DNA of 37,879 nucleotides from Patescibacteria group bacterium (GTDB taxonomy: Bacteria; Patescibacteriota; Minisyncoccia; Phycocordibacterales; BOKC01), in contig BOKC01000006.1 of assembly GCA_016860785.1 (NCBI GenBank), forward strand, positions 1-37,879. Direction: 5' to 3'. The notes beneath the pieces are model-generated. The model had not been told where the DNA came from, made no database searches, and worked only from the letters and a program-made list of their open reading frames with translations. The translations under genes were made by a program, and so were the position numbers. Below are positions 1 to 37,879 of this stretch, piece after piece. Each line of letters opens with the position of its first letter. Positions within the stretch are counted from its first letter, which is position 1.

Positions 1-384
1 TAGGGTCTAGGGTATAGCCAATAGGGAAAATGCAATCTTATAAAGACCTCATTGTTTGGCAAAAAAATTTCGAACTTGTTAAGTCTGTCTATAACCTGAC
101 CAAACAATTTCCAAGAGAGGAATTATACGGACTGGTTTCACAGATGCGCCGGTCGGCAGTTTCCATTCCGTCTAACCTTGCAGAAGGTTATAGTAGGAAA
201 TCAAGACAAGAATATATTCAATTCGTAAGAGTTGCTTTTGGTTCTGGGGCGGAATTAGAAACTCAACTTTTATTAGTTATAGACCTGAAACTGGCTAACA
301 AAAACGAAACCGAAAAAGTGTATAATCAATTAGTGGAAGTAATGAAGATGTTAAACAAACTTCTTTCTTCCCTAAACCCTAGCT
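1..384 (+). mobile_element. Element with telomere-like inverted ends around a four-helix-bundle gene
   Basis: The window opens with tandem TAGGG words (TAGGGTCTAGGGTATAG, 1-17). The inverse motif CCCTAAACCCTAGC lies at 370-383, so the two ends form an imperfect inverted repeat around one open reading frame. The left end shares TAGGGTATAGCCAA with a second, ORF-less copy at 27121-27300, which argues that this is a dispersed family rather than chance. The true left edge may lie before base 1. No transposase is visible. The right end abuts prgI, whose ATG is at 386, so the element sits directly at the head of the secretion operon. Mobility is inferred from the repeated ends only. Confidence 0.55.
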
Positions 385-413
385 TATGCGTTTTCAAGTC
401 CCACAATTTATAG
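30..413 (+). CDS. Four-helix bundle protein (S23 / 23S rRNA intervening-sequence family)
   Basis: This 127-residue protein has the family pattern: an N-terminal YKDLIVWQK segment, then RRSAVSIPSNLAEGYSR (about residues 40-56), then EYIQFVRVAFGSGAELETQL. The fold is a small all-helical bundle. Members occur in 23S rRNA intervening sequences and as stand-alone genes in many CPR genomes; their biochemical role is not established. The last residues (about 114-127) are encoded by the right-hand CCCTAAACCCTAG repeat and the first bases of the next gene, so the C-terminus is a by-product of the element end. It overlaps prgI by 28 bases in another frame. Family assignment is firm, function unknown. 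Confidence 0.85.
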   Translation: MQSYKDLIVWQKNFELVKSVYNLTKQFPREELYGLVSQMRRSAVSIPSNLAEGYSRKSRQEYIQFVRVAFGSGAELETQLLLVIDLKLANKNETEKVYNQLVEVMKMLNKLLSSLNPSLCVFKSHNL

Positions 414-838
414 AAGTAGAGGACAAAATTATCGGCCCTTTTACTTTAAAGCAGTTTATTTATCTTGCCGGAACAGCTGGAATTATAATCGTGCTATATA
501 ATGTCTTGCCGCGTTTTTTAGCTCTTTTACTTATCCTACCAATTGGTGCTTTGGGTCTAGCATTGGCATTTTGGAAAATCAATAACAAACCATTCATTGA
601 AATTCTTGAGGCAGCTTTTAAATACTTGCTCTCCGGCAAACTTTATATTTGGAGAAAAGAAGAAAAAGAAGAGATAGTAATAAAAGATGCGAGACAAACA
701 GAAAAAATGCCGGATGAGTTTGTTCCACGACTGACCGGCTCAAAACTCAAAGACTTAACTTGGAAATTAGATGTGAAAGAACAGGGAGAAGAAATCAGGA
801 GATACAAAGACAGCAAGGTGTCAGAAAAAATCGGGTAA
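386..838 (+). CDS. PrgI-family membrane protein (VirB3-like T4SS component)
   Basis: A 150-residue protein beginning MRFQVPQFIEVEDKIIGPFT, the typical PrgI-family opening, followed by two adjacent hydrophobic segments (about residues 26-42 and 47-67) and a charged cytoplasmic tail. In Gram-positive and CPR type IV secretion systems, PrgI takes the place of VirB3 and works with the VirB4 ATPase at the inner membrane. It is followed by the TraC-like protein and VirB4, which supports the call. The start at 386 lies just past the inverted end of the upstream element, so its original promoter may have been displaced. The tail (about residues 90-150) is charged and unrecognised. Confidence 0.8.
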   Translation: MRFQVPQFIEVEDKIIGPFTLKQFIYLAGTAGIIIVLYNVLPRFLALLLILPIGALGLALAFWKINNKPFIEILEAAFKYLLSGKLYIWRKEEKEEIVIKDARQTEKMPDEFVPRLTGSKLKDLTWKLDVKEQGEEIRRYKDSKVSEKIG

Positions 839-865
839 AAAAATGATAGAATGTTTTATACGGTC

Positions 866-885
866 TTTCAGTTAAAAAACTGAAA
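866..885 (+). terminator. Hairpin with T-rich tail inside the T4SS operon
   Basis: TTTCAGTT-aaaa-AACTGAAA forms an 8-bp perfect stem followed by tgtaaTTTTT. It lies in the 63-base gap between prgI and the TraC-like gene, the longest gap in this operon. It could be a weak terminator or attenuator. The TGTAATTT after it resembles a -10 box 8 bases before the next ATG, so the downstream genes may also have their own promoter. Confidence 0.4.
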
Positions 886-901
886 TGTAATTTTTAATAA
901 A

Positions 902-1552
902 ATGGCAATTTCTGCTAAAGCAACACAAGAGTTTGTTCCAATAAAAGAAATAAGGAACGGAATCATAACCCTAAAAGATGGGAGTTTGAGAGCGATTTTG
1001 ATGGTTTCTTCCACAAACTTTGCCTTAAAATCCGAGGAGGAAAGAAAAGCAATAATTTTTCAGTTTCAAAACCTTCTGAACTCTTTAGATTTCTCGGTAC
1101 AGATTGTAGTGCAATCAAGACGGCTCGACATTAGACCATACCTTGCTCTCTTAGAAGAAAGAGAGAAGGCACAAAAAAGCGATTTGATGAAAATTCAGGT
1201 CAGAGAATATATTGGTTTTATAAAAGCTTTCACCGAAAACACCAATATAATGACAAAACATTTTTTCATAGTAATACCTTACACCCCATCAATAATTAAA
1301 AGGGGTAAAGGAGGCGGAATTTCTTTAGCCAGCTTTCGAAGAAAAGAAAAAAGCGTAGACAAGAAAGAAAGTGGGGGTGATGTTTTTGAAGAAAACTTAA
1401 CTCAATTAGAGCAGAGAATTTCAGTTTTAGAACAAGGTCTTATAAGTTTTGGTTTGAGAACCGTAGTTTTAAGGACAGAGGAAGTTGTCGAACTCTTTTA
1501 CAAAACTTTCAATCCTGGGGAGCTTGAAAAAGCCATTAAGCTTGAAGAATAA
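902..1552 (+). CDS. TraC-like domain protein (VirB4 N-terminal-domain-like)
   Basis: A 216-residue protein. The segment from about residue 10 to 100 (VPIKEIRNGIITLKDGSLRA, then FSVQIVVQSRRLDIRPYL) matches the TraC-like N-terminal region normally attached to VirB4-type ATPases. There is no Walker motif. It ends two bases before virB4 starts at 1554, so the usual single polypeptide seems to be made as two proteins. A basic, Lys/Gly-rich stretch (about residues 133-160) looks disordered. It probably binds VirB4 or PrgI at the membrane. The family call rests on position and these motifs. Confidence 0.7.
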   Translation: MAISAKATQEFVPIKEIRNGIITLKDGSLRAILMVSSTNFALKSEEERKAIIFQFQNLLNSLDFSVQIVVQSRRLDIRPYLALLEEREKAQKSDLMKIQVREYIGFIKAFTENTNIMTKHFFIVIPYTPSIIKRGKGGGISLASFRRKEKSVDKKESGGDVFEENLTQLEQRISVLEQGLISFGLRTVVLRTEEVVELFYKTFNPGELEKAIKLEE

Positions 1553-1553
1553 A

Positions 1554-3386
1554 ATGGGAATTTTAAGCATATTTAAAAAGAAAAACAAAGAGAAAGGAGG
1601 TGGGGATGAGGAGATCTTAAAATTGCCCCAAGAGCTTTACCAAGCGAGCGTCTTGGAGCTTAAAGACGTCATCGCGCCAAGCGCACTAAAAGTCAGTCCT
1701 CGAGAACTGAATCTCGGCAATAAAATCGCCAGAACATATTTTGTAATTTCTTACCCGAGATACCTAGCGGAAGGTTGGTTTTCACCGATTATAAACCTAG
1801 ATAAAATTTACGATGTTTCAATTTTTGTTCACCCAATAGACACCGCAAGAATCCTCAAACAATTTCAAAAAAAAGTCGCCGAAGTTCAAAGCCAGATACA
1901 TGGCCGAGAGGAAAAGGGAATGGTTAGAGACCCAATGCTTGATACTGCCTACCAAGACTTGGAAAATCTTCGAGACCAACTTCAGCAGGCCCAAGAAAAA
2001 ATTTTTGATGTTGGACTATACATTTCAATCTATGCAGATAATGAGGAGGAGTTAGACAAAATAGAAACAGAAATAAAATCGGTTTTGGAAGCCCAACTGG
2101 TATATGTCAAACCCGCGCTCTTCCAGCAAGAACAAGGTTTCAAAAGCGTTGTCCCAATCGGCACAGACCTTTTAGAAGTCCACTCAAAATTAAACTCTTC
2201 ACCTCTCTCCAGTGTTTTTCCTTTTATTTCCTTTGACTTGACGTCTGACAGAGGAATTCTTTACGGAATAAACCGGCACAACTCAAGCTTGGTTCTTTTT
2301 GACAGATTTTCTCTAGAAAATTATAACTCGGTTGTTTTTGCCAAATCCGGCTCCGGCAAAAGTTACGCAACAAAATTGGAAATCTTAAGAACTTTAATGT
2401 TTGATGCCGATGTTATGGTTATTGATCCGGAGAGGGAATATGAATACATGGCCGACGCTATCGGAGGGCGCTATTTCAAAATTTCTTTAACTTCCGAGCA
2501 CCACATAAACCCCTTTGACCTGCCAATAGCCGGCGAGGATGAATCAAATGCCGACGTTCTGCGTTCACACATTATAAATTTAGTCGGCTTGTTCCGTCTG
2601 ATGCTCGGCGGTTTAACACCGGAAGAAGACGCAATCATCGACCGCGCCATCACAGAAACTTACGCCTTAAGAGACATCACACCGGAATCCAATTTTTCAA
2701 ACGTAGAAGCGCCATTGCTTTCAGATTTTGAAATGGTTTTAAAAGGAATGAGTGGCGCAGAATCTTTGGCCCAAAGACTGACCAAATACACAGTTGGTAC
2801 TTGGTCTGGTTTTATAAATCAGCCGACCAATATAGATATCAACAATAAATTTGTGGTCTTCTCCTTAAGAGATATGGAGGATGAGCTCAAGCCGGTGGCT
2901 ATGTACATCGTAATGCACTACATTTGGAACGCTATCAGAAAAGAGCTGAAGAAACGGTTATTGGTCATTGACGAAGCGTGGTGGATGATGAAGTCTGAAG
3001 ATACCGCTTCATTCCTTTTGAGCTTAGCCAAAAGAGGCCGAAAATACTATCTTGGTCTTTCAACAATCACTCAAGACGTTGATGACTTCTTAAGGTCACC
3101 TTACGGTTTACCGATTATCACCAATTCTTCAATTCAAATTTTGTTAAAACAATCGCCGACGGTTATAGAGAAGCTCCAGAAGGTTTTTAATCTAACTGAT
3201 GAAGAAAAGTTTTTGCTTTTGGAATCCGGTGTCGGAGAGGGAATTTTCTTTGCCGGACTAAAGCACGTAGCTATAAAAATCATCGCCTCTTACACCGAAG
3301 ACCAAATTATCACTTCCGACCCATCGCAAATTCTGGCCATCAAAAAAGCCAAGCAAGAATTGGAAGAGAAGGAGAGTGAAAAATAA
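1554..3386 (+). CDS. virB4: VirB4/TraC-type secretion ATPase
   Basis: A 610-residue ATPase of the type IV secretion system. Walker A KSGSGKS lies at about residues 262-270 and Walker B LLVIDEAWW at about 468-476; the RGRKYYLGLSTITQ stretch after it is typical of VirB4. An upstream in-frame ATG at 1485 lies within the preceding gene; I chose 1554 (MGILSIFKKK) because it follows the previous stop by one base. The first 50 residues are basic and low-complexity. VirB4 energises pilus or channel assembly from the cytoplasmic face. No VirB11, VirD4 or relaxase gene is in the window, so a complete conjugation system cannot be claimed. Confidence 0.9.
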   Translation: MGILSIFKKKNKEKGGGDEEILKLPQELYQASVLELKDVIAPSALKVSPRELNLGNKIARTYFVISYPRYLAEGWFSPIINLDKIYDVSIFVHPIDTARILKQFQKKVAEVQSQIHGREEKGMVRDPMLDTAYQDLENLRDQLQQAQEKIFDVGLYISIYADNEEELDKIETEIKSVLEAQLVYVKPALFQQEQGFKSVVPIGTDLLEVHSKLNSSPLSSVFPFISFDLTSDRGILYGINRHNSSLVLFDRFSLENYNSVVFAKSGSGKSYATKLEILRTLMFDADVMVIDPEREYEYMADAIGGRYFKISLTSEHHINPFDLPIAGEDESNADVLRSHIINLVGLFRLMLGGLTPEEDAIIDRAITETYALRDITPESNFSNVEAPLLSDFEMVLKGMSGAESLAQRLTKYTVGTWSGFINQPTNIDINNKFVVFSLRDMEDELKPVAMYIVMHYIWNAIRKELKKRLLVIDEAWWMMKSEDTASFLLSLAKRGRKYYLGLSTITQDVDDFLRSPYGLPIITNSSIQILLKQSPTVIEKLQKVFNLTDEEKFLLLESGVGEGIFFAGLKHVAIKIIASYTEDQIITSDPSQILAIKKAKQELEEKESEK

Positions 3387-3388
3387 AA

Positions 3389-3787
3389 ATGCCCGACAAA
3401 ACACCAAAGCCAAATCTTAAAAAACCAACAGCGACTTCGGGCTCGGAAGACGAGAGCCAGAAAATTGGGCTTGGCTCAATTTATCTTATGATTGGCACCG
3501 CATTGTTTTTTGATCTAATTATTTTTTTAATCAATTTAATTCCCGTCATCGGCCAGATCATAAGCATTGTCATAGGTGGAATGGCTTATATTGTGTTTTT
3601 CCTGTGGTTTATGATGAAGGGAGTGAAATTAATGACTGGAAAAAGAATCGCCGCGATGGGAAGTGGTCTTGTCATATCCCTGATCCCACTTGTAAACATG
3701 TTACCAGCTATAACCGGCTCGGTTGCTATAACAATTTGGACAACTAAAAAGAGTAAGTCTGGAATGAGCTCGATCGCCAAATTATGA
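3389..3787 (+). CDS. Small multi-pass membrane protein of the T4SS operon
   Basis: A 132-residue protein with a polar, Pro/Lys/Ser-rich N-terminus (1-28) and three hydrophobic stretches (about 31-52, 58-76 and 88-112), then a basic tail. It begins two bases after the virB4 stop, so it is almost certainly co-transcribed. I do not recognise a named family. Its place between VirB4 and the pilin-like gene suggests an inner-membrane component of the same machine, but that is inference from context. Confidence 0.65.
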   Translation: MPDKTPKPNLKKPTATSGSEDESQKIGLGSIYLMIGTALFFDLIIFLINLIPVIGQIISIVIGGMAYIVFFLWFMMKGVKLMTGKRIAAMGSGLVISLIPLVNMLPAITGSVAITIWTTKKSKSGMSSIAKL

Positions 3788-3793
3788 TAAAAT
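3785..3793 (+). promoter_or_regulatory. Extended -10 promoter (TGaTAAAAT), leaderless type
   Basis: TGA-TAAAAT ends 7 bases before the ATG at 3801. Transcription would start at or next to the initiation codon. The box overlaps the end of the previous gene, suggesting an internal promoter in the T4SS operon. Confidence 0.5.
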
Positions 3794-3800
3794 TTAACAT

Positions 3801-4802
3801 ATGAAATTTGAAACAGTTGAAACCGTAAAAAAAACTTATTTCTTGTTTACATTTCTTATTTTCCTATTTTCGCCATCACTTTTAAGTGCCCAAATGCCGA
3901 TTCTTGATGAGTTTCTTGTTTTGAATCTAAAACCAGCCAATCCAGCGCCATTAGAAACAGTGCTCGCCAGCGTCGAGATGAATCTCACAGACTTAAAGCG
4001 AGCTAACATTTCATGGTTCCTGAACGGCGAATTGGCAAAAAGCGGTATCGGCGAAACGGAATTTGAATTTGAATCAGGCCAGCTGGGAGAATTAACCCGC
4101 CTTGTCTTAGAATTAACAACTCTTAGTGGACAGGAGTTCAGAAGGGAAGTAAGTATGAGATCGGCCGAAGTTGATTTGATTTGGAACGCCGAAACCTACA
4201 CCCCGCCGTTTTACAAAGGTCGAGCAATTTTCACCGACAGAAGTGAGGTGTCAATATCAGCTCTTCCCATATTTTTAAACAGTAGTGGCCAAAGAATTAA
4301 TCCTCAAAATTTATTTTTCCGATGGTATAGAGACAACACTTTATTGCAAAGAGATTCTGGATTAGGAAAAGATAAAATCACCATCAGTACCGGCCCGATA
4401 ACAAGACCTCTAAACATAAAGGTCGAGGTTTCAAATTCGGACGGCTCAATCAGAGCTGAAAAATCCGCAAGGATCGTAAACTCCAACCCACGGGTTATAA
4501 TTTATGAAGACAGTCCTCTATACGGACTTATGCTGAACAGGGCGGTTCTGGGTTTTGAATTAAAAGATAGAGAAATTACTCTGTCTGCTGTGCCATATTT
4601 TTTTTCAGCATCGCTTAAGAACAGTAATGATTTGGAATATTCTTGGCGCCAAGCAGGGCAGTCCGCCGGAAACAGGAGTTCTTTAACTTTACGAAAAGAA
4701 GGACAAATTACCGGCCAAGCTGAAATTTCTTTAAGTGTAAGACATAAAAATAAACTTCTGCAAACTGGGCAATCAGAAATTATTTTAAATCTAACCGAAT
4801 AG
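3801..4802 (+). CDS. Secreted or membrane-anchored protein with Ig-like repeats
   Basis: A 333-residue protein with an N-terminal signal segment (about residues 11-30, LFTFLIFLFSPSLLSAQ), consistent with export. The rest is beta-rich: ISWFLNGELAKSG, FFRWYRDNTLLQRDSG and YSWRQAGQSAG look like three repeats of an Ig/PKD-like sandwich with a conserved W, each about 90-100 residues apart. No enzymatic motif is seen. It lies 10 bases before the pilin-like gene. I infer an extracytoplasmic structural or adhesive part of the secretion machine. Similarity to a named family is not certain. Confidence 0.6.
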   Translation: MKFETVETVKKTYFLFTFLIFLFSPSLLSAQMPILDEFLVLNLKPANPAPLETVLASVEMNLTDLKRANISWFLNGELAKSGIGETEFEFESGQLGELTRLVLELTTLSGQEFRREVSMRSAEVDLIWNAETYTPPFYKGRAIFTDRSEVSISALPIFLNSSGQRINPQNLFFRWYRDNTLLQRDSGLGKDKITISTGPITRPLNIKVEVSNSDGSIRAEKSARIVNSNPRVIIYEDSPLYGLMLNRAVLGFELKDREITLSAVPYFFSASLKNSNDLEYSWRQAGQSAGNRSSLTLRKEGQITGQAEISLSVRHKNKLLQTGQSEIILNLTE

Positions 4803-4811
4803 TTTTTTAGT

Positions 4812-5501
4812 ATGAAGAAAAATAAAAATCTGATAATTCTAATACTCGTTCTTTCTGTTTTAAGCGCTCTGCCTTTATTCGCCACAGCGCAAGATACCGG
4901 GTACGTTCCACTAGCGCCAATCCCTGGCGTTACACCCAACAATGAGCCGGTTGTTCTGGCTAATTATTTAAGTGGGGCTTTTGCCTTGGCAATTGGAATT
5001 ACCGGCGTTTTGGCGGTTCTCGTTATAATGATTGGTGGGATACAATACATAACCTCTGGTTCTTTTTCTGGTAAAGAAGACGGTAAAGAAAAAATTAGCA
5101 AGGCGCTAATCGGACTTTTCTTGGCTATCGCCGCTTGGATTATCCTCTATACCATTAATCCAGACCTACTTTCCCTCAAATTGAACATAACAAAACCAGA
5201 AAGCGTACAAGAAGAGGAAGAGCTGCTACCACCACCTCCATTAGAAGATCCAATTGTGGGTGGAGTAAATGATGTCTTAAAAGACACTGGTGACCCGCCA
5301 GGAAGTTATAGGATATTTGGAATAGACACACGAATTCCGGGAAAAAGAAACTGTGGTGGAGATAGGACAAGTTTCGGGCCGTTTGAGGATCCGTTTGAAT
5401 CAAGTAAAGAGTGCCGAGATAAAATAAGAGACAATCAATGGCCAATATACGCCGTACCACCTAAATGCATTGCTTATGTCTGTGAGCGCGTTCCGGATTA
5501 A
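4812..5501 (+). CDS. T4SS pilin-like (VirB2/TrbC-type) protein with Cys-rich tail
   Basis: A 229-residue protein. A signal peptide (about 1-27, ending FATAQ) is followed by two hydrophobic helices (about 52-76 and 97-117) separated by a short GSFSGKEDGKEKISKAL loop, the layout of VirB2/T4SS pilin-like proteins in CPR genomes. Unusual is the C-terminal extension (about residues 130-229): acidic and Pro-rich, then a segment with four cysteines (CGGD, KECRD, PPKCIAYVC) that could form two disulfides outside the membrane. Two VKOR-like genes elsewhere in the window could supply oxidation. The VirB2 call rests on topology and context; the tail is unexplained. Confidence 0.7.
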   Translation: MKKNKNLIILILVLSVLSALPLFATAQDTGYVPLAPIPGVTPNNEPVVLANYLSGAFALAIGITGVLAVLVIMIGGIQYITSGSFSGKEDGKEKISKALIGLFLAIAAWIILYTINPDLLSLKLNITKPESVQEEEELLPPPPLEDPIVGGVNDVLKDTGDPPGSYRIFGIDTRIPGKRNCGGDRTSFGPFEDPFESSKECRDKIRDNQWPIYAVPPKCIAYVCERVPD

Positions 5502-5508
5502 TATAAAT

Positions 5509-7035
5509 ATGAAAAAAAAGAAAGTAATTTTAATTATCCTGATAGTTGTTGCCGTTTTGGCGCTTGCTTTCTTTATTCTTGCTACTCGCCAAGCGCCGGG
5601 AGAAGAAAATTCGGGATTGAGCATCCGCGACTTCTTTCCTTTTGGCCGAACTTCCGAAACGCCGACTTTAAGACCAGTTACTCCGACCCAGGAAGAGGTT
5701 GGAGAAAATGAATTCAGCCCCACAGAACAAATTTTTAACTCACCACTATCTAAAATTTCTCAAAACCCAATCGCCGGATTTAATGTTTTCAGTCAAAATG
5801 GAGAAATTTTTGTTAGATTTATAGACCGCGCCACCGGCCATATTTGGGAAACGGGCTCTTATTCCGCTAATTTGATTAGAATTTCCAACACCACCTTGCC
5901 GAAAATCCAAGAAGCTGTCTGGGCCGGCACAGACACCGCCATTTTAAGATTCTTAAAAGAAGACCGGGAAACAATAGAGAGTGTCGCTTTGCAAATTCTA
6001 AGTCCCGAGTCTGAAATCGGCGGAATTATTTCCGGCTACGAATTTACAACCGAACTACAACAGGGAAGCACCGGAGTGGCGGTATTGAACTTGCAAAGAG
6101 TTTTAAACCAAGACCCAGATACCAGAGTCGCGATCTCCGGTAGTGGCAGTCCAGGATTAGAAACCTCAATTTTCGGTCCGGCCACCAAAGCCGCGGTTGA
6201 AAGATTTCAAGAAAAATATGCGACCATAGAAGAGTCAAACGGAGTTGTCGATGAGAGGACTAGAGAAAAATTAAACGAAATAACTGGTGCCAAAAAGCCG
6301 ATTGTGGTTGAAGAAGAGGGGGAAGGTCTTTACAAAACCTCTTTGACCTTCCTGCCGACAGACATAAAAAATCTTACATATTTACCCGAATCAAATAAAA
6401 TTTTCTATATTTTGGAAGACAGCGAGGGATCTGTTGGTTTTATTTCTAACCCAAACGGAACCGAGAGAGAACAAGTCTTTGAGTCTCCAGCAAAAGAATG
6501 GTCGGCTGAAGCGATTTCCGAAAATGAAATACTTCTTACAACCAAACCGTCTTTTATCTTCCCGGGTAGTGCGTATGTTTTAAACACGAACGGTGGTCTA
6601 AGAAAAATTCTTAGTGAAGTTTTCGGCTTGTCGGTTCTGGCAAGCCCCAACGGAGACCGATTTCTTTATTCCGGATTTGATAACGCCAAAATCTTCCTAA
6701 GAGTTCTCGACCTAGAAAACAAAGAGCGACCAGATTTGAATTTCCTTGAAACTTTCACCGAAAAATGTGTCTGGAGCAAGAAAAATGAAAACTTAATTTA
6801 TTGCGCCACCCCGGAGTCAGTTCCGACGGGAGCCATTTACCCCGACAGCTGGCTCCAAGGATTAGTTTCTTTTGAAGACGCTTTGTGGGAAATAAATTTG
6901 GAAAAAAATAATGTATACCCAATATTTTTATTAGAAGACGCAGACGCAACCAATCTACTGATGGATGACAATGAAGAATTCTTGTTTTTCATTAACAAAA
7001 AAGACCACTCTCTTTGGGCCTACAAATTAAACTAA
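5509..7035 (+). CDS. Membrane-anchored protein with peptidoglycan-binding domain
   Basis: A 508-residue protein starting MKKKK with one N-terminal membrane anchor (about residues 5-25). An upstream in-frame ATG at 5470 falls inside the pilin-like gene; 5509, eight bases after its stop, is preferred. Residues about 180-255 (LQQGSTGVAVLNLQRVLN, then FGPATKAAVERFQEKY, then GVVDERTREKLNEI) are a PG_binding_1 domain. The remainder has beta-propeller-like repeats (YLPESNKIFYIL, SPNGDRFLYSG, DDNEEFLFFIN). It is last in the T4SS-like operon and probably fixes the apparatus to the cell wall. It is convergent with jag, 17 bases away. Confidence 0.75.
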   Translation: MKKKKVILIILIVVAVLALAFFILATRQAPGEENSGLSIRDFFPFGRTSETPTLRPVTPTQEEVGENEFSPTEQIFNSPLSKISQNPIAGFNVFSQNGEIFVRFIDRATGHIWETGSYSANLIRISNTTLPKIQEAVWAGTDTAILRFLKEDRETIESVALQILSPESEIGGIISGYEFTTELQQGSTGVAVLNLQRVLNQDPDTRVAISGSGSPGLETSIFGPATKAAVERFQEKYATIEESNGVVDERTREKLNEITGAKKPIVVEEEGEGLYKTSLTFLPTDIKNLTYLPESNKIFYILEDSEGSVGFISNPNGTEREQVFESPAKEWSAEAISENEILLTTKPSFIFPGSAYVLNTNGGLRKILSEVFGLSVLASPNGDRFLYSGFDNAKIFLRVLDLENKERPDLNFLETFTEKCVWSKKNENLIYCATPESVPTGAIYPDSWLQGLVSFEDALWEINLEKNNVYPIFLLEDADATNLLMDDNEEFLFFINKKDHSLWAYKLN

Positions 7036-7052
7036 AAGTTGATTGTTTAAAC

Positions 7053-7550
7053 TTAGGTCTTGGGTCGAATAACAACCCGCCTTTCCGATTTTTCACCAAT
7101 TGATTCTGTCTGAATTTCCGGATCGGAAGAAAACAAGGAGTGAATTATCATTCTTTCATAAGCCGACATCGGTTCAAGCTCAACGGGTTTTTTACTTTTC
7201 TTTACCTCATCTGCCACGAAAATAACTTTATTTCTTATTTTCTTTGCTGACTCTTCTTGATAATTATTTATATCAAGAGTAAATCTGGTAACACCATTTT
7301 TTCGTTGGAAAATTATCCTTCTAACCAAGTGACTGAAGGCCCGCAAATTCTCACCATGGTGACCAATTAAAATTCCAGACTCCTGACTTTTAACCACAAA
7401 CTTCGGGCCTGAATCAGAAAGACCCTTGAAAACCTCTATTTCATCGTAATCAACTCTCATTCGACAAAGCATCTCTTCAATGACACCTTTAACCTCTAAA
7501 CAATAGGCCAAGCTCTCACCTTGTTCTTCATTGTTTTTGTTTATTTCCAT
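7053..7550 (-). CDS. jag: KH/R3H RNA-binding protein Jag (KhpB)
   Basis: A 165-residue protein. A KH domain contains ESGILIGHHGENL (about residues 56-68), followed by an R3H-type C-terminal region (about 100-165, with LEPMSAYERMIIHSLF). It lacks the long Jag-N domain found in many Firmicutes. KhpB-type proteins bind RNA and influence cell division and envelope synthesis. The start overlaps the end of yidC by 23 bases, implying translational coupling, and yidC-jag is the conserved order next to rnpA-rpmH and dnaA. Confidence 0.88.
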   Translation of the reverse strand: MEINKNNEEQGESLAYCLEVKGVIEEMLCRMRVDYDEIEVFKGLSDSGPKFVVKSQESGILIGHHGENLRAFSHLVRRIIFQRKNGVTRFTLDINNYQEESAKKIRNKVIFVADEVKKSKKPVELEPMSAYERMIIHSLFSSDPEIQTESIGEKSERRVVIRPKT

Positions 7551-8274
7551 TTTTTTCTGATTTAATTCCGTTTGTTCTTTTTATAACAATTTCTTGGCCA
7601 ATGGTAAACAAGTTGCTCGTCAGCCAGTAGAGAGCGATAGCGCCAGATAGGGTGTAGGAAATAAATATGGAAATTACCGGAAAAAAATATCGCATTTGGA
7701 TATTCATACTGCGCGCCAAATCATCTTTAAACGATTGACCTATCGGCTTAGTCCCTTTCAAAGCTGGCATTGAAAGCCTCATTTGGACAAAAGTTGTTAT
7801 GCCAACCAAAACCGCCAGAACCCAGCTTTTGGAAGCAATATCAAAAATTCCGATAAATACCATGTTGACAGATTCAGGAACCGGCACAAAAGAATACAAA
7901 ATATTTTGCTTAATTTCCGGCAAACCGGAAGCCCAAAAAATTCGGTACAAAGCAAAAATGATTGGGAGCTGGATTAAAATTAGAAAAAAACTGGAAAACG
8001 GATTGATACCTTTTTCTTTGTAAAGCTCTAAAATTTTGCGGGCCTGTTCTTGCCGATCTTTTTTGTACTTTTCTTTTATTACATCTATTTCCGGTTGAAA
8101 CCTTTTTACATTCTGCTGGGTTATAACCGCTTTTCTGGAAAGAGGGAACAGAATAAAACGAACAATCAAAGTTAAGACCACAACTGCCACACCGGCATCA
8201 GCCCCGATGTCCATCAAAAAAACAAGCCCGTTGTATAGGGGCTCATACATCAGAGTGTTATATAACCAAGACAT
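7528..8274 (-). CDS. yidC: Membrane protein insertase YidC/Oxa1
   Basis: A 248-residue insertase of the short Gram-positive/Oxa1 type without the large periplasmic domain. The first hydrophobic segment (about 26-46) is followed by the cytoplasmic coiled-coil hairpin (FQPEIDVIKEKYKKDRQEQA, about 61-80) and further membrane helices (about 92-112, 134-160 and 195-225). An Arg in the first core helix (VRFILFPLSR) matches the hydrophilic-groove arginine of YidC. It inserts membrane proteins with or without SecYEG. It is preceded by its own leaderless-type promoter, downstream of the rpmH-rnpA terminator. Confidence 0.93.
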   Translation of the reverse strand: MSWLYNTLMYEPLYNGLVFLMDIGADAGVAVVVLTLIVRFILFPLSRKAVITQQNVKRFQPEIDVIKEKYKKDRQEQARKILELYKEKGINPFSSFFLILIQLPIIFALYRIFWASGLPEIKQNILYSFVPVPESVNMVFIGIFDIASKSWVLAVLVGITTFVQMRLSMPALKGTKPIGQSFKDDLARSMNIQMRYFFPVISIFISYTLSGAIALYWLTSNLFTIGQEIVIKRTNGIKSEKNGNKQKQ

Positions 8275-8280
8275 CTCAGT

Positions 8281-8286
8281 ATTTTA
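8281..8286 (-). promoter_or_regulatory. -10 box of yidC (TAAAAT, 6 bases before ATG)
   Basis: On the minus strand TAAAAT-ACTGAG-ATG places the -10 box 6 bases before the yidC start. No ribosome binding site is present. This fits leaderless initiation and a separate yidC-jag unit. Confidence 0.5.
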
Positions 8287-8310
8287 ATCCATTTTCAGTA
8301 AAATTCCAAA

Positions 8311-8343
8311 CAAAAAAGCGCCCCAAGTGAACCAAGAGGCGCT
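8311..8343 (-). terminator. Rho-independent terminator after rpmH-rnpA-small ORF
   Basis: On the minus strand AGCGCCTC...GGGGCGCT forms an 8-bp GC-rich stem (one G-T pair) followed by TTTTTTG. It lies 17 bases after the stop of the small membrane ORF at 8360 and ends the rpmH-rnpA transcript. Confidence 0.8.
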
Positions 8344-8359
8344 CCCAAACGCAAAAAAA

Positions 8360-8542
8360 TCAAGTGAGAAAGCTCAAGAGGACCGCCACAACGGTCAACA
8401 TAACCAACACAAAGACGAGGTTCTCGAACACATGCCCGTGTTTGTTTCTTTTGCCATCCTCTTTCATCACATCCCCCAATTCTTTTTGCAACATTTGCAA
8501 GTGCACACGCTCTCGCAAATTAACCAGTAGAAAATTTATCAA
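8360..8542 (-). CDS. Small single-pass membrane protein between rnpA and yidC
   Basis: A 60-residue ORF, positively charged for 40 residues with a single C-terminal hydrophobic helix (about residues 41-58, NLVFVLVMLTVVAVLLSF). It begins 10 bases after rnpA ends and is followed by a strong terminator, so it sits inside the transcript. In most bacteria this slot holds yidD, but no YidD motif is seen. Reality of the gene is supported by position and the tail-anchor-like helix, not by homology. Confidence 0.45.
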   Translation of the reverse strand: MINFLLVNLRERVHLQMLQKELGDVMKEDGKRNKHGHVFENLVFVLVMLTVVAVLLSFLT

Positions 8543-8552
8543 AATTTGTCTT

Positions 8553-8900
8553 TTACGTCAAAAGGCCGGCCTTTTTCATAACAAGCTGAATTTCTCTATT
8601 TATTTCTTGAAATTTTAAATTTAAAATTCCCGGCTTGAATACAAAAACCACCAAAAAACCGGGGGGTATTTTGTCCAAGACCTCTTTTACTGAAGAATAA
8701 CCCCATCGACGTAGTTTGTTTCTATCAACAGCATTTCCGGAGACCTTGGATGAGACTGAAAAAGAAAACCGGCTTTGTTTTTGCGCCAATTCTTTTGTTT
8801 CCAAGACTACAATAGTCAGGTTTTTGCTAGGAAAAAATTTTCCACTCTTAAAAATTTCCCGAAAATACTCTTTCCTGACCCTAAGAGAAGAGGGGAGCAT
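8553..8900 (-). CDS. rnpA: Ribonuclease P protein component
   Basis: A 115-residue RnpA. The N-terminal LRVRKEYFREIFKSGKFF helps bind pre-tRNA, and the RNR signature appears as VDRNKLRRWG (about residues 57-66). It forms RNase P with the RNA subunit, which is not in this window. The start is taken at the ATG at 8900 (MLPSSLRVR); a TTG at 8909 would add three residues. It follows rpmH by 17 bases in the classic rpmH-rnpA order. Confidence 0.88.
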   Translation of the reverse strand: MLPSSLRVRKEYFREIFKSGKFFPSKNLTIVVLETKELAQKQSRFSFSVSSKVSGNAVDRNKLRRWGYSSVKEVLDKIPPGFLVVFVFKPGILNLKFQEINREIQLVMKKAGLLT

Positions 8901-8917
8901 AAAAAACAAAAGTTGGG

Positions 8918-9052
8918 TTAGGCGGAGAGATTCTTTCTTCCTTTCCGCCTCCTTAATCTGATAGTGCGTCTCCCACTAGAAGTTTTCATCCTTCCTAGAA
9001 AGCCGTGGGTTCTAGATCTTTTTCGTATTTTTAGTTTGTTTGCTTTAGCCAT
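8918..9052 (-). CDS. rpmH: 50S ribosomal protein L34
   Basis: A 44-residue, highly basic protein. The signature KRSRTHGFLGRMKTSSGRR (about residues 11-29) and the ending RRRKGRKNLSA are diagnostic of L34. It is divergent from dnaA across a 104-base AT-rich spacer and leads the rpmH-rnpA operon, the usual arrangement at bacterial origins. Upstream on the minus strand are TATAAT-like boxes but no Shine-Dalgarno sequence. Confidence 0.95.
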   Translation of the reverse strand: MAKANKLKIRKRSRTHGFLGRMKTSSGRRTIRLRRRKGRKNLSA

Positions 9053-9131
9053 AAATTTTATTAACAACTTGTAAACATATTATAAACACAATTGGAGCTT
9101 TTTAACAAGTTTCAAAATCAAAATCAAAAGA

Positions 9132-9137
9132 TATAAT
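9132..9137 (+). promoter_or_regulatory. -10 box of dnaA (TATAAT)
   Basis: A perfect TATAAT lies 19 bases before the dnaA ATG in the AT-rich divergent rpmH-dnaA spacer, giving a leader of about 12 bases without a Shine-Dalgarno sequence. No good -35 box is visible. Confidence 0.5.
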
Positions 9138-9156
9138 TACTAACGCAAAACTAACT

Positions 9157-10518
9157 ATGGACGACAACAAAAAACTCTGGGAAAACGTCTTGGCCGAAAT
9201 AGAGATGAGTATCTCTCCTGCCAATTTTAATACCTGGTTTAAAGATACCTTAATATCAAAAAAGGATGGCGGGGTGGTTTTTTTGAGCGTACCGAATGCT
9301 TTTGTTAAGGAATGGCTTTCCTCAAAGCACCACAATTTCATACTAAAAACCATAAGAAAATTGTCTGACGATGTTCGAGCGCTTGAATACAACATCTCTC
9401 CGACCGACCCCAAAAAAAGAGGTGTTGAGTCACCCTCAAAACCCGTGTCTGTCAGGGGTATTGCAAACAAAGAACTTCCTCTCGGGGAGTTTCATATAAA
9501 CAGAGAGGACAATCTAAACCCAAAATACACCTTTGATTCTTTTGTCGTTGGTCCGTTTAACGAACTTGCTTTTGCCGCCTCCCAAGCAATTGTCAAACAG
9601 CCGGGTTTAGTTTACAACCCTCTTTTTATCTACGGCAACACGGGGGTCGGTAAAACCCACCTTATCCAAGCAATAGGGAACCAAATAAAAACTTCTTACC
9701 CGGAAAAAAGAGTTCATTATGCGACATCTGAAAAATTTGCTATGGATTACATAAATTCAGTGCAGACTAACAAGGTTAATAATTTTAAGGAAAAATACAG
9801 AAAATACGATGTTTTGATAATGGACGACATTCAGTTTCTTTCCAGCAAAGAAAAGACTCAAGAAGAGCTGTTCCATTTATTTAACAACATACACGATAGC
9901 AACAAACAGATAATATTTTCGTCAGACAAGCACCCGAATTTCATTCCTGATATGGAAGATAGATTAAAATCCAGATTTAGCGCTGGAATGATTGTAGATA
10001 TTCCTATTCCTGACCATGAGTCAAGAGCAGCGATACTTAAAACCAAGTCCAAAAGTCTCAATATTGAGCTCTCGCAAGAGATAATAGACTTCATCGCCTC
10101 AACCATCACTTCAAACGTTAGGGAACTTGAGGGAGCGTTAAACACGATCACCTGCCAACACCAAATTAAAAACAGGGAGTTAACTCTAAACGACGTAAAA
10201 AACCTTCTGCGCCACAGCTCTAAACCTAAAAAGACACTGTCGGTAAAAGAGGTTATTAAAATTGTTTCCGATTTTTATAATATGGAAGAAGGAACCATAT
10301 ACGAAAAAACCAGGAAAAAGGAGGTTATAAAACCAAGACAAATAATAATGTACCTCCTCAGGGAAGATTTTGGGATTTCCTACCCATCAATCGGTGAGAA
10401 GTTGGGCGGGCGCGATCACACAACCGTAATTCATTCTTGCGAGAAAATAAGAGGGGAGATAAAAAACGACAGCGTTTTATTTAAAGAAATAGAGCAACTA
10501 AGGTCGATTATTAGTTGA
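9157..10518 (+). CDS. dnaA: Chromosomal replication initiator DnaA
   Basis: A 453-residue DnaA. Domain I (about 1-85, with ISPANFNTWFKDT), a short linker, then the AAA+ domain: Walker A GNTGVGKTH at about 159-167, Walker B VLIMDDIQFL at about 219-228 and sensor/Arg-finger region EDRLKSRFSAGM at about 268-279. Domain IV ends with the DnaA-box-reading signature GGRDHTTVIHSCEKI at about 417-431. It binds origin DnaA boxes and opens DNA for replication. Followed by the origin-like spacer and dnaN. Confidence 0.97.
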   Translation: MDDNKKLWENVLAEIEMSISPANFNTWFKDTLISKKDGGVVFLSVPNAFVKEWLSSKHHNFILKTIRKLSDDVRALEYNISPTDPKKRGVESPSKPVSVRGIANKELPLGEFHINREDNLNPKYTFDSFVVGPFNELAFAASQAIVKQPGLVYNPLFIYGNTGVGKTHLIQAIGNQIKTSYPEKRVHYATSEKFAMDYINSVQTNKVNNFKEKYRKYDVLIMDDIQFLSSKEKTQEELFHLFNNIHDSNKQIIFSSDKHPNFIPDMEDRLKSRFSAGMIVDIPIPDHESRAAILKTKSKSLNIELSQEIIDFIASTITSNVRELEGALNTITCQHQIKNRELTLNDVKNLLRHSSKPKKTLSVKEVIKIVSDFYNMEEGTIYEKTRKKEVIKPRQIIMYLLREDFGISYPSIGEKLGGRDHTTVIHSCEKIRGEIKNDSVLFKEIEQLRSIIS

Positions 10519-10762
10519 AAAAATGATGTGGAAAAACAAAAGCAAACACGTGGATAAACGACTGATATCTCAAAGAATTTTAAGGACAGCGGTTTTTTAT
10601 AAACAACTTATTTGGAAGATCGCCTGACTTTTAAACAACATTTACACACTGACAAAAAATAAATAGGCCTAGAAATAAAGACAAAAAACACTTTTCCACT
10701 TATCAACAAAGATAATAATAAAAATAACAATAAATAATTAAGAAATAATATAGAAAAATAAA
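10519..10762 (+). other. Candidate replication origin (oriC) between dnaA and dnaN
   Basis: This 244-base AT-rich spacer holds DnaA-box-like sites: TGTGGAAAA at 10527-10535 (minus-strand TTTTCCACA), CGTGGATAA at 10549-10557 (TTATCCACG), and TTATCAACA at 10700-10708, each one base from TTATCCACA. An A/T run (AATAATAATAAAAATAAC) near 10711-10740 could be the unwinding element. Gene orientation flips at dnaA, as is usual at origins. No perfect box lies inside; one lies at 12385. GC skew across the genome would be the deciding test. Confidence 0.55.
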
Positions 10763-11863
10763 ATGAAACTAGAATGTTCAAAAGATAAATTATCAGAGGC
10801 GGTTTCCAAAGCTAGTCGGCTAGCGACAAATAGAAATCCAGGACTACCGATTTTGAGTTGTTTACTTTTGGAGAACAAGAATAATCGATTGACTATTAAG
10901 GCCACTAATCTTGAAATCGGGGTTTGTTTGGATGTTCCGGTAAAAACAGAAAAACCTGGCTCGGTGGCTGTCCCTGGGGAAATTTTAAATAATCTTTTGA
11001 CAAACTTGCCATCCGGCAAAAATATAAAAATTGAGGGCAGAGACGGAGAAATAGTGGTCGCAACTGAAAAAAACAGATCAGTTATAAAAACAAAAGATAT
11101 TAACGACTTCCCTTCGATTCCAGAGACAAAATCTGACGCCTTCTCAGTCTCAACCAAGGACTTTACTAACGGTTTAAAATCTGTTTGGTATAGCTCAACA
11201 CAGTCCTCCATAAAGCCAGAGTTGTCGAGTGTTTTTATCTACACCGACTCCGGTGAAATGGTTTTTGTGGCTACAGACTCTTTTCGTTTGGCGGAAAAAA
11301 GAATAAAAGTGAAGCAAAATAAGGATTTTGGAAATGTTCTCTTGCCTTATAAAAACGCTCTTGAGATTGTCAGGGTTTTGGAGGACGAGACAGGCGAAAC
11401 AAACATTTTTTTGGATAAAAATCAGATTTCTCTAAGCTCTGACGGAATTTATATCACCTCCCGTCTGGTTGATAGCTCTTTTCCGGATTACAAACAAATT
11501 ATTTCTAAGGAGTTTGAGACCGAAGCTGTAATTTTGCGTCAAGATTTAATTTCGGCACTAAAGTTGGCGAACGTCTGGTCTGACAAGCTCAATCAAATTA
11601 ACTTTTTAGTTTCTCCGGCAAAAAAGGATTTGGAGGTTCGGACGAGACACTCGGAGTTGGGAGAGAACAATTGTAAGTTGGACGCCGCTCTTTCTGGCAA
11701 GGAGTTGGATATAAGTTTTAACATAAAATATATTGCTGATTGTTTGAGCTCTATCTCTTCTGACAGCGTGTCAATTTCTTTAAATGATGTATCTAAACCG
11801 ATGGTTATACGCGGTGTAGGGGACAAGAGCTTCTTGTATCTGGTGATGCCTATGAATAGGTGA
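10763..11863 (+). CDS. dnaN: DNA polymerase III beta subunit (sliding clamp)
   Basis: A 366-residue clamp with three similar domains. Recognisable parts are the N-terminal MKLECSKDKLSEAVSKASRL, ATDSFRLAEKRI (about residues 170-181) and the C-terminal KPMVIRG...YLVMPMNR, which ends in the standard clamp motif. It encircles DNA and tethers polymerases. It follows the origin-like spacer and is followed by ruvC after 16 bases, likely one transcript. The start has no Shine-Dalgarno sequence. Confidence 0.96.
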   Translation: MKLECSKDKLSEAVSKASRLATNRNPGLPILSCLLLENKNNRLTIKATNLEIGVCLDVPVKTEKPGSVAVPGEILNNLLTNLPSGKNIKIEGRDGEIVVATEKNRSVIKTKDINDFPSIPETKSDAFSVSTKDFTNGLKSVWYSSTQSSIKPELSSVFIYTDSGEMVFVATDSFRLAEKRIKVKQNKDFGNVLLPYKNALEIVRVLEDETGETNIFLDKNQISLSSDGIYITSRLVDSSFPDYKQIISKEFETEAVILRQDLISALKLANVWSDKLNQINFLVSPAKKDLEVRTRHSELGENNCKLDAALSGKELDISFNIKYIADCLSSISSDSVSISLNDVSKPMVIRGVGDKSFLYLVMPMNR

Positions 11864-11879
11864 TTTCCTATTTTTTAAA

Positions 11880-12377
11880 ATGCAAAAAATAAGAATTCTG
11901 GCTGTTGACCCGGGCTATGAAAAACTAGGGATTGCTGTTTTGGAAAAAGTCCGTGGCGGGAAAGAAACACTTATTCATTCGGAGTGTTTCTTTACGAAAA
12001 AATCTGACAAGGAAAAGAGATGGCTTTTAATTGGCCAAAAAATTAAAAAAGTCTCAAAAGATTTTTCGCCAGACCTGCTGGCAATGGAAAATTTATTTTT
12101 TAATAAAAATCAAAAAACCGCTCTGCTTGTTTCGGAGGCGCGTGGAATTATTTTGTATGAAGCTATGCTTTTTGGAATGCAAACAAAACACTACTCCCCT
12201 CTTGAGGTAAAAATTGCGGTAACTGGCTACGGGCGAAGTGATAAGTCGCAGGTTGAAGAGATGGTTAAGAGACTTGTAAAAATAGAGAAAAAGGAGAAGT
12301 TGGAGGACGACGAATATGATGCAATCGCTGTTGGTCTTACCGCTTGCGCCTCGTTTAGGTTCTCTGATTTGGGGTAG
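11880..12377 (+). CDS. ruvC: Crossover junction endodeoxyribonuclease RuvC
   Basis: A 165-residue resolvase. Acidic catalytic residues are visible: D10 in ILAVDPGYEKLG, the Glu in LLAMENLFF (about 70) and the C-terminal DDEYDAIAVG cluster (about 142-151). It cuts Holliday junctions moved by RuvAB; ruvB and ruvA are elsewhere in this window, so the set is complete but scattered. Gene order dnaN-ruvC is unusual outside CPR-like genomes. Slightly shorter than most RuvC. Confidence 0.92.
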   Translation: MQKIRILAVDPGYEKLGIAVLEKVRGGKETLIHSECFFTKKSDKEKRWLLIGQKIKKVSKDFSPDLLAMENLFFNKNQKTALLVSEARGIILYEAMLFGMQTKHYSPLEVKIAVTGYGRSDKSQVEEMVKRLVKIEKKEKLEDDEYDAIAVGLTACASFRFSDLG

Positions 12378-12384
12378 CAGCTCG

Positions 12385-12393
12385 TTATCCACA
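12385..12393 (+). promoter_or_regulatory. Perfect DnaA box (TTATCCACA) downstream of ruvC
   Basis: TTATCCACA is the consensus DnaA binding site. It lies 7 bases after the ruvC stop and about 1.6 kb from the dnaA-dnaN spacer. It may be an outlying origin element or a titration or regulatory site, or a chance match. Confidence 0.5.
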
Positions 12394-12445
12394 GGCTCTA
12401 AAAATGACGTTTACAAAAAAAAATAAATCTGCTAAAAATGATTTA

Positions 12446-12463
12446 CCTTCGGATATACGAAGG
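12446..12463 (+). promoter_or_regulatory. Small palindrome CCTTCG-gatata-CGAAGG
   Basis: A 6-bp perfect inverted repeat with a 6-base spacer lies about 20 bases upstream of the promoter-like box of the small acidic ORF. It could be an operator or a stem-loop ending the dnaN-ruvC transcript; there is no U-run. Function unknown. Confidence 0.35.
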
Positions 12464-12480
12464 TGGTCGCCGACTTATCA

Positions 12481-12489
12481 TGTTAAATA
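12481..12489 (+). promoter_or_regulatory. Extended -10 (TGtTAAATA) before the acidic small ORF
   Basis: TGT-TAAATA ends 9 bases before the ATG at 12499, the same spacing as before many larger genes here. It suggests leaderless expression of the short acidic ORF. Confidence 0.4.
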
Positions 12490-12498
12490 ATCCAAAAC

Positions 12499-12585
12499 AT
12501 GGGAGACGAATTAAACGAAATGGAAGAAACCGAGGATACTGAAGATGATGATATTGGAGATGATGAAGACGAAGAGGAGATGTAG
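12499..12585 (+). CDS. Highly acidic 28-residue small protein
   Basis: A short ORF (28 codons and TAG) starting MGDELNEMEE and continuing almost wholly with D and E; only one basic-free polar core is present and there is no K or R. It has a promoter-like box at the leaderless spacing and a strong terminator 10 bases after the stop, so a complete minimal transcription unit is visible. I recognise no family. It might bind basic proteins or cations, but that is speculation. The reading frame could also be chance within a GA-rich stretch. Confidence 0.4.
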   Translation: MGDELNEMEETEDTEDDDIGDDEDEEEM

Positions 12586-12594
12586 ATACTAAAA

Positions 12595-12627
12595 CAAAAC
12601 CCCCGCGATGGGGATTTTGTTTTTTTG
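12595..12627 (+). terminator. Strong rho-independent terminator (bidirectional)
   Basis: CAAAAcCCCC-gcgat-GGGGaTTTTG forms a 9-bp stem with one mismatch, followed by TTTTTTTT on the plus strand; the minus strand reads TTTTGTTTT. It separates the small acidic ORF from the convergent tyrS. Confidence 0.85.
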
Positions 12628-12663
12628 GCAATTCAGAATGAAGTTTGGGTTCAGCAAGGTACT

Positions 12664-14070
12664 TTATTTTGGCTGAATTCGAACGAACCTTCTTTTTCCT
12701 ATTTTTATTGAGGTTTCTTCATAAATTTTAAATTCAGGGTCAGAAATTTTTTGTTCGCTACTAACTTCTTCAACAGCCCCTTCTTGTACCAATCTTCTGA
12801 AATCCGATTTTGATTTTACCAATCCTTCTTTTTTTAGAATTTCTGACAGTTTTTCTCCCTTTATAACCTCAACGGTTTTCATGTCCTCTGGCACTGATTT
12901 TTTTTGGAAAATTTTTAAAAAACTTTCTTCAGCTCTGTCAGCTTTATCTTGTCCGTGGTAAATCGCTGTGATTTCTTTTGCCAACCTTAATTTTAAGTCT
13001 CTCGGATTATTCTCTGGATCTTTAAGTTTTTTCTCAATTTCTTTTATTTCTTCCTCCGGGGTATAGGTGCAAAGAATAAAATATTGGGTTATCAAGTTGT
13101 CAGGTATGGACATAGTCTTCCCAAAAATTTCTTCTGGTGGCTCATTAATCCCAATGTAATTATCTAAGCTTTTGCTCATTTTTTCTTTACCACCTGTTCC
13201 TTCCAGAAGCTTAAAAGACAAGACAGATTGAGGTGAGAGTCCGGATATTCTCATCGTGTCGCGCCCATAAAGCATATTGAAAACCTGATCACTGCCTCCA
13301 ACCTCGAGGTCGCAGCTACCGTAGATTTGCGCGATGATTTGAGAGTCAATTCCCTGGAGGACCGGATACATTAATTCGTGCGCGTAAAGTTCTTGTCCCG
13401 ATTTAAGTCGCTCTTGGAACATATCTCTTTCAATTAGTTTGGCGTGGGTTGTTTTTTTCAAAAACCACAAAAAATTTTTTAAAGTTATTACCGCTACCTT
13501 TTTTTGTTCGGAAATTCCGATTTGCATTCTGGTCTTTTCAAATACAATTGCCTTGCCGACAAATGAGTTCGGGTTTATCGGCGCGCTGGTTTTCTCTCCT
13601 TTTTTGTCTATTTCTAAATTAACTTTGTAGTCTTCAGGCAAATTAAGGTCGGTAGGAGAAGTAAACCAATCCGAATTTCTTATCCAGGAAAAAGAGTCTT
13701 TATCTGTTCTTAAGATTTTTCCGGCCTGCTCTAAATAAGTTTTCATGTTAGCTTCCACCTCATTTTGTTCAATTTCCGGCCTAACTTTATTTCTTCCCGT
13801 TGGATCACCAATCAAGGAAGTGAAATCTCCAACCAAAAAAACAACCTTACAACCCCAATCCTGAAGTTGTCTTAGTTTCCTTAAGATAACAGCGTGCCCT
13901 AGATGAAGATCTGGGCGGGTTGGATCTACCCCCCACTTCACAATTAGTGGTTTTTGGTATTTTCCGGAAATTTTCTCCTTCAGTTTTTTTTGAAAAACAT
14001 CGTCTGGGTCAATAAACTGATAAACACCTCTTGAGAAAAAAGACGCTATTTCTTTAGGGTTTGGTTTCAT
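12664..14070 (-). CDS. tyrS: Tyrosyl-tRNA synthetase
   Basis: A 468-residue class I synthetase. HLGH (the HIGH motif) is at about residues 56-59 within KWGVDPTRPDLHLGH, and the KMSKS loop (GKEKMSKSLDN) at about 295-304. GSDQVFNMLYGRD lies between them. The C-terminal S4-like RNA-binding domain (about 405-468, KSDFRRLVQEGAV) is present. The KMSKS form matches the TyrRS subclass more like TyrZ than E. coli TyrS (KFGKT). It is divergent from the PBP gene across a short spacer holding both promoters. Confidence 0.93.
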   Translation of the reverse strand: MKPNPKEIASFFSRGVYQFIDPDDVFQKKLKEKISGKYQKPLIVKWGVDPTRPDLHLGHAVILRKLRQLQDWGCKVVFLVGDFTSLIGDPTGRNKVRPEIEQNEVEANMKTYLEQAGKILRTDKDSFSWIRNSDWFTSPTDLNLPEDYKVNLEIDKKGEKTSAPINPNSFVGKAIVFEKTRMQIGISEQKKVAVITLKNFLWFLKKTTHAKLIERDMFQERLKSGQELYAHELMYPVLQGIDSQIIAQIYGSCDLEVGGSDQVFNMLYGRDTMRISGLSPQSVLSFKLLEGTGGKEKMSKSLDNYIGINEPPEEIFGKTMSIPDNLITQYFILCTYTPEEEIKEIEKKLKDPENNPRDLKLRLAKEITAIYHGQDKADRAEESFLKIFQKKSVPEDMKTVEVIKGEKLSEILKKEGLVKSKSDFRRLVQEGAVEEVSSEQKISDPEFKIYEETSIKIGKRRFVRIQPK

Positions 14071-14105
14071 AATTTTGTATTAAATGTATCATATTTGCTG
14101 ATTCG

Positions 14106-14114
14106 TGGTAATAT
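14106..14114 (+). promoter_or_regulatory. Extended -10 (TGgTAATAT) of the PBP gene
   Basis: TGG-TAATAT ends 9 bases before a TTG codon at 14124 and 33 bases before the ATG at 14148, both in frame with the PBP. If the message is leaderless the TTG start would be used; otherwise a 27-base leader precedes the ATG. Confidence 0.45.
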
Positions 14115-14147
14115 TTTTATCTGTTGTTGTCTTATTTAAAAATCAAG

Positions 14148-16646
14148 ATGGAGTGGTTAAGGGGCGGGCTTAAAATTTTATTTTTATGGGTTCTAATTGC
14201 TGGGTTTTTAATCCTTGGGTCTTTGGCTGTTTGGATATCAACTTTCAAAATTCCCGATCTGCAGTCTTTTGATGAAAGAAAAGTTATTCAGTCTACAAAA
14301 ATATACGATCGGACCGGCGAGGTTTTACTTTTTGATATATCTCAAGATATTAAAAGAACAATTGTTCCACTTGAAGACATATCAGAGAATATTAAAATTG
14401 CGACCTTGGCCATAGAAGACGCCAATTTCTATAATCACAAAGGAATCCAGATTCGTTCAACCTTGCGCGCGGTTTTTGTTAACCTTGGCTCGCTTCAGTT
14501 TAGACAGGGTGGTTCAACTATTACCCAACAGGTTATAAAAAATTCCTTACTTACGACCGAGAAAAAAATTTCTAGAAAAATAAAAGAGTGGGTTCTGGCT
14601 GTTAAACTTGAAAACCTGCTTTCTAAAGACGAAATTTTGGCTTTGTATTTGAATGAAAGTCCTTACGGTGGAAATATTTACGGTGTAGAAGAGGCGTCCA
14701 ATGCTTTTTTTGGTAAAAAAGCAAAAGATGTAACCTTGGCGGAAGCCGCTTATCTTGCTGCTTTGCCGCAAGCCCCATCTTTTTACTCACCTTATCAAAA
14801 AGATAATCGAGAGAGACTGGAGGGTCGTAAGAATCTAGTGCTTACAGAAATGCTAAGGTACAACTTTATCACTAAAGATGAGTATCAAGATGCCGTTTCA
14901 GAAGAAGTAGAATTCAGACCTCGAGAGGATCGTGGTATAAAAGCCCCGCACTTTGTAATGTATGTAAAAGAGCTTCTTGAAAGCAAATATGGTCGGCAGG
15001 TTTTGGAAGGTGGCGGTCTAAAGGTCATAACGACTCTTGATTATGAAATGCAAAAGAAGGCCGAAGAGCTGGCTAAAGATTTTGCTTTAAGAAACAAAGA
15101 TAATTTTGATGCCGAAAACATCTCGTTAGTTGTTGTTGCACCAAAAACCGGAGAAATTTTAACTATGGTTGGTTCACGCGATTATTTTGACGAAGAGATT
15201 GATGGTAATTTTAATGTGGCAACAGCTTTCAGACAGCCGGGCTCGGCTTTTAAACCCTTTGCTTATGCCGCGGCTTTCAATAAGGGATATACACCAGAAA
15301 CTTCTTTGTTTGATTTGCCGACAGTGTTTACCACTGGCTGTTCTCCGCAAGGCGTTGGCGTAAATTGTTATATGCCTCAAAACTACGATAATGTTTTCCG
15401 CGGGCCGATTACTATGAGAGAGGCCCTAGCACAATCAGTCAATGTTCCTTCCGTTAAGACTCTCTATCTTGCTGGGCTCCAAGAAACACTAAATCTGGCA
15501 CGCGCCATGGGTATTAAAAATTTGGGAGATGCCAATAGATACGGATTGACCCTAGTTTTAGGTGGTGGCGAGGTCGCGCTTCTTGATCTGACAAGTGCTT
15601 ATGGGGTTTTTGCCAATGATGGGGTCCGCATCCCGCATTCGGTAATAATGGAAATTATGGATTCAAAGGGTAGTGTTTTAGAAAAGAATACTTTGGAGCC
15701 CAGAATAGTTTTATCTGAAGACACGGCTCGTAAAATTTCAGACATTCTTTCAGACAATTCAGCTCGTGCTCCGGCCTTTGGGCAAAACTCTCCACTCCAC
15801 TTTGCTAATCAGCAAGTAGCTGTTAAAACTGGAACGACCAATGATTATCGCGATGCTTGGATTGTTGGTTATACACCGAACCTAGCTGTTGGCGCTTGGG
15901 CTGGAAATAATGATAATTCTCCAATGAAAAAACAAATTGCAGGTTTTATTATCGCGCCCTTTTGGAGAGCGTTTATGGAAGAAGTTTTGCCAATGTTTCC
16001 GGCAGAGAAATTTTCCAGTCAATCTCTAGATGCTCCGTCTGAAACAGGAGATTTGAAACCTGTTTTAAGAGGTGTTTGGCAGGGTGGCGAATCTTTCTTT
16101 GTTGATAAAATTTCTGGCAAGCTGGCGACGGAGTTCACCCCAAAAGAAACTCTGGAAGAACTTGTTATTGGTGAAATCAGAACCATTCTTCATTGGCTGG
16201 ATAAAGACAATCCAAGAGGTGAGAGACCTATAAACCCGGCGCGTGATTCCCAATACCAACTCTGGGATTTTCCAGTTAGAGAATGGGTGGTAAGGCAGGG
16301 GATAAGAGAGCTGACTAAAGCTGATTTACCAACAGGGTTTGACGACGTTCATGTTCCGGAACGATTCCCAAGTATTAGCGTTAATGAGCCACTGTCAGGT
16401 CGCGAGTATCCGGCCAACCAAAAAATTAATGTTCGGACAAGTACCAATGGATTCTATCCAAGGAATAAAATTGAGTTTTTCTTAAACGATGGCTTTTTGG
16501 GAAGCGCTGACGCACCAAACTTTGCTTTCTCCTTTGTGCCACAAGAGGTTGGGGCGCCGTTTGGAGAAAATGTTTTGAGGGCGGTTGTTTACGACTCTGT
16601 TTTCAACAAGTCTGAAACAGAAATTTCTTTTTCTATCACGGACTAA
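14148..16646 (+). CDS. Class A penicillin-binding protein (PBP1A, transglycosylase/transpeptidase)
   Basis: An 832-residue bifunctional murein synthase (840 if it starts at the TTG at 14124). A single N-terminal membrane helix (about 9-32) is followed by the GT51 domain with IEDANFYNHKGI (catalytic Glu) and GGSTITQQ. The transpeptidase domain has SxxK in RQPGSAFKP (about residue 366), SVN in LAQSVNVPS and KTG in VAVKTGTTNDYRDAWIVGYTP (about 560). The C-terminal region (about 735-832) looks like a beta-sandwich domain. It polymerises and cross-links peptidoglycan outside the membrane. Together with the Mur ligase it shows that a wall is made. Confidence 0.94.
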   Translation: MEWLRGGLKILFLWVLIAGFLILGSLAVWISTFKIPDLQSFDERKVIQSTKIYDRTGEVLLFDISQDIKRTIVPLEDISENIKIATLAIEDANFYNHKGIQIRSTLRAVFVNLGSLQFRQGGSTITQQVIKNSLLTTEKKISRKIKEWVLAVKLENLLSKDEILALYLNESPYGGNIYGVEEASNAFFGKKAKDVTLAEAAYLAALPQAPSFYSPYQKDNRERLEGRKNLVLTEMLRYNFITKDEYQDAVSEEVEFRPREDRGIKAPHFVMYVKELLESKYGRQVLEGGGLKVITTLDYEMQKKAEELAKDFALRNKDNFDAENISLVVVAPKTGEILTMVGSRDYFDEEIDGNFNVATAFRQPGSAFKPFAYAAAFNKGYTPETSLFDLPTVFTTGCSPQGVGVNCYMPQNYDNVFRGPITMREALAQSVNVPSVKTLYLAGLQETLNLARAMGIKNLGDANRYGLTLVLGGGEVALLDLTSAYGVFANDGVRIPHSVIMEIMDSKGSVLEKNTLEPRIVLSEDTARKISDILSDNSARAPAFGQNSPLHFANQQVAVKTGTTNDYRDAWIVGYTPNLAVGAWAGNNDNSPMKKQIAGFIIAPFWRAFMEEVLPMFPAEKFSSQSLDAPSETGDLKPVLRGVWQGGESFFVDKISGKLATEFTPKETLEELVIGEIRTILHWLDKDNPRGERPINPARDSQYQLWDFPVREWVVRQGIRELTKADLPTGFDDVHVPERFPSISVNEPLSGREYPANQKINVRTSTNGFYPRNKIEFFLNDGFLGSADAPNFAFSFVPQEVGAPFGENVLRAVVYDSVFNKSETEISFSITD

Positions 16647-16656
16647 TTCTTGCTGA

Positions 16657-16926
16657 TTAGAACCTTATGTCTTTGAAATTTTTTCCACTTCTTTTTTCTA
16701 TTTCCAAAAGAATTTCTTTTTTTCTTAAAAAAACAGCATTTTTTTGTGAAGAGCTAAATTTTTCTGATTTCAAAGATATTATTTCGTTTTTAAATTCAAA
16801 ACTTTCAGTTTCTGTGGCAATTCCGGCAGCCGATTTGAAAGATTCAGAAATTATTTTTTTCAATTCACTGTCGTCCTTCACCAGAACCCTGAATTTTTTA
16901 AGAAAGTCTGATAAATTTTTCATCAA
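16657..16926 (-). CDS. DUF721/DciA-like small protein
   Basis: An 89-residue protein whose second half (NAVFLRKKEILLEIEKRSGK, then NFKDIRF) resembles the C-terminal part of DUF721/DciA proteins, which load the replicative helicase. The N-terminal half is helical and charged. It begins 20 bases after yebC ends, so the two are probably co-transcribed. A second Met follows immediately at residue 2. The family call is tentative; the ending pattern is the only strong cue. Confidence 0.5.
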   Translation of the reverse strand: MMKNLSDFLKKFRVLVKDDSELKKIISESFKSAAGIATETESFEFKNEIISLKSEKFSSSQKNAVFLRKKEILLEIEKRSGKNFKDIRF

Positions 16927-16945
16927 TTAAAAATATTTTTCAATT

Positions 16946-17497
16946 TTATTCGGCATTCATGAAAACCTCTTGCACTTCGTCGTTTTCTTCTAAATCATCA
17001 ATCAAGGCCCCGAGTTTTTCACCATCTTCTTCTGACAACTTAATCATTGTTGTTGCTTGCCAACCTGCCCCGATCCTTGCGTCGGGGTTGCCGGATGCCG
17101 GGTCTTTTTGAAAAGCCCAGGTGGCGCTTCCGGGCGAGGCTAAAGAAAAGCCGTGCTTGGAAAGAATGTGTTTTACCTCGGCCGCTGCTTTGTTTCGGTT
17201 TTCAGTCAGCGCTTCTATTATCAAAGCTACGCCGCCCGGCCCGTATGCTTCGTAGGTAATTGACTCTTGTGGCGCACTTTCTTTAGCTTTTTTAACTGCC
17301 CGTTCAATGACATCTTTTGGTACGTTAGCTTCCTTGGCTTTTTCAATTGCCGTTTTAAGTCCGGCTGATTCAACTCCGCCGGATTTTTTTGCCTCACTGC
17401 TGATTAGCTTGACGATTTTACTGAAAACCTTACTTTTTTCAGCATCCGAAACCGCTTTCTTTCTCTTAACTTTTGACCATTTGTTGTGACCTGCCAT
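16946..17497 (-). CDS. yebC: YebC/PmpR-family protein, shortened
   Basis: The N-terminal domain (MAGHNKWSKVKRKKAVSDAEK, then VPKDVIERAVKKAKE and YEAYGPGGVALIIEALTENRNK) is a clear YebC/TACO1 family match. These proteins act as translation or transcription factors; TACO1/YebC relieves ribosome stalling on proline stretches. The usual length is about 240 residues, but this one has 183. After GSATWAFQK (about residue 130) the sequence jumps through DPASGNPDARIGAGWQAT directly to the C-terminal LSEEDGEKLGALIDDLEEND, skipping roughly 60 residues of the middle of domains 2-3. The linker is encoded by a GC-rich palindrome. It may be a functional short form or decayed. Confidence 0.85.
   Translation of the reverse strand: MAGHNKWSKVKRKKAVSDAEKSKVFSKIVKLISSEAKKSGGVESAGLKTAIEKAKEANVPKDVIERAVKKAKESAPQESITYEAYGPGGVALIIEALTENRNKAAAEVKHILSKHGFSLASPGSATWAFQKDPASGNPDARIGAGWQATTMIKLSEEDGEKLGALIDDLEENDEVQEVFMNAE
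17068..17087 (-). repeat. GC-rich palindrome inside yebC (CCCCGA-N8-TCGGGG)
   Basis: A 6-bp perfect stem with an 8-base loop, next to a second palindromic motif CCGGATGCCGG (17091-17101). Both are far richer in GC than the surrounding gene and encode the linker where the family's middle region is missing. REP-like or palindromic-element insertion is inferred. Confidence 0.5.
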
Positions 17498-17568
17498 AGT
17501 AGATTTTTTTTAACGAATAGAGTAAGTTTTTAAAATCAAGATCCCATCCCAATTCTTTTTTATATTTT

Positions 17569-18567
17569 TTAAAATAGACCCTCTTTTTTGCGACCTAAAT
17601 GTTTAAAGCCAAGATCGGTTAATGAGCGACCGCGAGGGGTGCGTTCCAAAAAGCCGATCTGGATTAAATACGGTTCGTTGTATTCCTCAATCGTTGCCAT
17701 CTCTTCGGAAATGGAAGCTGAAAGGGTATTAAGCCCGACCGGTCCGCCTTTAAAATTTTCGGCGATAACCTCAAGAATTTTTCGGTCAGATGATGCAAGA
17801 CCCATTTCATCAATTCCCAAGAGCTCTAAAGCCTCTTTTGCTGTTTTCTCGTCCAGCCCTCGTTTTTTAATCTGGGCATAATCGCGACATCTCTTAAGAA
17901 AATAATTGGCGGTGCGAGGCGTAAAGCGGCTGCGCTTGGCAATTTCCAAAACCGCTTTGTCATCAATTTCAATTCCCAAAATTTTTGCTGACCGTCTGAC
18001 GATTTCGGCTATTTCTTCTTGGTTGTAGTATTCCAAGCGGAAAATCCCGCCGGAAAAACGACTACGAAGCGGAGAGGAAATAAGCGCTACTCTGGTGGTA
18101 GCGGCAATTAAGGTGAAGGGTGGCAATTCTAACTGCACGGTACGGGCTGAAGGTCCTTTACCTAAGACAATATCTAAGGTGCCAGACTCCATAGCCGGAT
18201 ACAAAACCTCTTCAATGACTTTGTTCAGTCGATGGACTTCGTCAATAAATAGAATGTCGCCCGGTGAGAGATTGGTTAAAATTGAAGCCAAGTCTCCAAC
18301 CCTTTCAATCGCTGGACCGGAAGTTATTTTTATCTGAGCACTGATTTCTTTGGCAATTAAATGCGCTAAAGTTGTTTTACCAAGCCCGGGTGGGCCATAA
18401 AAGAGAATATGTTCCGGTGGATGCTCTCTTTCTTTCGCTGCCGAGAGCAAAATATGCAAATTATCTTTTATATTTTTCTGGCCTATGTATTCATCCCACC
18501 TACTCGGTCGAAGTTTTTGGTCTAAATATTGAAAATCGTTTTTTTCTTCTACCTCTTTTTTTCCCAT
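17569..18567 (-). CDS. ruvB: Holliday junction branch migration helicase RuvB
   Basis: A 332-residue AAA+ motor. Walker A YGPPGLGKTT (about 57-66), Walker B ILFIDEVHRL (about 103-112), sensor region IAATTRV and Arg-finger segment LRSRFSGG (about 168-175) are all present, as is the C-terminal winged helix (YLIQIGFLERTPRGR). With RuvA it drives branch migration; RuvC cuts the junction. All three genes are in this window but in different transcripts. Confidence 0.96.
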   Translation of the reverse strand: MGKKEVEEKNDFQYLDQKLRPSRWDEYIGQKNIKDNLHILLSAAKEREHPPEHILFYGPPGLGKTTLAHLIAKEISAQIKITSGPAIERVGDLASILTNLSPGDILFIDEVHRLNKVIEEVLYPAMESGTLDIVLGKGPSARTVQLELPPFTLIAATTRVALISSPLRSRFSGGIFRLEYYNQEEIAEIVRRSAKILGIEIDDKAVLEIAKRSRFTPRTANYFLKRCRDYAQIKKRGLDEKTAKEALELLGIDEMGLASSDRKILEVIAENFKGGPVGLNTLSASISEEMATIEEYNEPYLIQIGFLERTPRGRSLTDLGFKHLGRKKEGLF

Positions 18568-18617
18568 ACTTGTCTTTTTATTCTGTCATTTTACTATTTT
18601 TTGAAAGTTTAAAACAT

Positions 18618-18646
18618 TTGACATAAACCATGTTTTATGCTAGGAT
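18618..18646 (+). promoter_or_regulatory. Near-consensus sigma-70 promoter for a non-coding RNA
   Basis: TTGACA (18618-18623), a 17-base spacer ending in TGC, and TAGGAT (18641-18646) give a perfect -35, ideal spacing and an extended -10. It is one of the strongest promoters seen in the window and no plus-strand gene follows for 2 kb. Expected transcription start about 18653. Confidence 0.75.
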
Positions 18647-18652
18647 GGTTGT

Positions 18653-18816
18653 GCCTAAGAAATTTGGCAAATTGAAAACACAAACCTCTAAGCAACGGGC
18701 CTCCGGGCCTTTTGGTTTTTAGCGGGGACCTTTTGGTCTTGGCTGAAATTATCCCTAGCTATCAACCATGCTTTTTTGTTCCACTTAAAAGTGTTGCTTA
18801 GAGGTTTGTGTTTTTT
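18653..18816 (+). ncRNA. Structured non-coding RNA candidate, about 160 nt, family unknown
   Basis: The putative transcript has a perfect 22-bp closing stem between 18675-18696 and 18793-18814, ending in a run of six T, as in a built-in terminator. Inside are GGCC-TCCG-GGCC (18698-18709, a UNCG-type tetraloop) and AGC-gg-GGACC-TTTT-GGTCT-tg-GCT (18721-18744), giving a multibranched fold; the last 45 bases of the interior are A/T-rich. The upstream promoter is near consensus. It lies in the 305-base spacer between ruvB and pilB, both on the other strand. I see no tRNA-like domain (tmRNA), no SRP apical loop and no RNase P core. A 6S-like regulator or a MITE remnant are alternatives. Confidence 0.55.
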
Positions 18817-18872
18817 ATTACTTGATCATTTCACGTAATAAATCAGAAATCAATATCGCAATTCACACCTTT

Positions 18873-20549
18873 TTATTCTAGCAGTTCAACCACTCTTTCA
18901 AGTTCAGCTATAGACGTAACTCCTTGAAAAACCTTAATTATTCCGTCTTGCGCCATGGTTAAAAGCCCCTGATTTTCTGCCGCTTTTTTTATTTCTCGCT
19001 CGCTCGGATTATTTTGTATTACCCCCTCAACTTTTTCATCGGTTTTTATAGCTTCATAAACCCCAACTCTTCCGGCAAAACCGGTAAGGTTGCATTCTTT
19101 GCAACCCTGGGTTTCCCAAACATTTTCTGTTTGTAGATTTTCAAGGTAGCTTTTTTCTTTTATAGACTCCAAAATTTTTAAAACCGAACTTCTCTCTTGC
19201 CCTGACAATTTTTTAACTTTTCGGCACTTAGGACAAAGCCGTCTTACAAGGCGTTGAGCCATAGCTACATTGATTGCCGAAGTTATAACCTTCGGATTTA
19301 TCTTCAGGTCTATGAGGCGAGGGAAGGTGCCGGCGGCATTGTTGGTGTGGAGTGTTGAAAAAACCAAGTGTCCAGTAAGAGCGGCGTTGATGGCGACCGA
19401 AGCTGTTTCAGAATCTCGAATTTCGCCGACCATTATGACATCTGGGTCTTGTCGCAGAGCACTTCTTAAACCAGAGAGGAAGGTATAACCCTCTTTGTTG
19501 TCGGTTTGTGTTTGGACAATTCCCGGTAGGTGGTATTCAATCGGATTTTCAATTGTAATTATTTTAATTCCTGGCTGGTGGATTTTTTTTAGGAAGGCGT
19601 AAAGGGTTGTTGTCTTTCCAGAGCCGGTTGGACCAGTTGTTAAAATCATACCGTTTGGCTTACTTATTTCGTAAAGTAAGACTTTCAACAGACGTGGATG
19701 CATGCCTAGATTTTCTAAAGACACGGATATCGCTTTTGGATTCAGGATTCTCAAAACTATTGTTTCGGCATAAGCTCCGGGTAAAATTGAGGTTCTTATT
19801 TCTATTTCTTCGTCTTTTAAAATAATACTAAATCGCCCGTCCTGAGCTTGACTTGTTATGTTTAGCTTCAGCCCCGAAAGAAGTTTTATTCTAGACAATA
19901 AAAGTTTGTATGTTGCGTTATCAAAATTCAAGATGTCGGTTAAGACTCCGTCTAATCGAAAGCGCAGGCGAACATAATTTTCTTCCGGCTCCAAGTGAAT
20001 ATCTGAAGCTTTTATAGACAAAGCGCCGGCCAATATCACTTCAAGAATTTTTGAGGTCCGGTTAATCTCTTTTGAAACCAGATTTTTTTCTACAAGCTGT
20101 TTTATTGCGTCAAGACTGTTGGCGTTTTTTATCAAACTTAAAAGACCTTCGTTGGAAATATCGAGAGCGCCACTTCTTGTTTTTACTGATGTATGAAGAT
20201 CAGCGTATCTTTCCCATGCCCTGTTTAGACCCTCTTGAGAGACCATGTACAACTCTATCTGGTAACCTTTTCTTTTTAGAGATTCTATCATTTCTCGACT
20301 TTTTAGATTGTTGGGTGCTAAGATGCCGATTTTCAGGCGTTTATTTATGACATCAAAAACAGCGAGTCCGAACGCTCTAGCGTCTTTTTCACTTAAAATT
20401 TTTAGGGCTTCTATATTTATTGGACTTATTGTTAAATCAATATACGAAAGACCGTACTTTGAAGAAAGAGTTTGGGCCAATTCTTCTGCTTCGGACTTTC
20501 TTAATTCCTCGATTTTCAGGTTCTGTTTTTCTTCTTGAAATTTGGCCAT
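18873..20549 (-). CDS. pilB: Type IV pilus assembly ATPase PilB (GspE family)
   Basis: A 558-residue secretion ATPase. The N-terminal MshEN-like domain (about 1-140) precedes the ATPase core: Walker A TTGPTGSGKTTTLY (about 305-318), Asp and His boxes, Walker B region DPDVIMVGEIRDSETA and the tetracysteine zinc site CPKC (about 444) and CKEC (about 482). It powers pilus extension. The start at 20549 (MAKFQEEK) is chosen because a TAAAAT box lies 10 bases before it; a start at 20588 would add 13 residues. pilM-N-O is at 30053-32507. Confidence 0.92.
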   Translation of the reverse strand: MAKFQEEKQNLKIEELRKSEAEELAQTLSSKYGLSYIDLTISPINIEALKILSEKDARAFGLAVFDVINKRLKIGILAPNNLKSREMIESLKRKGYQIELYMVSQEGLNRAWERYADLHTSVKTRSGALDISNEGLLSLIKNANSLDAIKQLVEKNLVSKEINRTSKILEVILAGALSIKASDIHLEPEENYVRLRFRLDGVLTDILNFDNATYKLLLSRIKLLSGLKLNITSQAQDGRFSIILKDEEIEIRTSILPGAYAETIVLRILNPKAISVSLENLGMHPRLLKVLLYEISKPNGMILTTGPTGSGKTTTLYAFLKKIHQPGIKIITIENPIEYHLPGIVQTQTDNKEGYTFLSGLRSALRQDPDVIMVGEIRDSETASVAINAALTGHLVFSTLHTNNAAGTFPRLIDLKINPKVITSAINVAMAQRLVRRLCPKCRKVKKLSGQERSSVLKILESIKEKSYLENLQTENVWETQGCKECNLTGFAGRVGVYEAIKTDEKVEGVIQNNPSEREIKKAAENQGLLTMAQDGIIKVFQGVTSIAELERVVELLE

Positions 20550-20559
20550 AATCAAGTAC

Positions 20560-20565
20560 ATTTTA
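20560..20565 (-). promoter_or_regulatory. -10 box of pilB (TAAAAT)
   Basis: On the minus strand TAAAAT ends 10 bases before the ATG at 20549. This favours the shorter pilB start and near-leaderless initiation. Confidence 0.45.
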
Positions 20566-20602
20566 ACCCCTTTAGTGTGTTTGAACAAATGGTCATTTTG
20601 TC

Positions 20603-20611
20603 TGTTAAAAT
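20603..20611 (+). promoter_or_regulatory. Extended -10 (TGtTAAAAT) of tsaE
   Basis: TGT-TAAAAT ends 6 bases before the tsaE ATG at 20618, so transcription would begin on the start codon. Confidence 0.55.
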
Positions 20612-20617
20612 TGTTTT

Positions 20618-21079
20618 ATGAAGTTTATTTCAAAAAGCTTAAAAGAGACTGACGATTTCGCAAAAAATTTGGTCAAGCTACTTTATTCAAAACAACAGAG
20701 TAAACAAGCCGTGATCATATGTCTTTCCGGTGAGCTTGGAGCTGGTAAAACCACCTTTGTAAAGTCTTTGGCAAAAGCGCTCGGAATCAAAGAGCATATC
20801 ACTAGCCCCACTTTTGTAATTTTGAAACGTTATAAAATCAACACCCCGTCTTTCAAGAACCTTATACACATTGACGCTTACAGACTTAAGTCTGGAAGCG
20901 AGCTTTTGAGTCTTGGTTGGCAGGATATTGTTTCCGAACAAGACAACTTAGTTTTTATTGAGTGGCCGGAAAATGTGATTAGTGTGATTCCTAAAGGAGC
21001 TGTTATCATTAGATTAAGAGTTGTAAACGAGTCGGAGAGAGAAATCAAGTCAATTAAAAACCTAAACCTTGGGTTCTAA
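20618..21079 (+). CDS. tsaE: tRNA threonylcarbamoyladenosine biosynthesis ATPase TsaE
   Basis: A 153-residue P-loop protein. Walker A GELGAGKTTFVK is at about residues 38-49, followed by ITSPTFVILKRY (switch region, about 65-76) and HIDAYRL with FIEWPENV, all typical of TsaE. It energises the TsaD-TsaB complex that makes t6A37 in ANN-reading tRNAs. It heads a likely operon with polA and holA. Confidence 0.94.
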   Translation: MKFISKSLKETDDFAKNLVKLLYSKQQSKQAVIICLSGELGAGKTTFVKSLAKALGIKEHITSPTFVILKRYKINTPSFKNLIHIDAYRLKSGSELLSLGWQDIVSEQDNLVFIEWPENVISVIPKGAVIIRLRVVNESEREIKSIKNLNLGF

Positions 21080-21125
21080 TCAAACTCAAAAATTGAATTT
21101 GGGACTTTGATCTTTGAACTTAAAA

Positions 21126-23522
21126 ATGACTAAAACTAAAGACAAAGATAAAAAACGGCTGGTCCTTTTGGACGCACAAGCTATTCTTCATCGGGCTTAT
21201 CATGCCCTACCAGACTTTTCTTCCAATAAAGGTGAGCCGACCGGCGCTCTCTACGGTCTATCCCTTATGCTTCTTAAAATTATTTCTGAATTTAAGCCGG
21301 ACTACATAGTTGCTTGTTTTGATGTCGGCAAGCCGACCTACCGCCATGAAGCTTATGAGGGATACAAGGCCAAAAGAGCCAAGACCAAGGAAGATTTAAT
21401 CTGGCAAATTGAAAAATCAAAAGAAGTTTTTAAAAGTTTCAGTATCCCAACTTATGAGATGCCTGGATACGAAGCGGACGATCTTTTAGGAACAATAGTA
21501 GAAAAACTAAAGAAACAAAAAGACCTTGAAATCATAATCGCTTCTGGCGACATGGACACTTTGCAGTTGGTTTCTGGTGATAAAGTCAGAGTATATACCT
21601 TAAAAAAGGGAATAAAAGATACAGTAGTTTATGATGAAAACGGCGTGAGAGAGAGGTTTGGTTTTGGTCCAGAACTTCTACCCGACTATAAGGGTTTGAG
21701 GGGTGACCCATCTGACAATATTATTGGGGTGCCGGGTATTGGGGAAAAAACCGCTAGTATTTTAATAAAAGAATTCAGAACTATTGAGAATATGTACAAA
21801 GAATTGAAAAGAGCGCCGGAGAGATTTGAGAAGGTGGGAGTTTCAAAGAGAATTATAGAGATTTTGCTAAACAACGAAGAAGAAGCCATATTTTCTAAAA
21901 CTTTGGCGCTTATAAACAGAGAGGTGCCGATAGATTTTAAATTACCAGAAAAAGAGTGGGTGAAAATTTTGGACAAATCAAAAATTTTGAAGATTTTTGA
22001 AGACTTAGAATTCAGGGCTTTGGCTGACAGAGTTAAAAATGATTTTTCAGAAAAAAAAGAAGACCCTCGTTTGGAACTTATTGACCATTCCAAAAATTAT
22101 AGGATTCCAAAAAAAGATTTAAAAGAAACACTCGTGGCTCTTTGGTTGTTGGATTCTAACATTACAAATCCAACAACCGAAGATGTCTTGAGATTTGCAT
22201 CAACCGATTCTTTTGAGAAGGCAAAAGAAAAAGTTTTTGTCGAGTTAGAAAAAAGAAATTTAAAAAAATTATTTGAAGAAATTGAAACTCCTCTCATTTC
22301 AGTTGTTGAGAGGATGGAAGATCGGGGAATAAGAATTGACACCTCCTTTCTGAAAGAGCTTTCCGGTGAATATCACACAGAGCTTTCGAAATTAGAGAAG
22401 AAAATCTGGCAATTGTCCGGTTTGGAATTTAATATCAACTCTCCGAAGCAGTTGGGGGTTATTCTTTTTGAAAACTTAAAGCTTAAGCCGAAAAACCAGA
22501 AAAAGACTTCAACTGGCGCCAAATCAACACGCGAATCAGAATTAGAAAAAATGAAAGACTTGCATCCGGTAATACCCCTGATTTTGGAGTATAGAGAATT
22601 TCAGAAACTTCTCTCAACCTATATAGACAACATCCCAGAAATGCTGTCTGCCGACGGTCGACTGCATGCCAAATTTTCTCAAACTGGGACAACAACTGGG
22701 AGAATGTCATCAAACTCTCCGAATTTGCAGAACATCCCAATAAAGACTGAACTGGGTAAAAGGATACGAAAAGCTTTTGTCGCCGAGGAAGGTTTTGAGC
22801 TTTCGGCTTTTGACTACTCGCAAATTGAGCTTAGAGTTGCAGCTTTTCTTTCGGGCGAAAAAAAATTAATTAATGTTTTTCACGAAAATGGCGACATCCA
22901 CAGCGCTGTTGCCTCAGAGGTTTTTGGAGTACCAATTGAAAAAGTTAATTATGAAATGAGGCGTAAAGCCAAAGTTATAAATTTTGGAATTATTTATGGT
23001 ATGGGGGTAAACGCCTTGCGTCTTAGTTTGGGATCAAGTAGGGAGGAAGCTCAAAGATTTCTTGACGATTATTTTAAAAAGTTTGCAACCCTAGCCACTT
23101 ATTTGGAAGATGTAAAAGAAAAAGCCAGAAAAAATGGCTTCACAGAAACTTTTTTTGGACGTCGTCGATACTTTCCGGCGCTTAGGTCCGGTATAGATTA
23201 TATTCGTTCAGCGGCGGAAAGAATGGCAGTTAACGCACCTCTCCAAGGGACTGCAGCCGATATAATAAAGTTGGCGATGATTGGGGTTGATAGATATGTT
23301 CAGGAAAATGAATTGCAAGATAAAGTTCGTTTGGTTTTGCAGATTCATGATGAGTTGGTTTACGAAATTCATAACGATTTATTGGAAGAATTAGTACCAA
23401 AAATTAAAGAAATTATGGAAAGAGTTTTGGATCCGAAAGAAATAAACGGGGTGCCGCTTTTGGCAAGCGCAGAAGTCGGCAAAAATTGGTTAGAACTTAA
23501 ACCTCTCAAAAGTAAAATATGA
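21126..23522 (+). CDS. polA: DNA polymerase I
   Basis: A 798-residue Pol I starting at the ATG at 21126 (an in-frame TTG at 21114 would add four residues). The 5'-3' exonuclease domain (about 1-290) has LLDAQAILHRAYHAL, GYEADDLLG, SGDMDTLQL and LRGDPSDNIIGVPGIGEKT. The polymerase has motif A AFDYSQIELR (about 560), motif B RRKAKVINFGIIYG (about 612) and motif C LQIHDELVYEI (about 737). The intervening proofreading domain is cut to about 80 residues with no recognisable DEDD acids, so 3'-5' editing is probably absent. The O-helix has Phe in the position (KVINFGIIYG) that favours dNTP over ddNTP. It overlaps holA by four bases (ATGA). Confidence 0.95.
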   Translation: MTKTKDKDKKRLVLLDAQAILHRAYHALPDFSSNKGEPTGALYGLSLMLLKIISEFKPDYIVACFDVGKPTYRHEAYEGYKAKRAKTKEDLIWQIEKSKEVFKSFSIPTYEMPGYEADDLLGTIVEKLKKQKDLEIIIASGDMDTLQLVSGDKVRVYTLKKGIKDTVVYDENGVRERFGFGPELLPDYKGLRGDPSDNIIGVPGIGEKTASILIKEFRTIENMYKELKRAPERFEKVGVSKRIIEILLNNEEEAIFSKTLALINREVPIDFKLPEKEWVKILDKSKILKIFEDLEFRALADRVKNDFSEKKEDPRLELIDHSKNYRIPKKDLKETLVALWLLDSNITNPTTEDVLRFASTDSFEKAKEKVFVELEKRNLKKLFEEIETPLISVVERMEDRGIRIDTSFLKELSGEYHTELSKLEKKIWQLSGLEFNINSPKQLGVILFENLKLKPKNQKKTSTGAKSTRESELEKMKDLHPVIPLILEYREFQKLLSTYIDNIPEMLSADGRLHAKFSQTGTTTGRMSSNSPNLQNIPIKTELGKRIRKAFVAEEGFELSAFDYSQIELRVAAFLSGEKKLINVFHENGDIHSAVASEVFGVPIEKVNYEMRRKAKVINFGIIYGMGVNALRLSLGSSREEAQRFLDDYFKKFATLATYLEDVKEKARKNGFTETFFGRRRYFPALRSGIDYIRSAAERMAVNAPLQGTAADIIKLAMIGVDRYVQENELQDKVRLVLQIHDELVYEIHNDLLEELVPKIKEIMERVLDPKEINGVPLLASAEVGKNWLELKPLKSKI

Positions 23523-24223
23523 TAATTGCGCTTTTTGGTAATGACCACGTAAAGAAAAACAGGCGTTTGGCTGATTTGATCCGAGAATTTCAAGAAAAGA
23601 CGGGTAGTAATTCTGTTTTACGTTTTGATCAGGATAATTTTTCTCGGTCTGAAATTGAAAACTTGATTAAAGGACAGGGTCTTTTTGAAAAACAAATTAT
23701 CGCAGTCTTTGACCAAATTTTTTCCGTATCTGAATTTAGAGATTTGTTTTTAGAGAGCGTCTTAGGTTTTTCAGAGTCTTCTAATGTGTTTGTTTTATTG
23801 GAGACGGAAGAAGAAAAAAAACTAACTAAAGTTTTGAAAGGGAAAGCAAAAATAGAGAAGATGGATTTACCGGAGATTAGACCTTTTAATCTCTATAGTC
23901 TTTCAGACGCTTTTGGTCGAAGAGATCGAAAAAAATTCTGGATTCTTTTTCTAAAAGCCCAAACAGCCGGTTTTACTCCGGAAGAAATTCTGGGAGTGCT
24001 TTTTTGGCAGGTAAAAAATATTTTGATTGTCTTGGATTCAAAAAATGAAGCCGAGAGCGGGTTAAAATCGTTTCCTTATAAAAAAGCCAAGGAATTTTCA
24101 AAGAATTTTTCAGCCGAAGATTTGAAAAAACTTTCTTCTGGTTTGAATTCTCTTTATCACGAAGCCCATTTAGGCAAAATAGATTTTCTCTCTAGTCTAG
24201 AAAAATTTATTTTGAAAGTTTAG
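23519..24223 (+). CDS. holA: DNA polymerase III delta-subunit-like protein (HolA)
   Basis: A 234-residue protein starting MIIALFGNDHVKKNRRLADL. The layout matches divergent HolA: a FGNDH opening, FDQDNFSRSEIENLIKGQGLFEKQIIAVFD (about 37-66) and a helical C-terminal part with EEILGVLFWQVKNILIV. Delta opens the beta clamp during loading. It is shorter than the usual about 340 residues. The stop/start overlap with polA (ATGA) implies coupling. Confidence is moderate because of divergence. Confidence 0.7.
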   Translation: MIIALFGNDHVKKNRRLADLIREFQEKTGSNSVLRFDQDNFSRSEIENLIKGQGLFEKQIIAVFDQIFSVSEFRDLFLESVLGFSESSNVFVLLETEEEKKLTKVLKGKAKIEKMDLPEIRPFNLYSLSDAFGRRDRKKFWILFLKAQTAGFTPEEILGVLFWQVKNILIVLDSKNEAESGLKSFPYKKAKEFSKNFSAEDLKKLSSGLNSLYHEAHLGKIDFLSSLEKFILKV

Positions 24224-24248
24224 TCAATTTATGTACGACTTTATCGCC

Positions 24249-24395
24249 CTACGGAGAATCTCTCTTTTTACTTAAAGATATATTTTTTATATGAAAATAA
24301 ACCGAAGTTTTGGGTCGGTTTGTTTTTGCAACGATTTGATTAAGAGAAAACCCGCGCTTTCTTAAAACAATGCACTGTTTTTTGAAAGAGCTCAT
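24249..24395 (-). pseudogene. Short helix-turn-helix ORF next to tRNA-Lys (possible gene fragment)
   Basis: A 48-codon ORF starting MSSFKKQCIVLRKRGFSLNQ with a helix-turn-helix pattern (IVAKTNRPKTSVYFHIKNI). It resembles the N-terminal HTH of longer CPR proteins in which that motif precedes a nuclease or other domain, but nothing follows here, so it may be a truncated copy. It lies 35 bases downstream of the tRNA-Lys 3' end on the same strand. The hairpin at 24299-24321 is inside it. A genuine tiny regulator is the alternative. Confidence 0.4.
24299..24327 (+). terminator. Rho-independent terminator after holA
   Basis: AAACCGA-agttttggg-TCGGTTT forms a 7-bp stem followed by GTTTTTG on the plus strand. 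It ends the tsaE-polA-holA transcript, 75 bases after the holA stop. Confidence 0.6.
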
Positions 24396-24429
24396 GGTAC
24401 GATAATTATACCAATGAGTTGTTACCAGA

Positions 24430-24502
24430 TCCGCCCAGTAGGACTCGAACCTACAACCAATTGATTAAAAGTCAACTGCTCTACCAATTGAGCTATGGGC
24501 GG
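24430..24502 (-). tRNA. tRNA-Lys (UUU)
   Basis: A 73-base cloverleaf on the minus strand: acceptor CCGCCCA/TGGGCGG, D arm AGCTC-AATTGGTA-GAGC, anticodon arm TTGAC-TTTTAA with anticodon TTT, and T arm GTAGG-TTCGAGT-CCTAC; discriminator A. CCA is not encoded. The 5' end of this gene has been copied into a downstream-in-coordinates 41-bp tandem array. Confidence 0.95.
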
Positions 24503-24670
24503 ATATATTTTTACTTCATACCTACCAAAACAGCTATGGGCGGATATATTTTTACTTCATACCTACCAAAACAGCTATGGGCGGATATATTTTTACTTCA
24601 TACCTACCAAAACAGCTATGGGCGGGTCATCTAACTTCATACCTACCAAAACAGCTTTAGGCAGATTTAC
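24490..24670. repeat. 41-bp tandem array containing the 5' end of tRNA-Lys
   Basis: Copies begin at 24490 (within the tRNA), 24531 and 24572 and are near-identical 41-bp units; a 39-bp divergent copy starts at 24613 and a fragment at 24652. Each unit carries AGCTATGGGCGG, the first 12 bases of tRNA-Lys in reverse, plus the A/T-rich flank that would hold the tRNA promoter. Thus the tRNA upstream region is present in three good copies and one poor copy. Confidence 0.9.
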
Positions 24671-24694
24671 AAAACTAAAATATATCAAAAAATT

Positions 24695-25099
24695 CTAAAG
24701 CGGCAAGTCAAAAGCCAAGAAACCCGCCCCAGAAAAAAGAAGAGAAAGGCAGATGGCAAAAAGCAAAAGGTAAAAAACCAGATTTCTTTTAAGCAAACTT
24801 TCTTCTTTATACTCAACATAAAGCTCGCTAAAGGTCAAAAATGCCAAAGCCAAAGCAGCGACTTGGGTGTAAAGACCGATAAAAAGCATTGCTCCACCAA
24901 CAATTTCCATCAAAGCAAAAATCTTTACAAAAAATTCCGCCGGCTTTAATCTTAAAGAACTAACAGAAGATAACCACCGACCCTTTTCCGAGGTTAGTTT
25001 CAAGTAGCCAAGATTTATAAATAAGTAACCGACAACTAGACGCAGAATAAATGGCGCCATAAGTCCGTAAGTTAAAAGTTCAGGGAAAGGATTAAGCAT
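24695..25099 (-). CDS. DoxX-family membrane protein
   Basis: A 134-residue protein with four hydrophobic helices (about 12-33, 56-78, 82-98 and 108-130). The segment FILRLVVGYLFINLGYLKL and ALMEIVGGAMLFIGLYTQVAAL fits the DoxX family of small quinone-related membrane proteins; the precise role is unclear. The start at 25099 lies 6 bases after a TAAAAT box on the minus strand; a GTG at 25105 would add two residues. Divergent from the SpoU methylase with a 27-base spacer. Confidence 0.8.
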   Translation of the reverse strand: MLNPFPELLTYGLMAPFILRLVVGYLFINLGYLKLTSEKGRWLSSVSSLRLKPAEFFVKIFALMEIVGGAMLFIGLYTQVAALALAFLTFSELYVEYKEESLLKRNLVFYLLLFAICLSLLFSGAGFLAFDLPL

Positions 25100-25126
25100 G
25101 CTCACATTTTATCTTAAAAATAGTCA

Positions 25127-25609
25127 ATGGCCAACAGTAAAAAAGATACAGTTTTAATTTTGTGTGACATTCGGAGCGTTCATAACGTTGGCTCTATTTT
25201 TAGAACCGCTGATACTTGCGGCGTTTCAAAAATTTATTTAGTAGGCGTAACACCGACTCCAAAAGATCGTTTCGGTCGGACGAGAAAAGATTTGGCCAAA
25301 GTTGCTCTCGGCGCTGAAAAAAACATTCCTTGGGAGAAAGCCGAATCTTCTTTAGAAGTTTTAAAAAATCTTAAAAAAGAAGGTTTTCAAATTATCTCAA
25401 TCGAACAGTCCAAGAATTCAGTTGATTACAAAGCGGTTACAGCCAAAGAAAAAGTTGCTTTTGTGTTAGGCGGGGAAGTAGATGGTCTGCCAGAATCAGT
25501 TTTAAAATTAAGCGACGTTGTGGCTGAAATTCCGATGAGGGGTAAAAAAGAGTCTCTCAACGTTTCGGTAGCTACCGGCATCGCTCTATTTAGAATTTTG
25601 GAAATTTAG
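25127..25609 (+). CDS. SpoU/TrmH-family RNA 2'-O-methyltransferase
   Basis: A 160-residue SPOUT methyltransferase with the three knot motifs: DIRSVHNVGSIFRTAD (about 14-29), FVLGGEVDGLPESVL (about 105-119) and ESLNVSVATGIALFRI (about 142-157). It methylates ribose in tRNA or rRNA; the exact target cannot be told from sequence. It lacks an N-terminal extension. The 3' end overlaps mutM by 20 bases on the other strand. Confidence 0.88.
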   Translation: MANSKKDTVLILCDIRSVHNVGSIFRTADTCGVSKIYLVGVTPTPKDRFGRTRKDLAKVALGAEKNIPWEKAESSLEVLKNLKKEGFQIISIEQSKNSVDYKAVTAKEKVAFVLGGEVDGLPESVLKLSDVVAEIPMRGKKESLNVSVATGIALFRILEI

Positions 25610-26588
25610 TTTTTTTTTGGTGTTTGGGGCAGAAATGAGCGCTACGGCCGGTGACGACAATTCTGGAAATTGTTCCGGCACAGTTCTTTTTAAGGCACCT
25701 TTCTCCTTTTCTTTGGTAAACCTTATGGTGGTGTTGAAAAGACCCACGTTGACCATCCGGCCGGCGATAGTCCGATGTTGAGTCGCCACTGAATTCAATT
25801 CCTTTCTTTAAAATTATTTTTAGCTCTTGAAACAAAATTTTCATTTTTTTCTCTGGGATTTTTGAAACTTGGCTTTCGGGATGAATGTCGGCAAGCCAAA
25901 GGACTTCGTCTGAATAAATATTTCCGACTCCCGCGATGAGTTCTTGATTCATTAGCGCGGTTTTGATTTTCCAGCCCGGTTTTTTCATAAGTCGAAACTT
26001 GAAACTCGAAAATCCGAAACTTTTTTCAAGTGGCTCCGGCCCAAGCGTATCAATGTCAGTTTTTTCATCCTTTTCAATCAAGCAAACTTTGGCAAATTTA
26101 CGAACATCGGAGAGAACCAAGTGTTTTTTGCCAGAGAGGGTAAAAACCAATCTAACGAATCTGTTGAAAGGATCCCAAAGTGGTGATTTTGTCGGCTCAT
26201 TTGGCATCCATTTTTCTTTTTCCCAGCCGTTTGGAATTTTAGATTTTGAATTTTGAGCTTGTTTAGAATTTAGAGTTTTGTACTTAGAGTTTCCACTTAC
26301 TTTTCGATAGCTACCGAAAAGTAAGTGGCCCGTCATTTTCATATGAACCAAAATTGTTTTGTTGTCTGAAAGATGAATCAAAACATTTTTACCCCGCCGG
26401 CTGACACTCTTCACTTTCTCACCAACAACTTTTTTCTTAAATTCAGAGAAATATTTTCTATTTTTTATATGATTTTTACCCTCGTGAATCACTCCTCCAT
26501 AACTTGTCCAGACATCTAAAATCTTCCGTCCGGACAGAAGATTATTTAGCATTTTTGCGGTTGTGTGGACTTCGGGTAGTTCTGGCAT
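25590..26588 (-). CDS. mutM: Formamidopyrimidine-DNA glycosylase MutM/Fpg
   Basis: A 332-residue base-excision glycosylase. The catalytic N-terminus MPELPEV (Pro2, Glu3) is intact and the C-terminal zinc finger is visible (ERCLKKNC, then HFCPKHQ), along with the H2TH region (NQELIAGVGNIYSDEVLW). It removes 8-oxoguanine and related lesions. It is about 60 residues longer than typical: residues about 92-130 are an insert rich in Asn, Ser and Lys (KYKTLNSKQAQNSKSK), and the codons before it form a perfect palindrome. Related CPR proteins may also carry a loop here. Confidence 0.93.
   Translation of the reverse strand: MPELPEVHTTAKMLNNLLSGRKILDVWTSYGGVIHEGKNHIKNRKYFSEFKKKVVGEKVKSVSRRGKNVLIHLSDNKTILVHMKMTGHLLFGSYRKVSGNSKYKTLNSKQAQNSKSKIPNGWEKEKWMPNEPTKSPLWDPFNRFVRLVFTLSGKKHLVLSDVRKFAKVCLIEKDEKTDIDTLGPEPLEKSFGFSSFKFRLMKKPGWKIKTALMNQELIAGVGNIYSDEVLWLADIHPESQVSKIPEKKMKILFQELKIILKKGIEFSGDSTSDYRRPDGQRGSFQHHHKVYQRKGERCLKKNCAGTISRIVVTGRSAHFCPKHQKKTKFPKF
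26293..26328. repeat. 36-bp near-perfect palindrome within mutM
   Basis: CCACTTACTTTTCG and its complement CGAAAAGTAAGTGG form a 14-bp stem, with TAGCTA in the centre and one A/C mismatch pair. It is in frame inside mutM, at the edge of the Asn/Lys-rich insert. Confidence 0.85.
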
Positions 26589-26628
26589 GCCAAAAATTAA
26601 TGAATGTTAATGAATATAATTTTTGAGC

Positions 26629-26781
26629 ATCCCGCTCCAATTTCACCTTTTGATTTACATGCGACAGGCGTGAGCGAATAGCTCATCCTTTGCCGGGCGA
26701 AGCCTGTCGCAGATGGAATACTCAACATAATAATATTTAACCACTATCTGTTGTTTTGAAAAAGTGAAATTGGGGCGGGAT
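26629..26781. mobile_element. Non-coding element with 22-bp inverted ends and cloverleaf core
   Basis: Terminal inverted repeats are at 26629-26651 (ATCCCGCTCCAATTTCAC...) and 26760-26781 (complement), differing by one base and one indel. Inside, GCGACAGGC (26661-26669) pairs with GCCTGTCGC (26702-26710). Within that stem are TGAGC-gaata-GCTCA (26671-26685) and TTTGC-cgg-GCGAA, giving a three-way junction. No ORF is visible. It occupies most of the 335-base gap between mutM and the zinc-ribbon gene. MITE or REP-type origin is inferred; no target duplication is obvious. Confidence 0.55.
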
Positions 26782-26911
26782 GGCTTTTTAAAAAATAGGG
26801 CGGGGTAAAATCTATTATCATAATTCCGCAGCCAAAAATTTTGAGAGGATGAATTAGTTTTTAGTTAGTATTAAGTAGTTCGTAGTCATTTTACATTATC
26901 TATTCAGGGAG

Positions 26912-26917
26912 TAAAAT
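26912..26917 (+). promoter_or_regulatory. -10 box (TAAAAT) of the zinc-ribbon gene
   Basis: TAAAAT ends 6 bases before the ATG at 26924; an AGGGAG just before it is too far from the ATG to serve as a good ribosome binding site. Leaderless initiation fits. Confidence 0.45.
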
Positions 26918-26923
26918 TAAATC

Positions 26924-27118
26924 ATGAGTCATATAAATATTGCTTCAAGCAAACATTGCTCAACCTGTGGCGGGGAAGTTGACGGCTTCAAATGCCCGGA
27001 ATGCAAAATGACTTCGGCTGTTTTTGATCCAAGTCATTGGAGAGCGTGCATTAATGCGGGTAAAATGAAATTAAAGTGCAAGAAGTGCGGGATGGTGGAG
27101 ATAAATTGCACTTGTTAA
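26924..27118 (+). CDS. Small zinc-ribbon protein
   Basis: A 64-residue protein with four cysteine pairs: CSTC (about 12-15), CPEC (about 24-27), CKKC (about 52-55) and CTC at the end, and an HWRAC segment between. Two zinc sites are likely. No family is recognised. It lies between two non-coding repeat elements and ends two bases before the right-hand one, facing the Mur ligase. Promoter-like TAAAAT supports expression. Function unknown. Confidence 0.65.
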   Translation: MSHINIASSKHCSTCGGEVDGFKCPECKMTSAVFDPSHWRACINAGKMKLKCKKCGMVEINCTC

Positions 27119-27120
27119 GT

Positions 27121-27300
27121 TAGGGTTTAGGGTATAGCCAACTTAGGGTATAGGGATGTTTCGATTTTTGAGAGGTTTTATGTGAATAGCTCACGGCAAG
27201 GTTTAACCTCCCAGAGAGAAGTGATTTCAAGTTATTGAGATATTACGCGTCGGGGGTATTTCATTCCCCTAAACCCTATACCCTAGACCCTATACCCTAA
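27121..27300. mobile_element. ORF-less copy of the telomere-like inverted-end element
   Basis: The left end (27121-27156) repeats TAGGGTTTAGGGTATAGCC and TTAGGGTATAGGG; the right end (27266-27300) is the inverse, CCCCTAAACCCTATACCC and CTAGACCCTATACCCTAA. The left end shares TAGGGTATAGCCAA with the element at 1-384. Between them are about 110 bases without a significant ORF. The element begins two bases after the zinc-ribbon stop and its right end forms the last codons and stop of the Mur ligase. Confidence 0.7.
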
Positions 27301-28572
27301 CTTTCCCAATTCCTCCCTCACCACACCTGCATCGTCCCAAGGAATTTTTGAGCCGTGGGGGCCCATAATGAAAGGATCGGTGCCTTTACCGGTGATAAGA
27401 ACAACCACTTTTTCACTTTTTTTGTCCGTCTTGATTAGCGAGGTTTTTTCTTTCGCGTTTATTAGAGAAGTGCGAATCGCTTCCCTCCGGTCCAAGATAA
27501 TTTTTAATTTTTCTTTTGATACGGAAACCGCCATTTCATCCAAAATTTTTTGCGGGTCTTCGTCGTAAGGATCTTCATTTGTCAGAATCACTTCCTGACA
27601 GAATTCGTTAGAAACTTTTGCCATACCCGGGCGTTTCCATTGATCACGTCCGCCACCGGTATTACCGAGCACGCAAATCTTTTTATTATTCGGAAAAGCT
27701 TCATAAAGTTTTGTTAGTGAATCAATCGTATGGGCATAATCAACATAAACATCAAAACCGTTTGCTGGAATTTTTTCTACCCGCCCCCTTATTTTTTCTA
27801 TTTTTTCAATCGCTCGTCTGGCTTTTTCCAAATCAACACCGAGTGCTTCGGCTAAAGACAGGGCACCGAGGATATTATAGATGTTGAATTTGCCGATTAA
27901 TTTTGTTTCAATGCGCCGACCTTGCCAGACGAAAGAACTTTTTTGGTCTAGGAGTAAGAGGTCGGTCGCGTCGTTTAGCGAATACAAAATTTTCTCGGTA
28001 TTTTTTACGGCTTTAAATTTTTCGGCTTCTTTTTCGTCATTGTTTATGATTAAAATTTTTCTTTTCTTACTGCTTCTGGAAAGCGCATCGGCAATTTTCA
28101 ATTTAGCCCTGACATAATTTTCGTAAGAGCCATGCGATTCAATGTGTTCTGGAGAAAGATTGGTGAAAATTAAAGCGTCGAGGTCAATGAATTTGTGACG
28201 AAACTGCCTCGCGCCTTCGGAAGTCATTTCAATTATTGCAAAGTCGCAACATTCTTTAACCGCCTGTCGCAAAAATTTTTGCAAGAAAAACCTGCCCGGC
28301 ATGGTCATTTTAAACAAATTCCTTTTTTCTTTTTCGCCGATTTTGAATCGCAAAGTATTGGCCAGGGCGGTTTTTAGTCCAGCTTCTTCCAAAATAGCGT
28401 TCACAATCTCGGTTGTTGTTGATTTGCCTTTGGTGCCGGTCACCGCCACAACTTTTATTTTCCTTGAAGGAAAGCGGTAAATCACAGCGCCAAGAAAAGC
28501 GAGAGAGTAATGATATGTCGGACGACAGATATCGATGATTTTTTTTGGGATCAAGGATTTTATAAGATTCAT
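27283..28572 (-). CDS. Mur ligase family protein (MurE-like)
   Basis: A 429-residue ATP-dependent amide ligase. P-loop VTGTKGKSTTTE (about 44-55), the central LIFTNLSPEHIESHGSYENY (about 135-154), DYAHTIDSLTKL and C-terminal ITGKGTDPFIMGPHGSKIPW mark the MurE type. Only about 40 residues precede the P-loop versus about 110 in E. coli MurE, so the UDP-substrate domain is largely missing. The specificity motif DNPR is replaced by EDPY (TNEDPYDEDP), losing the diaminopimelate-binding Arg. The last residues (KLGYRV) and the TAG stop come from the repeat element. Linked to ruvA with no gap. Confidence 0.85.
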   Translation of the reverse strand: MNLIKSLIPKKIIDICRPTYHYSLAFLGAVIYRFPSRKIKVVAVTGTKGKSTTTEIVNAILEEAGLKTALANTLRFKIGEKEKRNLFKMTMPGRFFLQKFLRQAVKECCDFAIIEMTSEGARQFRHKFIDLDALIFTNLSPEHIESHGSYENYVRAKLKIADALSRSSKKRKILIINNDEKEAEKFKAVKNTEKILYSLNDATDLLLLDQKSSFVWQGRRIETKLIGKFNIYNILGALSLAEALGVDLEKARRAIEKIEKIRGRVEKIPANGFDVYVDYAHTIDSLTKLYEAFPNNKKICVLGNTGGGRDQWKRPGMAKVSNEFCQEVILTNEDPYDEDPQKILDEMAVSVSKEKLKIILDRREAIRTSLINAKEKTSLIKTDKKSEKVVVLITGKGTDPFIMGPHGSKIPWDDAGVVREELGKLGYRV

Positions 28573-29139
28573 TTAATTACTTAAAATTCTCAGCGCCTCT
28601 TTTATTTTTGCCGAAGTGCCTTGCGTTTCGGTTGAAACAGATTTCAAAGCACTTCGAGCTTCTTCTTGGGAATAACCAAGGGCTTTTAGGGCCTCCACAA
28701 CCTCCACGTCTTCTTTGGTTGAGCTTGCTTGCGATCCTTTTGAGCCCAACTTGTCTTTTAATTCCACCACTATTTTTTCAGCGGTTTTTTTACCGATGCC
28801 GGAGACTTTGGTCAGATAAGTTATGTCGCCTTCCGAAATTCCTTTTTTTAAGGATTCTATTTCGGCGAGGTTTAAAATTCCCAAAGCCGACCGCGGTCCG
28901 ATGCCCGAAATTGAAATCAGAAGTTCAAAAAAATTTAGTTCCGATTGCGAAAGAAATCCGAAAATTTCCAAGGAAGTTTCTTTGACCGAGAGGTGCGTCC
29001 AGATCTCGGCTGTCTCATCAATTTTGAATGTTAAAAGGCAATGTGCCGGCGTGAAAATTCTATAACCGACGCCGTTTGCGTCAATAATTACGCTTTTTTC
29101 GTCTTTGAAAATTACTGGACCTTTGAGTTTAGCAATCAT
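28573..29139 (-). CDS. ruvA: Holliday junction binding protein RuvA
   Basis: A 188-residue RuvA. The OB-fold N-terminus (MIAKLKGPVIFKDEKSVIID), helix-hairpin-helix motifs (SGIGPRSALGIL and VSGIGKKTAEKIVVEL, about 80-120) and C-terminal domain III (ALKALGYSQEEARSAL) are all present. It recruits RuvB to four-way junctions. The start at 29139 is chosen over 29193 because MIAKLKG is the family N-terminus and a TGCTATCAT box lies 12 bases upstream. It abuts the Mur ligase ATG. Confidence 0.93.
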   Translation of the reverse strand: MIAKLKGPVIFKDEKSVIIDANGVGYRIFTPAHCLLTFKIDETAEIWTHLSVKETSLEIFGFLSQSELNFFELLISISGIGPRSALGILNLAEIESLKKGISEGDITYLTKVSGIGKKTAEKIVVELKDKLGSKGSQASSTKEDVEVVEALKALGYSQEEARSALKSVSTETQGTSAKIKEALRILSN

Positions 29140-29151
29140 TTTGTTGACTAA

Positions 29152-29160
29152 ATGATAGCA
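29152..29160 (-). promoter_or_regulatory. Extended -10 (TGcTATCAT) of ruvA
   Basis: On the minus strand TGC-TATCAT ends 12 bases before the chosen ruvA ATG. It supports that start and a very short 5' leader. Confidence 0.45.
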
Positions 29161-29217
29161 AAGTTTGACTTTTTGGGCGAAGAATAATAGCATCTTTCCC
29201 TAGATTAAGAAATTGTT

Positions 29218-29289
29218 GGCCGGGTAGCTCAATTGGTAGAGCAACAGACTCCACTTCTGTGGTTGCTGGTTCAAGTCCAGCCCCGGCCA
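29218..29289 (+). tRNA. tRNA-Trp (CCA)
   Basis: A 72-base cloverleaf: acceptor GGCCGGG/CCCGGCC, D arm GCTC-AATTGGTA-GAGC, anticodon stem ACAGA/TCTGT, loop CTCCACT with anticodon CCA, T arm GCTGG-TTCAAGT-CCAGC and discriminator A. CCA is not encoded. Position 37 is C, where UNN-reading tRNAs nearly always have A. Discriminator A rather than G is also unusual for bacterial tRNA-Trp. Confidence 0.85.
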
Positions 29290-29316
29290 TTTCTCCCTAA
29301 GTGGGAGAGAACTCTC

Positions 29317-29347
29317 AGCTCCAACTTCGGTCGGAGCTGTTTTTTTT
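29317..29347 (+). terminator. Terminator after tRNA-Trp (UUCG tetraloop)
   Basis: AGCTCC-a-AC-TTCG-GT-c-GGAGCT forms a stable stem capped by a UUCG tetraloop, followed by eight T. A smaller hairpin TCTCCC-taagt-GGGAGA (29292-29308) lies just before it. Confidence 0.85.
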
Positions 29348-29373
29348 GACTTTTCTTCTTCTTGTGTTAAGAT
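29346..29373 (+). promoter_or_regulatory. Promoter of rpsT (TTGACT-16-TAAGAT, extended)
   Basis: TTGACT (29346-29351), a 16-base spacer ending TGT, and TAAGAT (29368-29373). Transcription should start near 29380, leaving about 8 bases before the rpsT ATG and no Shine-Dalgarno sequence. Confidence 0.7.
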
Positions 29374-29387
29374 GGCTGGACAAAATT

Positions 29388-29645
29388 ATGCCAATTACAA
29401 GTTCAGCCAAAAAAGCTTTACGAAGCTCTAAGAAGAAAAGGGTTTTTAATCTTCGCCGGAAAGATGCTATGTCTAGCGTTATTAAAAAGATGAAGAAACT
29501 GACGGCAGACCAAAAACTTGACGAAGCCAAAAAGATTCTTCCAGAAGTTTACAAAGCTATAGACAAAGCAGCTAAAAGGGGAGTTATAAGTAAAGAAAAG
29601 GCATCCAGAAAGAAATCTCAAATGGCCTCCCTTATCAAAAATTAG
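29388..29645 (+). CDS. rpsT: 30S ribosomal protein S20
   Basis: An 85-residue basic protein. PITSSAKKALRSSKKKRVFN at the N-terminus and DKAAKRGVISKEKASRKKSQ near the C-terminus are typical of S20, which binds 16S rRNA early in 30S assembly. The ATG at 29388 is chosen over 29301, which would lie in the terminator region, because the promoter and the family N-terminus both point to 29388. Confidence 0.93.
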   Translation: MPITSSAKKALRSSKKKRVFNLRRKDAMSSVIKKMKKLTADQKLDEAKKILPEVYKAIDKAAKRGVISKEKASRKKSQMASLIKN

Positions 29646-29656
29646 AAATTAAAAAC

Positions 29657-29695
29657 AAAACGCCCCGTGACGAAAGTCGGGGGGGCGTTTTGTTT
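29657..29695 (+). terminator. Bidirectional terminator after rpsT
   Basis: AAAACGCCCC pairs with GGGGCGTTTT (29657-29666 and 29682-29691) with an inner GAC-gaaa-GTC hairpin. T-rich tails exist on both strands. It serves rpsT and the convergent small ORF whose stop lies at 29694. Confidence 0.85.
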
Positions 29696-29849
29696 ATATT
29701 CCAAAATTGTTTAGAGCGACATGCCAGACGATACTTGCTGAAATCGCTCCGACCACAAATCCGGTAAGAGACGAGGCGACTGTCCTTCCGATTTTCATTT
29801 TGTACTGACGAGGTTCTTGGGAAACAAAGTCTCTGACTATTTTGTCCAT
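29694..29849 (-). CDS. Small membrane protein ORF
   Basis: A 51-residue ORF with a charged N-terminus (MDKIVRDFVSQEPRQYKMKI) and one hydrophobic, small-residue-rich helix (about 22-44, TVASSLTGFVVGAISASIVW). The stop falls at the edge of the bidirectional terminator, as expected of a real gene, and AT-rich promoter-like sequence lies upstream. No family is recognised. Confidence 0.5.
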   Translation of the reverse strand: MDKIVRDFVSQEPRQYKMKIGRTVASSLTGFVVGAISASIVWHVALNNFGI

Positions 29850-29927
29850 TTTTATTTTGTTTTTCTAATAATTAATAAATTATATATTTTTTAAAAATCT
29901 TAGACAATAACAAGCCAAATGTTACGG

Positions 29928-29999
29928 TGCCCTCGCTAGGAATCGAACCTAGAATGGGAGATTAGAAGTCTCCAGTTATATCCATTTAACTACGAGGGC
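29928..29999 (-). tRNA. tRNA-Arg (UCU)
   Basis: A 72-base minus-strand cloverleaf: acceptor GCCCTCG/CGAGGGC, anticodon stem GGAGA/TCTCC with loop CTTCTAA (anticodon TCT), T arm CTAGG-TTCGATT-CCTAG, discriminator A. It reads AGA and AGG. CCA is not encoded. Confidence 0.95.
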
Positions 30000-30052
30000 A
30001 GATGATTCAAATAACAAATTACACTAAAAACGGAGAAAACAAAAGTGCAAAT

Positions 30053-30373
30053 TTAAATAGCAGGGTTTCTGCTCTCCGGTCTCTCTTCCAATAACGATTC
30101 AAATTGGTTTTTCTTTCCCCTATAGACTTCCAAGGTCTTTACTAAGCTGTTTTTGTCTACAGACTGAATTTCTTGAGACGGACTGCCGGTCTCCGTAGTC
30201 GCCAGATCTTTTGTTTTTTGATATTCAAAAAATAAAAGACCGGCAATTAATAAATTGATTACAGAGAAAGTGTAAAACATAACCAACCAATCTCGGTCTG
30301 GATGACTGGTGTACTTTTTGTATACAGAACCTTTAAAACTAAACGACTTCAATTTTTTAAGAAAAGCATCCAT
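30053..30373 (-). CDS. Small membrane protein in the pilMNO operon (PilP position)
   Basis: A 106-residue protein with a basic cytoplasmic N-terminus, one membrane helix (about 30-50, LVMFYTFSVINLLIAGLLFF) and a charged, probably coiled tail. It starts four bases after pilO stops. In classic systems this place is taken by the lipoprotein PilP, but there is no lipobox and no PilP motif, so I infer only a pilus-associated role. Confidence 0.55.
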   Translation of the reverse strand: MDAFLKKLKSFSFKGSVYKKYTSHPDRDWLVMFYTFSVINLLIAGLLFFEYQKTKDLATTETGSPSQEIQSVDKNSLVKTLEVYRGKKNQFESLLEERPESRNPAI

Positions 30374-30377
30374 TTTT

Positions 30378-30917
30378 TTATTTGAATTTTAAAGTTTGGA
30401 AAGATATTTGCAATTGCCATTCTGGGGCTGAATCTTCCTGTTCTGAAGTTTTTGATTCAAGCACAATATTTTTAACATCAATTTTATATGGAAGATTTTC
30501 TACTAAGCTCAAGAAATGAAAAACTCCACCCCATGTTCCAAATGCTTTTATTGTTAATTCCAACATCTCAAAAAAACCTTCCTCCGTCTTTATGACGTCA
30601 ATTTTTTCAACAGATGACTGAACACCGCTAACCTCGGCTAGCTTCTCAATTTTTTCTATAAAGCTGACAACTTCTTCTTGGCTAATTCCGACCGCAAAAC
30701 TTTCCAACTCTTCAAACTCCGCTTGGAGTTTTTCAAGGTCTTGGGCTAAAAGACGCACACCCTCTTTCTTTAATTCATGATTTACGACGGATGCGGCCAA
30801 TTCTAAAACATCAGACTTTTTGTTTTCTGTGGTTGTAAACACCAAAATCGCGACAACCCAAATAATAATTGCCGGAAATAATGTGTACAATAATGTTTTT
30901 TTAGAATTGTGTGACAT
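30378..30917 (-). CDS. pilO: Type IV pilus PilO-like protein
   Basis: A 179-residue protein with one N-terminal membrane helix (about 12-28), a coiled-coil stretch (about 45-75) and a periplasmic-type alpha/beta domain (LELTIKAFGTWGGVFHFLSL, about 121-140), where GxxxxxxxFL matches the PilO pattern. It would pair with PilN to link PilM to the outer parts of the pilus machine. It starts 8 bases after pilN. Confidence 0.75.
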   Translation of the reverse strand: MSHNSKKTLLYTLFPAIIIWVVAILVFTTTENKKSDVLELAASVVNHELKKEGVRLLAQDLEKLQAEFEELESFAVGISQEEVVSFIEKIEKLAEVSGVQSSVEKIDVIKTEEGFFEMLELTIKAFGTWGGVFHFLSLVENLPYKIDVKNIVLESKTSEQEDSAPEWQLQISFQTLKFK

Positions 30918-30925
30918 TGTCTGTT

Positions 30926-31459
30926 TTAGATTACTGAAAATGTAATTGAAAAAACCAAATCCCTGTCTTTTGCCAAGTTTGAAACTGGCAAGTTCACATC
31001 GGTAAAATTATCAATATCTTCAAGTCGCTTCGCAAAAAGAACGAGTGACTCTCTGGTTGTTGCTTCTCCTCTTAAAAAGATTATCGCGCCAGTCTCTTTT
31101 TTTGAGTAACTTATGGATTTTATTTTGATCCCAGTCGTTTTGTTGCTGATTATTTCTGACAAAACTTTGGTTGTCTTACTCTCGCTGTCTTGACCTAATA
31201 CTTGGATTTTCCTGTTAATCCCTGACACCTTAGACTCAAGTTCTGTTATCACTTTTAATTCTGGTGTTTCCGCCTCAAGAATCGCTCTTTCTTTTTCAAG
31301 GGATTGAAATTCGAAATTTACTGATAGAAATATTGGCGCTAGAAAAATCAAGATAACCAATCCGGTAAAAGAGACGAAGATCATAAAAACTATCAATAAT
31401 CTGATTTTATACATCCGATAAATTTCCTTTTTGTATTCTGTTGGTAGTAAATTACCCAT
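30926..31459 (-). CDS. pilN: Type IV pilus PilN-like protein
   Basis: A 177-residue protein starting MGNLLPTEYKKEIYRMYKIR; NLLPxxYK is the conserved PilN motif that binds PilM. One membrane helix (about 22-43) is followed by a coiled coil (about 52-90) and a small C-terminal domain. The start at 31459 overlaps the pilM stop by 8 bases; a start at 31528 would lie far inside pilM. Translational coupling is likely. Confidence 0.8.
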   Translation of the reverse strand: MGNLLPTEYKKEIYRMYKIRLLIVFMIFVSFTGLVILIFLAPIFLSVNFEFQSLEKERAILEAETPELKVITELESKVSGINRKIQVLGQDSESKTTKVLSEIISNKTTGIKIKSISYSKKETGAIIFLRGEATTRESLVLFAKRLEDIDNFTDVNLPVSNLAKDRDLVFSITFSVI

Positions 31460-32507
31460 TTTGTTTTTTAAGATGGTTACTTGGAATTGCCAATCCGATC
31501 GCAGTTGCGTATTGTAATGATTCTTCAAAATTTAATTCTGGAACCTGTTCTTCGGGAGACAGACAGTTTGTCCAAACATTTGCCAGTTCAATTTCTATAG
31601 GCGAAACTGCTGATATTTTTCTTAAAATTTCTTCATCAACATTTTCACCAAAGACAAATGCTTTTTTTATTTTTTGATTGTTTCTGTCTGTTGATTGCCA
31701 ATATGAAAGTAGCTTTTCCATCTCTTCCTTAACGGGTTCTGTTTTTTCTTTCGAGCCGTATATTTTTATTTCTTCACCGATGTATTTTATTGGCATTGCA
31801 TCGCTATCTTGGGTTCCTGACAGTTTTTCTTGTTTGCCACTTTCTTTAGAGAAGGTGATGACTTCAATGCTTGATGCATACTGAACTGTTTGGTTTTCGG
31901 CAATATAAAGTCCGGTTTTATTTTTTCCTGCCTGAATCAGCATATATGGCCTCGCATCACTATTTTTTATTACGGCATTAGCTGTTGCTTGCGCTTCCGA
32001 TTCAAACGATAACGGAACTAATCCGCTCATTTTGAATATTTCTAAAAATTCATAGACAGTATTTTTGGGGAAGACTGAAACTACCACTTTTAAATTATTG
32101 TCGGTTTTTTCCAAAATTTTAAAATCAAAGACTGCTTCGTTAGCTGATATTGGCACATTTTCTTCTATTTTAAATCGGAGGGCACCCTCGACCTCACTTT
32201 CTTTCATTTTTGGCAAAACCGTCTTGAAAATAAATCCTTTTTCTTCAGGTAAGCTAGCTTTTATAAAGCGAAGATTATTTTTTCGTTTTAATTCTTCCAG
32301 AATACCCGTGATTGTTTTGGAGTTTTTAATTTCCCCTCCAATTATTGATTTTTCTGGCAGTTCTTGCTTACCAAATTTTTTTAAAACCAACTTCCTATTT
32401 TTATGGACAGAAAATTGAACAAAAAAAACGCAGCTATCGCTGATTGATAATCCGGCGATATTAGGATTTAGAAATTTTGGAGTAGGAAAAATATCAAAAA
32501 AACGCAT
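31452..32507 (-). CDS. pilM: Type IV pilus assembly protein PilM
   Basis: A 351-residue actin-like ATPase fold protein. NIAGLSISDSCVFFVQF at the N-terminus corresponds to the first phosphate-binding strand pair, and EGALRFKIEENVPISANEAVFDF (about 105-127) is a typical PilM segment. It lies in the cytoplasm and binds PilN. The start at 32507 is preferred because TATAAT ends 7 bases upstream; an upstream start at 32546 has no promoter. It heads pilM-N-O-small protein. Confidence 0.85.
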   Translation of the reverse strand: MRFFDIFPTPKFLNPNIAGLSISDSCVFFVQFSVHKNRKLVLKKFGKQELPEKSIIGGEIKNSKTITGILEELKRKNNLRFIKASLPEEKGFIFKTVLPKMKESEVEGALRFKIEENVPISANEAVFDFKILEKTDNNLKVVVSVFPKNTVYEFLEIFKMSGLVPLSFESEAQATANAVIKNSDARPYMLIQAGKNKTGLYIAENQTVQYASSIEVITFSKESGKQEKLSGTQDSDAMPIKYIGEEIKIYGSKEKTEPVKEEMEKLLSYWQSTDRNNQKIKKAFVFGENVDEEILRKISAVSPIEIELANVWTNCLSPEEQVPELNFEESLQYATAIGLAIPSNHLKKQNG

Positions 32508-32514
32508 TGGTAAA

Positions 32515-32520
32515 ATTATA
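32515..32520 (-). promoter_or_regulatory. -10 box of pilM (TATAAT)
   Basis: On the minus strand a perfect TATAAT ends 7 bases before the pilM ATG, giving a leaderless message for the pilus operon. Confidence 0.55.
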
Positions 32521-32904
32521 CTATGTTTTTTGGTTTTTTTTATCAATAAAACTTTGTAAGATTATAGCCGCAGCTGATGCGTCAATCTTTTTGTGACGAC
32601 CCTGTTCTTGCGCAGCTTGCGCAGTCGTTAAAAATTCTGGCTCCAGATAAACCGGAACTTTTAATTCGTCCTCCAATTCTTTTTTGAAAGACAGAATATT
32701 TTTCATTATTGGATTCGGTTTGCCTTTGAAATCCAAGGATTGTCCCAGAACAATCCCGGTAATTTTTCGTTTTTGACAGATTTCTTTAATTTTAGACAGA
32801 GCTTCTTTGTTTTTTAAAACTGCTTCCGGGAAAGCTAAAACCGCGTCTTTGGAAGATAACGCTATGCCGACATTTTTTTGTCCGTAATCAATACCCAAAA
32901 GCAT
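32521..32904 (-). CDS. ruvX: Holliday junction resolvase-like protein RuvX/YqgF
   Basis: A 127-residue RNase H-fold protein. LLGIDYGQKNVGIALSS (about 2-18) holds the first catalytic Asp; VYLEPEFLTTAQA (about 85-97) has the Glu, and IDASAAAIILQSF (about 107-119) the last Asp. In bacteria it matures the 5' end of 16S rRNA. It is 13 bases upstream of the pilM start and on the same strand, but pilM has its own promoter. Confidence 0.92.
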   Translation of the reverse strand: MLLGIDYGQKNVGIALSSKDAVLAFPEAVLKNKEALSKIKEICQKRKITGIVLGQSLDFKGKPNPIMKNILSFKKELEDELKVPVYLEPEFLTTAQAAQEQGRHKKIDASAAAIILQSFIDKKNQKT

Positions 32905-32910
32905 TTCTGT

Positions 32911-32916
32911 ATTATA
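32911..32916 (-). promoter_or_regulatory. -10 box of ruvX (TATAAT)
   Basis: On the minus strand TATAAT-ACAGAA-ATG: a perfect -10 box ends 6 bases before the start codon, so the message should begin at the ATG. Confidence 0.6.
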
Positions 32917-32977
32917 GAACGTAAGATCATGCGAAGCTATTAAGGAATTACGCTAGATTTACGAGGGAAATTTTTTT

Positions 32978-32986
32978 TGGTAGTAT
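32978..32986 (+). promoter_or_regulatory. Extended -10 (TGgTAGTAT) of the DUF5652 gene
   Basis: TGG-TAGTAT ends 9 bases before the ATG at 32996. No ribosome binding site lies between. Confidence 0.5.
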
Positions 32987-32995
32987 TGCTCTCGT

Positions 32996-33238
32996 ATGGC
33001 TGATTTATTGGGTCCTGAATTTACGTCTTTTGTGGGAAATAATACCGCTTTATTTCTATTGATTTTGGTTTGGAGCCTACTTTGGAAGGGGATTGCCCTT
33101 TGGAAAGCGGCTCGCTTGTCTCACAAAAGGTGGTTCGTAATAATCCTTATCGTAAATACACTTGGGATTTTAGACATCATCTATATATTTTTTGTTGCCA
33201 ACAGGTATAAAGTTGAGACAAACGAGACCAACAATTAA
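32996..33238 (+). CDS. DUF5652-family small membrane protein
   Basis: An 80-residue protein with two hydrophobic helices (about 18-36 and 46-67). LVWSLLWKGIALWKAARL followed by KRWFVIILIVNTLGILDIIY is the DUF5652 signature, common in CPR genomes and of unknown function. It stands alone with its own leaderless-type promoter. Confidence 0.85.
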   Translation: MADLLGPEFTSFVGNNTALFLLILVWSLLWKGIALWKAARLSHKRWFVIILIVNTLGILDIIYIFFVANRYKVETNETNN

Positions 33239-33311
33239 CAACGTAATTGCCGATTGTTAATAAAGGTAAAAATCGCAAAGGGAGCTTAAAGTTCTGTTCA
33301 ACGAAATACAG

Positions 33312-33338
33312 GTTCTGTTTTGGTAAGGCAAACAGAAC
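33312..33338 (+). other. Perfect 9-bp hairpin upstream of tRNA-Ser
   Basis: GTTCTGTTT and AAACAGAAC flank a 9-base loop. A further GTTCTGTT copy at about 33291 could pair with the same right arm, so two alternative folds are possible. No U-run follows. It lies in the 135-base spacer between the DUF5652 gene and tRNA-Ser; otherwise nothing is seen there. Confidence 0.4.
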
Positions 33339-33373
33339 AAAACCGCAATGTTAAATTTAATCCGCCTTAGTTC

Positions 33374-33461
33374 GGAGGAGTCGGATAGTGGTTTATTCCA
33401 GCGGTCTTGAAAACCGCCATGTCGAAAGGCATCGTGGGTTCGAATCCCACCTCCTCCGCCA
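33374..33461 (+). tRNA. tRNA-Ser (UGA)
   Basis: An 88-base type II tRNA: acceptor GGAGGAG/CTCCTCC, anticodon loop CTTGAAA (anticodon TGA), long variable arm with GTCGAAAGGC, T arm GTGGG-TTCGAAT-CCCAC, discriminator G and encoded CCA. It reads UCA and related Ser codons. Confidence 0.96.
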
Positions 33462-33522
33462 AAATTCGGAATTCAAATTTCCGTCTAAAAGGTACTCCAG
33501 CTTTTAGAGATTGAGTTGAAAC

Positions 33523-34620
33523 CTAGATAGAATTTTCTTGTGTTTTTGTCCTTTCTATAAAGCGCTTTTCCCAGATTATTCCACAAGCAACGGCGACAAC
33601 TAAAACTACCGCATAGCTTAAAACTGCAGTTGCGAGATTAAATTGTTTGGGAATAAAATCAACCGCCAAAGTAAAATACCAAGACGACAAGGTGATAGCC
33701 CAAACAATCACGGTCGGCAATCTAATAGATGCAAACATTGGTGAATCTGGCCCACCCTCTTTTCTAAATGGAACAAAAACCAAAAATGGTCCATATATAA
33801 TCATTGAAACGGCATTGCCGAAAGCGGCGACGAATAGAGCAGCGGTTTGCATTATGAAAAGTCCGGAAGAAGCAAGCATTTCCGAGTACATCACATAAAA
33901 AGCCAGTTGACCGATAAGGATTAAACCAAAACCGACCCAAACAAGCTCCAGAATTCCGTTTAAAAGATGAAGCTCTTTGTCGTCTATGTCTAAATCTTTT
34001 AACATTCGGAAGAAAATAAATACAGCGGCGGTTGAACCACCAACGGCAAAAGCAAAGCCGAAAAATCTTATTGCTGCGATGATGTATTGGAATTCTGCCA
34101 AGAAAGCAACAGCCACGGGCAAGCTGGCAAAAGAAGAAACAAAAACCGTTATGGACAGAAAAGAAGCTAAAATACACCAAATACACCAAGCGCGGAGTAA
34201 AAATGCTTGTACAAACAGAAGATAAGAAGAAAATAGGCCGGCCGAAAGAGTTAATGCCACGAGAATTGTTAAAGCATTAGGACTGAAAATTTCCGGCATG
34301 AAGATGAGAAGCAGATAAGAAATAACAATAGACGCAAAATAAGTCATCCCCATTCTCTCAAGAGGGATTCCGAAGAATTTTGAAAATCGACTGTTGACGA
34401 CAACGTTGCAGTCAGAGCCAGTCGGGCAGATTAATTGTCTTTTGCTCTTTTTGGTAATAAATATGTTGGTGGCAACTCCAAAACCGCCCAAAGCAGCCGT
34501 GGCAATAAATGCATAAAAACCAACCGGTTTTGGCAAGAAGACGGTAAAAATAAAACCGCTCATACCGAGCAGAATCAAACCGAAATAAAGATAGTACAAA
34601 CTAGAAATTTTGATTTTCAT
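33523..34620 (-). CDS. VKOR-family membrane oxidoreductase with extra C-terminal membrane domain
   Basis: A 365-residue multi-pass protein. The VKOR half has the loop pair C65/C71 in ICPTGSDCNVVV, the RFSKFFGIPLERMGMTYF stretch and the active CxxC in WCIWC (about 147-150). VKOR reoxidises DsbA-like enzymes using quinone. After about residue 180 come four to five more hydrophobic helices with no thioredoxin motif, unlike VKOR-thioredoxin fusions. It is divergent from a shorter paralogue. The extra domain has no family I recognise. Confidence 0.8.
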   Translation of the reverse strand: MKIKISSLYYLYFGLILLGMSGFIFTVFLPKPVGFYAFIATAALGGFGVATNIFITKKSKRQLICPTGSDCNVVVNSRFSKFFGIPLERMGMTYFASIVISYLLLIFMPEIFSPNALTILVALTLSAGLFSSYLLFVQAFLLRAWCIWCILASFLSITVFVSSFASLPVAVAFLAEFQYIIAAIRFFGFAFAVGGSTAAVFIFFRMLKDLDIDDKELHLLNGILELVWVGFGLILIGQLAFYVMYSEMLASSGLFIMQTAALFVAAFGNAVSMIIYGPFLVFVPFRKEGGPDSPMFASIRLPTVIVWAITLSSWYFTLAVDFIPKQFNLATAVLSYAVVLVVAVACGIIWEKRFIERTKTQENSI

Positions 34621-34627
34621 AAGGACA

Positions 34628-34636
34628 ATGTTATCA
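34628..34636 (-). promoter_or_regulatory. Extended -10 (TGaTAACAT) of the longer VKOR gene
   Basis: On the minus strand TGA-TAACAT ends 7 bases before the ATG at 34620, the same arrangement as its divergent neighbour. Confidence 0.5.
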
Positions 34637-34687
34637 CGGAATTTTTACTCTACAAAAACTTTTCAACAAGAAAGTCGGGCAATTTTG

Positions 34688-34696
34688 TGATAAGAT
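34688..34696 (+). promoter_or_regulatory. Extended -10 (TGaTAAGAT) of the shorter VKOR gene
   Basis: TGA-TAAGAT ends 11 bases before the ATG at 34708. It decides that start over an in-frame upstream ATG at 34435, which would lie inside the opposite gene. Confidence 0.5.
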
Positions 34697-34707
34697 GTTT
34701 GCATAAT

Positions 34708-35175
34708 ATGGTCAATTTCTCTGTGATTACTCTAATAGGCCTCTTCGGACTCGTCGGGGTCTGGCTTTCTGATCATATAAGGAGAAAAAGAGTTTCTAAA
34801 GAAGATCTTGTTTGTCCGATTGGTTTTGACTGCCAGACGGTTGTGACGAGTAAATATTCCAAGTTTTTTGGAATTCCGGTTGAGAACTTGGGAATTTTAT
34901 ATTATTTGCTGGTTTCCATAAGTTATGCGGTTTTTCTTTTCTTTCCTAAACTACACCACGAATTTTTTTCCTTTGCGATTTTGTCCATTACTATTCTGGC
35001 TTTTTTGTTTTCAATCTATCTGACTTTTATTCAGCTAGTTGTTCTAGGGAGGTTGTGTTCTTTATGTTTGGCGTCAGCAGCTCTTTGCACACTGATTTTC
35101 ATTTTTGCTTGGACCTCTACAAATTTGGATATTATCGGTTTTTTGAATTCAGTGATTCAGATTTTACCTCTTTAA
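34708..35175 (+). CDS. VKOR-family disulfide-forming membrane protein (short)
   Basis: A 155-residue protein with four hydrophobic helices. The loop pair C36/C42 lies in VCPIGFDCQTVV, followed by KYSKFFGIPVENLGILYY and the active-site CxxC in RLCSLCLA (about 117-120), so all four VKOR cysteines are present. It would pass electrons from exported thiols to quinone. Strong similarity to the first half of the divergent gene (KFFGIP, CPxGxDC) suggests duplication. No DsbA is in the window. Confidence 0.85.
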   Translation: MVNFSVITLIGLFGLVGVWLSDHIRRKRVSKEDLVCPIGFDCQTVVTSKYSKFFGIPVENLGILYYLLVSISYAVFLFFPKLHHEFFSFAILSITILAFLFSIYLTFIQLVVLGRLCSLCLASAALCTLIFIFAWTSTNLDIIGFLNSVIQILPL

Positions 35176-35201
35176 AACTTTCTAATGTCGGGTTTTCTTT
35201 G

Positions 35202-35210
35202 TGATATATT
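35202..35210 (+). promoter_or_regulatory. Extended -10 (TGaTATATT)
   Basis: TGA-TATATT ends 9 bases before the ATG at 35220; no ribosome binding site is present. Confidence 0.5.
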
Positions 35211-35219
35211 ATAAAAAGT

Positions 35220-35681
35220 ATGGAAAGCAGAATAAATTGGCAGGGTCCAGAATTCGCCCATTGGCACAAAGGTGTTGAATGGTATTGGGCGATTGGCATT
35301 ATCGCTTTTGGAATTGTTCTGGCCTCTATTATTTTAGGAAACTATATTTTCGCTATTTTGATAATTGTCGCGGTTTTGGCGCTTGTGATTTTCTCCTTAC
35401 GTGGGCCAAGACTTGTTGATGTTGAGGTAAACAGTCGAGGAATTGTTTTAGACAAATATTTTTACCCCTTCGGGTCGCTTGAATCTTTTTGGATAGAAGG
35501 AGACTCGCTTCATCCAAAAATACTTTTCAAATCAAACAAGTTTTGGATGCCGTATATTCATTTGCCGATTACGGAAGAAATTAGTATTGAAGAAGTCAGA
35601 GATTTTTTGCTTCAGTATTTGGAAGAAGAAGAATTAAATGAACCATTTTTTCAGAAAATTCTTGAGTTTGTTGGATTTTAG
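35220..35681 (+). CDS. Conserved CPR membrane protein with PH-like soluble domain
   Basis: A 153-residue protein. After a Trp-rich N-terminus (WQGPEFAHWHKGVEWYW) come two hydrophobic helices (about 23-41 and 43-60), then a soluble part of about 90 residues with alternating strands (VDVEVNSRGIVLDKYFYPFG, then LESFWIEG) that resembles a bacterial PH domain. A final acidic helix follows. I recognise the pattern from CPR genomes but cannot name a function. Confidence 0.6.
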   Translation: MESRINWQGPEFAHWHKGVEWYWAIGIIAFGIVLASIILGNYIFAILIIVAVLALVIFSLRGPRLVDVEVNSRGIVLDKYFYPFGSLESFWIEGDSLHPKILFKSNKFWMPYIHLPITEEISIEEVRDFLLQYLEEEELNEPFFQKILEFVGF

Positions 35682-35694
35682 ACTTTTCTTTTTG

Positions 35695-35766
35695 TGCTCC
35701 CACCAGGAATCGAACCTGGATCGCAAGATCCGCAATCTTGCATTCTATCCATTAAACTATGGGAGC
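35695..35766 (-). tRNA. tRNA-Arg (GCG)
   Basis: A 72-base minus-strand cloverleaf: acceptor GCTCCCA/TGGGAGC, anticodon stem CAAGA/TCTTG, loop TTGCGGA with anticodon GCG, T arm CCAGG-TTCGATT-CCTGG, discriminator A. Most bacteria decode CGN with ACG modified to ICG; a genomic G34 is uncommon. Confidence 0.9.
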
Positions 35767-35807
35767 GTTTAAATTAATTTTAATTTCTATTTTGAATCAA
35801 TGCGCAA

Positions 35808-35879
35808 TGCGCGGTGAGGGATTTGAACCCCCGACCTTCTCGGTGTAAACGAGCTGCTCTACCACTGAGCTAACCGCGC
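35808..35879 (-). tRNA. tRNA-Val (UAC)
   Basis: A 72-base minus-strand cloverleaf: acceptor GCGCGGT/ACCGCGC, D arm AGCTC-AGTGGTA-GAGC, anticodon loop TTTACAC (anticodon TAC), T arm GGGGG-TTCAAAT-CCCTC with one G-T pair, discriminator A. It follows tRNA-Arg by about 40 bases, probably in one transcript. Confidence 0.94.
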
Positions 35880-35948
35880 TTATTTAACAATCCAAGCTTA
35901 CTTCAGAATGCGCTTTCATTCAAGAGAAAATCGTTGTAATTTATATGT

Positions 35949-36221
35949 ATGCAAGAAATAGAGGCAATTGTTTCTGGTAAGGTTCAAGGGGTCAGTTATC
36001 GTGATTTTGTGAAAAGAAAAGCCGACGGACTCTGGCTTTCTGGAGAGGTAGAAAATATTCCAGATTTCAAGGTCCGAGTTGTGGCCCAAGGTAGTGAAGA
36101 AAAACTTCAAAAATTTATTGAACATTTATGGAAGGGGCCTTTTGGTTCAAAAATTTCAAATGTTGAAATTTCTTGGCGAGAGGCGACGGTAAAACTTCAA
36201 GGATTTAAAATAAAATTTTAG
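35949..36221 (+). CDS. acyP: Acylphosphatase
   Basis: A 90-residue alpha/beta protein. GKVQGVSYRDFVKRKA (about 10-25) holds the phosphate loop with the catalytic Arg, and GEVENIPDFKVRVVAQG (about 32-48) supplies the catalytic Asn in the usual position. It hydrolyses acyl phosphates. A TGTAATTT box lies 6 bases upstream of the start. Confidence 0.88.
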   Translation: MQEIEAIVSGKVQGVSYRDFVKRKADGLWLSGEVENIPDFKVRVVAQGSEEKLQKFIEHLWKGPFGSKISNVEISWREATVKLQGFKIKF

Positions 36222-36273
36222 TAAAAACCGATGTGATCTTTAACTAGCCACTATACATATTAGCTTTTAATTA

Positions 36274-37029
36274 ATGACCGACGACAATTTAATCTTGGAA
36301 AAGATAAAAATTTTGTACGAAGACGAGAGTGTCTTGGTCATAAACAAACCGGCCGGCCTAATTGTTCATTCCGACGGGCGAAATATTGAGCCATCGGTTG
36401 CCGATTGGGTAATTAAAAAATTTCCGGCGCTTAAAGATGTCGGAGAGCCATGGCTTTCCCCGCAAGGGGAGACGATTCCAAGACCTGGGATTGTTCATCG
36501 ACTAGACAGAGAGACAAGCGGAGTTTTAATAATAGCCAAAAATCAGGATGTCCATGATTTTCTGAAAAAACAATTCCAAGACAGAAAAGTTGAGAAAGTT
36601 TATCGTGCTTTTGTCTACGGCCATCCCAAAGAAAAAAGCGGAGTGATTGAGTTGGAGATCGGTCGAACCAAAAAAATCCCAAGGCGCTGGACGGCACTTT
36701 CCGGAAAGAGTGGAAACTTGCGGGCGGCCATAACAGAATGGCGGTTTTTAGATGTTGGACTCGATCCAGAGTCCAGCGAAAAAATTTCTTTTTTGGAAGC
36801 TCGGCCGAAAACCGGTCGGACACATCAAATCCGTGTTCATTTCAAAGCTATAAATCATCCGGTTGTTTGTGACAAAATTTATGCTTCTAAAAAACCGTGC
36901 TTACTCGGCTTCCAGCGTCTGGCTCTTCACGCTTTTCAAATTCGTTTCCAATTGCCAAACGCTAAAACAATTGAAATAGAAGCGCCCCTGCCAGAAGATT
37001 TTGTGAATGCTTTGGAGGCCCTAAATTAG
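36274..37029 (+). CDS. RluA/RluD-family RNA pseudouridine synthase
   Basis: A 251-residue enzyme. The catalytic motif GIVHRLDRETSGVLIIAKN (about 72-90) contains the Asp nucleophile, and KTGRTHQIRVHFKAINHPVVCD (about 181-202) is the conserved second motif. There is no S4 domain. It isomerises uridines in rRNA or tRNA; the target among RluA-D relatives cannot be fixed. Placed between acylphosphatase and rplS. Confidence 0.9.
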   Translation: MTDDNLILEKIKILYEDESVLVINKPAGLIVHSDGRNIEPSVADWVIKKFPALKDVGEPWLSPQGETIPRPGIVHRLDRETSGVLIIAKNQDVHDFLKKQFQDRKVEKVYRAFVYGHPKEKSGVIELEIGRTKKIPRRWTALSGKSGNLRAAITEWRFLDVGLDPESSEKISFLEARPKTGRTHQIRVHFKAINHPVVCDKIYASKKPCLLGFQRLALHAFQIRFQLPNAKTIEIEAPLPEDFVNALEALN

Positions 37030-37076
37030 AGCAAAAACTCTACAATGAAATAAGGTGGGTAGAATCAACCCTTTTA

Positions 37077-37105
37077 TTGTCAATTTGCCGGCTTTGTGAT
37101 AAATT
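37077..37105 (+). promoter_or_regulatory. Promoter of rplS (TTGTCA-17-TAAATT, extended)
   Basis: TTGTCA (37077-37082), a 17-base spacer ending TGA, and TAAATT (37100-37105), 10 bases before the ATG at 37116. It overlaps a longer possible start at 37077 and argues against it. Confidence 0.7.
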
Positions 37106-37115
37106 ACTTGCTACT

Positions 37116-37613
37116 ATGAATCCGAAAAATTTGGTAATTTCTCCGGTCAAAATTGAGGAGAGAAAAAAAATTGATATAAGGTCCGGCGACACAGTTAAGG
37201 TCTTTCAGAAAATCAAGGAAAAAGACAAGTTCCGAACCCAAGTTTTTGAGGGGCTGGTTTTAGCGGTTAAGCACGGCAAGGAAGCTGGTGGGACTTTTAC
37301 CGTTCGTAAAGTGACAAGCGGTGTCGGAGTTGAAAGAATCTTTCCAATTTATTCGCCGATGATTGATAAAATTGAAATTGTGAGAAGGTCAAAAGTCCGT
37401 CGAGCCAAGCTTTACCACATCAGAGACAAGGCCTCTAAAGAAATCAGACGTCAGATGAGAAATATTAGAAATCTTCCAGAAGTAAGCATTTCAGATGAGT
37501 CACAATTAAATGAAATAGAACAAGTTGAGGAAGAAGTAACAGAGTCAGCAGAGCAAAAAGCGGAAGCGATTAAAAGTGCTGAAGTCTCTGAAACTAAAGA
37601 AGAAACCAAGTAG
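37116..37613 (+). CDS. rplS: 50S ribosomal protein L19 with acidic C-terminal extension
   Basis: A 165-residue protein. The core (about 1-115) has IRSGDTVKVFQKIKEKDK, RTQVFEGLVLAVKHG and RRSKVRRAKLYHIRDK, all typical of L19, which sits at the 30S-50S interface. The family usually ends near residue 115, but here about 45 extra residues follow, rich in Glu and Ser (EIEQVEEEVTESAEQKAEA), apparently disordered. The start at 37116 is set by promoter and family N-terminus. Confidence 0.93.
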   Translation: MNPKNLVISPVKIEERKKIDIRSGDTVKVFQKIKEKDKFRTQVFEGLVLAVKHGKEAGGTFTVRKVTSGVGVERIFPIYSPMIDKIEIVRRSKVRRAKLYHIRDKASKEIRRQMRNIRNLPEVSISDESQLNEIEQVEEEVTESAEQKAEAIKSAEVSETKEETK

Positions 37614-37626
37614 TCGGTTTTCTCCT

Positions 37627-37650
37627 TGAGCCAAGACACTTTTTGGCTCA
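37627..37650 (+). terminator. Hairpin after rplS (possible terminator)
   Basis: TGAGCCAA-gacacttt-TTGGCTCA is a perfect 8-bp stem 14 bases after the rplS stop. The T-run is poor (tactaattt), so termination may be weak and read-through into tRNA-Leu is possible. Confidence 0.5.
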
Positions 37651-37663
37651 TACTAATTTGTAT

Positions 37664-37749
37664 GCCCAGATGGTGGAATTGGTATACACAATAGGTTGAG
37701 GGCCTATGCTCGCAAGAGCGTGCGGGTTCAAATCCCGCTCTGGGCACCA
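37664..37749 (+). tRNA. tRNA-Leu (GAG)
   Basis: An 86-base type II tRNA: acceptor GCCCAGA/TCTGGGC, anticodon stem ATAGG/CCTAT, loop TTGAGGG with anticodon GAG, variable arm GCTCGCAAGAGC, T arm GCGGG-TTCAAAT-CCCGC, discriminator A and encoded CCA. Confidence 0.95.
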
Positions 37750-37785
37750 GAACAGAACTTAAAGGTTTTTTTGAAGCAGAAATGC

Positions 37786-37862
37786 GGGACGCGCGAAGCG
37801 CGTCCCAAGGATTCCCGCCGAATTCCCCCAACGAATTCAGAATTTTTGGCGCGCTTGCGCGC
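37786..37862. repeat. GC-rich palindromes at the right edge
   Basis: GGGACGCGC-gaa-GCGCGTCCC (37786-37806) is a perfect 9-bp stem, and GCGCGC-tt-GCGCGC lies at 37849-37862. They contrast sharply with the AT-rich surroundings and no convincing ORF is present after the tRNA. REP-like elements are inferred; the region continues past the window. Confidence 0.5.
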
Positions 37863-37879
37863 ACTGTTTTCTCGCCAAG

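Follow-up and report, generated by a model that had tools for sequence, protein, structure and literature searches.

The element between ruvB and pilB in the window analyzed here (the whole 37,879-nucleotide stretch of contig BOKC01000006.1) is, in our assessment, probably a stand-alone, untranslated gene for a structured, class-specific RNA that most likely works in trans as the RNA component of an abundant ribonucleoprotein. Direct support exists for the consensus promoter, the fold of the plus strand, the single copy, and vertical inheritance at one locus, and the RNA is confined to the class Paceibacteria (formerly Parcubacteria), where most of the sampled members keep it. The original prediction, made from the sequence of the window, had offered two readings, a new CPR small RNA or a highly divergent 6S-like RNA. 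The first is strongly supported by the covariation, the single copy, and the fixed locus described below, whereas the second is a less likely possibility.

Secondary structure and covariation

The fold of the plus strand comprises four helical elements. The closing stem P1, a perfect helix of 22 bp as originally noticed, pairs positions 18675–18696 with positions 18793–18814, is backed by the fold, by the self-match of the inverted repeat, and by covariation, and is followed by a U-run, the probable 3' end of the RNA, as the original prediction had noted. The hairpin P2 (18697–18710), placed by the fold, carries a UCCG loop, in keeping with the UNCG cap noted earlier. The arm P3 (18713–18768), with its conserved core formed by GGAC (18726–18729) and UAUCC (18750–18754), and the hairpin P4 (18770–18792; CUUUU...AAAAG) are supported by both the fold and covariation. 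The sequence GGACC-UUUU-GGUCU, previously read as a hairpin of its own, is present, but in the best fold it belongs to the longer P3 arm. The minimum free energy (MFE) is -73.6 kcal/mol, compared to a mean of -40.1 kcal/mol for shuffled sequences (z = -8.05; 0 of 200 shuffles as low); for the closed RNA alone, the corresponding values are -68.9 and -34.5 (z = -9.6).

This architecture is shared across the family. P1 is a near-perfect helix of approximately 22–28 bp, P2 is variable and missing in some divergent members, P3 is a long arm with the nearly invariant pattern GGA...UGG...CUG...UCC, and P4 retains its CUUUU...AAAAG-type hairpin. In MFE folds of 97 family loci, the helices meet in a four-way junction in 79 cases and in a three-way junction in 11. 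At one locus (L234), the sequence of P1 is wholly replaced (CUGGGGACA/UGUCCCCAG) with the pairing retained.

Compensatory changes among relatives, the check that the original prediction had proposed, are abundant. RNAalifold applied to 53 members yielded 42 base pairs, 33 of them with double compensatory changes. When the stored structure was scored on the 53-member alignment, 93.7% of the cells were paired, and 287 cells were compensatory against 86 in shuffles, with 0 of 500 shuffles scoring as high. Because this alignment had been fitted to a covariance model, a second test used a MAFFT alignment of 57 members made from sequence alone, in which 35 of 40 pairs showed double changes and 397 cells were compensatory, compared to 111 after shuffling (0 of 500 shuffles as high). 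Sliding the partners by one column in the 57-member alignment reduced pairing from 92.5% to 50–54%. The shuffles ignore the tree, so the covariation counts are not to be read as probabilities, whereas the slid controls preserve relatedness. The excess of G-U cells (239) over A-C cells (44) identifies the plus strand as the RNA; the minus strand was rejected on this ground and by its far lower model score (54 bits, versus 124 bits for the plus strand of the window).

Promoter and transcript ends

The near-perfect promoter described in the original prediction is present 5' of the RNA on the plus strand: an extended -10 sigma-70 promoter of the consensus form TTGACA-17-TGcTAGGAT spans positions 18618–18646 (TTGACA at 18618–18623, TG at 18638–18639, and TAGGAT at 18641–18646). 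In 91 of the 97 family loci, the window included, the RNA is preceded within 150 nt by an exact TTGACA-N16-18-TANNNT match, where 0.3 would be expected from shuffling, and the background of this pattern elsewhere in the loci is approximately 0.003 per 150 nt. The spacer is 17 nt long in 85 of the 97 loci, and TG precedes the -10 element in 75.

From the -10 spacing, transcription is predicted to start at 18653 on the plus strand, with a short leader up to 18674. Leader length varies among relatives, with 0–121 nt separating the -10 element from P1, so that some members should start at P1 and others should carry a leader that is probably trimmed. The product in the window is likely approximately 144–165 nt long, starting near 18652–18654 or trimmed to P1; across the family, the RNA ranges from 134 to 218 nt. 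A U-run at the 3' end of P1 is found in 46 of the 97 loci, and visual inspection revealed a separate hairpin followed by a T-run downstream in some of the loci that lack it.

A near-identical promoter (TTGACA ... TATGCTAGGATG) occurs elsewhere in the same genome (G000:C3:22126, locus L081). Downstream of it lie a short leader that forms a hairpin and a 147-codon open frame, the product of which looks secreted.

Distribution among relatives

The element is present in a single copy in the 574-kb genome, where the only other self-matches are between its own two P1 arms, and a genome of the same genus carries it at 83% identity. A DNA search of 397 genomes of the order produced many short matches to the stem, and at most of the top matches the whole RNA could be extracted together with a matching promoter. 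A covariance model built from 26 sequences (R1) matched 74 of 384 class genomes, including 36 of 43 in the same order (order counts as in the rows listed). Two weak R1 matches (L247 and L248) were judged false by eye, one being a simple repeat and the other a lone hairpin, and neither has the core motif; the source of the former is a run of tandem CATCTAAG-type repeats that form a hairpin (L247:1572-1664).

A second model (R2), built from 57 diverse members, was searched against 381 genomes of the phylum. Matches were obtained in 28 genomes, all among the 34 members of the class (18 of the 19 from the order and 10 of the 15 from the remainder of the class, with totals from the rows listed), and in none of the 347 Patescibacteria genomes of other classes. 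This sharp boundary indicates that false calls by the model are few. Approximately one in six class members lacks a detected copy. Among the pattern matches listed, the named records belong to Taylor-, Zambryski-, Vogel-, Kaiser-, Nomura-, Adler-, and Wolfebacteria, and the remaining ones to other Paceibacterota/Parcubacteria or to unclassified bacterial assemblies; the name Paceibacteria for the class was deduced from the titles of these records. The pattern scan produced no match in viral contigs, and a phage origin was rejected on this basis.

Genomic locus

In the window, the RNA gene is flanked by two Pfam-confirmed genes on the minus strand, namely, the divergent upstream neighbor ruvB (17569–18567) and the convergent downstream neighbor pilB, encoding a T2SSE/PilB ATPase (18873–20588); both are context and not part of the RNA. 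As originally stated, no plus-strand gene follows for 2 kb, the next likely one, a tsaE-like gene, starting at 20618. The gene pilB is convergent downstream at all 97 family loci, and ruvB is divergent upstream at 92. That the position is shared by many families in the class points to vertical inheritance at one locus, although the fixed position alone does not prove a functional link with either neighbor. In one member of the order without an RNA match (G073), other neighbors were found at both pilB copies, in a survey that covered approximately 60% of the genome and in which ruvB fell outside the covered part.

A jag-yidC-rnpA-dnaA-dnaN cluster (gene names assigned by eye) occupies positions 7053–11863 of the window, approximately 7–11 kb from the RNA, which places the locus close to the probable origin of replication of this genome.

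Comparison with known RNAs

Rfam searches at gathering and lax thresholds with the window, 20 relatives, and 18 divergent members returned chance matches only, for example, between miRNA models and the long stem. The original statement that the element does not look like tmRNA, RNase P RNA, or SRP RNA is corroborated, given that the first two are located elsewhere in the genome (G000:C4:21666-22079 and G000:C8:21670-22119, respectively) and the third was undetected. Like the new RNA, tmRNA and RNase P RNA are single-copy housekeeping RNAs, but the element has no match to the tmRNA model RF00023 or in ARAGORN, with no tRNA-like domain recognized, nor to the RNase P RNA model RF00010.

The case of SRP RNA, also a small stable RNA, differs in that its slot is open in these genomes. 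SRP RNA (RF00169) and the Ffh M-domain (PF02978) were each undetected in all 21 genomes searched, that is, the window genome and 20 relatives. Within the window genome, the Ffh of one phylum member used as a query found nothing credible, and FtsY was undetectable. Controls run beside these searches matched in 13–14 of 14 cases. The SRP54/FtsY GTPase domain (PF00448) produced one strong match in the 381 phylum genomes, so that almost all Patescibacteria in the sample seem to lack the signal recognition particle. A yidC-like gene is present in the window (7528–8274).

Among orphan, clade-wide structured RNAs, raiA and OLE are examples that are widespread and highly structured and have functions not evident from sequence. 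The new RNA resembles them in these general respects, but belongs to another lineage and has another architecture, and no sequence or model relation to either was found.

With respect to 6S RNA (RF00013), matches were found in 32 of the 381 genomes of the phylum, four of which exceed the curated cut-off. All 32 belong to other classes; 6S RNA was undetected in the 34 class members. At six fetched 6S loci from sister classes (L280-L285), the RNAs are approximately 143–160 nt long and, when folded, most show a closing stem, a largely open 5' strand, a second arm, and a 3' hairpin. A gene for an M50-family peptidase lies within a few hundred bases of each of the six, and none of these loci has a match to ruvB or pilB.

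Alternative explanations

The strongest competitor to a new family is that the element represents the Paceibacteria 6S RNA, altered so far that it is no longer recognizable, and acts as a promoter mimic in the cleft of RNA polymerase. P1 would then correspond to the downstream arm and P3 to the upstream one, with P4 taking the place of the hairpin found in the 3' strand of the central bubble. We consider this possible but unlikely. The length, single copy, self-standing gene, and strong promoter would fit, as would the order P1-P3-P4, which parallels the rod, center, second rod, and 3'-side hairpin of most of the folded 6S RNAs, and the two RNAs are complementary in their phyletic pattern. That pattern, however, is a weak argument because 6S RNA is also undetected in approximately 90% of the genomes outside the class, so that its absence within the class carries little weight. 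No tested family member reached the RF00013 gathering threshold, and lax thresholds were likewise negative; in the converse direction, R2 did not match the six 6S RNAs, and its two marginal matches in those loci fall upstream of the 6S gene. No large single-stranded central bubble was found, the center being instead a compact three- or four-way junction with few unpaired bases in the folds inspected; P1 is a near-perfect helix in contrast to the irregular closing stems of 6S RNAs; an extra P2 hairpin is often present; and the genomic locus differs. Thus, of the earlier description as 6S-like, the general rod-junction-rod layout and the phyletic complementarity hold, but the Rfam match, the bubble, and the locus do not. 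On the tested features, the family falls outside 6S RNA, and "works like 6S" is possible in the sense of an analogue.

The other explanations carry less weight. The nearly invariant placement between ruvB and pilB, together with the pilB match that stops a few nucleotides past P1 in many loci, could mean a local role and to that extent counts against action in trans: the transcript would be an antisense or insulating element that separates or tunes the two genes, with P1 as a two-way terminator. This we regard as improbable because neither a terminator nor mere antisense would need compensatory conservation inside P3 and P4, a loop of approximately 100–130 nt makes P1 a poor terminator, and the RNA in the window overlaps neither coding region. 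Still less probable is a stand-in for the missing SRP RNA. The failure to detect SRP RNA and the Ffh M-domain in the 21 related genomes would speak for it, but the GTPase was detected in hardly any of the 381 genomes whereas the RNA is limited to one class, so that the two distributions differ, and the family lacks the GGAA-capped helix-8 motif conserved in SRP RNA, as well as a match to RF00169 and, in the window genome, a detectable Ffh partner. A mobile inverted repeat (MITE) or a chance hairpin, suggested by the long perfect inverted repeat of approximately 140 nt, is refuted for practical purposes. Recurrence at many loci with different flanks, named in the original prediction as the mark of a MITE, was not found; the element is single-copy with the same flanking genes at the 97 loci, its helices covary, a conserved promoter lies outside the repeat, and the pattern has no viral match.

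Proposed role

In the preferred reading, that of a trans-acting RNA, strong constitutive transcription would yield an abundant RNA, the P1 rod and the U-run would set the 3' end and seal both ends against exonucleases, and any leader would be trimmed. The nearly invariant P3 core, together with P4 and the junction, is the putative protein-binding face, through which the RNA may act in trans inside a ribonucleoprotein. RNA polymerase is our leading, though tentative, guess for a single partner, in which case the RNA would imitate a promoter and serve as a decoy, as 6S RNA does; most of the remaining probability goes to a ribonucleoprotein that is ribosome-associated or of another kind. We see about an even chance that this is a housekeeping ribonucleoprotein RNA restricted to Paceibacteria, with a mechanism of its own and no descent from 6S, SRP, tmRNA, or RNase P RNA, gained by the ancestor of the class and mostly kept at one locus.

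Novelty and implications

Rfam 15 has no entry for this RNA family, and no description was found in open-access papers, with subscription papers and preprints lying outside the scope of the literature search. The RNA could be assigned to no known RNA family, although an earlier description is possible; if it were shown to descend from 6S RNA, it would be a variant of a known RNA rather than a new family. Paceibacteria are a very species-rich class with small genomes (0.5–1 Mb in the samples) that have lost much. More than 80% of the sampled members keep the folded RNA, which has a consensus promoter and a fixed locus, so that the RNA is likely important, and its retention at one spot suggests an important housekeeping job. 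The RNA provides a ready marker and a covariance model for the class, and it raises the question of its binding partner in organisms without detectable SRP and 6S RNA.
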